Source of the DNA: Acidobacteriota bacterium
Lineage (GTDB): Bacteria; Acidobacteriota; Terriglobia; Terriglobales; Acidobacteriaceae
Assembly: GCA_021836865.1 (NCBI GenBank)
Contig: JAKBHH010000007.1
Location: 1 to 64,000 of the forward strand
Reading direction: 5' to 3'
DNA: 64,000 nucleotides
The translations under genes were made by a program, and so were the position numbers. The notes under the pieces are model-generated. The model was not told where the DNA came from. It saw only the letters and a program-made list of their open reading frames with translations, and ran no database searches. Shown here in pieces: positions 1-64,000 of this stretch (the first letter of the stretch is position 1; every line of letters begins with the position of its first letter).

Positions 1-468
1 AGCAAACTCGACATCCATCCCCGGCGCACTGTTCGCTTTGTCGCCTGGATGAGCGAGGAAGAAGGCTCGATGGGCGCAGCAGCTTACGTCGCAGACCACG
101 CGGCCGACATGGCAAACCACGTCGGGGCCATTGAAAGCGACCTCGGCGCAGATCATCCAACCGGCATTTACTATGCCGGCAAGTCCGCCCTGGGAGGCTG
201 GCTCCGCCCCGTCGCCAATCTGCTTGAACCTGTTGGTGCTGAGACGCTGGAACCCTCGCCCGAGACCGGAGAAGACATCGCCGGTCTCACCAATGGCGGC
301 GTGCCCAGCTTCGCTCCCATTCAGGATAGCCGCTTCTATTTCAACTACCACCACACCGCGGCGGACACTCTGGACAAGGTCGATCCAAAGCACCTCAATC
401 AGAATGCAGCCGTGATGACAGTCCTCGCCTACGCGCTTGCCGACTCCGCCCAGCTGGCGCCGAGATAA
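1..468 (+). CDS. M28 family zinc peptidase, C-terminal fragment
   Basis: The reading frame is open from the first base of the window, so the start lies upstream. The visible 155 residues begin with RTVRFVAWMSEEEGSMGA, which matches the strand and metal/catalytic glutamate region (xEExG) of M28 aminopeptidases and carboxypeptidase Q-like enzymes. Further on, FYFNYHHTAADTLDKVDP carries the late histidine typical of the second zinc site, followed by the usual C-terminal helix. The role would be removal of N- or C-terminal amino acids from peptides, usually outside the cytoplasm. The signal peptide and first metal ligands are not in view, so substrate and location cannot be judged. Confidence 0.8.
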   Translation, partial: SKLDIHPRRTVRFVAWMSEEEGSMGAAAYVADHAADMANHVGAIESDLGADHPTGIYYAGKSALGGWLRPVANLLEPVGAETLEPSPETGEDIAGLTNGGVPSFAPIQDSRFYFNYHHTAADTLDKVDPKHLNQNAAVMTVLAYALADSAQLAPR

Positions 469-506
469 TGCGGCGCAGGATGCCCTTGCAACGGACTGCC
501 TGCCCA

Positions 507-1469
507 TCAATGTCCGGCATGGGTCTCATGCAAAGTCCGTGTCGCGGACTCGATGCCCTTGGCTGACCAGAGCCGCTTCGGATAATAGCCCGCGCTGATC
601 AGAGCGCGGATCTTCTGCACCGCCCGCAGGTGATCCTCGCGATACGTCACGCCGAACCACGACTCGCCGCTCTGCAGCACCTTCACCCGCGCTTCACCTG
701 CCAGCAGAATCTCGTTCACCGTCGTCGGGATAAAACATTCCGCTTCGAGGTTGCCGTCGATCCCTTCCAGGAACCGCTCAAAGTGCGCCGCCAGCAGAGG
801 AAAGATCCTCGGCGTAAATCCCCACATATTCATTGAGACGACGGCATCGCCCGGCAGCCTGGTTTCTTTGCCTTCCGCGTCCACGCTCACCGCGCGCCCG
901 TCATCGTACTCGATACGCTTTAATTCCGTGATGCTCTCCAGCAGGTCATCTTGCCCGATCTTGCAGACTCCCCGTGCCACCGCGCCAAACTCTGAGAGCG
1001 TCTCCCGCAGCACATAACCCATCATGGCAAAGTCGTTACCGCCGCAGCGCAGGTGGCGGCCAAGCAATTCATAGCTGCCGGTCCCGTAGAAGTCGTCTAC
1101 GTTAATCACCGCAAAGGGTTCGTGAATCAACCTGGCCGCGCACAGAATCGCGTGGGTGGTCCCCCAGGGCTTGGTCCGCAACATCGGCACCTGGAACCGC
1201 GACGGAATCTTGGTCAGATCCTGATGCACCAGTTCCACGTTCACATACTTGCCCAGATGCGCGACGGCCATCTGCCGGAAGACTTCTTCCATCTCCCGTC
1301 GCACCACGATCACAACCCTGTCGAAGCCTGCGCGCAGGGCATCGTAGATCGAGTAGTCCATCACGATCTCGCCGTTGGGACCCACCGAATCGGTAATCTT
1401 TGAACTGCCGTAGCGGCTTCCCTGGCCGGCGGCCAGAATCAGCAAAGTTGGATTGGACATCGGGCTCAT
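507..1469 (-). CDS. Sugar nucleotidyltransferase-like protein
   Basis: This 320-residue protein opens with LLILAAGQGSRYG, the nucleotide-binding signature of GT-A fold nucleotidyltransferases (glucose-1-phosphate thymidylyl- or uridylyltransferase type). A lysine follows in SSKITDSVGPNGE, and NVDDFYG supplies the metal-binding aspartates. The family couples an NTP to a sugar phosphate to make an NDP-sugar in the cytoplasm; the sugar cannot be told from sequence. The start ATG at 1469 has AAGGATG upstream, and a second ATG (MSNPTLL) lies three codons on. No sugar pathway genes adjoin it. A small possible open frame upstream overlaps its start by four bases. Confidence 0.75.
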   Translation of the reverse strand: MSPMSNPTLLILAAGQGSRYGSSKITDSVGPNGEIVMDYSIYDALRAGFDRVVIVVRREMEEVFRQMAVAHLGKYVNVELVHQDLTKIPSRFQVPMLRTKPWGTTHAILCAARLIHEPFAVINVDDFYGTGSYELLGRHLRCGGNDFAMMGYVLRETLSEFGAVARGVCKIGQDDLLESITELKRIEYDDGRAVSVDAEGKETRLPGDAVVSMNMWGFTPRIFPLLAAHFERFLEGIDGNLEAECFIPTTVNEILLAGEARVKVLQSGESWFGVTYREDHLRAVQKIRALISAGYYPKRLWSAKGIESATRTLHETHAGH

Positions 1470-1624
1470 CCTTTCCTTGGGTTCAGTTGCGCATTGAGTT
1501 GGGGAGAGGGAATATCCGGGCAGTAAAATTGAGCGCCGTAGAGCGGATGATGCGTTTCGGCAAAGGAACTACTCCAGGCTTCATCGCAGAGAGCAGAACA
1601 GGCAGCGAAAGCAGTGGTTTCCAT
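1466..1624 (-). CDS. Possible 52-residue small protein
   Basis: A short frame starting at ATG 1624 (METTAFAACSALCDE) ends in a TGA that overlaps the ATG of the following nucleotidyltransferase gene (ATGA), the arrangement of translational coupling. GAGG lies about ten bases before the ATG. Four cysteines are present but no recognised motif. Codon use is mixed and gives no strong coding signal, so this may be a chance frame. Apart from it, I see nothing in the stretch 1470-1845. Confidence 0.25.
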   Translation of the reverse strand: METTAFAACSALCDEAWSSSFAETHHPLYGAQFYCPDIPSPQLNAQLNPRKG

Positions 1625-1845
1625 GGCTAGAAACCTCACGCGCGCGGAAGCCTTGCACGAAGCTGCACCATAACTTCGCTTCCGGCGATTCAATTCACCC
1701 GCCGAAAATGTACCACACTTCCCGGTTCATGCGGAGTGTCGGCTCTCACCCATGTCCCGGCCGCGGCCGCCTGCCGATCCCAGCGGACAACCCCTTCTGG
1801 GACGAATGAAAATCAGATTGGTCAGCAGAGAAATTCAGGAGCGCC

Positions 1846-2793
1846 TCAGGCTTCGTGCGCCGTGGGCACATGGGGCTGCGGAACCACCTCCGTCAGCGTG
1901 ATTCCCGCCAGAATCAGCAGTCCTCCCGAAGCCGGCCGCAAACCAAGCCGTTCGCCCATGAAAAGAAACGAGGTGATCCAGGCAAAGACCGGCTCCAGCG
2001 TCAGCAGCAGAGCAATATGAGTAGAGGGCAAAACGGACTGGGCCCAGCTCTGAATAGAAAACGCGGCTGCCGTTGCCAGCGCGGCCGCAATCGCCAGCGC
2101 CACCATCAGCCGCACTGTCCAATGCACCTGCGGGTGCTCGATCATGGGCAGGCTCAGCGCCATGAACGCCGCACAAAAGCCTACCTGCAGCAGCGCCAGC
2201 GGCTTGAAGGCGATCCGTGGCGAGATGTGGCTGAGCGCAAGGCAATGAAAGGCAAAACCAACCGCACAGCCCAGCGTGAGCACATCCCCCAAATTGATTG
2301 AGGAGATATCCGGCAGCAGCGCGTCGAGTCCACCGGCCACCGAGTGCGATGCGCGGCCGTGCGCCGCGGCGGGAGCGGTCAGCAGCACGATGCCCGCGAA
2401 TGCAAGTCCCGCGCCCATGTACGTGTTCCAGCGCGGCACATGAGCGCCCGGAGGCCGCAGGCCGGGGATCGCGGACAACAAGGGGACCAGGACGACGACC
2501 AGCCCTGTGATGAATGCGGATTTCGAGGGCGTTGTGCGCGCCAGTCCCGTGGTCTGGAACTGGTATCCCGCGGCAAGAAAAAGTCCCGCCAGCGCGCCCG
2601 CGCCCACATCGCGCATGCGGATGCCCCGCCACGCCCCATGGTACGCCGCCGCAAGCAGTGCAAAAGCCAGCGTCATGCGCGCCAGGTTGAAGGCCGCCGG
2701 CGTCGCATCGGCAAGCGCGCCCTTCACCAGCACAAAGGTCGAGCCCCACACGGCAACGACAAAAATCATCAACACATAGGCGCGAAGCTTCAT
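1846..2793 (-). CDS. DMT superfamily (EamA) transporter
   Basis: This 315-residue, very hydrophobic protein is built of about ten membrane helices in two repeats, the EamA/RhaT architecture. The N-terminal helix contains VAVWGSTFVLVKGAL and the second repeat has the LEPVFAWITSFLFMGERL motif typical of the family. Members export amino acids, metabolites or drugs through the inner membrane; the substrate is not predictable here. It is a single gene on the minus strand, divergent from the MscS gene. A CATAAT hexamer on the minus strand (2802-2807) lies eight bases before the ATG, so the mRNA leader may be very short. Confidence 0.85.
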   Translation of the reverse strand: MKLRAYVLMIFVVAVWGSTFVLVKGALADATPAAFNLARMTLAFALLAAAYHGAWRGIRMRDVGAGALAGLFLAAGYQFQTTGLARTTPSKSAFITGLVVVLVPLLSAIPGLRPPGAHVPRWNTYMGAGLAFAGIVLLTAPAAAHGRASHSVAGGLDALLPDISSINLGDVLTLGCAVGFAFHCLALSHISPRIAFKPLALLQVGFCAAFMALSLPMIEHPQVHWTVRLMVALAIAAALATAAAFSIQSWAQSVLPSTHIALLLTLEPVFAWITSFLFMGERLGLRPASGGLLILAGITLTEVVPQPHVPTAHEA

Positions 2794-2801
2794 CTCTCTG
2801 G

Positions 2802-2807
2802 ATTATG
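2802..2807 (-). promoter_or_regulatory. -10-like hexamer close to the EamA start
   Basis: On the minus strand CATAAT matches the sigma-70 -10 consensus at five of six positions and ends eight bases before the ATG at 2793. No good -35 element was found. Confidence 0.3.
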
Positions 2808-2929
2808 GCAGGACGCTCTCGTCTGCCGGAGCATCCAACTTGGAATTCACACCAACCAGAGGTATTCAGCAGGCCGCAGGCAGCGCGAAGGCCATTTCTC
2901 GGCGTCCAACCTGCCAGGATATTCGCTCT

Positions 2930-2935
2930 GGAGGT
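2930..2935 (+). promoter_or_regulatory. Ribosome binding site fixing a TTG start
   Basis: GGAGGT sits nine bases upstream of TTG 2945. It is the only strong site in the region and favours that TTG over the open frame that extends upstream to 2840. Confidence 0.7.
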
Positions 2936-2944
2936 TTAATTCGA

Positions 2945-4045
2945 TTGCCGGCATTCACACAACACGACTGGCTCTTAGGCATATCGTTGTTTTGCGCGGT
3001 CATTGTCTTCGGCAACGGCGTGCACTTTCTTGTATTTCGGCTCGTACGCCGCCGTCAGACAGAGCAGCAGCAACGCAATCTGGGCGTGAGCAAGTACATG
3101 GCTCTGCCCGCGCGGGCTGTGCTGCTCACAATCGGCGTGCTCATAGTGCTGCCGCTGGTGCCCAACGTGCCCTTGCTCCTGCGAAGCCAGATGGAACAGG
3201 TCGCGCGTATCCTGCTGGTCGTCGTTGTTGGCTGGCTCGCAATCGGCGCCATCTATGTCTTCCAGGCGCTCGCACTCAGAAGATTTGACATCTCGGTCCC
3301 AGACAACCTCCGCGCCCGCCGCGTCCACACGCAGATGCAGTTTTTTCGGCGCATCCTTATCGGCATCGTACTCATTCTCGATGGCGGCGCGCTCCTCTGG
3401 AGTATGCACGACCCAACCCTATGGAAATTTGGGACGGGTCTGCTTGCTTCCGCCGGTCTTGCTTCGCTGTTCCTGGCCGCCGCTGCCAAATCTTCCGTCT
3501 CCAATCTCATCGCCGGCATGCAGATCGCATTCAGCGAACCAATCCGCATCGATGATGTGGTCGTCATCCAAGGTGAATGGGGGCGCATCGAGGAGATCGC
3601 CAACACCTATGTCGTGGTGAAGATATGGGACAAACGCCGCCTCATCGTCCCCCTCAGCTATTTCATTGAGCAGCCCTTCCAAAATTGGACGCGCCAGTCC
3701 AGCGACATCCTCGGCACCGCGTTTCTCTATGTGGACTACACGGTGCCAATTGAGCCGCTGCGGGCTGAGCTGGAGCGGGTTGTGCATGCGTCCCCGCTTT
3801 GGGATGGGAACGTCTGCGGGCTGCAGGTCACAAATCTATCTGAGCGCACCATGGAACTGCGCTGCCTCGTCAGCTCTGCCGGTTCATCCGAGAGCTTTGA
3901 CCTGCGCTGCCTGGTGCGCGAGAAAATGATCGAGTACCTGCGCGAGCGCTATCCGCTCGCACTCCCCACCGCGCGCATTCAACTCCATACGGACACAGCC
4001 GCGGCGGCAGATCAACCGTTTCTGGAGCGGCCGGCAAGAGCCTAG
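2945..4045 (+). CDS. MscS family mechanosensitive channel
   Basis: From TTG 2945 the protein has 366 residues. Three to four hydrophobic segments fill the first 190 residues. The pore-lining helix and beta domain follow: SAGLASLFLAAAAKSSVSNLIAGMQIAFSEPIRIDD is the TM3 and Sm-like junction of MscS proteins, and VVVIQGEWGRIEEI begins the beta domain. MscS channels open under membrane tension and release solutes on osmotic downshock. The frame is open upstream, but the ribosome binding site at 2930 supports this start. Its stop codon overlaps by four bases the stop of the convergent amidohydrolase gene, leaving no room for a terminator. Confidence 0.85.
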   Translation: MPAFTQHDWLLGISLFCAVIVFGNGVHFLVFRLVRRRQTEQQQRNLGVSKYMALPARAVLLTIGVLIVLPLVPNVPLLLRSQMEQVARILLVVVVGWLAIGAIYVFQALALRRFDISVPDNLRARRVHTQMQFFRRILIGIVLILDGGALLWSMHDPTLWKFGTGLLASAGLASLFLAAAAKSSVSNLIAGMQIAFSEPIRIDDVVVIQGEWGRIEEIANTYVVVKIWDKRRLIVPLSYFIEQPFQNWTRQSSDILGTAFLYVDYTVPIEPLRAELERVVHASPLWDGNVCGLQVTNLSERTMELRCLVSSAGSSESFDLRCLVREKMIEYLRERYPLALPTARIQLHTDTAAAADQPFLERPARA

Positions 4046-5757
4046 TTGAGCTTCTTGCGGATATACGCGGACTTCCCCGCCACATCCGTTTCAAGCACCT
4101 GTGTCGTCAGCAGCGCAGGCGGGCTCACTCGATATAGATCCCGATCCACCAGGATGAAATCCGCGTCGTAGCCGGGCGCCAGCAGGCCCTTGTGCTGCTC
4201 GGCAAATTCCGCATACGCCGATCCCTGGGTATAGGCGGCGAGCGCCTGTCCGCGTGTGATCGCGTTCGCAGGATAGTAGGTCTTCGAGCCTTCCACATTC
4301 ATGCGCGTCACGGCTGCGTACAATCCGCGAAAAGGCGTAATGGGCTCTACCGGATAATCCGTGCCGAAGGCCAGCGGCACGCCTGCCTTGAGAAATGCCC
4401 TCCATGCATAAGAGTATGCGGCGCGCTGCGACCCGAGCCGCGCTTCGGCCCAGTTCATGTCGGTGAGCAGATGGTTCGGCTGCATTGAAGCGATCACGCC
4501 CAGTTGCTTGAAGCGCGGAATATCGGCTGGATCCACCACCTGCGCGTGCTCGATCCGATTGCGCGCCGAGCGCGAAATCTCCGGCTGTGAAAAAGCATCC
4601 AGCGCCATCGCCGTTGCTCTGTCGCCAATCGCGTGGAAACCGAGTTGGAAACCCGCCATCGCGCGCTCTATCGCCATTGCGTTCAGTTGCGGCTGCGTGT
4701 ACTGCGACAGGCCCGTATTCGCCGGATCGTCCGCATACGGAGCCTTCATCGCCGCCGTACGTGAGCCCAGCGATCCGTCCATGAAGCCTTTCAACATGCC
4801 GGTATGCAACATCGGATCGCTCGGATCATGATGCGCGCGCATCTTCAGCAACTCCGCCAGCGGAGCCTTGAAGGGCAGCCACTCGCTGACGCGCAGTTTC
4901 AGATGACCTTCTGCTTCCATCTGCTCAAACGTGAGGAAGTCTTCCCACTCGCTGAAGTCCTGGACGCTGGTGATGCCGTGCGCCAGCGCATCGTTGATCG
5001 CAAGTTGATCGCCCTTGCGCCGCTCCTCCGCAGTCGGCGGCGGAGTCACCTTCTCCACAAGCCCCTGTGCGGACTCGCGCAAAATTCCCGTCGGCTCCCC
5101 GTTTGCGTCCACGTCAATCGCGCCGCCCTGCGGAGGGACGGTCTTACCGGTAATGCCCGCAGCCGCCAGCGCGGCCGAGTTGGCAATGGCAATGTGCCCG
5201 TCAATGCGGTCAAGGAAGGTCGGATGATTGCCGGTCACCTTGTCGAGATCCTGGCGCGTGGGCAGCGACTTCTGCGCCCAGAGCGTGTGGTCCCAGTTGC
5301 CGCCGGTGATCCAGTGGCCGGTCGGAGCGTGGGCCGCATACTCCCCGATCCTGGAGAGCATCTCATCCAGAGATCCCACTCCCGTCAGGTCAAGATGCAG
5401 CTTCGTCTGTCCCGCGCTCCCCAGGTGCGTGTGCGCATCGTTGAAGCCCGGAAAGATGTACGTGCTGCTTCGCGCAGTGTCCAGATCGTGCAGGACGGTG
5501 TTCGGACCGGAAAGGCGCAGAATCGCCCGGTTGGAGCCGATGGCGAGTACCTTTCCGCCGCCGACCGCCATGGCCTCGACCACATGCGGATGATCGTTCG
5601 CAAATCCCTCGCCGGTATAAATCGCGCCGTCATAGTAGATCGCGTCGGGAGCAGCTTGGTCCTTGCGATCCGCACTCTCGTTTGCCGGTCGCGGGCTCTC
5701 GGCGGCAAGCACCGAAGCAGAAATGATCGCAATCAATAGCAGGGAAGAGATGCGCAT
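4042..5757 (-). CDS. Secreted YtcJ-like amidohydrolase
   Basis: The start at ATG 5757 gives 571 residues and exposes a signal peptide, MRISSLLLIAIISASVLAAE. The first metal-binding motif is FPGFNDAHTHLG (HxH), and later histidines occur in IGDRATAM and EHAQVVD, with the terminal metal aspartate in AFGTDYPVEP. This is the pattern of PF07969 (YtcJ, NfdA) amidohydrolases, which cleave amide or cyclic amide bonds using divalent metals; the natural substrate is generally unknown. The M20 peptidase lies 29 bases upstream on the same strand, so the two may be co-transcribed. A TACACT hexamer ends six bases before the start. Confidence 0.85.
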   Translation of the reverse strand: MRISSLLLIAIISASVLAAESPRPANESADRKDQAAPDAIYYDGAIYTGEGFANDHPHVVEAMAVGGGKVLAIGSNRAILRLSGPNTVLHDLDTARSSTYIFPGFNDAHTHLGSAGQTKLHLDLTGVGSLDEMLSRIGEYAAHAPTGHWITGGNWDHTLWAQKSLPTRQDLDKVTGNHPTFLDRIDGHIAIANSAALAAAGITGKTVPPQGGAIDVDANGEPTGILRESAQGLVEKVTPPPTAEERRKGDQLAINDALAHGITSVQDFSEWEDFLTFEQMEAEGHLKLRVSEWLPFKAPLAELLKMRAHHDPSDPMLHTGMLKGFMDGSLGSRTAAMKAPYADDPANTGLSQYTQPQLNAMAIERAMAGFQLGFHAIGDRATAMALDAFSQPEISRSARNRIEHAQVVDPADIPRFKQLGVIASMQPNHLLTDMNWAEARLGSQRAAYSYAWRAFLKAGVPLAFGTDYPVEPITPFRGLYAAVTRMNVEGSKTYYPANAITRGQALAAYTQGSAYAEFAEQHKGLLAPGYDADFILVDRDLYRVSPPALLTTQVLETDVAGKSAYIRKKLN

Positions 5758-5763
5758 GGGCGG

Positions 5764-5769
5764 AGTGTA
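5764..5769 (-). promoter_or_regulatory. -10-like hexamer six bases from the amidohydrolase start
   Basis: Minus-strand TACACT matches the -10 consensus at four of six positions, and six bases separate it from ATG 5757. No ribosome binding site is visible. It shares this spacing with uvrB, ispH and hpt. Confidence 0.25.
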
Positions 5770-5786
5770 GCAGATGCGCGGCCGCA

Positions 5787-7052
5787 CTATTGGTCGGCGG
5801 CCCACTCCGTCATAGCAAGAGCCAGCAGCAACACGCGGCGCAGCCCATACTCACGGTCCCTGTCGATAAACCACTCCGCCTGCGTATGTGCGCCGCCGCC
5901 CTCGCCACCCGCGCCCATTGAGAGCGCAGGAATGCCGAGTGCTATCGGAATATTGGCGTCCGTGGAACCGAGGCGAACGTCTGTCCGCAGGCCAAGATGG
6001 CGATCCACTGCGCGCAATGACTCCAGCATGGGAGAGTCCGCGGGCAGCTCGCCCGTCGGGCGATCCCCAATCTTGTGCACTTGAAAGTTCAGCGGCCCTT
6101 TGCTGCGATGAGCCGGCGCGGCAGCGTTTGCCTTGAGCACCGCATCCTCCACCGCCCGATGTAGCGCCCCCTCAAGCCGCATCAGCTCCGCCGCGTTCGT
6201 CGAGCGGAAGTCAATCGACGCCCTCACGCTTTCAGGAATCGAATTGACGCTGGTCCCGCCGTGAATGGTTCCAATATTCAGCGTGGTACGAAAATCTTCG
6301 GCCAGAGGCGTCTCGGCCAGCGCGGCCAGCGCCACCGCCAACGCGCCGATCGGATTCGGCGTCCCCGCGTCGGTAAAGCTGTGCCCGCCCGGCCCTGTCA
6401 CGGTGACCTGAAACCTGCGGCTGCCAAGCGCCTGCGTCACCGCCGAGTCCGCGCCCGCTCCGTCCAGCACAAGATGCGCCGCCACCCGTCCTGCCAGTGC
6501 GCGCTCCTCATAGAAATGCCGCACCCCGCGCAGGTCGCCTTCCCCTTCTTCTCCCACATTGGCCAGCACCAGCAGCGGTGCCGCCAGCTCAACCTGCGCA
6601 TGAATGCACACCTGAGCAATCGCGAGCAGTCCGGCCACGCCTGCCCCATTGTCGCAAGCTCCCGGCGCAGTCAGCCGTGTATAGCCATCGATTGGCTCCA
6701 GCATCGGGTGCAGCGGCGTATCGGCAGGAAACACCGTGTCCAGATGCGCTGAAAGAACCACAATCGGACCGCTGCTCTCCACAGGCAAGTGTGTCGCGGG
6801 CACAAAGCCCATCACGTTGCCCAGTGAGTCTGTGCGAATTTCGCTGAGTCCAATCTCCGCAAAGCGTTCTGCAATCCACGCAGATCGTGCCTGCTCTCCA
6901 AACGGCGGCGCTGCAATCCGCACCAGATCGAGCTGCCAGTCCATGATCCTCTTCGAGTGCGTGTGCAGCCAGGCAAATGCGGCGTGAACCGGCCGCCGTG
7001 CTGCCATTGCCGTCACGCGAGAGAACGCCGAACTGCGAGAGAAAATCGCCAT
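5787..7052 (-). CDS. M20 family metallopeptidase
   Basis: This 421-residue protein carries the M20 metal ligands in order: histidine and catalytic aspartate in VLSAHLDTVFP, bridging aspartate in GACDNGAGVAG, catalytic glutamate in NVGEEGEGDLRG, and the final histidine in GGAHTQAEWF. A dimerisation domain is inserted after about residue 205 (QVTVTGPGGHSFTDAGTPNP). The family includes peptidase T-like di/tripeptidases and carboxypeptidases with two zinc ions. The first 36 residues look like an N-terminal extension; a second ATG (MDWQLDLVRIA) would match the usual family start. No signal peptide is convincing, so it is probably cytoplasmic. Confidence 0.85.
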   Translation of the reverse strand: MAIFSRSSAFSRVTAMAARRPVHAAFAWLHTHSKRIMDWQLDLVRIAAPPFGEQARSAWIAERFAEIGLSEIRTDSLGNVMGFVPATHLPVESSGPIVVLSAHLDTVFPADTPLHPMLEPIDGYTRLTAPGACDNGAGVAGLLAIAQVCIHAQVELAAPLLVLANVGEEGEGDLRGVRHFYEERALAGRVAAHLVLDGAGADSAVTQALGSRRFQVTVTGPGGHSFTDAGTPNPIGALAVALAALAETPLAEDFRTTLNIGTIHGGTSVNSIPESVRASIDFRSTNAAELMRLEGALHRAVEDAVLKANAAAPAHRSKGPLNFQVHKIGDRPTGELPADSPMLESLRAVDRHLGLRTDVRLGSTDANIPIALGIPALSMGAGGEGGGAHTQAEWFIDRDREYGLRRVLLLALAMTEWAADQ

Positions 7053-7101
7053 GCTGACCTTTTCAGGTTAGCAGGACTGCGTAAGGAACCTCGCCAGAGG
7101 G

Positions 7102-7977
7102 TCAAGAGCGCAACAGATCATCGGCGCACGTCTCTTCATACTCCACCGAATGCAGAAACAATCCGCGTGCCGGCGCCGTCGGTCCCGCCGCCGCGCGGCT
7201 CTTCGAAGCAACAATCGCAGGCATCGCCTCTGCGCACAATGCGCCTCGTCCCACTTCCACCATGGTGCCCACCAGGTTACGCACCATGTGGTGCAGAAAT
7301 CCGTTGCCCCGCACCCGATAGACCAGCATCTCTCCCGCTTCGCCTTGCAGTCGCTCCCAGCGCGAGACAAAGATCGTCCGGATGGCGGTCGGCGGATCCT
7401 CACGCGCTTCTTCCTGGCGCATCGCGAGGTCCGGGTCCGTCGCGGCAAAGCTCACAAAGTTGTGCTCGCCCTCGAAGTACGCCGCCGCCCTCTGCATCGC
7501 ATCCACGTCCAGCGCCCACGGGCACGCGTACACATAGCGCGCTACGAACGGCGAACAGACCCTGCCCGGCTGCGCTTTCTCCGTCAGGATCCTGTACTCA
7601 TACGTCTTCGCTCGCGCGCTGTGCCGCGCATGAAACCCCCCCGCAGCCAATTCCGCATCCAGCACACGAATTGCGGCGGGCAGTGTGCGATTCAGCGCGC
7701 GCCGCAGATTCTCCGGCGGAATCGGCGCGCGCAAGGCGAAGCTCGCTACCTGCCCCAGCGCATGAACGCCCGCGTCCGTGCGTCCGGAGCCCTGGGGCAG
7801 CGGAGTCTCGCCCGTTACGCGGCCCAGTGCTGCCCGCAACTCGCCCTGCACTGTCGGCGTCTCCGGTTGCACCTGCCAACCGCGGAACTCCGTCCCGTCG
7901 TAGGCCAGGGTTAGCTTCCAGATGCGCGCTTGCCCATCGTTCTTCATGTCCCCGTCGTTCTTCGTGTCGCGGCTCAC
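7102..7977 (-). CDS. truA: tRNA pseudouridine(38-40) synthase TruA
   Basis: The 291-residue protein contains KLTLAYDGTEFRGWQVQP near the N-terminus and the catalytic motif GSGRTDAGVHALGQVASF, where the aspartate attacks uridine. Late motifs GNGFLHHMVRNLVGTMVEVG complete the TruA fold. It isomerises uridines 38-40 in tRNA anticodon stems. Length is slightly above the usual 250-270 residues because of the N-terminus: the frame opens at GTG 7977 (MSRDTKNDGD), but ATG 7947 (MKNDGQARIW) fits the family better. An alanine-rich insert occurs near residue 255 (SKSRAAAGPTAPARG). It is 49 bases upstream of the M20 peptidase gene on the same strand. Confidence 0.95.
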   Translation of the reverse strand: MSRDTKNDGDMKNDGQARIWKLTLAYDGTEFRGWQVQPETPTVQGELRAALGRVTGETPLPQGSGRTDAGVHALGQVASFALRAPIPPENLRRALNRTLPAAIRVLDAELAAGGFHARHSARAKTYEYRILTEKAQPGRVCSPFVARYVYACPWALDVDAMQRAAAYFEGEHNFVSFAATDPDLAMRQEEAREDPPTAIRTIFVSRWERLQGEAGEMLVYRVRGNGFLHHMVRNLVGTMVEVGRGALCAEAMPAIVASKSRAAAGPTAPARGLFLHSVEYEETCADDLLRS

Positions 7978-8280
7978 AGGTATCTTTCTCGATAACAGCA
8001 GGATTGACTCGAATCAGCCAAATGGTAAATAAACCGGCTGAGATATACTCAGACATTCGTGGCATCGTCCCGGGGGCTGTGCAAAAGGCCCACAGGCGGC
8101 CCCCCTTGCGGAAAGCGGGAACGAATTGTACGCCCAGCGCGTATGCATCCAGAGTAAGGGAATCTTGCACACTGGAGCGAGATGGGCCTCGCGGCGTCAT
8201 AAAAATGCGTCCCGAGAGCCCTCTCAGACGTCTTGAACAATGGCACCCCACATGCCCTCAGCACTTCGTGGAGAGGAATC
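7978..8280. other. Intergenic region between truA and the TolC-type gene
   Basis: A divergent promoter region of about 300 bases. A plausible plus-strand promoter lies at 8004-8031 and a short palindrome, CTGAGATATACTCAG, at 8038-8052 around the expected transcription start, which could be an operator. The remaining 200-base leader before the TolC-type start has no clear gene. I see no riboswitch that I can name. Confidence 0.4.
8004..8031 (+). promoter_or_regulatory. Candidate sigma-70 promoter for the TolC-type gene
   Basis: TTGACT (8004-8009) and TAAATA (8026-8031) are separated by 16 bases. They match the -35 consensus at five of six positions and the -10 consensus at four of six. The palindrome at 8038-8052 would overlap the start of transcription. 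Confidence 0.35.
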
Positions 8281-10410
8281 ATGCATTTGTTCGGTATTCG
8301 TGTGTTGAAGCAGGAAGAGGCCGCACAGCTGGCCCAACCGCACTCCGGCAGGCGTTTGCGCGCCCTGGCCGCGGTCATGCTCACGCTTTCGGCGTGTGTG
8401 CCTTCGGGTTTCGCGCAACAGGCCGGGGACGTGCTCGGAGCAGGCGAGAAGAAGCCGGATCAGTCCGCTTCCGCGTTGCCTTCGGCGCCGGCTCCTGTGC
8501 GCACCCAGCCCCTCAATCTGCGCCAGTCTGAGCGGGATTTCAGCAAGCCCGCTGCCCGCGGGCTGGGCAGTCCCATCAACTGGTATCGCCCGACCTCGAT
8601 CCGCGAGGCAAATTTTGAGAACTCTGTGCGCCTGACCAATCTGGTCAAGGACGGCAAGATCTACCTGAGCCTGTCGGATGCGATTGCCCTGGCCATCGAG
8701 AACAACTACGACATTGCAATTGCACGTTACGATCTCGACATCGCGGATACCGACATTCTGCGCGCCAAAACAGGAGCCGCTCTGCTGGGTGCGCCCTCCG
8801 GCCTGGTCACCGGCACCTTAGGCGGTTCTGCTTCGGCATTGACCACGGGCGGCGGTCCAGGCGGCACTACCGTTGGTTCCGGCGGTGCCGGATCGGGCGT
8901 CAGCGGCCTCACCTTGACCACCAATGGAGCAGGTCCCGTACCGGAGCAACTAGACCCCTTGATTGGGGGAACCATTCAATGGGATCGAGCTCGCACGCAG
9001 ACGACGGGCCCCTTCAGCCCGGCAGCCGCCACGAACACAAACACATATAACTTCACTTACAATCAGGGCTTCGTTCCTGGATCGCTGTTCAATGTCACTT
9101 GGGGCAACACTCGCGCCACATCCAGCAGCCCGTTTTCCGCTTATTTCCCGAATTACACCTCCACGTTTAAGGCAACCCTAACGCAGCATCTTCTTCAGGG
9201 CGCTGGCATCTGGGTGAATAAGCGCTTCCTCTACCAGGCCCAGAACGACCGACGCATCACGGATTCGTCGTTTCGGCAGCAAATTCTTTACACCGTGAAC
9301 CAGGTGGAGACCATTTACTGGGGACTGGTCCAGAACTATGAGGATGTAGAGGCCAAGCAGCAGGCATTGGAGCAAAGCACCAAGCTCGACAGCGATACGC
9401 GGAAGCAGCTGCAGATCGGCACCATGGCTCCCCTCGACGTGGTTAATGCAGACTCGACGGTGGCTACCGACCAGCAGGCGCTGATCGCTTCGCAGAGTAA
9501 CCTGAATTATCAGCAGCAGATCATGAAGCAGGCCATCGCGCGGAATCTGAATGATCCGGCGCTGGAAACAGCTCCGATCATTCCTACTGATCGCATCGGC
9601 CTCGATGAAATTCCCGAAGAGCATCAACCGATCGAGGCGCTGGTGCAGACGGCATTCAAGAACCGCCCCGAACTGGAGCAGGCCGTGCTCACCCTGCGCA
9701 ACGACGAGATTACCCTCAAGGGCGCGCGCAACGGCCTCTTGCCCACGCTGGACATCCTCGGATACTACGGGGCGAACATCACGGGCGGCCCTGTCAACCC
9801 CAATTGCTTTTTCTTCGGTCAACCCTGCTTTGCTGCCGGAAGTGTCAGCCCTGTGCCCTCAGGCTACAGTGGTGTACTCGCAGACCTTGTGAACAGCACG
9901 GCTCCGGATAAAGGCGTGGGCTTCAATTTGAGCATCCCATTGCGCAACCGCGAAGCCCAGTCAGCGCAGGCGCGCTCGCTGATGGAATACCGTCAGGCCG
10001 AGCTTCGTCTCGAGCAGCTTTACACGCAGATTCGCATGCAGGTGGTCAACGCCCAGTTTGCCCTGACCAATGACCGCGCTCTCGTGAAGGCGGATGATGC
10101 GGCTGTCGCGTTCAATCAGCAAAGCCTTGATGCAGAAGAGAAAAAGCTCAAACTGGGCGCGTCCACCACAGCCAATGTGTTGCTGCAGGAGCGCAATCTG
10201 GCCACCGCGGAAGACAACCTCATCGCCGCGCACGCCGCTTATGCCAACGCCCGCTCCGCGCTCTTCCAGATGCTGGCCACCACATTGCAGCACTACGGCA
10301 TCAACCTGCAGGATGCAGCCACGGGCGAGGTAAATACAGCTCCTGTCGTGCCCGGCCTGCAACCGGCAAAAGCCAACGACCTGACGGCCACGCCACCGGC
10401 AAACCAGTGA
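8281..10410 (+). CDS. TolC family outer membrane protein, long form
   Basis: From ATG 8281 (GAGAGGA upstream) the protein has 709 residues, clearly longer than the 450-500 usual for TolC/OEP proteins. A signal peptide ends near PSGFAQQ. The repeated alpha-hairpin halves are seen at LSDAIALAIENNYDIAIARYDLDIADTDI and later at NRPELEQAVLTLRNDEITLKGARNGLLPTLDI. Between them lies a Gly/Ser/Thr-rich stretch around residues 165-225, probably an extracellular loop. TolC trimers form the outer membrane exit duct for efflux pumps or type I secretion. No inner-membrane pump or adaptor gene adjoins it, so its partners are encoded elsewhere. It ends in an alanine- and proline-rich tail and a strong terminator. 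Confidence 0.85.
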   Translation: MHLFGIRVLKQEEAAQLAQPHSGRRLRALAAVMLTLSACVPSGFAQQAGDVLGAGEKKPDQSASALPSAPAPVRTQPLNLRQSERDFSKPAARGLGSPINWYRPTSIREANFENSVRLTNLVKDGKIYLSLSDAIALAIENNYDIAIARYDLDIADTDILRAKTGAALLGAPSGLVTGTLGGSASALTTGGGPGGTTVGSGGAGSGVSGLTLTTNGAGPVPEQLDPLIGGTIQWDRARTQTTGPFSPAAATNTNTYNFTYNQGFVPGSLFNVTWGNTRATSSSPFSAYFPNYTSTFKATLTQHLLQGAGIWVNKRFLYQAQNDRRITDSSFRQQILYTVNQVETIYWGLVQNYEDVEAKQQALEQSTKLDSDTRKQLQIGTMAPLDVVNADSTVATDQQALIASQSNLNYQQQIMKQAIARNLNDPALETAPIIPTDRIGLDEIPEEHQPIEALVQTAFKNRPELEQAVLTLRNDEITLKGARNGLLPTLDILGYYGANITGGPVNPNCFFFGQPCFAAGSVSPVPSGYSGVLADLVNSTAPDKGVGFNLSIPLRNREAQSAQARSLMEYRQAELRLEQLYTQIRMQVVNAQFALTNDRALVKADDAAVAFNQQSLDAEEKKLKLGASTTANVLLQERNLATAEDNLIAAHAAYANARSALFQMLATTLQHYGINLQDAATGEVNTAPVVPGLQPAKANDLTATPPANQ

Positions 10411-10425
10411 TTTGTACGAATGCAC

Positions 10426-10464
10426 AAAATCAAAGGCCCGGCAGTCCGCCGGGCCTTTGATTTT
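10426..10464. terminator. Bidirectional intrinsic terminator
   Basis: Perfect 17-base inverted repeat, AAAATCAAAGGCCCGGC and its complement, around a five-base loop (AGTCC). The A-tract and T-tract flanks make it work in both directions. It lies between the convergent TolC-type gene and aroA. Confidence 0.92.
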
Positions 10465-10501
10465 CCTCCCATGAAATGCGATGGAATCTGTACAGTGCCC
10501 T

Positions 10502-11779
10502 CTATCGCTCCGCCACCTGGTCCAGCAGGTCGAAGAACTCAGGAAAGCTGATGGCCGCCGACTCCGCGCCCTGGATCAACGTCTCGCCTTCGGCGCGCAG
10601 CGCCGCCACGGCGAACGCCATGGCAATGCGATGGTCGCCGCCCGCGTCAATCGGTGCGCCGTGCAGCTTTTGCCCCCCGGGCACATCAAGTCCATCTTCA
10701 AACTCGGCGACCTCAGCGCCCATCGCGCGCAGGTTCTTCGCCACCAGCGCAATGCGGTCTGACTCTTTCACGCGTAGCTCCTTCGCATCGCGAATGCGAA
10801 TGCCCCCGCGCGTGTAAGGTGCGATGGCTGCCAGCACGGGCAATTCGTCGATCAGTTGCGCGGCCAGCGCACCGGTGATTTGCGTTGAACCCAGCCCCTC
10901 GGCAGGCGCCGAGATCTGCACCGTCCCCACCAGTTCCGCGTGCTTCTCTTCCAGGTTCAGCACGGCGATGCGCGCGCCCAGGCCGGCGATGACGTCAAGC
11001 AGAGCAGCGCGTGTCGGATTCATTCCCAGCGCGTCCAGCACCAGCGACGAGCCGGGAAACAGCGCCGCCGCGCAGAGAAAAAACGCCGCCGAGGAAATAT
11101 CTCCCGGTACCGCTGCGTCGATCGCCTGCAGCGCCTGCGGCCCGCGCACCGAAACCGACTCTGCCGTCCGCTCGATCGTAGCGCCAAAGGCCCGCAGCGC
11201 CAACTCGCTGTGGTCCCGTGTGCGAATCGCCTCGCGCACGGTGGTCACACCTTCCGTCTGCAGCCCGGCCAGCAGGACACAGGTTTTCACCTGTGCGCTC
11301 GGCACGGGCGTCGTATAGTCAATAGCTCGCAGCGGCCCGCCGTCAATCGCCAGTGGCGCATGGCCTTCGGTCAGCGTCAGGCACGCGCCCATCGCCTCCA
11401 GCGGCTTGCGAATCCGCTCCATCGGCCGTCGCGAAAGGGATGCGTCGCCCACCAGGGTGAATCGCCCCGGTTGCGCCGCCAGCAGGCCAGACATCATACG
11501 CATCGTCGATCCGGAGTTGCCGCAATCCAGCGGGTGGTCGGCCGGTGTCACATGCCCGGCCACACCCGTTACCTCCACTGAGCTGTCCTCGTGCCGCGTG
11601 ATCTTGGCGCCCAGCGACTCCATGCAGGCAAGTGTCGAGGCGCAGTCCGCACCGGTAGAAAAATTAGTAAAGCGCGATGTCCCCTCGGCAAATGCCGCCA
11701 GCATGCCGTAGCGGTGACTGATGGACTTATCGCCGGGAAGGCGCAGGCTGCCCAGGACATTGCGTGCAGGCCGAATCAT
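10502..11779 (-). CDS. aroA: 3-phosphoshikimate 1-carboxyvinyltransferase (EPSP synthase)
   Basis: The protein joins phosphoenolpyruvate to shikimate-3-phosphate in aromatic amino acid synthesis. Signature motifs are LPGDKSISHRYGMLAAF near the N-terminus, CGNSGSTMRMMSGLLAA, SLSRRPMERI, and IRDAKELRVKESDRI with the catalytic KES/DR region. I chose ATG 11779 (MIRPARNVLGSLR), giving 425 residues, because the family normally starts a few residues before this point; the frame remains open to TTG 11842. No other aro genes adjoin it. It converges on the TolC-type gene, with the shared terminator between, and the GAF-phosphatase gene ends in the other direction upstream. Confidence 0.95.
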   Translation of the reverse strand: MIRPARNVLGSLRLPGDKSISHRYGMLAAFAEGTSRFTNFSTGADCASTLACMESLGAKITRHEDSSVEVTGVAGHVTPADHPLDCGNSGSTMRMMSGLLAAQPGRFTLVGDASLSRRPMERIRKPLEAMGACLTLTEGHAPLAIDGGPLRAIDYTTPVPSAQVKTCVLLAGLQTEGVTTVREAIRTRDHSELALRAFGATIERTAESVSVRGPQALQAIDAAVPGDISSAAFFLCAAALFPGSSLVLDALGMNPTRAALLDVIAGLGARIAVLNLEEKHAELVGTVQISAPAEGLGSTQITGALAAQLIDELPVLAAIAPYTRGGIRIRDAKELRVKESDRIALVAKNLRAMGAEVAEFEDGLDVPGGQKLHGAPIDAGGDHRIAMAFAVAALRAEGETLIQGAESAAISFPEFFDLLDQVAER

Positions 11780-11872
11780 GCGTTCTTGCGTTACGGTGTG
11801 CAAAGCTTCTCCGTAGTGTGGTCTCTTCACAAGTCTAAACAATCGCCGCGGCGCGCGCCTGCGAGGTGGGCC

Positions 11873-13696
11873 TCAACGCACGCTCAGCACAATAATCGTC
11901 TCATCGTCAAAGCGGTCTCGCCCGCCCTGGAAGCGCGTCACGTCTGCAAGAATCGCCTCTGCGATTTGCGATGCAGCCTGGCCACGATGCGTGCAAAGCA
12001 GGCTGGCGAGCCGCTCGTCGCCGTACATCTCGCCCTCGTCGTTTTCCGCATCCAGTATGCCGTCGGAGATAAACACCACCGCGTCTCCCGGTTGCGTGGC
12101 AATGTTGAATTCCTCATACGTCACGTCCGGAAACAGCCCCAGCGGGAATCCCTCCGCGCGCACGGTCACGGATTCGCCGGCGCGGCAGAACACAGGTTGC
12201 ACGGCGCCCGAGTTTGCCACTTGCAGCGTCCGATTCTCGTCGTTCCACAGCGCAAACAGCAGTACGACGTATTGCGACTCAAGCTTGCGCTCCTGCAGTG
12301 CATCGTTCAGCAGCTTCAGCATCTGGGCCGGCCCAGGACAGTGTGCGGCCGCAGCACGCATAATGCCGCTTACCAGCGCTGCGAACAACGCGGCCGGCGC
12401 AGCCTTGCCGCTCACATCGCCCAGCACGATCGCAGTCTGGCCCGGTCCATAATCGAGAAAGTCGTACAGATCCCCGCCGATCGTGCGCGCCGGCAGAAAC
12501 CGGACGGCCATGTCGGCATGGGGATGCTCCGGTGCAGCCTGCGGCAGCAGCCGCAGTTGCACCTCGCGCGCCATCGCAATGTCCCGCTCCAGTTGCCTCT
12601 CCTGCCGCTTTACCGCCTGGTACAGACGCGCGTTTTCAATCGCAATCGCCACCTGTGCGGCCATCGTTGTCAGCGTCCGCTCATGTTCTTCGTTGAAAAA
12701 TGCCGCGCGCGTATGTTCCAGGTCCAGCACGCCGATAATGCGCCCCTTGTGGAACAGCGGCACAATCAATTCAGAACGCGTCTCAGGGTTCATCGGCAGA
12801 TACCGCGGATCCTTGCGGACATCGGGCACGTTGATCGGGCGCCACTCACGCACCGCCACGCCCACCAGGCCGCTGGTGATCGGAATCCGTCGCAGTGGGG
12901 CATGCGCATATCCAAACCGCCACGCATACCGCGTAATCAGCGTCTCGCCTTGGTCGTCCAGCAGCATGATGCTGAACATCTGGTAGTCGATGAGCCTGCG
13001 CAGCAGTTGGCCAATGCGCGCCAGCAGAGGGTCGAGATCCAGGATGGATGTCAACTCGGCGGAAATCTCGTTGAGTACCGTCAGTGTTTGCGCCTGCCGT
13101 GAAACGCGCGCATAGAGCCGTGCATTCTCAATCGCCTGCGCTATGCGCGAGGCGGTCATAGTCAGCAGGTGCAAATGGTCGGGGCGAAAATGGTCCGGCT
13201 TTTCGCTCTCCAGATCCATCACGCCGATCAGTCTGTTCTTGGCAATCAGCGGCACCGCCAGTTCCGACCGCATCTCTGGATTCGCTGGGATGTAGCCCTC
13301 GACCGTTGCAACATCGTTAATCAGCAGCGCTTGCCTTGTGAGGGCTACCTGACCCACAATGCCTTGGCCCAGCGGAATGCGCGCGCGCTGCACCTCGGGC
13401 GAATGACCGATCTGGAATCGCATCCGCAGATCATGCGTCCGATCGTTCAACAGCAGAATGGCAAAAATCCGATACTCGATCACTTCGCGCACCAGCTCTG
13501 AGGTGCGGCGCATTAGAGTTTCAAGATCCAACGTTGTGTTCAGAGCATCCGCCAGCTGCACCAGATAATTCAGGTCAGCCGCCTCCACGCGCGCATTCTG
13601 CGGATTCAGATACGCGAGCGGGTTATCGGGATTTGCCGGGCGATAGTCGCCCTCAAAGTCATGCGGCGCTGTCGGCTGTGGGGGAATCGATGTCAT
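11873..13696 (-). CDS. GAF-GAF-PP2C (RsbU-type) serine phosphatase
   Basis: This 607-residue soluble protein has two GAF sensor domains (about residues 50-190 and 215-365) and a SpoIIE/RsbU PP2C phosphatase domain from about 390. The phosphatase motifs are PARTIGGDLYDFLDYG, VLGDVSGKAAPAALFAAL and the closing FDDETIIVLSV, which carry the metal-binding aspartates. Such proteins dephosphorylate an anti-anti-sigma factor in partner-switching pathways that control sigma factors, in response to ligands bound by the GAF domains. No anti-sigma or STAS gene is adjacent, so the target is not evident. A short linker helix (YQAVKRQERQLERDIAMARE) probably forms a signalling coiled coil. Confidence 0.9.
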   Translation of the reverse strand: MTSIPPQPTAPHDFEGDYRPANPDNPLAYLNPQNARVEAADLNYLVQLADALNTTLDLETLMRRTSELVREVIEYRIFAILLLNDRTHDLRMRFQIGHSPEVQRARIPLGQGIVGQVALTRQALLINDVATVEGYIPANPEMRSELAVPLIAKNRLIGVMDLESEKPDHFRPDHLHLLTMTASRIAQAIENARLYARVSRQAQTLTVLNEISAELTSILDLDPLLARIGQLLRRLIDYQMFSIMLLDDQGETLITRYAWRFGYAHAPLRRIPITSGLVGVAVREWRPINVPDVRKDPRYLPMNPETRSELIVPLFHKGRIIGVLDLEHTRAAFFNEEHERTLTTMAAQVAIAIENARLYQAVKRQERQLERDIAMAREVQLRLLPQAAPEHPHADMAVRFLPARTIGGDLYDFLDYGPGQTAIVLGDVSGKAAPAALFAALVSGIMRAAAAHCPGPAQMLKLLNDALQERKLESQYVVLLFALWNDENRTLQVANSGAVQPVFCRAGESVTVRAEGFPLGLFPDVTYEEFNIATQPGDAVVFISDGILDAENDEGEMYGDERLASLLCTHRGQAASQIAEAILADVTRFQGGRDRFDDETIIVLSVR

Positions 13697-13848
13697 GCGT
13701 GTCGTAGGGAATCATATCTGACGGGGCTAAATGAAGCAGATCAAAATGGATGCGAGGAGCAGCACTCGACAACGCATGGCGGGATGAGGGATGCACGGCG
13801 GCAACCTCCGCAGATTTGCGCCGTGACGCGTTCTACCCAGGCTCGGGC

Positions 13849-14604
13849 CTACTCCGCGCCCAACTCCTGCACAATGGCTACGGATGCCGACGCGCCGATC
13901 CGGGTCGCGCCCGCCTCCAGCATGGCTCGTACATCCGCCAGCTTACGAATGCCGCCCGCAGCCTTCACTCCGCAGCGCGCACCTGCCACGCCGCGCAGCA
14001 GGGCAACGTCCGCGGCAGTGGCGCCGCCTGAGGCGAATCCGGTGGATGTCTTCAGAAAATCCGCCCCCGCCGCAATCGCAATCTCGGCCCCGCGCAGCTT
14101 CTCCTCCACGGTCAGCAGCGCCGTTTCCAGAATTACCTTCAGCAGCGCTCCGTGATGATGCGCCACCGCGGCCGCCGTGTGAATGGCGTGCGTGACCGCC
14201 TGGTTGTTCCCGCTCTTCAGTTGGCCAATGGGAATCACCATGTCCAGCTCGCGAGCGCCCAGCCGCACCAGCGCGGCGGCCTCCTGCCGCAGCGTGGAGA
14301 CTAGCGACGCTCCCAGCGGAAACCCGATCACGACGCCGACCGGAATTCCTGTCCCGTTCAGTACGCCTCCAGCCACGGGCACCCATGCCGGATTCACCAT
14401 CGCGCAGGCAAATCGGTAGCGAATCGCTTCGTCACACAAAATCTCCACCTGGTCGCGCGTGGCGTCAGGTTTCAGCAGCGTATGGTCAATCACCGCAGCC
14501 AGCGCTTGCCAGCTCGACAGGGTCTCCCCCGCAAATGCGGAGGCATCGAATGTGCCGTTGTCAAAGTCCAGATCCGCAGCGCCGATGGGGGTAATGGCTG
14601 TCAT
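13849..14604 (-). CDS. deoC: Deoxyribose-phosphate aldolase
   Basis: This 251-residue class I aldolase splits 2-deoxyribose-5-phosphate into acetaldehyde and glyceraldehyde-3-phosphate during deoxynucleoside breakdown. Visible motifs are IDHTLLKPDATRDQVE, VVIGFPLGA, ELDMVIPIGQLKSG (acidic residue), KVILETALLT (lysine) and DFLKTSTGFASGGAT, whose lysine forms the Schiff base. Start ATG 14604 is fixed by AAGGAG eight bases upstream; the open frame continues 57 codons further but has no family resemblance. The gene stands alone, without deoA/deoB/deoD neighbours; hpt, a purine salvage gene, is 500 bases away. Confidence 0.95.
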   Translation of the reverse strand: MTAITPIGAADLDFDNGTFDASAFAGETLSSWQALAAVIDHTLLKPDATRDQVEILCDEAIRYRFACAMVNPAWVPVAGGVLNGTGIPVGVVIGFPLGASLVSTLRQEAAALVRLGARELDMVIPIGQLKSGNNQAVTHAIHTAAAVAHHHGALLKVILETALLTVEEKLRGAEIAIAAGADFLKTSTGFASGGATAADVALLRGVAGARCGVKAAGGIRKLADVRAMLEAGATRIGASASVAIVQELGAE

Positions 14605-14612
14605 AGTTGCAA

Positions 14613-14618
14613 CTCCTT
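14613..14618 (-). promoter_or_regulatory. Ribosome binding site fixing the deoC start
   Basis: Minus-strand AAGGAG lies eight bases before ATG 14604 and decides between it and the longer open frame. Confidence 0.7.
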
Positions 14619-14740
14619 CTGCTCGCACTTCCGCGCCATCAGGCGCCTCGTCCGGGGGGAGTCTTCGGAATTCGAGTATAGAGCCTTCCCGAGGACCGCG
14701 CCAAATCACGCTTTGCGGCCGGGCATCTTTGCCCGCCGCT

Positions 14741-15082
14741 CTATTCAATGTCCATTCGTTCAATAAGATTGTCATGAATGCGATATGAATGGCGCACCAT
14801 CGTGTCTAGCAGCAGAGCTCCTTCGGCGTCCCGCACAACCTGGTGAACTTCGACAACAAAGCGGCCAGGCTCGGTCTCGTGAATGCGCAAAGGTTCCACG
14901 TGGGGATCGACAAGACTCCATTGCCGAGTCCAATAGGCACGCACTCCTTCAACACCATGGACGTAGCCGCCATCCATTCCGTTTACCCATGCTACTTCCG
15001 GATGCATCCGCGCCAGTACGTCCTCGATGCGGCGTGCATTGAAGTCGCGATAGGCTCCAATCAACAATTCGCGCTCATCCAA
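14741..15082 (-). CDS. NTF2-like (SnoaL) small protein
   Basis: This 113-residue protein has the N-terminal helix and curved sheet pattern of the NTF2/SnoaL fold: LLIGAYRDFNARRIEDVLARM, then HPEVAWVNGMDGGYVHGVEGVRAYW, then RFVVEVHQVVRDAEGALLLDTMVRHSYRIHDN. The fold serves as a small-molecule pocket, in isomerases, dehydratases or as an accessory domain; the activity is not predictable. Its stop lies about 19 bases before hpt ends on the same strand, so it follows hpt and precedes deoC and may be transcribed with them. Confidence 0.7.
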   Translation of the reverse strand: MDERELLIGAYRDFNARRIEDVLARMHPEVAWVNGMDGGYVHGVEGVRAYWTRQWSLVDPHVEPLRIHETEPGRFVVEVHQVVRDAEGALLLDTMVRHSYRIHDNLIERMDIE

Positions 15083-15101
15083 GGGCTGCCCTCTGCTGGA
15101 A

Positions 15102-15647
15102 TTACTCAGGGTGGTCCGGCGACATCAGGCAAATGTCCGGCAGGTTACGGTAGCGCTCCGCATAGTCCATGCCGTACCCGATCACAAAAAGGTTCGGAAT
15201 GGAAAAGCCTACATAGTCGGCGTCAATCTTCTCGATACGCCGTGATGGCTTGTCGAGCAATGTGGCAATCCGCAATGTCTTGGGGTGCTGCTGCAGAAAG
15301 ACCTTGCGCAGATAGGCAAGCGTCAGGCCGGTGTCCAGAATGTCCTCGACAATCAGAACATTCTTGCCCTCGATCGGCTCATCCAGGTCCTTGATCAGCT
15401 TCACCGCGCCCGAGGAGCGCTGGCCCTTGCCGTAGCTGGATACCGCCACAAAGTCGAAGGTTGCCTCGGCGTCTAATGCGCGCGCCAGGTCGGCCAGAAA
15501 GATGGCTGCGCCCTTGAGCACACCGACCATCACCAGCTTTTCGCCCTTCAGGTCCTTTGTGATCTGCGCGCCCATCTCTGCAACGCGTGCACCAATCTGC
15601 GCGTGGGAATATAAAACATCGAGGCCCTGATACGTGCTTGTCGGCAT
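15102..15647 (-). CDS. hpt: Hypoxanthine phosphoribosyltransferase
   Basis: This 181-residue enzyme transfers phosphoribose from PRPP to hypoxanthine or guanine in purine salvage. The PRPP-binding motif VLIVEDILDTGLTLAYL is diagnostic; LVMVGVLKGAAIFLADL and DYVGFSIPNLFVIGYGMDY are the other family blocks. Start ATG 15647 (MPTSTYQGLDVLYS) gives the usual length; the longer open frame upstream overlaps the promoter region of lgt and is not coding-like. GATACT ends six bases before the ATG and no ribosome binding site is visible. It is divergent from lgt, about 125 bases apart. Confidence 0.93.
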   Translation of the reverse strand: MPTSTYQGLDVLYSHAQIGARVAEMGAQITKDLKGEKLVMVGVLKGAAIFLADLARALDAEATFDFVAVSSYGKGQRSSGAVKLIKDLDEPIEGKNVLIVEDILDTGLTLAYLRKVFLQQHPKTLRIATLLDKPSRRIEKIDADYVGFSIPNLFVIGYGMDYAERYRNLPDICLMSPDHPE

Positions 15648-15653
15648 GTGCCT

Positions 15654-15659
15654 AGTATC
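15654..15659 (-). promoter_or_regulatory. -10-like hexamer six bases from the hpt start
   Basis: Minus-strand GATACT ends six bases before ATG 15647; transcription would begin at or next to the start codon. The -35 region is weak. Confidence 0.3.
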
Positions 15660-15758
15660 GCCTGAACCGGCTCCCTCCCGGCAAGTCCTACTGTGAAAAT
15701 CCTGCCTCACGCCTGCTTCACGCGGCCTTCCGCGACGCTTTCCTGACCGTCGCGCGTC

Positions 15759-15764
15759 TATACT
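15759..15764 (+). promoter_or_regulatory. -10-like hexamer near the lgt start
   Basis: TATACT followed by TGGA lies nine bases before ATG 15774. The ten-base TATACTTGGA also precedes ispH (35186), suggesting a shared promoter element. AAAGG between it and the ATG may still serve as a ribosome binding site. Confidence 0.3.
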
Positions 15765-15773
15765 TGGAAAGGT

Positions 15774-16556
15774 ATGATTCCTTATCTCCATCTCTGGCAC
15801 TTCAGCATCCCCACCTTTGGCCTCATGCTTTGGCTGGCCGCCGTGGCTGCCGCCCTGCTCATGGACCGCGGCTTCAAGCGCGCCGGCGTGCAGGCAGATG
15901 CCGTCAGCATCGTTGCAGTCACCGTCATCGCCGGCATTGTCGGCGCCAAGCTCTGGCATGTCATCGATACGCCCATCGAATTTCGCGAACAGGGCTGGCG
16001 CGTGTTGTGGGATTCTGCCGGCTTTGCCTGGTTTGGCGGATTGGTATTTGGCCTCTCGGCACTGATCTTCCAGGGCTGGTGGGCGCGCATCGGCGCCCTG
16101 CGTACGCTCGACCTTGCCGCGCCCTCGGCTGCCATCGGCTACGGAATCGGACGTATCGGATGCTTTCTATCCGGAGACGGCTGTTACGGCCTTCCCACAA
16201 ACCTGCCCTGGGGTATGAGTTTTCCCAACGGCATCGAGCCCACCTTTGTCCGCGTGCATCCGACACCCCTCTATGAACTCGCCGCAGGCCTACTCATCGG
16301 CTGGTGGCTTTGGAAGCGCGCTGTTAAAAAGCATCCGACCGGCTGGATCGTCGGGGAGTATCTGATCCTCAGCGGACTGGCCCGTTTCCTGGTCGAGTTC
16401 ATCCGCCGCAATCCGAAAATTCTCTGGGGCTTGTCCAATGCACAGTTGGCCAGTGCCGGTTCGGTGCTGGCGGGCATTGTCCTGCTCGTCTGGGCTGCAT
16501 CACATCGCGCAGCCAGCCCTGAGCGTTCTCGCCATACCGCTGAGCGCGCCGCCTGA
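15774..16556 (+). CDS. lgt: Prolipoprotein diacylglyceryl transferase family protein
   Basis: This 260-residue inner membrane protein has about seven hydrophobic segments and the Lgt core signature GYGIGRIGCFLSGDGCYG, with the conserved arginine. Lgt moves diacylglycerol from phosphatidylglycerol to the lipobox cysteine of prelipoproteins. Two positions differ from E. coli Lgt: the HGG of the family appears as FGG (FAWFGGLVFG) and the asparagine after GRIG is a cysteine. Variants with GCFxxGxCYG are common in deltaproteobacterial and acidobacterial relatives, so this is probably a subfamily rather than a dead enzyme. HPTPLYELAAGLLIGW is the usual later motif. Divergent from hpt. Confidence 0.85.
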   Translation: MIPYLHLWHFSIPTFGLMLWLAAVAAALLMDRGFKRAGVQADAVSIVAVTVIAGIVGAKLWHVIDTPIEFREQGWRVLWDSAGFAWFGGLVFGLSALIFQGWWARIGALRTLDLAAPSAAIGYGIGRIGCFLSGDGCYGLPTNLPWGMSFPNGIEPTFVRVHPTPLYELAAGLLIGWWLWKRAVKKHPTGWIVGEYLILSGLARFLVEFIRRNPKILWGLSNAQLASAGSVLAGIVLLVWAASHRAASPERSRHTAERAA

Positions 16557-16604
16557 ACCACAGCCCGCGCGCCGCTACAGACCTACGTCTCCAAACCACC
16601 CGCG

Positions 16605-16644
16605 CCGGGGCGGAACCCGATTCGAACTACGGGTTCCGCCCCGG
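16605..16644. terminator. Inverted repeat between lgt and a convergent gene
   Basis: Perfect 15-base arms (CCGGGGCGGAACCCG and its complement) enclose a ten-base loop. The stem is very stable but lacks a T-tract, so it is a likely but not canonical terminator for both convergent genes. Confidence 0.6.
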
Positions 16645-16656
16645 CCTCAGCCGTCC

Positions 16657-17349
16657 TCAGTTGTGCGGGTTCTCGTTCTCATCCTGCGCCTGTTCCAGTG
16701 CCGGCCGCCGCACCACGGTAATCCCATCCCGGTTCAGTAGAAAAATGGTTCCCGTATCCACCTTGGTCAGTCGCTGCGTCACGGCGGGAACCGTAGCCAG
16801 CAGGCTGGGTCGCGCAATCTCCTCGGTGTCCATCACGTAGTACGTCTGTGGCCGGCGCTCTGACGTAGCCAGCGTCTTGTCGCTGGTCAGCAGCAGCCCC
16901 GTTCGTCCAAAGGTCTCGGCTCCGCCCGCATGTTCCAGCGCCGGTTCATCCACCAGCGCCGGGGCTGCCTGATGCGACAGGTCCACCAGCGCCACGCCCG
17001 AGCCGTCCCGATAGCGAATCAGCGCGCCCTCGTCGCCCACGTCCTCAACAAAATCAAACGGGCCCTTCGCCGCAAGCGGTACATGCTTCAACGACCGGAT
17101 TCTCGATGGATCGCTCACATCCAGCACCGTTAATGACCTGCCCGCATCCGTCTCCACGTAAAGCAGCGTCCTTCCGCCGCCCGTGCTGTGCAGATAGATC
17201 GCCTCGCCGCCCGCCTGCGCCAGCGCCGGAACAGCGGCGGGCGGTTCGACAATGATGTTTTTCGAGTGTGCCCGTGAGGCGGCCAAACTCTGCACGGCTG
17301 CAAGAGCAATTGCGCTGGCTGCGACGATAACGTAGATGCGTAGCTTCAT
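16657..17349 (-). CDS. Secreted beta-propeller-like protein of unknown function
   Basis: From ATG 17349 the protein has 230 residues and a signal peptide (MKLRIYVIVAASAIALAAVQSLAA). The body consists of short beta-rich repeats ending in phrases such as SLTVLDVSDPSRI, VALVDLSHQAAPALV and YYVMDTEEIARPSL, the spacing seen in LVIVD-type beta-propellers. Only about three to four blades are present, fewer than a closed propeller, so it may dimerise or be a partial fold. AAGGGG precedes the start. I do not recognise a specific family. The gene ends at the terminator shared with lgt. Confidence 0.55.
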   Translation of the reverse strand: MKLRIYVIVAASAIALAAVQSLAASRAHSKNIIVEPPAAVPALAQAGGEAIYLHSTGGGRTLLYVETDAGRSLTVLDVSDPSRIRSLKHVPLAAKGPFDFVEDVGDEGALIRYRDGSGVALVDLSHQAAPALVDEPALEHAGGAETFGRTGLLLTSDKTLATSERRPQTYYVMDTEEIARPSLLATVPAVTQRLTKVDTGTIFLLNRDGITVVRRPALEQAQDENENPHN

Positions 17350-17744
17350 GGTGTCCCCTTGTGCTCCGTTTTGGAGCCGGTCCAATCACAGCCCGGTTTG
17401 CCTTGATGTTTGCCTTGGTCGTACTTTCCGAAGCCGTGGCGTTCGGACCTGCAGGCCGGATAAGACCATGGATTAGTCTCCGCTTTGCCGAGCTCAGCGT
17501 CCAAGCAGATGTTCTTATGTGCCATTACTTCTCATAATGGCCCCCTTTTCCGGCTCGTTGACCGACGCGCCCAGAGGCGCGCATCCATGCCATGTCTTGA
17601 CGAAACAGGGCTTCTGGATCGACCGTTGACAATGCAGCTATCCTGTTAGAGTGGATGTCGTGCTCCCGGTTTGCCTATTCCGCAGAGGGAACTCTACATC
17701 CACGGCGCACCGCGCCAGCAAGCCGGCCGTGGAGACGGTTGTGA
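17350..17744. other. Intergenic region between two divergent secreted-protein genes
   Basis: About 395 bases without a gene. A weak promoter candidate is at 17626-17652 (TTGACA, 15 bases, TAGAGT). Downstream of it GTGGATGT (17651-17658) and ACATCCAC (17696-17703) form a perfect eight-base inverted repeat with a long loop, in what would be the leader of the next gene. I recognise no known RNA element. Confidence 0.3.
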
Positions 17745-18458
17745 ATGAATATGCGCCACATACTCTTCGTGGGGTTCCTCCTCATCGCACTGCAAGTGCA
17801 ATCGCCCTCCCAGCCCCCGGCTCATTCCGCGCCGTCATCGGCTCCCGCACCGCCGCCGCCTTCCAGTCTGCTGCAGCCGTCGCTGACCACCGTAGACCAG
17901 ACTCTTTCCGCCCTGCAGTTTGACCATTGGCGGCGCGGCACCATCCGTGATGAGGCAACCTCCAATGTCAGCTCGATTCAGAAGGACATCCGCGAGAACA
18001 TGCCCCCTCTCCTCAAGGAAGCGGACGCCTCCCCGTCGAGTCTCAGCGTTGCAGTCCCGGTCCTGGCTCATGTCAATGCGCTGTATGACGTGCTCCTGCG
18101 CGTCGTTGAGGCATCGCGTGTCTCCGGGCCCGGTGATCAGGTTACCTCGCTCCAGGAGGCGCTCTCAGACATGGGTAAAGCGCGCCGCGCGCTGGAAGAT
18201 CAGATGCAGCAGAACGCAGCCGCGCACGAAAAAGAGATCGTTACGCTACGTGCGCGGTTGAACGCCCTGACTGCGACGCGGCCCCAGACCATTCCCGTGC
18301 CCATGATTCTTCCCTGTGGCGCATTTGTCGTGCATCATCCGGTCAAAAGGAAACCGAAAGCCGCCGCTCCGGGCGCGGCGCCCGGTTCGGCCGCGCCTGC
18401 TAACACAGCCAAACCGGCCGTACCAGCTGGCACTCCGCAGCCCAAAAAGACCCCCTGA
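17745..18458 (+). CDS. Secreted helical protein with Pro/Ala-rich ends, unknown function
   Basis: This 237-residue protein has a signal peptide (HILFVGFLLIALQVQ) followed by a Pro/Ser/Ala-rich linker, a helical core from about residue 47 to 180 (QSLTTVD onwards, with a probable coiled coil near DQMQQNAAAHEKEIVTLRAR), and a C-terminal Ala/Pro/Lys-rich tail of about 45 residues. Such tails often bind or span the cell wall. I recognise no family. GGAG lies ten bases before ATG 17745. It runs towards the SprT-like gene, from which it is separated by 32 bases with no obvious terminator. Confidence 0.6.
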   Translation: MNMRHILFVGFLLIALQVQSPSQPPAHSAPSSAPAPPPPSSLLQPSLTTVDQTLSALQFDHWRRGTIRDEATSNVSSIQKDIRENMPPLLKEADASPSSLSVAVPVLAHVNALYDVLLRVVEASRVSGPGDQVTSLQEALSDMGKARRALEDQMQQNAAAHEKEIVTLRARLNALTATRPQTIPVPMILPCGAFVVHHPVKRKPKAAAPGAAPGSAAPANTAKPAVPAGTPQPKKTP

Positions 18459-18490
18459 ACTGCCCAGCCACGGCAAGTCTATCCTCCGGC

Positions 18491-19228
18491 TCAGAGCCGC
18501 TTGATAAAGGCCATGGCCGCATCCAACTCGGGAAACAGCCGTTCCTCCGCCTTGAACTCGCGGCTATGCACGCAGCGCCGCACGCCGCGCATCCTCACCG
18601 GATGCTTCAGGTGAAGCATCTCGTGGTACAGCAGATACTCGATCGCATAGCGCGGGCTTGAAGGCCGGTCAAATACGCGGCTCACCACAATCGTGTTGTG
18701 TGCTGCGTCATAGTGGCCCAGGGAACGCTTCGCCACGCCTTCGCTCCAGGTCAGCTCGGGCCGTCCCAGCAGGCCGCCGAAGAATCGCAGATTCAGCGAG
18801 TCGAAGACCTCTTCCAGGTTGTAATAGCGCCCCTCAGGACCAAAATACCGCTTGCTGCCCCGCGCATGACGAATCAGCTCGGTCTGCCGCGCCACCGCCG
18901 CCGATGAAGCAAACCGCTTGAAGCGCAGATTCTGCCCCGCATCAACCGGCTTCTTGTAGAGTTTGGCCAGCAGGATGTGCGCAATCGCCTGAGCCACCAC
19001 GTCCGGCGCGCCTTCCAGCAGATCGGACAGACTCACCAGGATGCGCCCCTCCCGCAGCCGGATCGTCGTATTCAGCGAAGTAAAACGTCGGAACCGAACC
19101 ACAAACGGAGGCATCGGCGCACGCGGGCGCAACGCTCGGTACTCCTGCTGAAAAATAGCGACGAAATCAACAGCCACAAGAATGGAGATTAGCACAGAGA
19201 TGCGGGTCTGCCATGCGCGCAGGGGCAT
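18491..19228 (-). CDS. SprT-like zinc metalloprotease
   Basis: The protein ends with a zinc-protease core, LLYHEMLHLKHPVRMRG (HExxH) and a further histidine in RRCVHSREFKAEERLF. A block FTSLNTTIRLREGRILVSLSDLLEGAP precedes it, as in SprT/YgjP-type proteins of acidobacteria. From ATG 19228 it has 245 residues. The first 25 residues are hydrophobic (ISVLISILVAVDFVAIF), which could be a membrane anchor or simply untranslated sequence: GTG before AVDFVAIFQQEYRAL is an alternative start that fits the family. It lies 31 bases downstream of the next secreted-protein gene on the same strand. The substrate is not predictable. Confidence 0.7.
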   Translation of the reverse strand: MPLRAWQTRISVLISILVAVDFVAIFQQEYRALRPRAPMPPFVVRFRRFTSLNTTIRLREGRILVSLSDLLEGAPDVVAQAIAHILLAKLYKKPVDAGQNLRFKRFASSAAVARQTELIRHARGSKRYFGPEGRYYNLEEVFDSLNLRFFGGLLGRPELTWSEGVAKRSLGHYDAAHNTIVVSRVFDRPSSPRYAIEYLLYHEMLHLKHPVRMRGVRRCVHSREFKAEERLFPELDAAMAFIKRL

Positions 19229-19259
19229 AGGTTTCAGCTCGCCGCTGCTGCGCTCTCCG

Positions 19260-19796
19260 TCAGTTGGGCTCAGCTCGCTCCTGGCCCCGCTGGTCCTTGT
19301 GCTCTTTGAAGTACTCCGTCTGCTCGCCCAGCAGTTGCGCCGCCTGCTTGGCCAGGTCGGTGTCGCTCTCAATGGCTTCCTTGCGCGATAGCTCGTAATC
19401 AGGATCGGAGGGCAAGCCGCGCAGCGTAGTCAACCACCGCGGAGCCTCTTCGTTCACCTTTTTAAGGGCCTTGCGAATGTCCGCCTTGCGCGAGCCATAC
19501 TGGTCAAGGTTCGCTCCCAGTTCGTCCGTCAGCTCTGTCACGTTCTGCAACTCGCCGTCCAGGCGACTTGATCGCGCTGCAGATCGCGCGCGCTTCACCA
19601 GGCGATTGATCTCCGTCAGGTGTTCGCCCACATACTTCGCATACAGCAGGATGCGCCCGTCCGGATCGATCCCAGCTTCCCGAATCTCCTCGATCTGGGC
19701 CGGAGTCAGCGGGTCCGGATGGTCTTTCTGGGCATTCGCCTGCACGGCCAACAACAGGCACGCAACCAGTCCCGCCGCAAACTGTCGATGACCCAT
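19260..19796 (-). CDS. Secreted helical protein, unknown function
   Basis: This 178-residue protein carries a signal peptide (FAAGLVACLLLAVQANAQ) and a mostly helical, highly charged body, for example EINRLVKRARSAARSSRL and DYELSRKEAIESDTDLAKQAAQLLGEQTEYF. No cysteines, no catalytic motif and no recognised domain. It is followed by the SprT-like gene and preceded, 26 bases upstream, by another secreted helical protein gene on the same strand, so the three probably form one transcript acting in the envelope. Confidence 0.6.
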   Translation of the reverse strand: MGHRQFAAGLVACLLLAVQANAQKDHPDPLTPAQIEEIREAGIDPDGRILLYAKYVGEHLTEINRLVKRARSAARSSRLDGELQNVTELTDELGANLDQYGSRKADIRKALKKVNEEAPRWLTTLRGLPSDPDYELSRKEAIESDTDLAKQAAQLLGEQTEYFKEHKDQRGQERAEPN

Positions 19797-19822
19797 CTCC
19801 GGCGCGCTCCCTGTTCTGCCGT

Positions 19823-20284
19823 TTACTTCTTGAAGACCTGCATCATTGCGTCGGTGTCCACTTTGTTCACCTGGGCCAGTGTCTCTTCCACAAGCGGCCT
19901 GTCTTCAAAGCTGCTTGTATGCAGCATTTCGTTCAGGCGAAATGCGCTATGCCGCAGCAGAATCTCCGCGTTCTTCAATCGTTTGTTGTCATCGGCCATG
20001 GTTAAGTGCAGCTTGTGCGCGAGGTCTCTTACGCGCATAAGCATGGCATCGGCCTTTTCAACGTCTCCGGCCGCGTACTGCCGAACGCTGAACTCGGTCA
20101 TCTTGTGAATCAGTTGAGCTTTGAGGAAGCATTGCTCGCGCGGTTCAGCCTGCACAATTCGCGCCTCCAGCGCCGCGATCGTCTGCTGATCCGGCGGCGT
20201 CTCATCGGGCGAATAGGCGCGCGCCTGAAGAGGAGTAGCAGCAACGAAGAGAGCGAGCAGCATCCACGATCTTTCGAGTCGCAT
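19823..20284 (-). CDS. Secreted helical protein, unknown function
   Basis: From ATG 20284, chosen because GGAGGT lies just upstream, the protein has 153 residues. It starts with a signal peptide (RSWMLLALFVAATPLQARA) and continues as helices, including KAQLIHKMTEFSVRQYAAGDVEKADAMLMRVRDLAHKLHL, a helix pair reminiscent of TPR-like solenoids. No known family is recognised. First gene of the probable transcript with the next secreted protein and the SprT-like protease. Confidence 0.6.
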   Translation of the reverse strand: MRLERSWMLLALFVAATPLQARAYSPDETPPDQQTIAALEARIVQAEPREQCFLKAQLIHKMTEFSVRQYAAGDVEKADAMLMRVRDLAHKLHLTMADDNKRLKNAEILLRHSAFRLNEMLHTSSFEDRPLVEETLAQVNKVDTDAMMQVFKK

Positions 20285-20484
20285 GGGGAACCTCCGCTTC
20301 TGCGGACTTCGGAGCCTCCTTCCGCAAAGAAGAAACACTCCTCCCCAGGCCATGACCGCAGGAGATCAGGCTTGCCCCTGCACTTTGGTAAATCGTGGGC
20401 GACCCTGCTTCCCTGACCGTCGCGGCCCAGTCCGGCAAAGGGGGCTGGTGTCACGCCGTTGGTATTTTCAGATCGATGCTCGGC

Positions 20485-21807
20485 TTAGTGCTTCTTTTCC
20501 AGCAGTTGAAGCCGTTGCCGCGCTTGCCATTCCTGGTCCGGAAATTTCCCGGCGGCAGCATCCAAAAAATGATGGTAATAGGTGGCTGCCTGTACCTTGT
20601 CGTGAAGCGTATCGTAAGCCGTGGCCCAAAGGAAGTAGGTTGCAGGCAATTCTGGAAGATACTTTGATCTCATCGTAAGAGCGTGAAGTGTTTCGGTCGG
20701 TTGTCCCGCCTTCAGAGAGGCAAATGCCAGGCCGCCCCACGCATCCCCGTTTCTGGGCTCAATCTCCGTTGCCTTCTGGAACGCCGCATACGCTTCCTGG
20801 TACTTCAGCAGCCGGATCAGGTTCTGCCCATGAGCCACCCACATCGCAGCGTCGTAGGGGTCCGCCTTGAGCAGCGAACTGTACAAGGCATCCGACCCCG
20901 CTGCATCTCCCGCCGTGTAGAGCACATCCGCAAGCATCCTGCTGATGGCTTTGTCCTCCGGATGCGCCGCGTGCAGGTTCTGCAGCAGGGGTAAAGCCTC
21001 TGCCTTGTCCTGCGCCGCCAGGGAACTGGCCAGTTGCGCCGTCAGCGTCGGGTCTCCGGGCCATGTCGTCAGCGCCCCTCGCAGTACCGTCTCCGCGTCG
21101 GAATACTTTTTTTGCAGCATCAACACGTGCGCCAGCCCATCCGTTGCATCCTTTGACTTCGGATCGGTCGTAAGCATGCGCCGGTACGCTGCCTCGGCTG
21201 TGTCCAACTGACCCGAAGACTCCGCCAGTTGCGCCGCAAGCAGCGTGTCATGCGGCGTCTCGGGCGTCAGTTTCAGCGCCTGCAGCAGCTCATTGGACGC
21301 AGCCGCGGGGTCGCTCTGCTCGTCAATCTGCGCCAGGGCACGCCATGCTCTGGCCTGCAGCGCCGGTCCAGCCGGTCCGGGGTCCAGCGTGGTCGCCGCC
21401 AGCAGTTCCGGTCGCGCTTCCGCCAGCTTCCCCTGCCGCGCCAACAGCAACCCCAGTTCCACCCGTGACTCAAACGACTTGGGATCAGCCGCCACCGCCC
21501 GCCGGTACAACCCAACCGCGTCATCCAGCCGGTTCTGCGCGTCCGCCGCATAGCCCGCGTCAAACAGAGCCCGCGCGTCGGTCGGATGCGCCGCCAGCCA
21601 TGCATCCAGCCGCGTCTCTGCCGTCTTCCAGTCGGACTTCACAATGGCCGCCTCGGCCTCGGCCACCGCCGGTGAAATCGTCTGGTCGGTACTTGCCACC
21701 GGCGCAGTAGAGTGTTCAGTGGCACCGGCTGCGGGACTCTGGGCCACGCCCATCGCCGCAGCGCAAAACACAACAAAAATCAGACAAAAGCGCACGCAAT
21801 ACCTCAT
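20485..21807 (-). CDS. Secreted tetratricopeptide-repeat protein
   Basis: From ATG 21807 the protein has 440 residues: a signal peptide (YCVRFCLIFVVFCAAAMGVAQ), then roughly nine to ten TPR units. Examples are ARALFDAGYAADAQNRLDDAVGLYRRAVAADP, DTAEAAYRRMLTTDPKSKDATDGLAHVL and EAYAAFQKATEIEPRNGDAWGGLAFASLKAGQ. TPR solenoids bind partner proteins or peptides; here the site would be the periplasm. The upstream frame is open for 55 codons but lacks family character, and GGAGATGAGGT precedes ATG 21807. The next gene downstream is 200 bases away, so it is probably transcribed alone. Confidence 0.8.
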   Translation of the reverse strand: MRYCVRFCLIFVVFCAAAMGVAQSPAAGATEHSTAPVASTDQTISPAVAEAEAAIVKSDWKTAETRLDAWLAAHPTDARALFDAGYAADAQNRLDDAVGLYRRAVAADPKSFESRVELGLLLARQGKLAEARPELLAATTLDPGPAGPALQARAWRALAQIDEQSDPAAASNELLQALKLTPETPHDTLLAAQLAESSGQLDTAEAAYRRMLTTDPKSKDATDGLAHVLMLQKKYSDAETVLRGALTTWPGDPTLTAQLASSLAAQDKAEALPLLQNLHAAHPEDKAISRMLADVLYTAGDAAGSDALYSSLLKADPYDAAMWVAHGQNLIRLLKYQEAYAAFQKATEIEPRNGDAWGGLAFASLKAGQPTETLHALTMRSKYLPELPATYFLWATAYDTLHDKVQAATYYHHFLDAAAGKFPDQEWQARQRLQLLEKKH

Positions 21808-22057
21808 CTCCAGTCTAATTGCGACGGCTCCTGCCCGGCATCGCGCGTTGACGCATCCCGCCGTCCCTGACCGCGACCGGAGGCGCACCGTGAAAAATTC
21901 AGGCCTCCGGTACGGCAGGGTCGCAGCGTCTGACCGCCTGGCTGCAGGATGAGGCCAACCTGAGGCGCTCATTTGCCCTCTAAAGTTAGCCGTGGGAGCA
22001 ATACTGAACAGAACCTGAGGCGCAGAGGGCCCACTCTTGGCTCAGGAGCGATAAACC

Positions 22058-22225
22058 ATGTCGAATGAATTTCAGGTTTCAGAGCCAGCCAAGACGGAAG
22101 ACGTGAAAGAACCCGAGATCCCCGTGCAGAAAAAGGTCCAGGACATCGCCGACAAGGCCGCGAACAAGGCTGCCAAGACAGAAAACAAGTACGACAAGGA
22201 AAATAGCAACCTCTTTACCAGGTAG
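22058..22225 (+). CDS. Small Lys/Glu-rich protein (55 residues)
   Basis: ATG 22058 is preceded by AGGAG at nine bases. The 55-residue product is hydrophilic and probably helical: after an acidic N-terminus it runs VQDIADKAANKAAKTENKYD and ends NSNLFTR. It has no cysteine, signal peptide or membrane segment. The good ribosome binding site and amphipathic helix make it a likely real gene. It resembles small, abundant, natively unfolded bacterial proteins in composition only; function unknown. Confidence 0.55.
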   Translation: MSNEFQVSEPAKTEDVKEPEIPVQKKVQDIADKAANKAAKTENKYDKENSNLFTR

Positions 22226-22265
22226 CGGACCTCTCGGAACAATCCAGGCAGATTGGGGGTGCGGA

Positions 22266-22493
22266 ATGAAGCTATGTACAGGAAAAGAGAGCAAGACAAA
22301 GGCTCCGGCGGGCTGGGCTGAAAGCCCGGCCCAATCCGCCTATCTGTGCGAGGATTGCGGCGCCATCGGCGACTCGTCGATGAAGTGTCCGGGGTGTGCG
22401 GTGGGAATTCATCTCGGGCTGTCAGGGGTAATCGACCCCGATGAAAAGCCCGAGGAATCCAATCTCTTCCGGTTTCCGGGGTGGGCTGCTTAA
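22266..22493 (+). CDS. Small zinc-ribbon protein (75 residues)
   Basis: The 75-residue product contains one CxxC-n-CxxC pair, YLCEDCGAIGDSSMKCPGCA, the pattern of a rubredoxin-like zinc ribbon. The N-terminus is basic and Lys-rich, the C-terminus acidic (DPDEKPEESNLF). It follows the Lys/Glu-rich small gene by 40 bases on the same strand and lies 180 bases before uvrA. Zinc ribbons of this size bind nucleic acid or protein partners; the target is unknown. Confidence 0.6.
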   Translation: MKLCTGKESKTKAPAGWAESPAQSAYLCEDCGAIGDSSMKCPGCAVGIHLGLSGVIDPDEKPEESNLFRFPGWAA

Positions 22494-22586
22494 GGCCGTT
22501 GGACTCCTCGCCAGCGGAGAGCTGCCCAACCCCGGCCCTTGTATGCCCGCGCTCCGGCTCGTGCATTTGCTCCGTCCTGCGCGCCC

Positions 22587-22592
22587 TATAAT
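22587..22592 (+). promoter_or_regulatory. -10 hexamer upstream of uvrA
   Basis: Perfect TATAAT about 80 bases before the uvrA start. No convincing -35 is at the right distance (TTTGCT is 15 bases away). No LexA-type inverted repeat was recognised near it. Confidence 0.35.
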
Positions 22593-22671
22593 AAAGAATG
22601 GCTGTGTGTGTCCTGCACCCCTCTGAGGGGTCGCAGGTGCAGCTGGCCAGGTTTATTTCGGTGCCTTCCCT

Positions 22672-25551
22672 TTGAACGACGCCATCATTATCCGCGGTGC
22701 GCGGACCCACAACCTGAAGAACCTCTCCTGCGAGATTCCGCACGGAAAGCTGACCGTCGTTAGCGGCGTCTCGGGCTCGGGCAAGTCCTCGCTGGCCTTT
22801 GACACCATCTACGCCGAAGGACAGCGCCGCTACGTCGAGTCGCTCTCCGCCTACGCGCGCCAGTTTCTTGAGCGGATTGAGAAGCCCGACGTGGACGAGA
22901 TGGACGGCCTCGCGCCGGCCATCGCCATCAAGCAGAAAAACACCACGCGCAACCCCCGCTCCACAGTTGCCACCGCCACTGAGATCTATGACTACATGCG
23001 CCTGCTCTACGCCCGCTGCGGCCAGGTCCACTGCGTCCACTGCGACGGCCTCGTCAAGCGCGATTCGATTGACGAAGTAGCCGCCGCCGTCCTGGCCCTG
23101 GGGGAGGGAACTCGCCTGCACGCGCTTTTTCCTGTCCGCCATCGGGAGCCGCAGCCGGAGCCGCCCCGTCCTGCGCGCCGCAACGCAAAAGCCGCCGCCA
23201 CCCCTGCCTCCGCCTCGGTCAATGAGGCCATGAAAGATCGGCTCAGCGACCTGCGCCGCTCCGGATTCAATCGGCTTTACCAGCGCGGCCGCATCTTCGA
23301 GTTCTCCACCCCCGAGTCGCTCCTCGACCTCGACTTCACTCTTCCCGTTTTTGTCCTTCTGGACCGCATTGTCGTCAGCGACGACAATCGCGCCCGCATC
23401 GTCGATGCCGCCGAAATCGCCTATCGTGAAACCGGCGAAGTTGTCTTTGAAGAAGTTCTGCGCGATGAGGCAGCCGAACCGCGACGCCGCCGTTTCTCCG
23501 GCGAGTACGAGTGCACAAGCTGCCACCGCCCCGGCAAGGAACCCGAGCCGCGCCTCTTCAGCTTCAACAACCCCTTCGGAGCATGCCCGCGCTGCCAGGG
23601 TTTCGGCAACACCGTCGATTTCGACTTGAATCTCGTGGTTCCCGACAAGGGCCTCAGCCTCGCCGACGGCGCCATCGATCCCTGGAACCGGCCAAAGTAC
23701 CGTCCATGGTTCGGTGAGCTGCGTAAGCAGGCGGCCGCGCTCGGCGTTCCGCTCGACATCCCCTGGCGCGATCTCCCAGAGAAAGCGCGCGAGACCGTCC
23801 TCCGCGGCTCAGGAAGCTTTGAAGGCGTCTACGGCTTCTTCGCGCAGATGGAGCGCAAGAAGTACAAGCTCCATGTCCGTGTCATGCTCAGCAAATACCG
23901 CGGCTACGCCGAGTGTCCCGACTGCCGCGGCCAGCGCCTGCGCGCCGAGGCTCGCGCCGTCCGTCTTAACGGCCTCAACATCTGCCAGGCCGCAGCGCTC
24001 ACCATCGCTCGCGCCAACGAGTTTTTCTCCTCGCTCACCCTCTCGCCCATGCAGCAGGAGATCGCCGGGCAAATCCTGCACGAAGTCCGGCAGCGCCTCA
24101 ATTTCCTTGACGCCGTCGGCCTCGAATACCTCACGCTTGACCGGCTCGCCTCCACGCTTTCCGGCGGTGAGGCCCAGCGCATTCAACTCGCCACTTCGCT
24201 CGGTTCACAGCTCGTAGGCGCGCTCTACGTGCTCGACGAGCCCTCCATCGGTCTCCACACGCGCGACACCGCAAGACTCATTCACATCCTTGAAGAACTC
24301 CGCAATCTCGGCAACACCATCATCGTCGTCGAACACGATGCCGACGTCCTGCGTGCTGCCGACCATTTGCTCGACCTTGGTCCCGGCGCAGGCGAGTTCG
24401 GCGGCAAGCTGCTGGCCGAGGGCGGGCTCGCTGAAATCGAAGCCAATCCCAACTCGCTCACCGGCCGCTATCTCTCCGGCAAGATTTCCATCCCTGTCCC
24501 CACGCGCCGCCGCACACCCGGCCGTGAAAAGCTCGTCCTCCGGGGCGCCCGCTGCAACAACCTCCGCGGCCTCGATGTCGAAATTCCCCTCAGCCTGCTT
24601 GTCGCCATCACCGGCGTCTCCGGTTCAGGCAAATCCACGCTGGTCCATCAGGTGCTCTATCGTGCCGTCGCCCGCGCCCTGGGTCAGACAGACGGCGCCG
24701 ACCCCACCGGCCTGTACCGCTCCCTCACCGGCGTCGAGCGGCTCAACGATGTAGTGCTCGTCGATCAGACCCCCATTGGCCGCACCCCGCGCTCCAACCC
24801 CATCACCTATATCAAGGGCTTCGATCTCGTCCGCGAGCTCTTCGCCGCGCAGCCTGAGGCCAAGCGCCTTTCGCTCACCCCCGGCCACTTCTCCTTCAAC
24901 GTCCCCGGAGGCCGTTGCAATACCTGCGAGGGCGATGGCACTGTCACTGTCGAAATGCAGTTTCTTGCCGACGTCGAGTTGCCCTGCGAAGACTGCAAGG
25001 GCACGCGCTACCAGGCCAAGATCCTGGAAGTGCAATACAAGGGCAAGAACATTCATGAGGTCCTGCAGCTCACCGTGAAAGAGGCCCTGCGTTTCTTTGC
25101 CGGGCAAACCCGTCTGCAGGAAAAGCTGGCCGTCCTCGACGAGATCGGCCTCGGCTACCTGCGCCTCGGCCAGTCCGCCACCACGCTCTCCGGCGGCGAG
25201 GCGCAGCGCGTCAAGCTCGCCGCCCATCTCGCCCAGGTGCGCTCCGCCAACGCCAGCGCCAAGCCGTCGCAGGCCAGCCGCGTCCTCTACATCCTCGACG
25301 AGCCCACCACGGGCCTCCACTTCGACGACGTCTCCAAGCTGCTCACCGCCTTCCGCAAGCTCATCGACGGCGGCGGCTCGCTCATCGTCATCGAGCACAA
25401 TCTCGACGTCATCAAGAGCGCCGATTGGGTCATCGACCTCGGCCCTGAGGGCGGGGAAGGCGGCGGCCAGATCGTCGCCGAAGGCACCCCCGAAGAGATC
25501 GCCGCCAGCCTCCACTCCCACACAGGCCACTGGCTCGCCCGCGTGCTGTAG
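22672..25551 (+). CDS. uvrA: Excinuclease ABC subunit A
   Basis: This 959-residue ATPase recognises DNA damage with UvrB in nucleotide excision repair. It has two ABC modules: Walker [17 protein letters not shown] and [15 protein letters not shown], and signature motifs [15 protein letters not shown] and [15 protein letters not shown]. Zinc-binding cysteine pairs are seen in [16 protein letters not shown] with ACPRCQGFG, and in [11 protein letters not shown] with [12 protein letters not shown] 22672 is the start that gives the standard N-terminus ([17 protein letters not shown]). A Pro/Ala/Arg-rich insert of about 35 residues near residue 155 ([20 protein letters not shown]) departs from the family consensus. 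uvrB is 6 kb away on the other strand. Confidence 0.97.
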
Positions 25552-25734
25552 ACCGAAGGCGAGTTTTTTCAAGTCGAGCCAGTGGCAAAAGGCTTACCGA
25601 TTCAAATTCGACTACCAACCCCTCGGAACCAAGGGGTCGACCTTCCAAGTGACGATGCAGGAGGACTGGCAGGCATACCGGTACAGTCTTCGATTATGAT
25701 GCCTCAATCATCACTTGGCGTGGATAGATAAGAC

Positions 25735-26568
25735 ATGAGTCAATCGGAGGAATTCGGAGAATTTGAGGCGAGAGGGAGACTGTTCACTCTGCTCTACGAC
25801 GAGGCAAAGCGAGCGATCGAAGGTGCTAAGAGCGAACCCGCGGCCGACAATCGGCGGACAGCTTTCAGGGTTTCGATTTCGGCAATTGAGACTCTCATTT
25901 TCTGGCTAAAGTCTGGCGTCTTGGCCGTGGAAGACTCGGAGGCAGTTTTCACGCGGGCGGAGCTTGCTTTGCTGTATGAAGAGGGATATCGGCTCGATGG
26001 CGAAGGCAGCGTCAAGACTGAGACTCGCTTCATACCATTGGCACAAAATTTGCTGTTCACATGGAAGATGCTCCTCCGTGGTACTCCGAAAACGTCCCTC
26101 CATCCAGACGTGAGTCGTTCGGAATGGCGTGACTTCAAAGCCTCAATCAGCATTCGGCACAGAATCACTCATCCTAGGACGCTGGCTGATTTGGATGTAT
26201 CTCCCGCTGATCTCGAAACGCTGTCCAGGAGCATCGACTGGGTCTTTCATTCTACGATCAAAATATTTGCGGTCTGTCGTGTGGTCGCCCGTCGGGAAAG
26301 TGATTGCGTTGAGCTCGAAAGCAGCCTCACCGACAATGCAAAGACATTTCTGGTACAGGCAACCGAGATTCTTGATGAGACATTACCGCATGAGAACGAC
26401 ATCATTGACATGAATATCAGCGCGGAAGTTGCTTCAATCTTAAAGCAGCTCAAACTCATCACCGAGGAGAATGGACGCCTGACATTCACTCGAAAAGCAG
26501 CGATATACATGGAGTGGCGCAAAAGAAAACACGGACAAGAGAAGTCTCCGACCAATCCGAAGGAGTAA
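25735..26568 (+). CDS. HEPN-like protein, possible accessory gene
   Basis: A 277-residue soluble protein. Residues near 137-155 read ISIRHRITHPRTLADLDVS, an Rx4H motif followed by proline, in a helix pair preceded by FRVSISAIETLIFWLK; this is the pattern of HEPN domains, whose Rx4-6H motif forms an RNase site in many toxin and defence proteins. The C-terminal 55 residues (AEVASILKQLKLITEENGRL) look like a small winged helix. Base composition is visibly less GC-rich than uvrA upstream, suggesting transfer. It stands alone between uvrA and a tandem repeat. I could not assign it to a named family; the HEPN call is inferred from the motif. Confidence 0.55.
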   Translation: MSQSEEFGEFEARGRLFTLLYDEAKRAIEGAKSEPAADNRRTAFRVSISAIETLIFWLKSGVLAVEDSEAVFTRAELALLYEEGYRLDGEGSVKTETRFIPLAQNLLFTWKMLLRGTPKTSLHPDVSRSEWRDFKASISIRHRITHPRTLADLDVSPADLETLSRSIDWVFHSTIKIFAVCRVVARRESDCVELESSLTDNAKTFLVQATEILDETLPHENDIIDMNISAEVASILKQLKLITEENGRLTFTRKAAIYMEWRKRKHGQEKSPTNPKE

Positions 26569-26576
26569 GGGTGGGG

Positions 26577-26674
26577 GGCAGGTGGCCCGCTCAGCCCCTC
26601 TCCCGCCGCTCTGCCCGTGGAAGATGGTCGTGTGTGTATGCCCCGTTCATCGCGGCTTTATCGCGATGAGCGGG
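26577..26674. repeat. Intergenic tandem repeat, copy 1
   Basis: Starts GGCAGGTGGCCCGCTCA and ends with an inverted repeat, CCCGTTCATCGCG and CGCGATGAGCGGG around a six-base loop, with one G-T-type mismatch. The middle shares CCGCTCTGCCCGTGGAAGAT-type sequence with copy 2. Could act as a terminator on either strand. Confidence 0.7.
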
Positions 26675-26724
26675 TTGTCGACATGTAAGCCGTGCCCCAG
26701 GTCTCGCTTCTGAGACATGGGAAA

Positions 26725-26817
26725 GGCAGGTGGCCCGCTCATCGACTCTCCGCTGCTCTGCCCGTGGAAGATAGCCGTGTGTGCCCCGTTCATCGCGGCT
26801 CTATCGCGATGAGCGGG
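26725..26817. repeat. Intergenic tandem repeat, copy 2
   Basis: Starts GGCAGGTGGCCCGCTCA, 148 bases after copy 1, and ends in the same inverted repeat with CTCTA instead of CTTTA in the loop. The two copies differ at about ten positions and one small indel. Confidence 0.7.
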
Positions 26818-26883
26818 CCGGCGCCATCCGTGCCGCACGCCCCATGCCCCTTTTCCGAGACCTGGGCACGCGCATTCCACAGC

Positions 26884-28164
26884 CTACGAGTTCCGCTTCA
26901 GCGCCCGCTTCAGCACCGTCTCCAGCGCGGCCTTCGCCTCGGCGTACTCTTCCGGCTTCACCTTGCCGGAGAGCTTCTCGCTCTCCAGAGCAAAAAGCTC
27001 TTCCTTCAGGGCATTCAGCAGTGCCGCATTCTTCGCGGCCGGGCTGGACGCCGCAGGATACGCGGGCGCCGCAGCAAAACCCTGGCTCGGTGCGCCAACC
27101 GCGCCAGGCGCGCCCACCGGCTTGCGCAGCAGGAAGGCCGCAGCTGCTGCCAGCAGCAGCGCCAGTCCGCCCAGAATCCACCACTTGTATTTGCTCAGCG
27201 GGTCCGGCGTGTTGATCGGTTCGCCTATGCCGCCGCCTGGCTGGCCGCTTGCGGCAGCTGCCTGCCCGCCGGCGTCGCTGGCCTGCTGGCCTGCGCCCTG
27301 CTGCTCGCGCGGCATCGAGCCGCTGCCGGAGACGGTAAACTCCAGCGCCGCACCCGGCGTCAGGTTCTGCGCAACAAAGGTCTGCACGCCCGGATCTTCC
27401 TGCACGGCCCGGAACGGCGAACCCGCGCCTGGCGTGAACGTCATGCTCTTGGGCATCAGCACGCCCACGTTCTGCGTCGGCAGAGACACGCTGGGATGGA
27501 ACGTGAACTTCCCGCTGCTGTACGGCACCGTGTACTCAACCTGAAAGAGCGTGTCCTTCTGCCCCTCATCCGGCTGGATCGGGAAGTTGAAGGCGTACTG
27601 ACCTTTCGCTCCCACCGGGTCCAGCTTCACGCTGGTCGGCAGCCCCGTCGGCCGCTGCGCCACTGTTCCGCCAACCGTTGCATCCGGCGGCAGCGTAATC
27701 ACAAACGTCTTTGGGCTCCACTCCGTCTTGGGCGGAGAGCTGGTGTTGTGCACGAAGTAGCGCTCCGTCACCCGCAGCGCTCCGTTGTCCGTCTCCACCT
27801 CAATCACATCCGCCTCGACGGAGACGCCATCTACCTTTGCCGCCACGTCATACACCGGAATGTCGCCCGGCCCGCCGCCCTGCGGAGCCGCGATAAAGTA
27901 CCCCGCGCCCTGGTGGGTCACGCGAATCAGGTAAGGGCCGCTGCCCGGCTCGTTCAGAGTGTAGCGGCCCTGCGCGTCAGTGGTCGCCTGCGCCACTTCG
28001 CCCATGCCGGCCTGTACATCCACCAGCACCACCTTGTCGCCCGCCGCCGGCTTGCTGGTGGTCTTGTTGGTCACCGTGCCGGTTACGCTCACAGCCTGCG
28101 CCAGCGCGCCGCACAGAAAAATGCTCATTGCCGCAGTGTGCAAAACAAACTTGATTGATCTCAT
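26884..28164 (-). CDS. Membrane-anchored carboxypeptidase-regulatory-like protein of the ccm block
   Basis: This 426-residue protein has a signal peptide, then a beta-sandwich SVTGTVTNKTTSKPAAGDKVVLVD typical of carboxypeptidase regulatory-like domains (residues about 25-100), a second beta-rich region, a Gly/Gln/Ala-rich linker, one membrane helix near residue 330 (KWWILGGLALLLAAAAAFLL) and a short cytoplasmic helical tail. Much of it would lie in the periplasm. It follows the CcmI-like gene on the same strand by 45 bases, which suggests a role in cytochrome c maturation or its quality control; this is inference from position only. Confidence 0.6.
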   Translation of the reverse strand: MRSIKFVLHTAAMSIFLCGALAQAVSVTGTVTNKTTSKPAAGDKVVLVDVQAGMGEVAQATTDAQGRYTLNEPGSGPYLIRVTHQGAGYFIAAPQGGGPGDIPVYDVAAKVDGVSVEADVIEVETDNGALRVTERYFVHNTSSPPKTEWSPKTFVITLPPDATVGGTVAQRPTGLPTSVKLDPVGAKGQYAFNFPIQPDEGQKDTLFQVEYTVPYSSGKFTFHPSVSLPTQNVGVLMPKSMTFTPGAGSPFRAVQEDPGVQTFVAQNLTPGAALEFTVSGSGSMPREQQGAGQQASDAGGQAAAASGQPGGGIGEPINTPDPLSKYKWWILGGLALLLAAAAAFLLRKPVGAPGAVGAPSQGFAAAPAYPAASSPAAKNAALLNALKEELFALESEKLSGKVKPEEYAEAKAALETVLKRALKRNS

Positions 28165-28209
28165 GTCTTGGATGGCTTTCCTTATCGTATGGAAAAAACG
28201 CCGCGCAGC

Positions 28210-28488
28210 TTATGCCTGCTGCAGGTGTTCAATCTCGGCCAGCAATTGCGCCGTCTCGTCTTCCAGCAGCGCGCGCTGCGCCACAAAGTCTTCCTCGGGA
28301 TACTTGCCCGCGCGATACTCGAAATTCAGGTCGCGCAGGTTCTCATAAAGTTGTTCCTTGCGCTCCAGCAGATAATCCAGTCGCGTTTTTTCGCGCTGGC
28401 TCGCAAACGCATTTTCCGGCCAGAAGGTGTACACGCCCAGCGCCAGGGCCATCATGGCGCCTGCCAGCACTCCCTGCAAATCCGTCAT
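28210..28488 (-). CDS. CcmI-like small membrane protein
   Basis: The 92-residue protein has one N-terminal membrane helix (GVLAGAMMALALGVYTFWP) and a charged helical tail, EKTRLDYLLERKEQLYENLRDLNFEYRAGKYPEEDF. This short helix-plus-coil layout, with the D(L/F)xFExxxGKxxxEDF-like motif, resembles the N-terminal region of CcmI/CycH, which guides apocytochrome c to the heme lyase. The TPR domain of full-length CcmI is missing. Three bases separate it from ccmH, so they are certainly co-transcribed. Confidence 0.65.
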   Translation of the reverse strand: MTDLQGVLAGAMMALALGVYTFWPENAFASQREKTRLDYLLERKEQLYENLRDLNFEYRAGKYPEEDFVAQRALLEDETAQLLAEIEHLQQA

Positions 28489-28491
28489 GGG

Positions 28492-28992
28492 TTAAAACCC
28501 TCCATCCGTGCCCGAGCCGGTCTCGCGGCGAACCTTCTCGCGCAGCGCATCCATCTCCGGGCTCGACGCCTGTGCTGTCGCCTGCGCCTTGCCAACTGAC
28601 CACTGCCGCACCAGCAATATCGTCCCCAGCAGCGCCGCGGCAAACACTGCAAGCGGCGCAATCCACGCCACCAGGCTGAAGCCATGCGTCGGCGGCGCCG
28701 CCAGCGCTGTCACGCCATACTTGGCCGCGAAGCTGGCCAGAATCTGCTGGTCCGTCGCCCCGGTCGCGATCGCCGCGCTCAGCTCGTTGCGCTCGCGGCC
28801 AGACTCCGTGCAGCCCACGTGGTTGCACTCCCCCAGCAACTGCGCGCATCCGCAGGTGCACATCAGCCGGTGACTCAGATTGTTGAAGCGCGCGCCGGCA
28901 TCCGCCGCGCCCATTGAAAAACAGACTGCCACCGCCAGCAATAAAGCCTGTGCTGACTTCATCCAGAAAGAAAAACGCGTCACGCCGCGCAC
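28492..28992 (-). CDS. ccmH: Cytochrome c maturation protein CcmH
   Basis: This 166-residue protein has a signal/anchor segment, the redox motif RLMCTCGCAQLLGECNHVGC, and a C-terminal membrane helix (LVAWIAPLAVFAAALLGTILLV). CcmH reduces apocytochrome c thiols so the heme lyase can attach heme in the periplasm. The motif differs from the standard LRCxxC by having an extra cysteine (CTCGC) and two later cysteines, as in several acidobacterial and deltaproteobacterial homologues. GTG 28992 shares its G with the TAG of ccmF and is preceded by a G-run; ATG 28962 is the alternative. Confidence 0.9.
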   Translation of the reverse strand: MRGVTRFSFWMKSAQALLLAVAVCFSMGAADAGARFNNLSHRLMCTCGCAQLLGECNHVGCTESGRERNELSAAIATGATDQQILASFAAKYGVTALAAPPTHGFSLVAWIAPLAVFAAALLGTILLVRQWSVGKAQATAQASSPEMDALREKVRRETGSGTDGGF

Positions 28993-31055
28993 TAGTCGCC
29001 CCCCCGCAGTGCAGGTTCAGTGGGCGCGCCTAGCGAAGCAGGCACCCGAAGAGAAGCAGTCGCGGGCACAAGGCTCGGCACTAGCGCCACAAATGTACCG
29101 ATGACCATGAAGACCACGCCCGCCCAGATCCAGCTTACGAGCGGATTCAGAAATGCCTTGATAATCGGTTGCCCTGTGTCGGGATTCGTGCCTTCGTACA
29201 CCACATACAAATCCCAGCTCAGCACGGAATGAATGGCCACCATCGTCTGCGGCTGCTGGCTGGCCAGATACACCCGCTTCTCCGGCGTCATCTGGAACTG
29301 CTTCTTGCCGTTTTGGTAGATATCGAGCAGTGCGTACTCTGAGTCGTAATTCAGGTTTGAATCCTGCGTGAAGCCCACGCACTTGAGCGTGTACGGGCCA
29401 ATCGCCATCGTGCTGTTCAGCCCCAGCTCGCTTTCCTGGCTGCGGTTGAAGGCCGCGCCTGCCAGCCCCACCACCACAATCACCACTCCAATGTGGATGA
29501 TGTAGCCGCCGTAACGCCGCGTGTTGCGCCGGGTCAGCAGGTACATCGCCGAGAACAGGTTGCGACGGGTTTGTCGCGCAATCACGCCCGCGCCGCGCAG
29601 GAACTCTGAAAGTATGGCCGTAAACACCCCCGCCGAAAGCCCGAAGGCCACCAGCGCGTAGAAATTGCCCGTGTCGAAGACGCCATCCTTCCACGGCCGC
29701 GCGCCCACCGCCAGACAGACAATCACCGTCGCCCACAGCGCAATCGAAGGAACCACAAAATTGCGCCGAATCGCCCGCAGCGAGGTCGACCGCCACGGCA
29801 GCAGCGGCCCCACGCCCGTCAAAAACAGCAGGAACAGCCCAATCGGAATCGCAACCCGGTTATAAAACGGCGGCCCCACCGTCACCTTGGTCCCCTGCAC
29901 ATACTCGCTCAGGATCGGGAAGAGCGTGCCCCACAGAATCACAAAGCAGGCTGCCAGCAGCACCAGGTTGTTGAACAAAAAGCTCGACTCGCGGCTCACA
30001 AGCGACTCCAGCCGCTGCTCGCTCTTCAGGTGGCTGCGCTGCAAAATGTACGTGAAGATGCACACCGCCAGCACAATCACCAGGAAGGCCACAAACCAGT
30101 CCCCGATCGACGACTGCGCAAACGCGTGCACCGAACTCACCAGCCCGCCGCGCGTCAGCAGGGTCCCCAGAATGGAAAGTATGAAGGTGGAGAAGATGAG
30201 CCACACATTCCAGCTCTTCATCATCCCTTTGCGCTCCTGCATCATCACCGAGTGCAGAAACGCCGTACCCGTAAGCCACGGCATGAAGCTGGCGTTCTCC
30301 ACCGGGTCCCAGCCCCAGTAGCCGCCCCATCCCAGCACCGCATAGGCCCAGTGCATGCCGAGAAAGATGCCCATGGTCAGAAACAGCCACGTCACCATCG
30401 TCCAGCCGCGCGTAATCCTGATCCATTTTTCGCCGGGGTAGCGCATCATCAGCGCGCCCAGCGCAAAGGCAAAGGGAATCGTAAACCCGACATAACCCAG
30501 GTACAGCATCGGCGGGTGGATCACCATCTCCGGATACTGCAGCAGCGGGTTCAGTCCATTGCCGTCATCGGGAAGCGCGCCCTTCAGCAGCGAGAACGGC
30601 GGAGCCGCAAAGTTCACTACCGACAGAAAGAAGAGCTGAACACCCGCCAGAATCGTTCCCGCGTAGGCATACAGCTTCACGTCCGTCTTGTGCAGCAGCC
30701 GCAGCACAAAGCCGTAGGCGCCCAGCAGCCACGCCCAAAGCAGCAGCGACCCCTCCTGCCCGCTCCATAACGCCGCAAACTTGTACGGCGCCGGCAGTGC
30801 CCGGTTCGAGTGCTCCATGATGTATGTGATTGAGAAATCGTTGTTAAATACAGACCACACCAGCGCAAACGCCGCCGCGGTCACCGCCACAAACCCGGCA
30901 ATGCCTGCGCGGCGCGCGGTGTCGGCCAGCCGTTCCGGTGAGATGCGCGCCGACTGTCCGGTCGCAATCAGCCGCAGCGCGATTACCCCGGCAAACAAGT
31001 TATAGGCGGCCAGCGCCAGAGCGATCAACAGGGCAAAACTACCAAAGGCTGCCAT
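28992..31055 (-). CDS. ccmF: Cytochrome c heme lyase subunit CcmF
   Basis: This 687-residue inner membrane protein has about 14-15 hydrophobic segments and the periplasmic tryptophan-rich heme-handling motif WGGYWGWDPVENASFMPWL. Conserved histidines flank it (SNRALPAPYKFAALWSGQEGS nearby, HPPMLYLGYVGF). CcmF joins heme to the CxxCH motif of apocytochromes together with CcmH and CcmI. GGAG precedes the ATG. The last 60 residues are a membrane helix plus a short basic/Pro-rich tail. CcmA-E and CcmG are not in the window, so the system is split. Confidence 0.95.
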   Translation of the reverse strand: MAAFGSFALLIALALAAYNLFAGVIALRLIATGQSARISPERLADTARRAGIAGFVAVTAAAFALVWSVFNNDFSITYIMEHSNRALPAPYKFAALWSGQEGSLLLWAWLLGAYGFVLRLLHKTDVKLYAYAGTILAGVQLFFLSVVNFAAPPFSLLKGALPDDGNGLNPLLQYPEMVIHPPMLYLGYVGFTIPFAFALGALMMRYPGEKWIRITRGWTMVTWLFLTMGIFLGMHWAYAVLGWGGYWGWDPVENASFMPWLTGTAFLHSVMMQERKGMMKSWNVWLIFSTFILSILGTLLTRGGLVSSVHAFAQSSIGDWFVAFLVIVLAVCIFTYILQRSHLKSEQRLESLVSRESSFLFNNLVLLAACFVILWGTLFPILSEYVQGTKVTVGPPFYNRVAIPIGLFLLFLTGVGPLLPWRSTSLRAIRRNFVVPSIALWATVIVCLAVGARPWKDGVFDTGNFYALVAFGLSAGVFTAILSEFLRGAGVIARQTRRNLFSAMYLLTRRNTRRYGGYIIHIGVVIVVVGLAGAAFNRSQESELGLNSTMAIGPYTLKCVGFTQDSNLNYDSEYALLDIYQNGKKQFQMTPEKRVYLASQQPQTMVAIHSVLSWDLYVVYEGTNPDTGQPIIKAFLNPLVSWIWAGVVFMVIGTFVALVPSLVPATASLRVPASLGAPTEPALRGGD

Positions 31056-31218
31056 CAGGTCTCCAACACAATTCTCGCATGCAGACTGGCAGCCTCACTC
31101 AGTGGCATCCAGCAAGCTCATTCTTCCTCAAGCATAGGCCCTTTTAATGTGATTGGCCTCACACTTGAGATGGAGAATTTTAGTTGGTAAGAAGGGGCTC
31201 GCGGCGGGCCCGGCAGGT

Positions 31219-31590
31219 CTACTCTCGGCCCTTGGCAAGAAGCCGGCTCGCCACCGTAAGCATCTCTTCGGACGGAGCGGTACGGGCCAGGAAGCTGACT
31301 CCTTCGGCCGCGTAATCCGCCGGAGCTTCGTCCAGGCTGCCCAGCACAAGCACCGGCAGCTTGGGACGGCGCGCATGCAGTTCTGCCACAAACTGCGGTC
31401 CGCTCAGGCCCGGCATGTGCAGGCCGGAGATCACCAGACCCAGCTCCTGCGCGAACTGAGGTTGCTCCAGCAGGCACAGCGCTTCGGCCGCATCGGCCGC
31501 GCGTTGAACGTTCTTGAATCGTTTGCCGAGGATGGACTTGCGTGCGAATGCCTGAAGCGGATCGTCGTCCACAAGTAAGATGGTTGCCAT
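31219..31590 (-). CDS. Degenerate (pseudo-)receiver domain protein
   Basis: This 123-residue protein folds like a single CheY-type receiver: ATILLVDDDPLQAFARKS at the N-terminus carries the acidic pair, and LVISGLHMPGLSGPQFV is the third strand. There the phosphorylatable aspartate (normally LVxxDxxMPG) is glycine 56. The Thr/Ser of strand four reads VLVLGS and the invariant lysine of strand five is arginine (FLARTAP). It therefore cannot be phosphorylated in the normal way and probably acts by constant protein contact. No output domain is present, and no kinase is adjacent. It lies between ccmF and uvrB. Confidence 0.75.
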   Translation of the reverse strand: MATILLVDDDPLQAFARKSILGKRFKNVQRAADAAEALCLLEQPQFAQELGLVISGLHMPGLSGPQFVAELHARRPKLPVLVLGSLDEAPADYAAEGVSFLARTAPSEEMLTVASRLLAKGRE

Positions 31591-31721
31591 GTTCCCCTGA
31601 ACCCGCACGGCCGCTTGCGAGCCGCTCCAGCGATCTATTTACGAACTATCCAGCTACGATGACGCAATCCCCCCAAGCGGTTGCCTGTGCCCGCTAACGC
31701 CGCTCCTGGCTTGCCCAGCCC

Positions 31722-33713
<1,992 letters not shown>

Positions 33714-33719
33714 TCCGGG

Positions 33720-33725
33720 ATTATA
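33720..33725 (-). promoter_or_regulatory. -10 hexamer six bases from the uvrB start
   Basis: Minus-strand TATAAT ends six bases before ATG 33713, so transcription would begin at or next to the A of the start codon. The -35 region is poor. Confidence 0.4.
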
Positions 33726-33910
33726 GCGGAAGATGGGCGAACATCAGGCGAATAAATATAATCCAAGTCAAAGGCTTCAGCAGAAACTAGTCATTTCTCG
33801 TAAGTCTTTTGAATGCGAACACCATGGCGTGCCGCTGGGTTCACTCAAACGTAGTCATCCGGAGTTGCCGATCTACCACAGACCCAAGCATAGAGTTGAG
33901 GATACTGCTG

Positions 33911-34936
33911 ATGAAATCCCACACGGTTCCTAAGAAACTCCTCGAACAGTTCACATACGCAGAACCCAGGACTAGAACATTGCGGCTGTGGAGATACGAG
34001 AAGGGACGCAAGCCCTACGGGAAGGCGTCGCCGGACAGTGCCACCGTGGTCGAGGGGATCTACTCCGACCCTCGCGATGCGGAGAAAGAAGCGGAGCTTG
34101 AGCAGCGACTGAACCAAGAATTCGAGGACCCGGTACACCAGTTCATCCATCAGGCGGGTTTTCGCACGTTCGTACCGTCGACGGCCCACATTAAAAAGTT
34201 GACAGCCTACATCACACTTCTATTTCATCGTTCGACTGCCCGCAGAGCCGCGACGCAGCAGCAGGTCGATGCGCTAGTTACGTCGTGCAGATCTCTCCTC
34301 GAGAATGAGGAACAACTCCGCGCGATTGCCGGCAAGTGGACTCTCAACTTGGTCGAACGTGGGCACCAGCTCATAGTTAGCATTCAAGACGTACGTAACG
34401 CCATTCAGAAGATGATCGACGACCAACTTGCCAAAGACCAACTCCAACATACCTATGCAGGCACGATGGAGCGGGCCATGTCGAGATTCGACGGACACAT
34501 GCTCAACGGTAAGTGGGATCTGCTACACGCGAAACCCGATGAGCCATTTGTAATAGGCGACGCCCCCGTGGTGACCTGGGAGCGTACGGAACGAAACTTC
34601 CTGATCTATGGGCAAGGCTTTAGCAGGCCAAACGTCGAAGCGTTTTTGCCTATCTCGCCGATCGCATGCTTGCATGTCCAGCCATCTGTCAGGAGGGACC
34701 GCCGCGTTATGACGCCAACGACGCGGGAGGTGAACTCTGCACAGGCATCTTATTCAACACGTTATTGCTACACCAACGTCCGAAGCGGGGCGCTCGACGC
34801 CGTTTTACGGCCGCACTTTGGACGCACGATCCTAGGTGTGAATGCGTTTTCGATCCGTCACCGCGACTATCGGAATGCCATATTCGACATCCTCATGAAC
34901 GACGGACGATGGGTTGAACCGCCCAACTTGATCTAA
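33911..34936 (+). CDS. DUF4238-like protein, likely horizontally acquired
   Basis: From ATG 33911 (MKSHTVPKKLLEQFTYAEP) the protein has 341 residues. The opening (HxVPKxxLxxF), the FIHQAGFRTFVPST region and a late FVIGDAPVVTWERTE match DUF4238, an uncharacterised family found scattered in bacteria and often in accessory regions. Base composition is less GC-rich than uvrB or ispH beside it, as expected for acquired DNA. The frame is open upstream to 33809 but without family resemblance; GAGG lies nine bases before ATG 33911. No partner gene is visible, and the biochemical role is unknown. Confidence 0.65.
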   Translation: MKSHTVPKKLLEQFTYAEPRTRTLRLWRYEKGRKPYGKASPDSATVVEGIYSDPRDAEKEAELEQRLNQEFEDPVHQFIHQAGFRTFVPSTAHIKKLTAYITLLFHRSTARRAATQQQVDALVTSCRSLLENEEQLRAIAGKWTLNLVERGHQLIVSIQDVRNAIQKMIDDQLAKDQLQHTYAGTMERAMSRFDGHMLNGKWDLLHAKPDEPFVIGDAPVVTWERTERNFLIYGQGFSRPNVEAFLPISPIACLHVQPSVRRDRRVMTPTTREVNSAQASYSTRYCYTNVRSGALDAVLRPHFGRTILGVNAFSIRHRDYRNAIFDILMNDGRWVEPPNLI

Positions 34937-34996
34937 CAGTCCGCCACCGTCCGCTCCCCGATCCCTCACAATTCTTTCCTGCACCCCCGCCCGCAC

Positions 34997-35132
34997 TCAC
35001 GCTGCATCCAAATGCAGCCGCTTCCCCAGCGCCCTAAGCGCCACGTCAATCCGGTCGATCTTGGTCGGGTGCTTCAGGCTCGTCAGGCGATTTACCCGCT
35101 GCCACGCGATGATGGCCCACCGCGCTGGACGC
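34997..35132 (-). pseudogene. Possible remnant of an antitoxin-like gene end
   Basis: On the minus strand a frame reading WQRVNRLTSLKHPTKIDRI and then VALRALGKRLHLDAA ends in TGA. The text resembles the C-terminal helix of small Xre-type antitoxins (VxRLTSLKxPTLDRI...ALGKxL), but an in-frame stop lies only about 45 codons upstream, so no full gene exists. It sits beside the acquired DUF4238 gene and may be the scar of an older insertion. The resemblance is from memory of the pattern and is weak. Confidence 0.25.
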
Positions 35133-35185
35133 TACCTCCGTCCCGCACCGTGGCAAGAACTTCCCTGTGAAAATTCAGGAGCAGG

Positions 35186-35191
35186 TATACT
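35186..35191 (+). promoter_or_regulatory. -10-like hexamer six bases from the ispH start
   Basis: TATACT (followed by TGGA, as before lgt) ends six bases before GTG 35198. No ribosome binding site has useful spacing. Confidence 0.4.
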
Positions 35192-35197
35192 TGGAGT

Positions 35198-36223
35198 GTG
35201 ACTACCACCGTCCTTCACCCCACCTCGACTGGCAGCCAAGACGGCGCTTCCCCCACGCAGAAACGAGTGCTCCTGCTCAAGCCGCGCGGCTTCTGCGCCG
35301 GTGTGGTCCGCGCCATCGACATTGTTAAAATCGCCCTCGAGACCTTCGGCGCGCCTATCTACGTCCGCCGGGAGATTGTCCACAACCGCTACGTCGTGAA
35401 TGAATTAGCGGAAAAGGGCGCAATCTTCGTTCATGAGATCGAAGAGGTTCCCGACGGCCAGCGTGTCATCTACTCGGCCCACGGCGTCTCGCCCGCCGTT
35501 CGCGACTCGAGCAAATCCCGCCACCTTAAGGTTATTGACGCCACCTGCCCCCTCGTCACCAAGGTCCACATTGAAGCCGTCAAGTTCGCCCAGCAGGGAT
35601 ACTCGCTGGTGCTCATCGGCCACCGCGACCATGACGAGATTGAAGGCACCCTCGGCGAAGCGCCCGAAGTCACCCAAGTCGTTTCCAATGTGGCGGATGT
35701 TGATGCTCTCCAGGTACCCGATCCGAACCGCGTAGCCTACTTGACGCAGACCACGCTGAGCCTGGACGAAGCCCGCGATATCATCCACGCCCTCAAGGTC
35801 AAATTTCCCAACATTGCCGGGCCCCACTCGCAGGACATCTGCTATGCCACTGAGAATCGCCAGGTGGCCGTCCGCAATGTGGCCCACAATGCAGGCCTGG
35901 TGCTCGTCGTCGGCTCTACGAACAGCTCCAACTCCAACCGCCTCGTTGAGGTTTCGCGCAACCTGGGCACGGTGGGGTATCTCATTGATAACTACCAGGC
36001 AATCGATCCCTCCTGGTTGGAAGGCGTCTCCACTGTCGCCGTCACCGCCGGAGCCTCAGCCCCTGAAGTGCTTGTCCAGGGAGTCATCGATTATCTGCGG
36101 CAAAAGGGCTTCTCCAGCGTCGAAGAGATTGAGGTCATGCCGGAGAATGTGCGCTTCGGCCTGCCTCCTGAGATCATTCAGGCCATCGGCAGCGCAGACG
36201 GCTCGAAGGCAGTCGCCGTCTAA
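35198..36223 (+). CDS. ispH: 4-hydroxy-3-methylbut-2-enyl diphosphate reductase
   Basis: This 341-residue iron-sulfur enzyme makes IPP and DMAPP in the last step of the MEP pathway. The three cysteines binding the cluster are in PRGFCAGVVRAID, VIDATCPLVTKVH and QDICYATENRQVAV. Substrate-contacting histidines are in REIVHNRYVV, SAHGVSPAVRD and GHRDHDEIEG. It starts at GTG 35198. It lies upstream of the squalene-hopene cyclase gene on the same strand, separated by about 170 bases, so isoprenoid supply and hopanoid synthesis are neighbours and may be co-regulated. The 23-residue N-terminal extension is polar and not conserved. Confidence 0.96.
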   Translation: MTTTVLHPTSTGSQDGASPTQKRVLLLKPRGFCAGVVRAIDIVKIALETFGAPIYVRREIVHNRYVVNELAEKGAIFVHEIEEVPDGQRVIYSAHGVSPAVRDSSKSRHLKVIDATCPLVTKVHIEAVKFAQQGYSLVLIGHRDHDEIEGTLGEAPEVTQVVSNVADVDALQVPDPNRVAYLTQTTLSLDEARDIIHALKVKFPNIAGPHSQDICYATENRQVAVRNVAHNAGLVLVVGSTNSSNSNRLVEVSRNLGTVGYLIDNYQAIDPSWLEGVSTVAVTAGASAPEVLVQGVIDYLRQKGFSSVEEIEVMPENVRFGLPPEIIQAIGSADGSKAVAV

Positions 36224-36396
36224 TGGAAAAGGGGCCGCACGGCGCCTCGGCAATCCGCTATGACGCGCGCGCAGGCAAACCAAATTGAACCGTTCCCGCT
36301 CTCTTCGAATCTTCATAGAGTGGCGGGCATTCGCGCATTGTGTTTCCGGCCACGCGCCGGCAATCGCGTAAAGGAACTGAGGCTTCGCAAAACCGC

Positions 36397-38403
36397 ATGA
36401 GTGCAAAGCAGGGAAAGACAGTATCCACGGCGCCCCGATTCGGCCGGCTGGATGCGGACATGGGAGACGTGGAGCAGGCCATCCTGCGCTCCCGCGATTT
36501 CCTCCTTTCGCAGCAGCACCCGGACGGCCACTGGTGCGGCGAACTTGAAGCTGACTCCATGCTCGAGGCCGACTACATCTTTCTCCACACGCTGCTTGAG
36601 AGCGGCGACCCCGGCCGGCTCCAGCGCGCTTTCGTTGAGATGATGCGCTACCAGAACGACGACGGCAGTTGGAGCATCTATCCCGGCGGCCCCGGCAACA
36701 TCTCGCTCTCCGTCAAGTGCTACGCCTCGGCCAAGCTTATGGGCCTCAGCGCGGACGATCCGCGCCTGGCCCGTTGTCGCGCTTGGGTGCTCGCCCACGG
36801 CGGCGTCGTCGAGTGCAACACCTTCACCAAGATGTATCTCTGCGCCCTCGGCCAGTATGACTACGACGCCGTACCAGCCATCCCTCCGGAGATCGTGCTT
36901 TTCCCCAACTGGTTCTACTTCAACATTTACGAGATCTCCTCCTGGTCGCGCTCCATCCTCGTGCCGCTCGCCATCATCTACGCCAAAAAACCCTTCAAGA
37001 AGATTCCGCCCGAGCAGGGCATCGACGAACTCTACGTCGGCGGCCGCGCCAACTCGATTCTCCGCCTGCGCCGCGACCGCAAAAAATTCTTCTCATGGCG
37101 CAACTTCTTCATCATCCTCGACCGCATCATGCATTTGTCTGAGGCCGTTCACCTGCGCCCCTTGCGCACCCTGGCCCTCAAACGCGCGGAAAAATGGATG
37201 CTCGACCGCCTGGAAATGACAGACGGCCTCGGCGCCATCTACCCCGCCATGATGAACGCCATCATCGCCCTCCGCTGTCTCGGCTATTCTGAAGACGATC
37301 CGCAGGTCATCCGCGCCCGCGACGAGTTCGAGAAGCTCGGCATCGAGCAGCCAGCCACACCGGAGATGCCTGAGGCCACCTTCCGCATGCAGCCCGCCGT
37401 CTCCCCGGTCTGGGATACCGCGCAGACCGTCTATGCCCTCGGCGAGGCAGGCGTGCCCGCCAACGATCCACGCATGGTCAAAGCCGCGGACTGGCTGCTC
37501 TCCAAAGAGGTCCGCCACAAGGGCGACTGGGCCGTTAAAGTCCCCAACGTCGAGCCCGGCGGCTGGTATTTCGAATACAACAACGAGTTCTACCCCGACA
37601 CCGACGACACCGCGCAGGTCCTGCTGGCCTTGAAAAAAGTTGACAATCCCCGCGAGCGCTATCAGCATCAGGTCGCTGAGCGCGCCATTGCATGGGAGTT
37701 CGCCATGCAGTGCAAGAACGGGGGCTGGGGCAGCTTTGACAAAGACAACACCAAGATGATCTTCCAGTACATCCCCTTCGCGGATCACAATGCCATGCTA
37801 GATCCGCCCACGGTGGACATTACAGGGCGCATGTTGGAGATGTTCGCCTGCTACGGCTACACACGCGACGACAAGCGCGTCCAGAAGGCCATCAAGTTCA
37901 TCTTTGCCGAACAGGAGCCCGACGGAAGCTGGTTTGGCCGCTGGGGCGTCAACTACATCTACGGAACCTTCCTCGTGCTGCGCGGCCTTGAGGCCATCGG
38001 CGTCGACCATCTCGAGCCGCAGGTGCAGCAGGCGGCCGAGTGGATTCGCATGGTGCAGAATCCCGACGGCGGATGGGGTGAGACCTGCGGCAGCTACGAC
38101 GACCCGAATACCCGCGGCATCGGGCCCAGCACACCCTCGCAGACGGCTTGGGCGCTGCTTGCCCTTCTTGCAGCCGGCGACGACCGCTCCGATTCCATTG
38201 CCAAAGGCGTCCGGTGGCTCCTCGCGCGCCAGAAGGCCGAAGGCAGTTGGGACGAATCCATGGGCCACGGACCCACCCGTCAGAACATCATCACGGGAAC
38301 CGGCTTTCCCAGGGTCTTTTATCTGTCTTACGACATGTACCGCAACTATTTCCCGCTGCTGGCCCTCACCACCTACAAGCGGGCTATGGAGCGCGCCGCG
38401 TAG
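36397..38403 (+). CDS. shc: Squalene-hopene cyclase
   Basis: This 668-residue enzyme cyclises squalene to hopene/hopanol in one step at the membrane. The acid motif DTDDTA is at residues 401-406, in FYPDTDDTAQVLLAL, matching the catalytic DxDDTA of the family. Several QW repeats are visible, such as GHWCGEL, GGWGSFD, GSWFGRWG and GGWGETCGSYDD. ATG 36397 (MSAKQGK) was chosen for length; the frame is open to TTG 36340, and no good ribosome binding site decides between them. It is followed after 264 bases by hpnH. Confidence 0.97.
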   Translation: MSAKQGKTVSTAPRFGRLDADMGDVEQAILRSRDFLLSQQHPDGHWCGELEADSMLEADYIFLHTLLESGDPGRLQRAFVEMMRYQNDDGSWSIYPGGPGNISLSVKCYASAKLMGLSADDPRLARCRAWVLAHGGVVECNTFTKMYLCALGQYDYDAVPAIPPEIVLFPNWFYFNIYEISSWSRSILVPLAIIYAKKPFKKIPPEQGIDELYVGGRANSILRLRRDRKKFFSWRNFFIILDRIMHLSEAVHLRPLRTLALKRAEKWMLDRLEMTDGLGAIYPAMMNAIIALRCLGYSEDDPQVIRARDEFEKLGIEQPATPEMPEATFRMQPAVSPVWDTAQTVYALGEAGVPANDPRMVKAADWLLSKEVRHKGDWAVKVPNVEPGGWYFEYNNEFYPDTDDTAQVLLALKKVDNPRERYQHQVAERAIAWEFAMQCKNGGWGSFDKDNTKMIFQYIPFADHNAMLDPPTVDITGRMLEMFACYGYTRDDKRVQKAIKFIFAEQEPDGSWFGRWGVNYIYGTFLVLRGLEAIGVDHLEPQVQQAAEWIRMVQNPDGGWGETCGSYDDPNTRGIGPSTPSQTAWALLALLAAGDDRSDSIAKGVRWLLARQKAEGSWDESMGHGPTRQNIITGTGFPRVFYLSYDMYRNYFPLLALTTYKRAMERAA

Positions 38404-38667
38404 CCGGCAAAGTGAACCCTGGATCCCCAGGTTCGGCGTTTAAGTCCTGGGAGATCAGCAACCGCAACCTGCTGCAGCCTACCCGCTGCAGCCGACTGAA
38501 AAACCTGTCAAGAGGTGTCGCGCCGCAAACAATCGGCCGAATCCACGTAACCCTCGTGATTCCAGCCTCTTGTGAAACAGAAAAACTTCGTCAGGTTTTG
38601 CAGATTATTTCCGCGATTCGCCTAACCTAGAGGTAGTCGCAAATAGCACCGGAGGATTGCTCAAACT

Positions 38668-39786
38668 ATGGCAGTTCCAATCTCACAGATGTGGACCGTC
38701 GCCACCTACGTTCTCAAGAAGCGTCTTGGCGGCAACAATCGCTATCCGCTCGTGCTGATGCTTGAGCCGCTCTTCCGCTGCAACCTGGCCTGTGCCGGCT
38801 GCGGGAAAGTGCAGTATCCCCCGCACATTCTCAAAAAGCAGCTCACGCCAGAGGAGTGCTTTGCAGCCGTCGAAGAGTGCGGTGCGCCCATGGTCTCCAT
38901 TCCCGGCGGCGAACCCCTGCTCCATCCCCAGATTGTCGAGATCGTCAACGGCCTCATCGCGCGCAAAAAGTACATTTACCTCTGCACTAATGCGCTCGAG
39001 CTCAAGCGACGCCTGCCGGAGTTTACGCCGTCCAAGTACCTCACCTTCTCCGTCCATTTGGACGGCGACCGCGAGCACCACGACTTTTCCGTCTGCCGCG
39101 AAGGCGGATACGACATCGCCATTGAAGGCATCAAAGAGGCCGTCAAGCGCGGCTTCCGCGTCACTACCAACGCGACGTTCTTTGACGGCACAGATCCCAA
39201 CAACGTACGCGGATTCTTCGATGACGTGATGGCAATGGGAGTCGAGGGCATCGTTCTCTCACCCGGCTACAGCTACGAAATGGCGCCCGATCAGAATCGC
39301 TTCCTCGGCCGCGCCCGCGTGCGCCGCCTCTTCCGCGCCATCCTGTCCAACCGCAAGCCGACGTGGAAGTTCAACATGTCGCCCCTGTTTCTTGAGTTCC
39401 TGATGGGGGACCGCAAATACGAGTGCACTCCGTGGGGTTCGCCCGCCTACAACATCTTTGGCTGGCAGCGCCCTTGCTACCTGCTCCAGGATGGATACAC
39501 TGAAACATTCAAGGAGTTACTCGAAACCACTAAGTGGGAAGAGTATGGCGTAGCAAGCGGCAATCCCAAATGCGCCAACTGCATGGTCAGTTGCGGCTAC
39601 GAGCCCACCGCCGTCATGGATGGCTTCGGTTCGCTCTCCGGCATCTGGGGCATGGTGAAGGGAACCTTCAGCCTGTACAAGGATGAACATGCATTGAAGT
39701 TGCTTAACGAGCCTGCACCGCACGGCCCTGCATCGCTGGTGCAGATCGACAAACAGGCGCGCACCCTGGAGGAGACCAACGCATGA
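38668..39786 (+). CDS. hpnH: Adenosyl-hopene transferase (radical SAM)
   Basis: This 372-residue radical SAM enzyme attaches the 5'-deoxyadenosyl group to diploptene, giving adenosylhopane, the first extended-side-chain hopanoid. The 4Fe-4S cysteines are Cys38, Cys42 and Cys45 (FRCNLACAGCGKVQ, CX3CX2C). Two additional cysteines at the C-terminus (CANCMVSCGYEP) may bind a further cluster or zinc. GGAGG lies about ten bases before ATG 38668. It overlaps the next gene by four bases (ATGA). A weak hairpin and about 260 bases separate it from shc, so it may have its own promoter. Confidence 0.95.
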   Translation: MAVPISQMWTVATYVLKKRLGGNNRYPLVLMLEPLFRCNLACAGCGKVQYPPHILKKQLTPEECFAAVEECGAPMVSIPGGEPLLHPQIVEIVNGLIARKKYIYLCTNALELKRRLPEFTPSKYLTFSVHLDGDREHHDFSVCREGGYDIAIEGIKEAVKRGFRVTTNATFFDGTDPNNVRGFFDDVMAMGVEGIVLSPGYSYEMAPDQNRFLGRARVRRLFRAILSNRKPTWKFNMSPLFLEFLMGDRKYECTPWGSPAYNIFGWQRPCYLLQDGYTETFKELLETTKWEEYGVASGNPKCANCMVSCGYEPTAVMDGFGSLSGIWGMVKGTFSLYKDEHALKLLNEPAPHGPASLVQIDKQARTLEETNA

Positions 39787-40211
39787 CCGCCGAAGTCGCA
39801 AAGTACACCATCGAGCAGGTAGAAGCGCTCGAGCTGGCTCCCGGCTCGGAGCATGAGATGCTCGAGGGCTGGGTGCCCACGCTAGCCAGCGATGAAGACC
39901 TGCGTCAGGCGCTCGAGAAGGCCTTCGATTTTCGCGGCGATGTGACTCTCACGCTCAAGTCCGGCGAAAAAATCGAGGCATTCATCTTTAATCGCCAAAC
40001 CGGCGGCTCTCTTGCCGACTCGTTTGTCCAATACTTCACGCCCAACGCAACCGGCAAGCGCAAAGTCTGCTATGCCGAGATTGCCCGCATCGAGTTCAGC
40101 GGCAAAGACCGCGCCGCAGGCAAACATTGGGAAGACTGGGTCAAGGCCTACAATGAGAAGAAGGCCGCCGGAGAAAAGAACATCGCCCTTCACCCGGAGG
40201 CGCTGGACTAG
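39783..40211 (+). CDS. Small SH3/Sm-like protein coupled to hpnH, unknown function
   Basis: This 142-residue soluble protein starts within the stop of hpnH (ATGA), implying translational coupling. The middle, FRGDVTLTLKSGEKIEAFIFNRQ, and KVCYAEIARIEFSG, look like the strands of a small barrel with a G turn, resembling Sm/SH3-type folds. A helical tail follows (DRAAGKHWEDWVKAYNEKKAAGEKNI). No signal peptide or membrane segment. No function is known to me. Its place between HpnH and HpnA suggests a chaperone, scaffold or regulatory role in side-chain synthesis; this is inference. Confidence 0.65.
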   Translation: MTAEVAKYTIEQVEALELAPGSEHEMLEGWVPTLASDEDLRQALEKAFDFRGDVTLTLKSGEKIEAFIFNRQTGGSLADSFVQYFTPNATGKRKVCYAEIARIEFSGKDRAAGKHWEDWVKAYNEKKAAGEKNIALHPEALD

Positions 40212-40407
40212 CGGAAAGTCGAGGATTTCTCGTCGTTCCTTTTCCTTCGCCAAACTGGCTTGATTGTGAGAGGGACCGCTGAAAGGTAAAGATCTGCGGG
40301 AGGACCAGAGCCATTATCTCCTGTAATCTGCTCCTTTTCTTCGCCCTCTTCATGGGCGATCCCGATCGTCGCATACCAGGCGGAGCGGACTTGTTGATTT
40401 GTACGTT

Positions 40408-41421
40408 ATGAAAGTCTTTCTCACAGGCGCAACCGGTTTTGTTGGCCACCATGTGGCCAGGGCTCTGGCAGACGAGGGCGCTGACCTCCGCATGTTGGTC
40501 CGCCGCACCAGCAACCTCAAAAACCTTGAAGGCATCCCCGGCGAAACAGAAGTCGGTGACCTTGCTCGCCCCGAGTCCTTTGCCGCCGCTCTGGCCGGCT
40601 GCGATGCGGTCATGCATGTCGCCGCAGACTACCGCCTGTGGATTCGCGATCCCGACTCGATGTATCGCGTTAACGTGGACGGCACACGCGATCTGCTCCG
40701 CCTCGCTCGCGAGGCCCGCGTCCCGCGCTTCGTCTACACCTCCTCCGTCGCCACAATGCACTTCCGCACCGACGGCATCGTCATCAATGAGGACACGCCC
40801 GTCTCCCTGTCTGATATGGTCGGCCACTACAAGCGCTCCAAGTTCATCGCCGAACAGCAGGCCATTGCCGCTGCACAGGACGGCCAGCAGGTCATCATCC
40901 TCAATCCCTCAACCCCCATCGGCCCCTTCGACACCAAACCCACTCCCACCGGCCGTATTTTTGTCGACTTCCTCAACCACAGGTTTCCGGCCTACATGGA
41001 CACTGGCCTCAATCTTGTAGATGTAACGGAGGTCGCCCGCGCCCACGTCGCCGCGCTCACCCGTGGCACTCCCGGCCGCCGCTACATCCTCGGCGGAGAA
41101 AACCTCACCCTCAAGCAAATCCTCGACAAGATGTCGGCGATCACCGGCATCCCTTCGCCCACAGTAAAGATTCCCTTCGCCGTCGCGCTCACCTACTCGT
41201 TCTTCGAGGAGTGGATCACCGGCCATCTCCGCGGCCATGAGCCCCGCGCCACGCTCGAAGAAGTTCGCATGGGCCGCAAAAAGATGTATGCCTCGTCCGC
41301 CCGCGCGCAACAGGAACTCGGATTCCGCATCGTGCCCGTCTACCCCGCCATGCGCGCCGCAATTGATTGGTTCCGCGCCAACGGCTACGCGCCGTCCGAG
41401 CCCGCGCAGGTCCTGCCGTGA
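40408..41421 (+). CDS. hpnA: Hopanoid-associated sugar epimerase-like SDR
   Basis: This 337-residue extended short-chain dehydrogenase has the NAD-binding motif KVFLTGATGFVGHHVARAL and the active-site YxxxK in GHYKRSKFIAEQQ; VYTSSVATMH supplies the serine. It matches the HpnA family of hopanoid gene clusters, whose exact reaction is not settled. ATG 40408 was chosen; TTG three codons earlier is possible. It is separated from the small coupled gene by about 195 bases and overlaps hpnG by four bases (GTGA). The reductase fold suggests action on the sugar-derived side chain. Confidence 0.9.
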   Translation: MKVFLTGATGFVGHHVARALADEGADLRMLVRRTSNLKNLEGIPGETEVGDLARPESFAAALAGCDAVMHVAADYRLWIRDPDSMYRVNVDGTRDLLRLAREARVPRFVYTSSVATMHFRTDGIVINEDTPVSLSDMVGHYKRSKFIAEQQAIAAAQDGQQVIILNPSTPIGPFDTKPTPTGRIFVDFLNHRFPAYMDTGLNLVDVTEVARAHVAALTRGTPGRRYILGGENLTLKQILDKMSAITGIPSPTVKIPFAVALTYSFFEEWITGHLRGHEPRATLEEVRMGRKKMYASSARAQQELGFRIVPVYPAMRAAIDWFRANGYAPSEPAQVLP

Positions 41422-42089
41422 CCCGCACCGGCCTCATCGCCGCCATCTCCGGCGAACTCAAACCGATTGTCCGCGGCTGGAAGCACGAGCGCCGCAACGG
41501 AGTCGACTTCTGGGCGCACCGCGACGAAAACCTCTACGTTGCCGCCTGCGCCGGGGCCGGCCAGGCCGCTGCAACCCGCGCCTTTGCCGAAATCGAAAAG
41601 GACGCCCCCGTCGACCTCGTCTTCTCCCTCGGCTGGGCCGGTGCTCTTACGCCTGATCTCGCCGCCGGCAAAGCCTACAACGTCGCCGGGGTCGTGGATG
41701 CCCGCACGGGCGAGCGCTTCCATTGTGACGCAGGGGCAGGCGAACATTGGCTCGCCACCAGCCCGATCGTGGCCGACGAAGCTGAAAAGCGCCGTCTCGC
41801 CTCCACCTATGGGGCAGCTCTGGTCGACATGGAAGCCGCTGCCATCGGCCGTCTCGCCGCCATGCGCGGCATCCCGTTCTATTGCATCAAAGGCGTCAGT
41901 GACGGAGTGGATGCCAAACTGCCCGATTTCAACCGCTTCCTGACGTCAGATGGGCACTTTCAGACCGCGCGTTTTACTCTGTATGCTCTCCTGCGGCCGT
42001 GGTACTGGCCTGCACTGACGCGTATGGGCGAGAATAGTAAAAGGGCCGCTCAGGGCATTGCGGAATCCCTGCTCGATTTTCTCCGATGA
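41418..42089 (+). CDS. hpnG: Adenosylhopane nucleosidase/phosphorylase
   Basis: This 223-residue protein belongs to the nucleoside phosphorylase fold. It contains AAISGELKPIVRGW near the N-terminus, VFSLGWAGAL, and the typical VDMEAAAIGRLAAMRGIPFYCIKGVSDG motif for substrate binding. HpnG removes adenine from adenosylhopane to leave ribosylhopane or its phosphate. GTG 41418 overlaps the TGA of hpnA; its own stop overlaps the next ATG (ATGA), so three genes are coupled. The late LRPWYWPALTRM may touch the membrane. Confidence 0.9.
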   Translation: MTRTGLIAAISGELKPIVRGWKHERRNGVDFWAHRDENLYVAACAGAGQAAATRAFAEIEKDAPVDLVFSLGWAGALTPDLAAGKAYNVAGVVDARTGERFHCDAGAGEHWLATSPIVADEAEKRRLASTYGAALVDMEAAAIGRLAAMRGIPFYCIKGVSDGVDAKLPDFNRFLTSDGHFQTARFTLYALLRPWYWPALTRMGENSKRAAQGIAESLLDFLR

Positions 42090-43243
42090 ATGAGGTCACG
42101 TCAGAAAAGCGAATGGCTACACAAATCACAAGCGCTGAACGCCGAATCGAAAAAGTGATTCCCACCACCATGCGAGCCGTGGTCTACCGTGGCGTCAATG
42201 ACATGCGGGTCGAGACCGTCCCCGTCCCCGCAATCGGCCCCGGCGAACTTTTGATCCGCATTGCCACCTGCGGCATCTGCGGCACCGACCTCAAGAAGAT
42301 TCACTCCGGTTCCCACTCCGCGCCGCGCATCTTCGGCCATGAGATGGCTGGAACCATTGCGGCCGTCGGAGCGGGCGTCACCGACTATGCCGTGGGCGAC
42401 CGCGTGATGACCTTTCACCATGTTCCTTGCGGCAAATGCTACTACTGCCGCAAGCAGACGCCGGCGCAGTGCCCGCTTTACAAGAAAACCGGTGTTACGG
42501 CCGGCTTCGATCCCTCCGGTGGCGGCTTTGCGGAGTACATCCGCGTCATGGACTTCGTCGTCGCCAACCGCGGTGTCGTGCGCATCCCAGACGGCGTGCC
42601 CTTTGAGCAGGCCGCCTTTGTCGAGCCGGTGAATACCGTGCTCAAAGGCGTGAAGCTACTCAACCTGGCTCCCGACGATACAGTGCTTGTCATTGGACAA
42701 GGGCCCATCGGTCTGATGCATGCCGTCCTTGCCAGCCGCATCGGCGCCAAGGTGCTCACCTCAGACCTCTACCCCGAGCGCCATGCCATCGCAGCGAAGT
42801 TCGGTTTGCAGCATCCAATCCATGCAGGGACTGAAAACGTGGTGGAGCGAGTGCTCGCAGAGACCGAAGGCAGGGGAGCAGATGCCGTGGTGTTGGCCGT
42901 CGGGGGAACCGCACTGGTCCGCACCGCCATGGACGCAGCCCGGCCCGGCGGCAAGGTGATGCTCTTTGCGCAGACCCAGCATGGCGAGGTCACCATCGAT
43001 CCCGCTGCCGTCTGCGTGGATGAAAAGACGCTTCTCGGCTCATACTCCTCATCCTTCCCCATTCTGGATGAGGTCACGGATCTGGTCTTCGACGGCTATC
43101 GCAATGGATTCGATCTGACGCAACTCATCTCGCACCGTTTTTCCATCGAAGACGCGGTACCTGCAATTGAAGTGGCTTCGCACCCCAAAGCAGACTCGAT
43201 GAAGATTATGATTGAGCCTGTTCCCGGCGCGGGAGTCGAGTAG
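42086..43243 (+). CDS. Zinc-type MDR dehydrogenase 1 of the hopanoid operon
   Basis: This 385-residue protein is a medium-chain alcohol dehydrogenase. The catalytic zinc region is ATCGICGTDLKKIHSG with FGHEMAGTI, the structural zinc site is PCGKCYYCRKQTPAQC (four cysteines), and the nucleotide site is VLVIGQGPIGLMHAVLA. It resembles sorbitol/threonine dehydrogenases. A 28-residue polar extension precedes the usual N-terminus (MRAVVYRG); ATG 42086 is favoured because it overlaps the hpnG stop. Coupling to hpnG suggests action on the ribosyl side chain, for example reduction of ribosylhopane; substrate is not proven by sequence. Confidence 0.8.
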   Translation: MNEVTSEKRMATQITSAERRIEKVIPTTMRAVVYRGVNDMRVETVPVPAIGPGELLIRIATCGICGTDLKKIHSGSHSAPRIFGHEMAGTIAAVGAGVTDYAVGDRVMTFHHVPCGKCYYCRKQTPAQCPLYKKTGVTAGFDPSGGGFAEYIRVMDFVVANRGVVRIPDGVPFEQAAFVEPVNTVLKGVKLLNLAPDDTVLVIGQGPIGLMHAVLASRIGAKVLTSDLYPERHAIAAKFGLQHPIHAGTENVVERVLAETEGRGADAVVLAVGGTALVRTAMDAARPGGKVMLFAQTQHGEVTIDPAAVCVDEKTLLGSYSSSFPILDEVTDLVFDGYRNGFDLTQLISHRFSIEDAVPAIEVASHPKADSMKIMIEPVPGAGVE

Positions 43244-43250
43244 GGGGCTG

Positions 43251-44492
43251 ATGCCAACCTCAGTCAAGAACGCACTCAAGCGTAGCCGCTCCACAGTCGA
43301 AACGGTTATTGAGCATGGCCGCGCCACAGTCGAAACGGCGATCGAACATGGTCGCGCGACGGTAGAAGACGCGCTCCATCACGGCCGCGCCACGGTCGAG
43401 AGCGCACTTCTTCACGGCCGCGCAACGGTGGAAACCGCGCTCTATCACGGCCATGCCACCATGCAGGCCGCGGTTCTCCACGGCCGCGAAGATATCCGCA
43501 TTGAAAATGTTCCGGTGCCCAAGGCTGAAGCGGGCGAATTGATAGTGCGGGTGGGCGCGGCGCTCACCTGCGGAACAGACCTGAAGGTCTTTCGCCGCGG
43601 CTATCACGCGAGGATGATTGTGCCTCCCGCGCTCTTTGGACATGAACTCGCGGGCACTGTTGTCGAAGCGGGCGTCGGCGTGGCCGATTTTGCGCCCGGC
43701 GACCGTGTCGTTGCGTTGAACTCCGCGCCCTGTGGTCAATGCTACTTCTGCCAGCGCAGCCAGGAGAATCTCTGCGACGACCTGCTGTTCAACAATGGAG
43801 CCTACGCTGAGTTCATTCGCATTCCTGCGCGTATCGTCGCCAAGAACACGCTCCGCATTCCTGACCACGTTCCCATGGAGCACGCCGCGCTCACAGAGCC
43901 TCTGGCCTGCGCCGTGCATGGCTTTGAGGATTCGCGCCCGCATCCCGGCGACACAGTGGCGATCATCGGTGGCGGCCCGCTGGGGCTGATGATGCTGCAC
44001 GTAGCCGCGCTCGCGGGCTGCCACGTAATTGCTGTGGTCAAGCACGATGGCCAGGTCGAAGCAGCGCGCCAGCTTGGCGCGGCCCATGTCGTGCAGGCCG
44101 GCACCATTCGCAAAGCCATTCGCGAAACTCGCGCCCTCACTCCAAAAGATCGCGGCGTAGACATCGCCATTGAAGCCGTCGGCGTGCCCGAGGCATGGGA
44201 AGAGGCTGTCGAGATGGTGCGCAAAGGCGGCACCGTCAACTTCTTCGGCGGATGCGCCGTGGGCACCCGTGTAAACCTTGACACCAATCGCATCCACTAT
44301 AGCGACATCACGCTGCGCGCCACCTTCCATCACACGCCGGCCATCTGCCGCAAGGCGCTGGATCTCATCGCCGGCGGACACTTCCAGGCGAGCGCCTTTA
44401 TTACCGGCCACGCGCATCTCTACGAACTGAACCGCGTCTTTGAGAAGCTGATGAAGCGCAGCAGCGAAATCAAGACCGCGATCGTGCCCTGA
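43251..44492 (+). CDS. Zinc-type MDR dehydrogenase 2 with N-terminal 11-residue repeats
   Basis: A 413-residue protein from ATG 43251. Residues 13-78 are six tandem 11-residue units (consensus R-A-T-V-E-x-A-h-x-H-G). The sixth, ATMQAAVLHGR, coincides with the normal first strand of the dehydrogenase (MQAAVLHGREDIRIENVPVP). The catalytic part has LTCGTDLKVF and FGHELAGTV (catalytic zinc), PCGQCYFCQRSQENLC (structural zinc) and IIGGGPLGLMMLHVAAL (cofactor). An 11-residue period favours an amphipathic helix, possibly membrane-attached. Seven bases follow MDR 1 and nine precede hpnC. Start sites further downstream would remove the repeats, but AGGGGG before 43251 supports this one. Confidence 0.8.
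   Translation: MPTSVKNALKRSRSTVETVIEHGRATVETAIEHGRATVEDALHHGRATVESALLHGRATVETALYHGHATMQAAVLHGREDIRIENVPVPKAEAGELIVRVGAALTCGTDLKVFRRGYHARMIVPPALFGHELAGTVVEAGVGVADFAPGDRVVALNSAPCGQCYFCQRSQENLCDDLLFNNGAYAEFIRIPARIVAKNTLRIPDHVPMEHAALTEPLACAVHGFEDSRPHPGDTVAIIGGGPLGLMMLHVAALAGCHVIAVVKHDGQVEAARQLGAAHVVQAGTIRKAIRETRALTPKDRGVDIAIEAVGVPEAWEEAVEMVRKGGTVNFFGGCAVGTRVNLDTNRIHYSDITLRATFHHTPAICRKALDLIAGGHFQASAFITGHAHLYELNRVFEKLMKRSSEIKTAIVP
43287..43484 (+). repeat. Six tandem 33-base units inside the second MDR gene
   Basis: Units begin at 43287, 43320, 43353, 43386, 43419 and 43452. They encode near-identical 11-residue segments such as RATVETAIEHG and RATVESALLHG. Third positions differ between units (GTC/GTA/GTG, CAT/CAC), so protein sequence is better preserved than DNA, which suggests selection on the encoded helix. 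Confidence 0.95.
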
Positions 44493-44501
44493 GGCCCTGC
44501 C

Positions 44502-45497
44502 ATGACGACGGCGACCCTGCATCCTGACAACGATGCGTTGGACAACAATGCACTAGACCGCGGCTGGGCTGCGCTGCCCGCATCGTATCGCATGCCCGAC
44601 GTGGCGCCTTCGCTCAATGAGGCGCGAGCCTGGTGCAGGCAGCTGGCAGAGTCGCACTATGAGAATTTTCACGTCGCGACATGGTTTTTGCCCAAGGTCC
44701 TGCGTCCGCACTTTCATGCTATCTATGCCTATTGCCGCGTCTCCGACGACCTTGGCGATGAGGTCGGAGATCGCTCCGCTGCGTTAGCCCTGCTCGATCT
44801 GTGGGGACGTGAGCTCGATGCCTGCTACGAAGGCCGCGTACGCCACCCTGTCTTTGTCGCGCTGGCAGAGACGATTCGCGCCTGCTCCATTCCCAAAGAG
44901 CCCTTCGCCGATCTGCTGAAAGCCTTTCGCCAGGACCAGACCGTCACGCGCTATCGCACCATCCAGGAGGTACTGGAGTATTGCCGCTATTCAGCGAATC
45001 CGGTGGGCCGCCTCGTCCTCTACGTCTGCGGCTATGCCGACGAAGAGCGCTTTCAGCTCTCTGACGCCACCTGCTCCGCGCTGCAACTGGCCAACTTCTG
45101 GCAGGATGTGCGCGTCGACTTCGGCAAGGACCGCGTCTATCTTCCGCAAGAGGATATGAAACGATTTGGTGTGAGCGACGAGACGATTGCCCAGGGCGCG
45201 GCAACGCCCGAATTTCGCGCCCTGCTCAAGTACGAAGTGGATTTTGCGCGTGGACTCTTTGAGGATGGACTTCCGCTCATCGGCATGGTGGGCAGTGAGC
45301 TGGCACTCGACCTCGATCTCTTCAGCCGCGGCGGTCTTGCGATTCTGCGCGCCATCGAGCGCGAGAACTATGACGTGCTGAGGGCGCGGCCTGCTCTTTC
45401 CAAACGCACTAAAATGGCGCTGGCACTGCGCGCGTTCAGCGGCAAGGTGCTCCCATTTCTTCGTTTGAGCGAACGTTCCGCAGGGAAGGCGGCTTGA
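44502..45497 (+). CDS. hpnC: Hydroxysqualene synthase HpnC
   Basis: This 331-residue squalene/phytoene synthase-type enzyme converts presqualene diphosphate to hydroxysqualene. Aspartate-rich motifs are AIYAYCRVSDDLGDE and LANFWQDVRVDFGKD, which bind magnesium-diphosphate. YENFHVATWFLPKVLRPHF near residue 55 is the HpnC-type N-terminal block that distinguishes it from the second paralogue. The first 45 residues form a polar extension. It starts nine bases after the second dehydrogenase gene and its stop overlaps the start of hpnD (TTGA), so the order dehydrogenase-hpnC-hpnD is one transcript. Confidence 0.92.
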   Translation: MTTATLHPDNDALDNNALDRGWAALPASYRMPDVAPSLNEARAWCRQLAESHYENFHVATWFLPKVLRPHFHAIYAYCRVSDDLGDEVGDRSAALALLDLWGRELDACYEGRVRHPVFVALAETIRACSIPKEPFADLLKAFRQDQTVTRYRTIQEVLEYCRYSANPVGRLVLYVCGYADEERFQLSDATCSALQLANFWQDVRVDFGKDRVYLPQEDMKRFGVSDETIAQGAATPEFRALLKYEVDFARGLFEDGLPLIGMVGSELALDLDLFSRGGLAILRAIERENYDVLRARPALSKRTKMALALRAFSGKVLPFLRLSERSAGKAA

Positions 45498-46405
45498 CGC
45501 ACGACTCCACAATTGAACAGGCCTATGCTGTGTGCAGGGGCATCGCAAAGCGCGAGGCAAAGAATTTTTATTACGCCTTTGTCGCGCTACCCAGGGCGCG
45601 TAAGAACGCCATCTGCGCCGTATACTCCTTCATGCGCAAGGCCGACGACCTCGCCGACGATGAAAGCCTGCCTCGCGAAGAGCGCCGTATCAGGCTCGAT
45701 GCATGGCTCGCCGACTGGCGCGGCGTCTGCCACGGCGGCGATTCCTCCGACCCGGTTTTCATCGCCGTGCGCGATGCCACGGAGCGCTTCGGCATTCCGC
45801 TGAGCCTGCTCGATGAGCTCGTGGCGGGAACCGCGACGGACCTGGACGCCAACACGAACGAGGCGCCCGGCACCTATGCGACCTTTGCCGATCTCTACCG
45901 CTACTGCTATCTGGTTGCGTCTGTCGTGGGCCTGGTGTGCATCCGCATCTTCGGCTACACAGACACGGCGGCAGAAAAGCTCGCCGAAGAGACTGGTATC
46001 GCCTTCCAGCTTACCAATATTCTGCGCGACGTCGCCGAGGATGCCGAGCGCAGGCGCATCTATCTTCCGCTGGCGGACCTTGCCGCGCACCATGTTCCGC
46101 TCGACGCGCTGCTCCATCGCACACCCGGCGCACCCCCGTCCACGCAAGAGCGCGCGCTGCTGGAAGAGATTGCACAGCGCGCGGAGAATTACTACCGTTC
46201 CGCGCAAGCGCTGCTCCCGCTGATTGACCGCGAAAGCCGCGCCGCACTTTGGGTTCTGGTCTCCATCTATCATGCGCTCCTCAAGCGAATCGAGCGCGCG
46301 AACTACGACGTATTCTCCGAGCGAGCCCGCGTACCGCTGCTTCAGAAGGTCGCGATTCTTTCCGCAGGCCTGGCGCGGATGGCCGCTGCGCGGTTCGTTG
46401 GCTGA
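45494..46405 (+). CDS. hpnD: Presqualene diphosphate synthase HpnD
   Basis: This 303-residue member of the same family condenses two farnesyl diphosphates into presqualene diphosphate. Motifs are YSFMRKADDLADDE and LTNILRDVAEDAERRRIYLP. KREAKNFYYAFVALPRARKNAI marks the HpnD-type N-terminus. It uses a TTG start overlapping the hpnC stop. Ends 44 bases before hpnE. In the three-enzyme HpnCDE route it acts first, feeding HpnC. Confidence 0.93.
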   Translation: MTHDSTIEQAYAVCRGIAKREAKNFYYAFVALPRARKNAICAVYSFMRKADDLADDESLPREERRIRLDAWLADWRGVCHGGDSSDPVFIAVRDATERFGIPLSLLDELVAGTATDLDANTNEAPGTYATFADLYRYCYLVASVVGLVCIRIFGYTDTAAEKLAEETGIAFQLTNILRDVAEDAERRRIYLPLADLAAHHVPLDALLHRTPGAPPSTQERALLEEIAQRAENYYRSAQALLPLIDRESRAALWVLVSIYHALLKRIERANYDVFSERARVPLLQKVAILSAGLARMAAARFVG

Positions 46406-46449
46406 GGTTGCATCCAATGCAGCGCGGCAGCCTGCATGAAGAGGTTTGA

Positions 46450-47874
46450 TTGGCCCAGGCATTGAACAATCCGAAGGCGGCCGCGCGATTCGTCACGGTC
46501 ATTGGTGGCGGCGTGGCCGGCATGAGCGCTGCCTGTGCTCTGTCTGAGGCAGGCTTTCGCGTGCAACTCGTTGAGCGACGCGGCTACCTCGGCGGGCGTG
46601 CATCCTCCTATCTGCATCCCGGCGTCGGAGAGGTCATCGACAACTGCCAGCATGTGCTCTTCGGCTGTTGCACCAACCTCATCGGCTTCTACCGGCGCAC
46701 CGGCGTCGCAGGCAAGATTCATTGGACCCGCGAGATGACCATGATCGAGCCGGGCGGTCGCCGCTCACCGCTGGGGCCTTCATTGCTGCCTGCGCCGCTG
46801 CATGGTCTGCCCAGGCTGCTTTCTGCCGGCGCATTCACGCTGGCGGACAAGTTCGCCCTGGCTCGTGCGTTCAGCGCGCTGCTCCGGCCCGTCCCGCACA
46901 ACTCAACAGAAAGCCTCGGAGCATGGCTCCGGCGCAACGGCCAAACGCAAGGCGCGCTCGACCGCTTCTGGCGCCTCGTCATCGCCAGCGCGCTCAATGC
47001 CGACATCGACGCGATCGCCTTGCCCTATGCCGCAAAGGTCATTCGCGAACTGTTCATGAACTCCGCCGAGGCGGGCAGCATGGGCATGAGCACCGTGCCG
47101 CTCAGTGATCTATACGACGGCGCAGCCGAGTTTCTCGCGCAGCACGACTCGCATGTCCTGCTGAATATGAGTGTGGAGTCGGCGCAGTTCAACCCAGCCA
47201 ATGCTCAATGGACCGTCGCAACCAGCGCAGGCAACGTGCAATCGGACTACCTGGTTCTGGCTCTGCCGTTTGAGGCGACTGCGAAGCTCCTTCCTCATAT
47301 GCCGCCTGCTGACGGCGCACAGAATCTTGCACGGCAGATTGAGCACCACCAGCACTGGCCCATCTGCAGCGTGCATCTCTGGTTCGATCGCGCGATCACG
47401 ACGCTGGACCATGCCGTGTTGCTGGACCGCGAGATTCACTGGATGTATAACAAAAGCCTCCTGCAGCCCTGGCGCAGGCTGAAGGGCAGCTATCTTGAGC
47501 TGGTCGTCAGCGCATCAAGAAGCTTCGCAGCTTTGTCGCGCGAGCAGGCCATTGCGCAGTCCGTCAGCGAACTGGCCGAGTTCTTTCCTGCTGTTGCTTC
47601 CGCAAAGCTTGAGAAAGCTGCGCTGGTGAAGGAAGTCCGCGCGACCTTTGGCGTGCCGCCGGGTATTGATGCGGCGCGGCCTACCGCCATCTCTCCCTGG
47701 CCAAACTGCTTCCTGGCCGGTGACTGGACCGCGACCGGCTGGCCGTCCACCATGGAAAGCGCGGCGCGATCAGGGCATCTGGCGGCGGAGGCGCTGTGCA
47801 GGGCCGCGGGCGCTCCGCGAATCGTTCTCGATGCCGATTTGCGCCCCCGGGGACTGATGCGACTGCTCGCTTGA
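46450..47874 (+). CDS. hpnE: Hydroxysqualene dehydroxylase HpnE
   Basis: This 474-residue FAD-dependent amine oxidase-type protein reduces hydroxysqualene to squalene. The dinucleotide motif is VTVIGGGVAGMSAACALSEAG, followed by LVERRGYLGGRASS; the C-terminal FAD contact is NCFLAGDWTATGWPSTMESA. It uses a TTG start with AGAGGT upstream. Last gene of the hopanoid cluster; it converges on rhaB with only 32 bases between the two stops and no clear terminator. Confidence 0.93.
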   Translation: MAQALNNPKAAARFVTVIGGGVAGMSAACALSEAGFRVQLVERRGYLGGRASSYLHPGVGEVIDNCQHVLFGCCTNLIGFYRRTGVAGKIHWTREMTMIEPGGRRSPLGPSLLPAPLHGLPRLLSAGAFTLADKFALARAFSALLRPVPHNSTESLGAWLRRNGQTQGALDRFWRLVIASALNADIDAIALPYAAKVIRELFMNSAEAGSMGMSTVPLSDLYDGAAEFLAQHDSHVLLNMSVESAQFNPANAQWTVATSAGNVQSDYLVLALPFEATAKLLPHMPPADGAQNLARQIEHHQHWPICSVHLWFDRAITTLDHAVLLDREIHWMYNKSLLQPWRRLKGSYLELVVSASRSFAALSREQAIAQSVSELAEFFPAVASAKLEKAALVKEVRATFGVPPGIDAARPTAISPWPNCFLAGDWTATGWPSTMESAARSGHLAAEALCRAAGAPRIVLDADLRPRGLMRLLA

Positions 47875-47906
47875 TCCATCGCGGTGGTCGCGCGGCTCAC
47901 AGCGCG

Positions 47907-49337
47907 CTACGCTTTGCAAAGCACAGCAGACCAGGCGCGAACCGATTCGGTGGTGAGAACTCGTCCCGCTGCATTTGAAGTGGCCAGTTGCACGGCAAGG
48001 TTGCCGATGGTGGAGCTCTCCGCTGCGCCCGCTTCCACCGGCAGGCCCGTTCGCTTTGCTGTAAGGTCAAGCAGCAGCTTATTACGGCTGCCTCCGCCGA
48101 TCACATGAATGCGATCGAGCTTACGGCCCAGCATCTGTTCCAGATGCGCAAGGGCCGAGGCATAGCGAAGGGCGAGACTCTCAAAGATCACGCGCGCAAA
48201 GACTGGCTCATTGCCTGCCGTATCGGGAATGGGTGCGACGCCGCTGCGGCCAAGTTCGTCGTTGATGCGCGCAGGCATCTCGCCATCCAGCAGGAGGGGA
48301 TCGGCATCCACGTCGAGCGTGCCCGGGGCCTTGCACCTGCCAGCCTGCTGGATGAGGTCTTCAATGGCCCACGCGCGCCCCTGTGCAGCCCAGCTTTCCA
48401 TGCACTGCTTGATCAGCCACATCCCGTTGACATTCGTGTGGAAGCAAAAGCCGCCCGCCGCCGCGCCCTGGTTGGTATAGCGTGCGTCCATTACCCGCGG
48501 TGCCACGATCGGGGCCGGAATCAACGTGCCAACCAGCGACCACGTGCCGGAGCAGATGTAGGCCGCCGTCTCCATGTGGGTGGGGATTCCGGCGATGGCG
48601 GAAGCGGTGTCATGGCAGGCGGGCGCAATCAGAGCGGTCGCGCGGAAGGCTGGCAACTCGCTGAGCAGCCCTCGCACCTGCCCTACGATGGAGCCTGCGG
48701 GCACGATGCGCGGCGCGGCCTCATGGGGAATGCCCAGCTGCGCGAACAGCTCCCAGGACCAGTCGCCGGTGGCGAGATCGACCAAGCCCGTGTGGGTGGC
48801 GTTGGTATATTCCGCCACGCGACGGCCACCGAGCCAGTACAGAACGTACTCCGGCAGGCAGAGCCAGGGCGCGCTTGTGTTGATGCCCGCATAGGCATCG
48901 GCCAGCAGCTGGTAAACCGTATTGATGCGCAGTGGCTGCGCGCCGGTGCGGGCAAAGAGATCGCGCGGCGGCACAAGCACATCGGCTCTTGTTTTCGCGG
49001 CCACATTGCGCTCATCGCGATAGCAGAATGGCTCGCCGAGCGGCTTGCCGTCTGCGCCCAGTCGCACGTAGTCCACGGCCCAGCCATCCACGCCGATGGA
49101 GGCGATGCCCTCTGGCGCGGCCTCCGCCGCCTTGCGCAGACCCGCTTCAACCCCGGCGAGAATGTTTTCCAGCGGCCAGTGCAGGGAAGTGCCGCGGTGC
49201 ACAGGACCGTTCGCGATGCGATGGATGAGCTCGATCTCGGGCCTGCCGTCGCGCCACTTCAGCATCGAGACGCGGCAGCTTTCCGCGCCGAGATCAATGG
49301 CGATGCGAGGCAGCGCGTCTTCGGGTTGCAAACTCAC
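47907..49337 (-). CDS. rhaB: Rhamnulokinase
   Basis: This 476-residue FGGY-family kinase phosphorylates L-rhamnulose at C1. The N-terminal phosphate-binding motif is RIAIDLGAESCRVSMLKW, the centre carries ACHDTASAIAGIP and YICSGTWSLVGTL, and the adenosine-binding motif is IHVIGGGSRNKLLLDLTAKRTGLPV. GTG 49337 overlaps the TGA of the upstream aldolase-dehydrogenase gene, a coupled start; the frame is open further upstream but inside that gene. Length is typical of the family. Confidence 0.93.
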   Translation of the reverse strand: MSLQPEDALPRIAIDLGAESCRVSMLKWRDGRPEIELIHRIANGPVHRGTSLHWPLENILAGVEAGLRKAAEAAPEGIASIGVDGWAVDYVRLGADGKPLGEPFCYRDERNVAAKTRADVLVPPRDLFARTGAQPLRINTVYQLLADAYAGINTSAPWLCLPEYVLYWLGGRRVAEYTNATHTGLVDLATGDWSWELFAQLGIPHEAAPRIVPAGSIVGQVRGLLSELPAFRATALIAPACHDTASAIAGIPTHMETAAYICSGTWSLVGTLIPAPIVAPRVMDARYTNQGAAAGGFCFHTNVNGMWLIKQCMESWAAQGRAWAIEDLIQQAGRCKAPGTLDVDADPLLLDGEMPARINDELGRSGVAPIPDTAGNEPVFARVIFESLALRYASALAHLEQMLGRKLDRIHVIGGGSRNKLLLDLTAKRTGLPVEAGAAESSTIGNLAVQLATSNAAGRVLTTESVRAWSAVLCKA

Positions 49338-51553
49338 CGCAGAAACGCCTCGGTGAGTCCGCCATCCACGGGAATGATGTGGCCCGAGGTGCAGCGGGCG
49401 CGCGGGCTGGCAAGGAAGAGGATCGCTTCCGCGCAATCCGCAGGATCGATAGGCTGGTGCGTCAAAGTTCGTTTGGCGTAGAAGTTCGCCAGCAATCCGC
49501 GCAATTCTTCATCGCTCATCGACTCTTCAAAGGCAATGTTGTACTTGGCGAGCGAAGCGCGCACGCGGTCGCGCGGAAACATCGTGGAGCCTTTGACCAC
49601 CGTGGCCGGACTGATGCCGTTCACGCGAACCCGCGGCGACAGGGTCACAGCCAGCTCCCGCACCAGGTGCGAGAGGGCGGCCTTGCTCACGTCATAGGCT
49701 TCACTGCCGCGCTTGGCTACAACCGCGTTGGCCGAGCTGGTGAGCACAATCGAGCCGTCCAGCCCTTGTTCTGCGAAGACCTTTGCCGCTTCATCGGCGA
49801 GCAGGTAGTTGGCCGTCACATTGATGTCAAGCGTTGTCGCCCACATTGCATCGCTGATCACGCCGTCCGGCGAAGAGGGAAACATCGCCGCCGTATTGAC
49901 GAGAATGTCCACGCCGCCAAAGGTCGCAGCGGTCGCCCTAAGGGCTTTGCCGATTGCCTCGCGGCTGCGAATGTCCACTGGAGTCGTCGCAACAAACTCC
50001 TTGGATGTGACGCCCTTCAGCTCATCGGCCACTCGTGCGGCGGCGGCCTCATCACGATCCGCCAGCATGATGTGCGCGCCCCGCGCCGCCGCCAGCAGGG
50101 CCACCTCGCGGCCAATGCCGCTTCCCCCGCCGACCACCAGCACAATGCGCCGGCTCAGTTCCTTCTCCGGCGGCTGACGGCGCAGCTTGGCCTCTTCCAG
50201 CGCCCAGTACTCGATGCGAAACGCCTCCAGCGCGGGCAGGGCCACATAGTTCGTGAAGACTTTGAAGCTGGCAGGATCTATGCCTTCGCCGCATTGCGGC
50301 AGCGTGCCCTTCACCTCGCCCTCGGCCAACAGGCTGGCGCCTTCCATCACGTGAATTGCGTTGGTGTAGAACTCGCCTGTGATGCGCGCTTCTGTCTTGT
50401 TCTTTCCAAAGCTGAACATGCCAATGCCCGGAATGAGGACAATCGTCGGGCTGCTGTCGCGCAGTGCGGGCGAGTCGGGCGTGGCGAAGCTGTGATAATA
50501 GTCGCGGTATTGCGCGCGGAACTCGGTGAGCGACGCATCAATCTGCGACTTCAGCGCGTCAAGCCCCGCGCTCGCGGCCCATGGCACAAACAGCGGGCGA
50601 ATCTTGGTGCGGATAAAGTGGTCGGGGCAACTTGTCCCGAGGAATGCCAGATCTTTCGCGTGCGTTGCATTCACAAATTGCAGCACGTCCGGGGCATCGG
50701 TAAAGCTGGCGATCCAGCGATTCTGCGCGCTCACCCGGCCGCGAAGGAAAGGCTCGATCTGAACGGCAAGCTCTTTGCGATTGGCGCGTGCGGGAACGGC
50801 CTCTCCGCCAAAGCGCGCCGGGCCTTTGGCTTTGCCATGGCGCTCAATGAACTGGCCGATCTGATCGATCAGCGTCAGCGTATTCATGTAACACTCGCGT
50901 TGCGTCTGGCCCCAAGTAAAGAGCCCATGGCCGCCCAGCACAATGCCATCGCAGTCTGGATTTGCCGCAATGGCTTTCTTCATCATCATCGCCAGCTCAA
51001 AGCCGGGGCGTTGCCAGGGCAGCCATACCAGCCTGTGTTGGAATTCGCGATTGAACTCCTCCATCTTCACTTTGCCGTTGGCAGAGGCGGCCAGTGCAAT
51101 CCCCCAGTCCGGGTGCAGATGATCGACGTGAGGGAAGGGAAGGAAGCCGTGCAGCGGCGTGTCAATGGAAGCGGCTACGGGATTGTTGCGGAAGGTGCAT
51201 AGCGGATACATCGCTGCCATGTCGTCTTCTGTTTCCGCGCCCTTGTAGCTGCGCTCCAGCGCCAGCAGCCTGTGCTGATAAAGCGTGGCAAATCCCGCGC
51301 GCTTCATGCTTCCCAGGTCGCCCCCGGAACCCTTTACCCAGAGAACCTCAATGGGTTCTCCCGTCAGCGGGTCCGTCTCCTTGATCTTTGAGCTTGTGTT
51401 GCCCCCTGCAAAGTTGGTGATGCGCAGGTCAGAGCCGAGCAGGTTGGATCGGTAACGAAGCAGCTCCGGCTCATCCAGGGTTGCAGCGAATGCGGAGTCC
51501 CAGCGGTCGTCAAGGAACTTCAGAGTAGGGGAAGCGAGCGTTGCCTGTGTCAT
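49334..51553 (-). CDS. Bifunctional rhamnulose-1-phosphate aldolase/lactaldehyde dehydrogenase
   Basis: This protein of 739 residues joins a class II aldolase/adducin-type domain (about residues 1-430) to a classical SDR domain (about 465-739). The aldolase half carries ITNFAGGNTSSKI and zinc-type histidines in DTPLHGFLPFPHVDHLHPDWG. The SDR half has LVVGGGSGIGREVALLAAARG and YDVSKAALSHLVREL. The first half splits rhamnulose-1-phosphate to dihydroxyacetone phosphate and L-lactaldehyde; the second is thought to oxidise the lactaldehyde. ATG 51553 has GGTGG five bases upstream; GTG 51562 is the alternative. First gene of the rhaB transcript. Confidence 0.93.
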   Translation of the reverse strand: MTQATLASPTLKFLDDRWDSAFAATLDEPELLRYRSNLLGSDLRITNFAGGNTSSKIKETDPLTGEPIEVLWVKGSGGDLGSMKRAGFATLYQHRLLALERSYKGAETEDDMAAMYPLCTFRNNPVAASIDTPLHGFLPFPHVDHLHPDWGIALAASANGKVKMEEFNREFQHRLVWLPWQRPGFELAMMMKKAIAANPDCDGIVLGGHGLFTWGQTQRECYMNTLTLIDQIGQFIERHGKAKGPARFGGEAVPARANRKELAVQIEPFLRGRVSAQNRWIASFTDAPDVLQFVNATHAKDLAFLGTSCPDHFIRTKIRPLFVPWAASAGLDALKSQIDASLTEFRAQYRDYYHSFATPDSPALRDSSPTIVLIPGIGMFSFGKNKTEARITGEFYTNAIHVMEGASLLAEGEVKGTLPQCGEGIDPASFKVFTNYVALPALEAFRIEYWALEEAKLRRQPPEKELSRRIVLVVGGGSGIGREVALLAAARGAHIMLADRDEAAAARVADELKGVTSKEFVATTPVDIRSREAIGKALRATAATFGGVDILVNTAAMFPSSPDGVISDAMWATTLDINVTANYLLADEAAKVFAEQGLDGSIVLTSSANAVVAKRGSEAYDVSKAALSHLVRELAVTLSPRVRVNGISPATVVKGSTMFPRDRVRASLAKYNIAFEESMSDEELRGLLANFYAKRTLTHQPIDPADCAEAILFLASPRARCTSGHIIPVDGGLTEAFLR

Positions 51554-51612
51554 GGATACCACCGTGCGCGAGATTCAAAGAGCCGAAAGCAGAATACCAG
51601 AAACTAACCAAT

Positions 51613-51628
51613 AGAAACAGTATTTCCT
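51613..51628. promoter_or_regulatory. Candidate operator upstream of the aldolase-dehydrogenase gene
   Basis: AGAAACAGTATTTCC contains the inverted half-sites GAAA and TTTC around CAGTA, the style of IclR-family operators. It lies about 60 bases before the start of the aldolase-dehydrogenase gene, just downstream of the regulator gene. AAACAGTA also occurs at 54112-54119, about 50 bases before rhamnose isomerase. Confidence 0.3.
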
Positions 51629-51698
51629 ATTTGAATAAATGACCGCATTCCAATCAGCACGCGCAAACCCTGTGGGGTCTTGCATGGCAGATCGGCGT

Positions 51699-52811
51699 TC
51701 AGGGCCGCTTCGCGCCGTTCTCGGCCTCGGCCAGGGATTGCGGCGTCACCACCTGGTGCCGTACGTAGTTGTACGGCGGCACCGTGTAGCCGCGCAAGAG
51801 TGCAATCCCCAACTGAATCAAACGCGGCCCGTAGGCGTCGGCCTGGTGCGAGACGGACCCGATAATCGCGCTCTTCTCGCTGTGCATCTCTTCCAGCACC
51901 TCGGGGATGCAATCCTGGCCGACGATGGCAAAACACTCTTCCTGTCCGCTGGAGCGCGCAGCGTCCAGCACGCCCAGGGCGCTGGAGTCAGTGGCGGCGG
52001 CCACCAGGATATGCTGATCTTTACGCTGGCCGCGGAGGAATTCGGTCACTGCGCGCTTGCTGGGTTCGCGCATGCCGCGTCCCTCCAGTCGGACATACCG
52101 CTCGGCGGGGACATCCTTGACACGATCGCGAATCCCTTCAAACGCGCCTGCGATGCGGCTCTGCACAAAGCTGCCCGCCTCTGAGAATCCCACGCCCAGT
52201 ACCCAGTCCACCTTGCCCTTCCACTTGCGCTGGGCGTGCTGGCCCAGCAGAGCGCCGGCCTCAAAACCAACCTCAAAATTGTCGACGCCAAAGTATGTGG
52301 CGTTGGGGTGTGGTACGTCGATGGCGACCAGCGGGATGCCGGCCTTTTTGATAATGTGTGCCACATGGGGAGCGACGTGTTCTTCAACCTGGAATTCGAG
52401 CACCAGGTCCACGCGCTTTTCTACAAACTCATGTGCATTCTGAATGGCAACGTCCGGATCCTGGCGATTGTCGAGGGTAATCAACTCCACGCCTGCCGCC
52501 GCGGCAGCCGCAGTCACGCTTTGCGCCACGGCAACCGAGAAAGGCATTTCGCCGCTCTGGACAGCGAAACCGAAACGCAGACGGCGAGGGCGCGACACGA
52601 GGCGGTACTGACCATCCTGCGACTGCGCAACGTAGCCGCGATGCACCAGCGTCTTCAGGATGCGATAAACGCTGGTCTTTGAGATGTGCGTCTTCTGGAA
52701 GACATCTTCCAGCGTGACGGGTGCGTTGTGCTGCTCAAGCAGTTCAAGGACGTCAAGCGCCTTGGACAGAATGGGAATCAGGTAGAGCCGCTTAATCTTG
52801 GTTTTGGGCAA
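51699..52811 (-). CDS. Transcription regulator: IclR-type winged helix fused to a periplasmic-binding-protein-like sensor
   Basis: A 370-residue protein. Residues 12-70 form an IclR-type winged helix: LSKALDVLELLEQHNAPVTL, then HISKTSVYRILKTLVHRGYVAQ. From about residue 87 the rest matches type I periplasmic sugar-binding folds, as in LacI sensors and ribose/rhamnose-binding proteins: FSVAVAQSVTAAAAAAGVEL, IKKAGIPLVAIDVPHPN and a final LGIALLRGYTVPPY segment. Normal IclR proteins have a GAF-like effector domain instead. It has no signal peptide, so it is cytoplasmic. Its place between the isomerase and aldolase genes suggests it senses rhamnose or a derivative and controls the pathway. Confidence 0.85.
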   Translation of the reverse strand: MPKTKIKRLYLIPILSKALDVLELLEQHNAPVTLEDVFQKTHISKTSVYRILKTLVHRGYVAQSQDGQYRLVSRPRRLRFGFAVQSGEMPFSVAVAQSVTAAAAAAGVELITLDNRQDPDVAIQNAHEFVEKRVDLVLEFQVEEHVAPHVAHIIKKAGIPLVAIDVPHPNATYFGVDNFEVGFEAGALLGQHAQRKWKGKVDWVLGVGFSEAGSFVQSRIAGAFEGIRDRVKDVPAERYVRLEGRGMREPSKRAVTEFLRGQRKDQHILVAAATDSSALGVLDAARSSGQEECFAIVGQDCIPEVLEEMHSEKSAIIGSVSHQADAYGPRLIQLGIALLRGYTVPPYNYVRHQVVTPQSLAEAENGAKRP

Positions 52812-52871
52812 GGATTCGTCTGCCTCCGAAGCATTTCATTAGAGGAACGTTGCCTTTCAGCATATCCTGTT

Positions 52872-54065
52872 TCAGGCGTAGCTGCTTACATGCGCCTGCC
52901 GCCCTCCGCGCTCACGGCCCATCCGCTCCACATATCCGCTGTCGCGAAGCGCCTTCAGCGGGTCTTCCGGCAGGCTGTTCGATGCGCGCCAGGCCTGCGT
53001 CAAAGGCCGCACGTCGCGCCAGAAGGCTCCCCGGAAAAGCTCTTCAGCGGCGACCAGATCGCAGGCATGTTGCAGCCGCGCAAGCTCCGCGCGGTCCACC
53101 AGCGCGGCCTTCAGCCAAAGCTCCTGCGCGGTGACGATGGTTTGCACGGTCGCCTCCACCTTGCCTTTCAGATTGTGGCTCTGGTCAATCATGAACGCGA
53201 TGTCCAGCGGCAGTCCATCCTCGGCGGCAGCGTGAATCTCATGGAAGATGCGGAAGATCTGGTAGGGGTCGATGGAGCCGAGGGTCAGGTCGTCGTCCGC
53301 ATAGCGCCGGTCGTTGAAGTGGAAGCCTCCCAGCAGGCCGGTGTGCAGCAGCCACGCCACAATCTGCTCAATGTTCTGCGAGGAATAGTGGTGGCCCGTA
53401 TCCACCAGAACGCGGGCCTGCGGGCCAGCCGTGCGCGCCAGGTGCGACGACATGCCCCAGTCGGCGATGTCCGTGTGATAGAAGGCCGGCTCGAATGGCT
53501 TGTACTCGATGAGCATCCGCTGGTCAGGCGCCAGATGGGCGTGTGCCGTGCGCAACTCCTCTTCGAGCCATCCAATCCTTTTGCGGATGCTTTGCGTGCC
53601 GGGATAGTTCGAACCGTCTGGCAGCCACACAGAAAGATCGCGCGAGCCGAGTCGCTTGCCAATCTCGATCGATTCGAGCATGTGTGCCATGGCGTGCGCG
53701 CGAACCTCGGAAGAGGGATTGCACAGCGAACCGAACTTGTACTCCTGGTCCTCAAAAAGATTCGGATTGATGGAGCCGGCCTGGATGCCGAAGCGCGCCT
53801 CCAACGCCTGTACGGCAGAGACGTCGCGCACGCCGTTGGGCAGATCCCACAACACATGCAGCGCCAGAGTCGGCGTGGCGCCGGTAAGGCGCATCACCTC
53901 CGCCGCGTCGCTGAACTTCTCCTCAAGCGTGGAGGCTGCGGCGGCTTGCGTGTATTTGCCGAAGCGTGTACCGGTGTTGGCAAATCCCCAGGAGGGAACT
54001 TCGATCTGAAAGTTGTTGAGCGCCTTTACTGCCTGGTCAAAGACCGCGGAATCGGATTGTGCCAT
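52872..54065 (-). CDS. rhaI: L-rhamnose isomerase (RhaI type)
   Basis: This 397-residue TIM-barrel protein converts L-rhamnose to L-rhamnulose. VPSWGFANTGTRFGKY near the N-terminus, IEYKPFEPAFYHTDIADWG, LVDTGHHYSSQNIEQIV and GGFHFNDRRYADDDLTLGSIDP are the metal-binding blocks of the Pseudomonas-type isomerase family (distinct from E. coli RhaA). It is first in the pathway: RhaI, RhaB, then the aldolase-dehydrogenase. The regulator gene follows 60 bases downstream. No rhamnose permease or mutarotase gene lies in the cluster. Confidence 0.92.
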   Translation of the reverse strand: MAQSDSAVFDQAVKALNNFQIEVPSWGFANTGTRFGKYTQAAAASTLEEKFSDAAEVMRLTGATPTLALHVLWDLPNGVRDVSAVQALEARFGIQAGSINPNLFEDQEYKFGSLCNPSSEVRAHAMAHMLESIEIGKRLGSRDLSVWLPDGSNYPGTQSIRKRIGWLEEELRTAHAHLAPDQRMLIEYKPFEPAFYHTDIADWGMSSHLARTAGPQARVLVDTGHHYSSQNIEQIVAWLLHTGLLGGFHFNDRRYADDDLTLGSIDPYQIFRIFHEIHAAAEDGLPLDIAFMIDQSHNLKGKVEATVQTIVTAQELWLKAALVDRAELARLQHACDLVAAEELFRGAFWRDVRPLTQAWRASNSLPEDPLKALRDSGYVERMGRERGGRQAHVSSYA

Positions 54066-54457
54066 CTGAGCCTGCTTTCACACTGCCCGTGCCATCTTGT
54101 TGTTGGTTGCAAAACAGTAAGAAAATATCATTGTGCGCCCGCCACCGGCGGAGCAGCACACAGCCAGAAACCGCCTTTGGGCAGCCTGGCTCGCGCCGCA
54201 AGCGCATTCGCGTCCTGGGGACAGGGCAAGGGTCTGCCGGAAACGGGGAAGCGGATCTCTTTGGGTAAGGTGCGACATGAAATCGGTATCTTATTCGATA
54301 GGGAGATGAATTGTCTATTGCAATTTGCGAATGTCCAACCTGTTTTTCTCCAGCTGCCGGGATGGCCTCGGTCCCGGTGCCGCAAAAACGTTTTACAAAG
54401 TGCCAAAGATGCGTGGTGTGGCTTAGAATGCCCCGGTTGTTCCATTCAGGAGGCATC
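54066..54457. other. Divergent promoter region between rhaI and the GH3 gene
   Basis: About 390 bases without a convincing gene. It contains AAACAGTA (54112-54119), a TATC/GATA inverted repeat (54287-54300), and the ten-base palindrome AAAACGTTTT (54385-54394) with a central CG, as in LacI-type operators. These are candidate operators for rhaI and the GH3 gene; none is proven. Confidence 0.35.
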
Positions 54458-57061
54458 ATGCAGTTGACTCGTAGAGCCGCAGATACGCGGTTCGCATCCT
54501 GGGCAATCCCTCTAATCATTATGTTGCTGTCTATTTTCGCCGCAACACCAGCGCGTGCGCAGAGCCATGTTGATGAGGCAAAAATCAACGATCTCATTTC
54601 CAAGATGACGCTGGAAGAGAAGATCCACATGCTGTCCGGCTCGACGATGATGTCCTCCACCGGTCTGCCCCGGCTGGGTATTCCAGCCTTCAGGATGAGT
54701 GACGGCCCGGTTGGAGCGCACATTCCGCCGCCTTCCACGGCCTACGCGGCCGGGATCGGCCTGGCTGCCAGCTGGGACCGCGATCTGGCCAACCGCATCG
54801 GAATGCAGATTGGCCGCGATGCCCGTTCGCGCGGCGCCGCCTTTGTTCTCGGTCCGGGCGTAAATATCTATCGCACACCGCTGAACGGTCGCAACTTCGA
54901 GTACTTTGGCGAAGACCCGTTTCTTGCCGGCCAGATCGCCGTAGGCTACATTGACGGCGTGCAGTCGCAGAATGTGAGCGCCACCATCAAGCACTACGCC
55001 GCCAACAACAGCGAGTACTTTCGCTTTACTTCGGACTCGGTGGTGAGCGAGCGGGCGCTGCGCGAGATTTACCTGCCTGTCTTTGAAGCCGCCGTGAAGC
55101 AGGCGCACGTCGGCTCCATTATGGACTCTTACAATCTGCTGAACGGCGAGCATGCCACGCAGAACTACCATCTGAATGTCGAAATCGCCAAGGAGCAGTG
55201 GGGCTTTGATGGCGTTATGATGTCGGACTGGACCGCGACCCACGACGGCGTGGCTGCGGCCAACGGCGGCCTCGATCTCGAAATGCCGTTCGGCTGGTAC
55301 ATGAATGAAGAGACTCTGCTGCCGGCGGTGAAATCGGGCAAGGTGAAGGAATCCGTCATCGATGACAAGATTCGCCGCATTCTGCGCGTCGGCTATCGCT
55401 TCGGCTGGATGGAACAGGATCCGCTCGACAGGAGCATTCCGCGCTACAACCAGCAGGGCCGCGAGGCTGCGCTGCAGGGTGCGCGCGAGGGGCTGGTGCT
55501 CTTGAAGAATGACCGTAACCTGCTGCCGCTCGATCCCACAAAGGTGAAGACCATCGCGGTGATTGGCCCCGACGCCTTCCCCGGCAATCCCACCGCCGGG
55601 GGCAGCGGACAGGTGCCCACCTTCTATAGCGTTAGCGCGCTCAAGGGCATCAGTGACAGGTTGGGAGACAACGCCAACGTTCTCTGGGACAGCGGCGTAC
55701 CCAAGATATCCGTCCTGGCCATTCGCTCCGGCTTCAGCCTCAGCCCCGAGAAGTTCTCCCCTGGGCTCACCGTCGAGACCTTCGACAATCCAAACTTTAC
55801 CGGCAAGCCGCTGGCCACCCGAACTGAGATGACCGCCAGCAGCGGCCAGAGTCCGCTCGATAATCCCGACTTCGCCGAGTTGATCCAGACCATCACCAGC
55901 GACCAGATGAAGGCCTTTTCGGGGTCAGCCGGCGGGCCTCCGCATTACACCCGCTGGACCGGCTACTACTTTGCCCGCGCCTCGGCGGACTTTATCGTCT
56001 TTGCGGAGAACCAGGGTAAGTACCTGCTTACCATCGACGACAAGCCTGTCATCGATCACGTGGAGATTCCCAAATCTGCTTTAGCGCAGACCACTGTGGC
56101 TCTTACGCCCGGACCGCACAAGGTGGTGCTCGAGGTGTTGAGTCCGCCGCAGTTCGGCGAGGGCATGGTCAAGATCGGCATCGCGCAGAAGGGCACGCTG
56201 GTAAACCAGTCGGCTATCGATCTGGCAAAGAAGGCGGACGCTGTCATTGTCGCCGTGGGGTACGACTCGGAAATCGAGACCGAGGGCGCGGATCGCGAGT
56301 TCCAGTTGCCGCCCGGCCAGGATGAGCTTATCGAGAAGATCGCTGCGGCCAACCCCAACACCATCGTCGCGGTCACTGCGGGCGGCGCAGTGGACGCAAC
56401 ACAGTGGCTCGACAAGGTGGCCGCTCTGGTGCAGAACTGGTACCCCGGCCAGGAAGGCGGAACCGCGATGGCTGAGGTGCTCTTCGGCGACGTGGACCCA
56501 TCCGGCCGTCTGCCCGTCAGCTGGGATCGCAGCCTGCAAGACAATCCTTCCTACGCCTATTACTACCCCACGCCGGGCACGCTCACCATTCCCTACAAGG
56601 ACGACATCTTTGTGGGCTATCGCGGCTATGAGCACAACGGCACAAAGCCGCTGTTCCCGTTCGGTTATGGACTCTCGTACACCAGTTTCAAGTACGGCAA
56701 TCTGCAGATTCAGCCCACCGGCGGAGCAGGCAACTACACGGTCAGCTTTGATGTGACCAACACCGGCAGGCGCGTCGGCGCGGATGTAGCCCAGGTCTAT
56801 GTGAGTGAAGCCAATCCCAGCGTCCCGCGCCCGCCGCAGGAGCTGAAGGGCTTTGCCCGCGTGGCTCTCGATCCGGGCCAGACCCGTCATGTGACTGTGC
56901 CGCTTGATGCGCGCTCCTTCACCTGGTACGACACCAAGGCAGCCGCGTGGCATGCGGATGCGGGTACGTTTACCATCCACGTGAGCCGTTCCTCGGCCGA
57001 CCCGCAATTGGAGGGCAAGATTACGCTGGATCAGGCCATTGTCCTGCCGGTGCAGAAGTAA
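54458..57061 (+). CDS. GH3 family glycosidase with PA14 insert
   Basis: This 867-residue secreted enzyme has a signal peptide (ending ATPARAQ), a GH3 N-terminal barrel with PRLGIPAFRMSDGPVGAH, KHYAANNSEYFR and nucleophile Asp257 in GVMMSDWTAT, then a GH3 C-terminal domain. A PA14-type insert lies at about residues 435-565 (GLTVETFDNPNFTGKPLATR), which can bind sugar. The last 120 residues are the fibronectin-III-like domain (YTVSFDVTNTGRRVGADVAQVYV). It removes terminal beta-linked sugars from oligosaccharides. AGGAGG precedes ATG 54458. It is divergent from rhaI, so it may supply sugars for the adjoining pathway; specificity is not readable. Confidence 0.92.
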   Translation: MQLTRRAADTRFASWAIPLIIMLLSIFAATPARAQSHVDEAKINDLISKMTLEEKIHMLSGSTMMSSTGLPRLGIPAFRMSDGPVGAHIPPPSTAYAAGIGLAASWDRDLANRIGMQIGRDARSRGAAFVLGPGVNIYRTPLNGRNFEYFGEDPFLAGQIAVGYIDGVQSQNVSATIKHYAANNSEYFRFTSDSVVSERALREIYLPVFEAAVKQAHVGSIMDSYNLLNGEHATQNYHLNVEIAKEQWGFDGVMMSDWTATHDGVAAANGGLDLEMPFGWYMNEETLLPAVKSGKVKESVIDDKIRRILRVGYRFGWMEQDPLDRSIPRYNQQGREAALQGAREGLVLLKNDRNLLPLDPTKVKTIAVIGPDAFPGNPTAGGSGQVPTFYSVSALKGISDRLGDNANVLWDSGVPKISVLAIRSGFSLSPEKFSPGLTVETFDNPNFTGKPLATRTEMTASSGQSPLDNPDFAELIQTITSDQMKAFSGSAGGPPHYTRWTGYYFARASADFIVFAENQGKYLLTIDDKPVIDHVEIPKSALAQTTVALTPGPHKVVLEVLSPPQFGEGMVKIGIAQKGTLVNQSAIDLAKKADAVIVAVGYDSEIETEGADREFQLPPGQDELIEKIAAANPNTIVAVTAGGAVDATQWLDKVAALVQNWYPGQEGGTAMAEVLFGDVDPSGRLPVSWDRSLQDNPSYAYYYPTPGTLTIPYKDDIFVGYRGYEHNGTKPLFPFGYGLSYTSFKYGNLQIQPTGGAGNYTVSFDVTNTGRRVGADVAQVYVSEANPSVPRPPQELKGFARVALDPGQTRHVTVPLDARSFTWYDTKAAAWHADAGTFTIHVSRSSADPQLEGKITLDQAIVLPVQK

Positions 57062-57082
57062 CCGGCCACGCAGATGAGCCAT

Positions 57083-57114
57083 GCGAAAGGGAGGGCCATG
57101 GCCCTCCCTTTCGC
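57083..57114. terminator. Perfect 32-base palindrome between convergent genes
   Basis: GCGAAAGGGAGGGCCA is followed directly by its own reverse complement. The hairpin would be very stable and lies between the GH3 gene and the convergent oxidoreductase gene, so it probably ends transcription from both sides. There is no long T-tract. Confidence 0.8.
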
Positions 57115-57138
57115 TTCACGAGCGCGGCCGGTCGGCAC

Positions 57139-58194
57139 CTACGCGGGCTCCTCGCTCCAGTCGCAGGCCACCTCGCGATGTTCAGCCGAGCTTTCCGTCA
57201 CCCACTCCAGCACACGCGCCGCACGCCACGCCGCCACCGCTTCCACTGGCACGGAGGCTTCGCCGAGGAGGGCATCGCGGACGCCATGGTAATAGAGCCG
57301 ATAGTCGCCCGGCACAGGCTCGACGGGCCGCGTCACCATGCCGCCGTCCACGTCCACGGCCAGTGTGCCCCACGCCGAGGCCGGTTCGCGGCCCCAGTCC
57401 GGCGCGGTGATGCGGGGCACGTGATTCAGCGCAGCCTCCTGCGGGTCGACCCCACGCTTGCAGTAGTTGCCCTTTGTCCCGCGCAGATGAAAGCGCGGCC
57501 GCGCCAGCGACGAGAGGCAGTTGGCTCCCAGTTCGACCGTGAATCCGGCATAGTGCAGTCGCGCCGTGAAGGCATCGTTGGCGCCCTCGCCGTCCCGCTC
57601 GCGTCGCGCCTCGCCGCTCACTGCCTGCGGCTTGCCAAACAGCGCCAGCGCCTGGTCGGCGATGTGTGTGCCCAGGTCGAGCAGGATGCCGCCCTGGTTG
57701 GGATCGTCCTTCCAGGGTCGCCGCGTGCTGCCGGGACTCCAGCGGTCAAACGTAGATTGCACATGCACAATACGGCCCAGAAAGTCTTCATGCAGTAGTT
57801 TCTGAATTGTCCTGAAATCGCTGTCCCAGCGTCGGTTATGGAACGGGATCAATAGCCTTCTGCGGGCGGAGGCAAGCCGGATCAACCCAGCAATCTCGCC
57901 CGAGCGCACGGCTGTGGGCTTGTCGGCCACAATGTGCTTGCCGGCTTCCAGGGCCAGCCGGGCTACATCGAAGTGGGTCCCGGTCGGCGTGGCCACTACC
58001 ACCAGCTCAATGGAGTCATCCTTGAGCAATGCCTCCAGCGTGCGATACGTCTTGAGGCCTGGATAGCGCGCGGCTGCGTTGTCTGTGCTGCGCTCCACCA
58101 CGGCAGCCAACTCCAACCCATCCACCGATGAGATCAGCGGCGCATGAAAGACGCGTCCCGCCATCCCGAAACCCACCAATCCGACATGAATCAT
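57139..58194 (-). CDS. Gfo/Idh/MocA family oxidoreductase
   Basis: A 351-residue NAD(P)-dependent oxidoreductase: GLVGFGMAGRVFHAPLI is the dinucleotide motif, VADKPTAV is the KP signature (usually EKP), and GILLDLGTHIADQAL contains the catalytic GxxxDxGxH-type residues. These enzymes act on sugars and sugar acids; the substrate is unknown. GAGGGG lies before ATG 58194. It converges on the GH3 gene, which suggests but does not prove a shared sugar substrate. Confidence 0.88.
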   Translation of the reverse strand: MIHVGLVGFGMAGRVFHAPLISSVDGLELAAVVERSTDNAAARYPGLKTYRTLEALLKDDSIELVVVATPTGTHFDVARLALEAGKHIVADKPTAVRSGEIAGLIRLASARRRLLIPFHNRRWDSDFRTIQKLLHEDFLGRIVHVQSTFDRWSPGSTRRPWKDDPNQGGILLDLGTHIADQALALFGKPQAVSGEARRERDGEGANDAFTARLHYAGFTVELGANCLSSLARPRFHLRGTKGNYCKRGVDPQEAALNHVPRITAPDWGREPASAWGTLAVDVDGGMVTRPVEPVPGDYRLYYHGVRDALLGEASVPVEAVAAWRAARVLEWVTESSAEHREVACDWSEEPA

Positions 58195-58236
58195 CCCTGT
58201 CCCCTCAACTCCGGAAGATCCCGGCGCGGAGCCCCA

Positions 58237-59982
58237 TCAACCTTCGAGTTTATATCTCGTCTCGGCAAGCCGGTAGAGCCGCCGCCATACGAGCCGGTTC
58301 ATGGTCACCACCATCAGCGAGATCATGATGGTGGCCAGCAGGAGGATGGCAAATCTGCCGCTGTCGGTGGCGGCGTCAATCTGTGCGCCAAGGCCGATAG
58401 TCTGGAGCGTCCGACCCTGCAGGTGGGAATATTCGGCGAAGACGGAGGCGTTCCATGCGCCACCGGAGGCCGTAACCATGCCGGTGATGAGATAAGGGAA
58501 GATGCCGGGCAGGATCAGCGTGGTCCAGCGCTGCCAGCGTGTGAAGCGGTAAAGCGATGCGGCCTCACGCAGGTCTGAAGGGATGGACATGGCCCCGGCA
58601 ACGACGTTGAAGAGGATGTACCACTGCGTGCCCAGCAGCATCAGGACAACGGAGCCGATGCCCAAACCCCCGCCGAGCTGAACCAGGCCGATGAGGAGGA
58701 TGGGAAAGAACGCAGTGGCCGGGACTGAAGCCAGAACCTGCGCAACAGGCTGCACAACCCGCGCAAGCCTCGGATTGAAACCGATCGCCACGCCGACGGG
58801 GATGGTCCACATAGCGGAGATGAGCAGAGCGACATTCACGCGCAAAAAAGTCGCGCCTGCACCCTCCAGCAGCAGGCGCAGGTCGGGCCATGTTACGCTG
58901 CGCAGCATCAGCGCGCCCTGCACTGCCTCCCAGCCCACGACGGTCAGGACGAACACAGCCAGCGTTTTGAGATAGAGAGAACTCTTGCGGCGCTTTGCCT
59001 CCTGATCAATGGGCTGGACAATGCGGCAGGATGGGGTCTGCGCCATGCGCCGGTAGAGCGGCTCTTCCAGCCGCGTCCACAACCGGCCCGGCAGGGAAGT
59101 AAGAAGCCTGGAGCGTTGCAGTAGGGCAAGGATGGGCGAAGAGACGTGATCGGCCGACTCCACCTGCTCAAACTTGAACTTCTCGCTCCACGCAATCAAG
59201 GGCCGCCAGACGAGCTGGTCCGTGGCGACGACAATCAGAATCACCGCTGCAATGCCGCTGATCAAAGCGTGTGTATCACCGGAGTAGGTGGCCGTTTGAA
59301 TGTAGCTGCCCAGGCCGGGAAGCTGAAAATTGGTGCCGTTCAGGGGAAACATCTCGCACGCCATCAGGGCAAACCAGCCATTGGCCACCGAGACGATCGA
59401 GTTCCAGACCAGGCCGATGGCGGCATAGGGCATTTCAAGCTGCCAGAATCGCTGCCAGGCCGAGTAGCGGTAGATACGCGAGGCCTCGATCATCTCCCTG
59501 GGAATGGTCTTCAGCGAGCTATAAAAGCTGAACGCCAGGTTCCACACCTGCCCCGTGAAGATGAGCAGGATTACGCCCATCTCAATTCCCAGTTGGTGGC
59601 CGGGAACAAGCGCGATCATGGCCAGCAGCACGGGAGGCAAAAAGCTCAGAACCGGGATTGACTGCAGAATGTCGAGGACCGCAATCATCCACGCCTCAAC
59701 CCTGGGATTGTAGGCGGCCGTGTAGCCGTAAGCGATGGCGAAGATCAGGCTGAGCAGGTAAGCGATACCGATGCGCCCGATGGAGTAGAGCGCATAAACC
59801 GGCAGCGCACTGATCGCGTGCGAGATGGGCGCCATCGGCACCGGCGTGCCCATCCAGTAGGTGGCCGTATGCACGATGGAGAAGAACAGAGCCAGCGCGC
59901 AGAGGCCCAGGCCCATGTCAATGACGATGGGCCATGTGCTGACGGTGACGAGCGAGCGGCCAAAGAAATTCTGGGCCCTCAC
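58237..59982 (-). CDS. ABC transporter permease, fused double domain
   Basis: This 581-residue protein has about 12 hydrophobic segments in two halves. Each half ends with an ABC-permease coupling loop (PREMIEASRIYRYSAWQRFW at about residue 165 and PSDLREAASLYRFTRWQRWT at about 490) of the nitrate/sulfonate/taurine type (BPD_transp_1). The halves are linked by a charged stretch. Most relatives are single-domain, so one polypeptide replaces a homodimer or pair. GTG 59982 overlaps the stop of the ATPase gene. No binding-protein gene follows, so the substrate is unknown. Confidence 0.88.
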   Translation of the reverse strand: MRAQNFFGRSLVTVSTWPIVIDMGLGLCALALFFSIVHTATYWMGTPVPMAPISHAISALPVYALYSIGRIGIAYLLSLIFAIAYGYTAAYNPRVEAWMIAVLDILQSIPVLSFLPPVLLAMIALVPGHQLGIEMGVILLIFTGQVWNLAFSFYSSLKTIPREMIEASRIYRYSAWQRFWQLEMPYAAIGLVWNSIVSVANGWFALMACEMFPLNGTNFQLPGLGSYIQTATYSGDTHALISGIAAVILIVVATDQLVWRPLIAWSEKFKFEQVESADHVSSPILALLQRSRLLTSLPGRLWTRLEEPLYRRMAQTPSCRIVQPIDQEAKRRKSSLYLKTLAVFVLTVVGWEAVQGALMLRSVTWPDLRLLLEGAGATFLRVNVALLISAMWTIPVGVAIGFNPRLARVVQPVAQVLASVPATAFFPILLIGLVQLGGGLGIGSVVLMLLGTQWYILFNVVAGAMSIPSDLREAASLYRFTRWQRWTTLILPGIFPYLITGMVTASGGAWNASVFAEYSHLQGRTLQTIGLGAQIDAATDSGRFAILLLATIMISLMVVTMNRLVWRRLYRLAETRYKLEG

Positions 59983-61358
59983 CGGGTTTCCTCCCCAGCG
60001 GCAATTTCCTCTTCGAGCGCATCCGGCAGCACAAACCGCCTGCGTCCGGCGTCGAAATCAAAGAGTTCGGCATAGCGGCCCCATGTGACGGCCGTCTCCA
60101 TCTGGCGCAGGCACTCTTCCTTGCTGAACTGCTCGTCGAGCATGTCGAGGAAAAACTCCTCCGGCACGGTGTGATCACTCTTGGCGTCGAGTGCGCGGCG
60201 AATCTGCCGCAGCAGCAACACGCTCTGCTGAGCGGCCTCGCGAAACAGTTCCTTCTGGCGCAGAATTTCGGAGTTGGCAAACTCTGTTCCGCTCTCGGTG
60301 ATGGCCGCGTCGCCCTCTTCCACCGTCAGGAAGCCGAGCAGTTGCGCGGCGTCCACAATGGGCAGAAGGTCGTCAATCTCGAAAGCCAAATCGTCGGCCA
60401 GCCGGTAGATATCGTCGCGGCCGCCTCTGTCCAGTAGCAGTTCAAGGAGTCCCGCCACGCCGCCCGGCCGCGCGTGAGGCAGCATCTGGTAACGCATCTG
60501 GCGCTGGTCGCGCACGCGCGGGCCGGCCTGCTCCGGAGCCTGCTCAGGAGCCACGTCGGGGCGCGTCAGCACTTTATAGATGTAGTCCACCAGCTGCGTA
60601 AACGGCTCGGACTTGCGGTCGCGGGGCTGTACCAGTTGCACCTTGAAGTCGGTGCGAATGTGCCCCGGATTGCGCCCAAGCACGATGATCCGGTCGGCCA
60701 GCAACACAGCCTCCTCAATGTTGTGCGTTACCAGGAAAACGGCCTTTGTCGGCATGGTCTTCTTTGACCACAGCTCCAGCAGTTCGCTGCGCAGGTTTTC
60801 CGCCGTCAGTACATCGAGCGCGGAGAAGGGCTCGTCCATAAACAGCACTTCCGGCTCCACCACCAGCGCCCGCGCAAACCCCACGCGCTGCCTCATGCCG
60901 CCCGACAACTCCTTGGGGTAGGCCGTCTCAAAGCCGTCCAGGCCCACCGTATCCAGCATCTTCATGCTGCGCTCGTGGCGCTCTGCCGCGCCCACACCGC
61001 GAGCCTGCAGCGGCGCTTCCACATTCTCCAGCACCGTAAGCCAGGGGAAGAGCGCAAAGCTCTGGAAGACGATGGAGACATTGATTTCCGCATCGGCGAT
61101 GGGTTTCTCATGCCAATAGACCTGCCCCGCCGAAGGGCGAGAGAGCCCGGTCAGCATGCGCAGCATGGTGGACTTGCCCGAACCTGAGGGCCCAAGCAGC
61201 GCGACAATCTCGCCCGGCACAATGCTCAGGTCAGTGGCGGAGATCACCTGGATCCGATTCTCGCTCGGCTGCGCGTAATATTTCTCGATCCGTTCGGCGC
61301 GGATAATCGCGGTAGCGCCGGTTGCGGCCGCTTGCGTCATGGTCTCGGTCTTTTGCAT
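59979..61358 (-). CDS. ABC transporter ATPase with C-terminal AAA-associated domain
   Basis: This 459-residue protein has an N-terminal nitrate/sulfonate-type ATPase domain (Walker A LLGPSGSGKSTMLRML, signature LSGGMRQRVGFARALV, Walker B EVLFMDEPFSALDVL) up to about residue 265. The rest is a helical domain (about residues 295-455) beginning GVAGLLELLLDRGGRDDIYRLADDL, similar to the AAA-associated C-terminal domain found on some of these ATPases. GGGAG seven bases upstream supports ATG 61358. It is coupled to the fused permease, forming an ABC importer-type pair without a binding protein. Confidence 0.9.
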   Translation of the reverse strand: MQKTETMTQAAATGATAIIRAERIEKYYAQPSENRIQVISATDLSIVPGEIVALLGPSGSGKSTMLRMLTGLSRPSAGQVYWHEKPIADAEINVSIVFQSFALFPWLTVLENVEAPLQARGVGAAERHERSMKMLDTVGLDGFETAYPKELSGGMRQRVGFARALVVEPEVLFMDEPFSALDVLTAENLRSELLELWSKKTMPTKAVFLVTHNIEEAVLLADRIIVLGRNPGHIRTDFKVQLVQPRDRKSEPFTQLVDYIYKVLTRPDVAPEQAPEQAGPRVRDQRQMRYQMLPHARPGGVAGLLELLLDRGGRDDIYRLADDLAFEIDDLLPIVDAAQLLGFLTVEEGDAAITESGTEFANSEILRQKELFREAAQQSVLLLRQIRRALDAKSDHTVPEEFFLDMLDEQFSKEECLRQMETAVTWGRYAELFDFDAGRRRFVLPDALEEEIAAGEETR

Positions 61359-61538
61359 GCGGGGTTCTCCCGGTGGGGTCGGCAATACATCCGCCCGTCT
61401 CTTTCTGCAAGTGTAGGTTGGCCGGATTGCTCAGGCATTAAATGGGAGCGGCAAGCGCTGGCCGCCGGAAAAACACGGAATTGGGAAGCCTGTACCAGCG
61501 GTCAGAGCGTATCATGCTCTTAATGCATCATGAGACCC

Positions 61539-61573
61539 AAGCGAGTTGCGGGTGCGTGTTCCGCCACTCGCTT
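61539..61573. other. Stable hairpin resembling a degenerate tRNA end
   Basis: AAGCGAGT (61539-61546) pairs with ACTCGCTT (61566-61573) and, inside, GCGG pairs with CCGC around a nine-base loop. The sequence GCGGGTGCGTGTTCCGCC resembles a tRNA T-arm, but no D-arm or anticodon arm precedes it. It lies about 55 bases before the response regulator start and may be a terminator, leader structure or tRNA relic. Confidence 0.4.
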
Positions 61574-61629
61574 TGCCAAAACCACTTGCACAAAGGTTAA
61601 CCGAGTCAACGGACCCGCTTCAGGAGAGT

Positions 61630-62001
61630 ATGCCCGAAAATCAGGTCAGGCCCAAGGTTCTTGTTGTAGACGACGAGCAGGTGATTGCCAACACTCTCGC
61701 GATGATACTCAATCAGAGCGGCTTTGAGGCGAAGCCCGTTTACTCCGGCGAGAAAGCCGTGGAACTGGCATCGACGTTCGAGCCCGATATGTTGATCACC
61801 GATGTCATCATGGCAGACTTGAATGGCATCGATGCGGCCATCCGCATCCGCGCCCTGCTGCCCAAGATCAAGATACTGCTCTTCTCCGGCCAGGCCGCGA
61901 CCGCCGATCTGCTTGAGAAAGCTCGCACCCAGGGGTACGAGTTCGAGATTCTGGCCAAGCCCGTTCATCCCCAGGATCTACTCAGCAAGCTCCGCGGCTA
62001 A
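61630..62001 (+). CDS. Single-domain response regulator
   Basis: This 123-residue receiver has the full phosphorylation set: acidic pair in VLVVDDEQ, phosphorylatable aspartate in MLITDVIMADLNG, and lysine in ILAKPVHP. No output domain, so it works through protein contacts, like CheY or Spo0F. CAGGAG is just before ATG 61630; the frame is open upstream but lies in the hairpin region. No histidine kinase is adjacent. It contrasts with the degenerate receiver at 31.2 kb. It converges on recR. Confidence 0.88.
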   Translation: MPENQVRPKVLVVDDEQVIANTLAMILNQSGFEAKPVYSGEKAVELASTFEPDMLITDVIMADLNGIDAAIRIRALLPKIKILLFSGQAATADLLEKARTQGYEFEILAKPVHPQDLLSKLRG

Positions 62002-62020
62002 AGCACTCGGTCTCCGGCCT

Positions 62021-62626
62021 CTAAGCCTTGAACTCGCGACGGCCCTCCAGCGCCCGCGCCATCGTGACCTCATCGGCATATTCAATGTCGCTCCCTGCCG
62101 GCACGCCGGTCGCGATACGAGTAATCCGCACCGCGGTTCCGCGCAGCGCGCCGGCAAGCCAGTGCGCGGTCGCTTCGCCTTCCAGAGTCGGGCTGGTCGC
62201 CAGAATCACTTCATCCACTTCGCCGCGCTCCGCGCGCGCCCTCAGCGTGGCAGTGCGCAACTGGTCCGGTCCAATGCCATGCAGCGGTGAGAGCGTGCCG
62301 TGCAGCACGTGGAAGACGCCGTTGAAGCCCCTGGTACGTTCCACCGCCTCAATGTTGGTAGGCTCTTCGACCACGCAGACCATGCGGTGATTGCGCGCCG
62401 GATTGGCGCAATAGGCGCATGGGTCCACGTCCGTAATGTTGTTGCAGACCGAGCAGAGCCGCAGGCTCGCCTTCAGTCCATGAACGGCATCGGCCAGCGC
62501 GGCGGCGTCCTCCTCGCTGGAGCGCAGAATATGGAAGGCATAGCGCTGTGCTGTCTTCGCGCCAACCCCAGGCAGTTTCTTCAACTCTTCAATGAGCCTG
62601 GCCATCGGCTCGGCGTAGCGTGACAA
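62021..62626 (-). CDS. recR: Recombination mediator RecR
   Basis: This 201-residue protein helps load RecA at gaps with RecF/RecO. It has the N-terminal helix-hairpin-helix (ELKKLPGVGAKTAQRYAFHIL), the four-cysteine zinc finger (CSVCNNITDVDPCAYC) and the Toprim motif (VCVVEEPTNIEAVERT). TTG 62626 (SRYAEPMARLIEEL) is fixed by AGGAGG four bases upstream; ATG 62605 would cut seven conserved residues. ybaB, its usual neighbour, is separated by a metallo-hydrolase gene. Confidence 0.95.
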   Translation of the reverse strand: MSRYAEPMARLIEELKKLPGVGAKTAQRYAFHILRSSEEDAAALADAVHGLKASLRLCSVCNNITDVDPCAYCANPARNHRMVCVVEEPTNIEAVERTRGFNGVFHVLHGTLSPLHGIGPDQLRTATLRARAERGEVDEVILATSPTLEGEATAHWLAGALRGTAVRITRIATGVPAGSDIEYADEVTMARALEGRREFKA

Positions 62627-62630
62627 CGTG

Positions 62631-62636
62631 CCTCCT
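62631..62636 (-). promoter_or_regulatory. Ribosome binding site fixing the recR start
   Basis: Minus-strand AGGAGG lies four bases before TTG 62626 and about 25 bases before the alternative ATG 62605. It overlaps the end of the metallo-hydrolase gene. Confidence 0.65.
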
Positions 62637-63582
62637 AGAGCGTCCGGTACACAAGGCCCGTAAAAGCATCCCCATTCATCATGCCCTTGCCCCACTGCGC
62701 ATCGAGATCTGACGTGGGTTTCCTGGCAATCGCTTCCTGTTCGTTCGCTCCGGCGCGCTTCAGCGCCGCAACCTTGTCCCGCACGCTGCTCAGCATGTCG
62801 TGGAACTGCTGCAACTCGGCGCGGTCGCCGAGCGGTCCGTGGCCGGGGATGATCTTCGTCTGCGGACCGGCCAGCGAAAGCGCCTTTGCGGTGGCCTGGA
62901 TCATGCCCCCGATCGAGCCGCCTGTCCCCTCGTCGATGAAGGGATACATGCGGTTGAAAAATGTGTCGCCCGCGTGCAGCACATCGGCATTGTGAAATTG
63001 GATGTAGATGTCCGTGTCCGTATGCGCGGGCTCGAAGTGGACCAGGTCAAGCGAGTCGCCGTTGTGCCACACCTGCATCCGGTCATCGAACGTGACAACG
63101 GGCAACGCGCCCGTTGGCGCGGCGGGCAGGGAGATGCCCAGCAGCTTGACCGTCGAAGGCGCCGCGAGGCGATCGCGTGTCTTGCGATGCGCATAGATCA
63201 TGAAGCCAGCCTCGTGCATGGCTTCGTTCCCGTCGGTGTGGTCCACATGCCAGTGGGTGTTGATCAGCGTGCTCGCCGGCTCTTGCGTGAGCGCAGCGAT
63301 TGCCTCGCGAATGTGCGGGACAGCCGTGGAAAAGCTCGAGTCGATCACCAGGGTGCCGTCCGGCCCGGTCTGCACCGCCATGTTGCCGCCTGCTCCCTGC
63401 AACAGATACAGGTTGTCATACAGCCTGGTGGTCTTGATTGCCGTTGTCGCGCCCGCTGCGCGCATCTGCCCCAGGCGGTCTGTCGCCCCAGGGGCCTGCG
63501 CGCTCATCCACCGCGGCGCCAGCATCGCGGCGCCAGCCACTGCGCCGAACCCTAAAAAGTCTCTGCGATCCATCCTTGCCAT
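62635..63582 (-). CDS. Tat-exported metallo-beta-lactamase-fold hydrolase
   Basis: This 315-residue protein begins with a twin-arginine signal (MDRRDFLGFGAVAGAAML), so it is probably exported folded. The metal site is INTHWHVDHTDGNE (HxHxDH), with later ligands in FEPAHTDTDIYI, VLHAGDTFFNRMYP and IIPGHGPLGD. These enzymes hydrolyse esters, amides or thioesters; the substrate is not predictable. It lies between recR and ybaB, eight bases before the recR start, and is probably co-transcribed with them, although its role is not in DNA repair. Confidence 0.85.
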   Translation of the reverse strand: MARMDRRDFLGFGAVAGAAMLAPRWMSAQAPGATDRLGQMRAAGATTAIKTTRLYDNLYLLQGAGGNMAVQTGPDGTLVIDSSFSTAVPHIREAIAALTQEPASTLINTHWHVDHTDGNEAMHEAGFMIYAHRKTRDRLAAPSTVKLLGISLPAAPTGALPVVTFDDRMQVWHNGDSLDLVHFEPAHTDTDIYIQFHNADVLHAGDTFFNRMYPFIDEGTGGSIGGMIQATAKALSLAGPQTKIIPGHGPLGDRAELQQFHDMLSSVRDKVAALKRAGANEQEAIARKPTSDLDAQWGKGMMNGDAFTGLVYRTL

Positions 63583-63620
63583 TCTTCTGACCTCCCGGCA
63601 GGCTTGCCGACTTATTCCTT

Positions 63621-63947
63621 TTACCCAAGGCCCGGCAGCTTCAGTCCGCCCAGCATTCCCTGCACGCTGGACTGGATAGCCTCGTCCGCTTTGCGGCCCG
63701 CCTCGTTGACGGCTGCAACGACCAGATCCTCCAGCATCTCCAGATCCTGCTGGCTGCCGGAAAGGCTTGTCACTGCCGCAGCGTCAATGTGCAGTTTGAG
63801 CAGCTGCTTCTTGCCGTTCATGGTCGCCATCACGGCGCCTCCGCCGCTGGATCCCTCCACCACGGTCTGCGCGAGCTTGCGCTGCACCTCTTCCTGCATC
63901 TGGTTGGCCTGGGTCATCATCTCTGAAAGCTTCAGCGGATTGAACAT
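63621..63947 (-). CDS. ybaB: YbaB/EbfC nucleoid-associated protein
   Basis: This 108-residue protein has the YbaB pattern: a helix with MQEEVQRKLAQTVVEGSSGGGAV, a three-strand sheet (MATMNGKKQLLKLHID) and a helix LEMLEDLVVAAVNEAGRKADEAI. YbaB dimers bind DNA and are usually encoded between dnaX and recR. GAGG precedes ATG 63947. About 40 bases separate it from the metallo-hydrolase gene. Confidence 0.93.
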   Translation of the reverse strand: MFNPLKLSEMMTQANQMQEEVQRKLAQTVVEGSSGGGAVMATMNGKKQLLKLHIDAAAVTSLSGSQQDLEMLEDLVVAAVNEAGRKADEAIQSSVQGMLGGLKLPGLG

Positions 63948-63969
63948 CGTCCCTCCTCGTGCAGCTCAT

Positions 63970-64000
63970 TCATTTTTTGCGCAGATCGACGACGCTGCGT
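63970..64000 (-). CDS. Possible C-terminal end of dnaX (window edge)
   Basis: Only about ten codons are visible on the minus strand, ending RSVVDLRKK and TGA. The call rests on position only, as dnaX normally precedes ybaB; the residues themselves do not prove it. Confidence 0.3.
   Translation of the reverse strand, partial: RSVVDLRKK

Follow-up and report, generated by a model that had tools for sequence, protein, structure and literature searches.

The locus examined here raises the question of what a repetitive tail is doing on an enzyme of lipid biosynthesis. In a genus of soil Acidobacteria, a dehydrogenase encoded among genes for sterol-like membrane lipids begins with a tandem array of 11-residue segments. 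Is this array really part of the protein, is it maintained by selection, from what sequence did it arise, and what might it contribute to the enzyme? These points were addressed computationally, using a window of 64,000 nucleotides (the whole stretch of DNA that was analyzed) together with related genomes.

Two dehydrogenases in a hopanoid operon

The genes of the operon in the window are arranged in the order ispH, shc, hpnH, a gene for 142 amino acids, hpnA, hpnG, MDR1, MDR2, hpnC, hpnD and hpnE (Table 1). MDR2, the gene that carries the array, lies directly 5′ of hpnC-hpnD-hpnE, which is the position of ug2 in the acidobacterial hopanoid cluster. In the passages of Sinninghe Damsté et al. 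(2017; PMC5462960) that we draw on, ug2 is a conserved Zn-binding alcohol dehydrogenase of about 350 amino acids located before hpnC, its function is given as unknown, and it is found in all SD1 and SD3 Acidobacteria of that study. By position MDR2 is the same gene, although those passages mention no array and the protein in the window is longer. The hopanoid operon context of MDR2 is conserved, and the gene is present in 280 of 300 genomes of the family.

Several other features of this region deserve mention. The 142-residue protein has no Pfam or NCBIfam match and is conserved in the hopanoid cluster, where the same paper labels its gene ug3. MDR1 also extends beyond its domain models, by about 28 residues, and this extension has no repeats. 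The long open frame antisense to MDR2 includes a repetitive mirror of the array and most likely arises as a shadow frame opposite a coding strand rich in G+C. In three array-bearing genomes (L046, L057 and L065), hpnC is missing or more than 2 kb downstream of MDR2. Thus, MDR2 stays with hpnG and MDR1 when the cluster breaks, which may tie the enzyme to side-chain rather than squalene synthesis. Finally, a contig labelled as gammaproteobacterial (JARLJU010000370.1, Rudaea sp.) carries an acidobacterial operon with an array, and its label is probably a binning error.

Table 1. Coordinates of the hopanoid operon, MDR2 and its repeats in the window
Feature	Position	Strand	Remarks
shc, hpnH, ug3, hpnA, hpnG	36340-42089	+	hopanoid genes upstream of MDR1 and MDR2
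142-aa gene (ug3)	39783-40211	+	follows hpnH
MDR1	42086-43243	+	array-less MDR dehydrogenase, paralogue of MDR2; probably ug1
MDR1 N-terminal extension	42086-42169	+	ahead of MDR models
MDR1 stop (TAG, 43241-43243) and G-rich, ribosome-site-like stretch (TAGGGGG)	43241-43250	+	directly 5′ of MDR2 start; conserved with and without array
MDR2	43251-44492	+	zinc-dependent MDR dehydrogenase with N-terminal array; 413 aa + stop; ug2 by position before hpnC
Start codon and leader, MPT	43251-43259	+	
Unit 1, SVKNALKRSRS	43260-43292	+	degenerate; closest to native N-terminus in other species
Unit 2, TVETVIEHGRA	43293-43325	+	
Unit 3, TVETAIEHGRA	43326-43358	+	
Unit 4, TVEDALHHGRA	43359-43391	+	
Unit 5, TVESALLHGRA	43392-43424	+	
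Unit 6, TVETALYHGHA	43425-43457	+	
Native unit, TMQAAVLHGRE	43458-43490	+	first beta-strand of MDR fold (strand 70-78 in the model); in array-less orthologues, homologous to MATTMKAAILHGRED
Internal ATG within native unit	43461-43463	+	
MDR core	43461-44489	+	Cys/His-Glu catalytic-zinc and four-Cys structural-zinc motifs
hpnC, hpnD, hpnE	44502-47874	+	hopanoid genes downstream of MDR2
420-aa open frame antisense to MDR2	43260-44522	-	

Anatomy of the array

Read from its ATG, MDR2 encodes a three-residue leader and six in-phase 11-residue units of 33 bp each, which run without interruption into the native unit and then into DIRIENV. Tandem Repeats Finder assigns scores of 101 to 160 to a 33-bp/66-bp array spanning 43285-43488, and the strongest other tandem array in the window scores 58. 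The first-pass annotation of this DNA had likewise counted six 33-base units. In register with the native segment there are indeed six extra units if the degenerate first is included, but the earlier six came from adding the native unit to five regular ones. The consensus over 138 units is T-V-E-x-(A/V)-(V/I/L)-x-x-G-R-x, with T at 89%, V at 98%, E at 92%, A/V at 98%, V/I/L/F at 99%, G at 98% (Gly9 is kept in 135 units) and R at 75%.

Evidence that the array is translated

It could be argued that the protein starts at Met71, so that the array is missing from the mature enzyme and the 33-bp repeats act as a DNA- or RNA-level element. The MDR fold does begin at residue 71, as do the NCBIfam MDR models, and the internal ATG is conserved across all array genes. 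Signals for translation initiation are found elsewhere. A Shine-Dalgarno-like match of at least 4 nt lies before the start codon in 22 of 33 genes with the array and in 28 of 30 without it, compared with 2 of 33 internal ATGs and a background of 26%. The gap between the MDR1 stop and the MDR2 start is also nearly the same in the two groups (median 9 nt with the array, 10 nt without it), and the start codons of array-bearing and array-less orthologues are homologous. This shared start, together with an internal ATG that has no ribosome site, places the array inside the gene. Furthermore, array-less orthologues start four residues upstream of the methionine equivalent to Met71 (MATTMKAA...), and Met71 therefore has never been a start codon.

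The reading frame tells the same story. It stays open through each of the 33 distinct arrays, nearly all changes in length are multiples of 33 nt, and the constraint described below falls on amino acids rather than on DNA. A start at Met71 is thus the least probable of the readings weighed here, and the array, judged from these sequence features, is translated. Translation from a downstream start, which had been named as grounds for abandoning the idea of a tail, is opposed by the ribosome site at the array start. One irregularity occurs in five orthologues (L013, L016, L057, L058 and L065), in which the last unit is one residue short before the native segment, so that the 11-residue phase is not carried over from the array to the native strand. 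The enzyme tolerates this one-residue slip at the junction.

Selection on the array

Differences in codons between units had suggested conservation at the protein level, and comparisons between species bear this out. Array dN/dS is about 0.06-0.15 for most pairs in the clade of the window, against about 0.05 in the core, with synonymous sites nearly saturated. Pooled pN/pS values are 0.17 for the array and 0.10 for the core in this clade, and 0.26 and 0.14, respectively, in genes with a second array type. Residues specific to individual units are also kept between species (ET, ED/EE, ES and ET in units 3 to 6). By these sequence measures the array is under purifying selection.

Horizontal transfer of the array by itself in recent times is not supported, as synonymous divergence is as high in the arrays as in the core. 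Array similarity follows operon similarity only loosely, however (Spearman 0.33), so old exchange may have occurred.

Distribution among genomes

In a profile search of 80 genomes from the genus of the window, 43 have a highly significant match to the array, a count that leaves out two genomes matching only in YtxH- or DUF883-like proteins. In a sample of the phylum, 2 of 396 genomes have a convincing array; both belong to the genus of the window, and no sampled genome outside it has one. Within the genus, Occallatibacter savannae AB23 has the array and Terracidiphilus gabretensis S55 does not. In the window's own genome, the sole other match to the array profile has an E-value of 0.03 and lies in an unrelated reading frame. 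The array is also absent from MDR1 and from the sampled homologues outside the genus. The concern that all orthologues would lack it and make it a local accident fails because about half of the genus keeps it. The other half does without it, so the array is not essential to the pathway.

Unit number is five in one case, six, seven, or, in two cases, eight; it is six in the clade of the window. The first-pass annotation had proposed that a variable unit number with conserved phase would support a functional tail, and such variation is found among relatives, with the phase almost always kept. Unit number is stable within clades, so the array is not a hypervariable repeat. On a three-gene operon tree with array-less outgroup genera, the supported branches alone require no fewer than 9 changes in the presence of the array, and the best tree has 15.

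These gains or losses, the confinement of the array to one genus and the array-less sisters of several array-bearing species are what would be expected if the tail were a tolerated by-product, in which slippage duplicated the codons and left a folded, soluble extension that has no specific role and is often lost. Such a by-product would not readily explain the low dN/dS at saturated synonymous divergence, the position-specific residues conserved between species, the nearly invariant valine and glycine positions, or the finding of no pseudogenized or frameshifted array among 33 genes. We regard a tail without a role as improbable.

Origin of the repeats

Array-less orthologues begin MATTMKAAILHGRED, whereas array proteins begin MASTVKDAILRGRKT and continue with the units. 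The first unit (MASTVKDAILRGRK) is similar to the array-less N-terminus (MATTMKAAILHGRE), and the units match the native segment in one phase only. Scored with BLOSUM62 against the native 11-mer, units score between +19.6 and +25.7 when in phase, the ten other registers give -5 to -16, and control segments average -9.2 ± 7.0 (SD). Of 32 first-unit segments, 15 outscore every control segment (n = 22,259); the first unit in the window belongs to the more diverged ones. Because the first unit resembles the array-less N-terminus and units match in phase only, the array most likely grew by duplication of native N-terminal codons, as the first reading of the sequence had proposed.

The arrays share the derived residues Val2 and Glu3 and a first unit of the form TVKxAIxRGR. 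We therefore favor a single origin followed by repeated losses or replacements, and fully independent repeated origins are disfavored.

Predicted fold

The parent segment is a beta-strand, and its copies are predicted to adopt another structure. For MDR2 of the window, AlphaFold2 gives one helix spanning residues 5-67 followed by the native strand, with pLDDT of 56-78 in the array; for an eight-unit orthologue it gives helices at 5-42 and 47-87, with pLDDT of 51-70. The copies are thus predicted to form one long, weakly stable hendecad (11/3) helix with gapless 11-residue periodicity, consistent with the helical tail originally envisaged. On such a helix, positions 5, 9, 2 and 6 form one 98-degree stripe, with Thr1 and Arg10 flanking it and Glu3 behind.

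The strand origin also invites a different prediction, namely that the array is a small beta-solenoid or beta-arcade extending the parent first strand. In window-type arrays, harmonics at 65 and 164 degrees are as strong as the helical one, and the latter of these, along with insignificant Pfam matches to the DM9 and YdcK solenoid repeats, would suit a beta structure. The second array type, in contrast, has its dominant harmonic at 98 degrees, both types are modelled as helix, and no beta-solenoid match reaches its cut-off. A solenoid is accordingly very unlikely. Matches of the arrays to Pfam DM9, YdcK, HHH and DNA-polymerase-lambda all fall below cut-offs and differ between orthologues, and they were set aside as composition effects. 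A PDB sequence search with the array returned nothing meaningful (designed repeats, GroEL and ankyrins).

Possible roles of the tail

The tail is probably a contact arm, either to the membrane or to partner proteins. We assign a probability of roughly 0.4 to the likeliest of these readings, an amphitropic arm to the cytoplasmic membrane. The helix would rest reversibly on this membrane through the stripe of Val2, Ala/Val5 and Val/Ile/Leu6, with Thr1 and Arg10 flanking and an acidic back, and in an oligomeric MDR enzyme a number of such arms, each binding weakly, would place the active site close to the amphiphilic intermediates of hopanoid synthesis. The hydrophobic moments of the arrays (0.23-0.38, with a hydrophobic fraction of 0.33-0.41 and a lack of aromatics) are within the range of Plin4 (0.257), alpha-synuclein (0.30) and Plin3 (0.35) (PMC5889406). 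Lipid binding by the array would be plausible. Orthologue arrays also give Pfam matches to lipid-helix families (Synuclein E 0.002, Perilipin 0.03-0.16, Apolipoprotein 0.05), all of them below cut-offs (18.7 versus 23.3 bits, at most 13.7 versus 33 bits, and 13.7 versus 90 bits, respectively). Other weak matches to the array profile in the genus include YtxH-like and DUF883-like proteins. These families are membrane-anchored.

The first-pass annotation had suggested recruitment to the membrane or to the substrate. Several observations speak against a membrane arm. Although the moments are of the expected size, the 98-degree harmonic of window-type arrays does not exceed that of within-unit permutations (p ~0.48), and that of the other type is marginal (p ~0.05-0.12). 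Helix confidence is modest (pLDDT 51-78). Also, the net charge of the array is near zero, whereas anionic bacterial membranes favor positive helices. A 66-residue Plin4 helix is too short for droplet targeting in cells (PMC5889406), so array tails of 69-91 residues may be weak.

The conserved Gly/Ala/Thr ridge suits helix-helix packing equally well, which makes protein-protein contact a serious rival. In this case the hendecad helices would pack across subunits or on another hopanoid enzyme (HpnG, MDR1 or HpnC) via a ridge of Thr1, Ala/Val5 and Gly9, scaffolding a biosynthetic complex. The near-invariant Gly9 lies mid-stripe with Ala/Val5 and Thr1, as is typical of close helix packing, and positions 2, 5, 6 and 9 are hydrophobic or small and match the core (a-d-e-h) positions of a hendecad. 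An i/i+4 pair of R10 with E3′ can stabilize the helix, and a unit number that is stable within clades is what a fitted interface would produce. Such small core residues (Ala/Val/Gly) nevertheless make a weak coiled-coil core, and the operon comparison revealed no visibly covarying partner, gene content around MDR2 being identical in array-bearing and array-less operons. Given the lack of excess helical amphipathicity and the near-invariant glycine in the stripe, the membrane arm is put no higher than stated above, and protein contact is held to be possible but somewhat less probable.

Enzyme core and catalytic role

The core of MDR2 matches PF08240 (GroES-like N-domain, E 1e-23) and PF00107 (Rossmann zinc_N, E 3e-24), both above cut-off, and its zinc ligands (C107, H131-E132 and C161/C164/C167/C175) are invariant in 37 sequences. 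Pfam, NCBIfam and Foldseek place it among polyol and threonine dehydrogenases. PDB entry 4ej6, threonine 3-dehydrogenase (2dfv) and ketose reductase/sorbitol dehydrogenase (1e3j) share its fold and zinc motifs at 26-32% identity and a TM-score of 0.88-0.91 by target, but the alignments cover the core only and these proteins lack the 11-residue array. None of the named NCBIfam equivalogs (Tdh, IolM and others) passed its cut-off, the best being Tdh with 166 versus 458 bits, and thus the family does not assign a substrate. Similarly, a scan of distant MDR homologues found no hpn genes near them, so that the function is not readable from other phyla.

MDR2 plausibly belongs to the oxidoreductases of side-chain formation that are still to be assigned, acting for instance in the reduction of ribosylhopane to bacteriohopanetetrol. 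This particular step is a guess from the family and from gene position beside hpnG. The enzyme for this reduction was described in 2025 as not yet established (PMC12583986), and the two conserved uncharacterized dehydrogenases of the acidobacterial operon are candidates for it.

Relation to known systems

The gene, the operon, MDR enzymes, 11-mer helices and amphitropic enzymes of lipid synthesis are already known. What is new is a selected 11-mer array on an enzyme of the hopanoid cluster, built from its own first strand and present or absent in a natural series among sister species; a search of the open-access literature found no report of the array. It resembles the 11-mer (3-11) helices of perilipins, synucleins and apolipoproteins in its gapless 11-residue period, its richness in Val, Thr, Gly and Ala, its few aromatics, its moment and its charged fraction. 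Unlike them, it most likely comes from the N-terminus of the enzyme that carries it, and there is no significant homology.

The best functional analogy is CTP:phosphocholine cytidylyltransferase (CCT-alpha), which is also a lipid-biosynthetic enzyme with an in-phase 11-mer helix. In CCT this helix gives reversible membrane binding (PMC5889406 Table 1; PMC5971203). CCT is, however, an unrelated enzyme whose helix follows the catalytic domain in the sequence and carries more charge.

The natural series of array-less genes and genes with five, six, seven or eight units, including close relatives with and without the array, offers a way to follow how a helical domain arises from an enzyme's own first strand. 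It makes testable whether duplicating a short stretch can convert a sequence that forms a beta-strand into a helix with a function, and whether hopanoid enzymes are drawn to membranes by 11-mer helices in the manner of CCT. The boldest account would combine these ideas, such that tandem copying of first-strand codons made a soluble enzyme amphitropic, the copies refolding into a 3-11 amphipathic helix that docks on a hopanoid-rich membrane. A lipid-binding domain and a strand-to-helix switch would then have emerged within one gene of one genus, on in some species and off in their sisters. Taken as a whole, this account is rather unlikely.

Short 11-mer-like helical runs (VDRGKEQ...) also occur in the YtxH-like and DUF883-like proteins of the same genus, which, in contrast to MDR2, are small and have no catalytic domain; their match to the array profile is too weak for a claim of homology. 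In two genomes, YtxH-like proteins carry such runs (VDRGKEQVSQFVDRGKEQVGEYVDRGRAQWEEF) together with a sub-threshold Apolipoprotein match.
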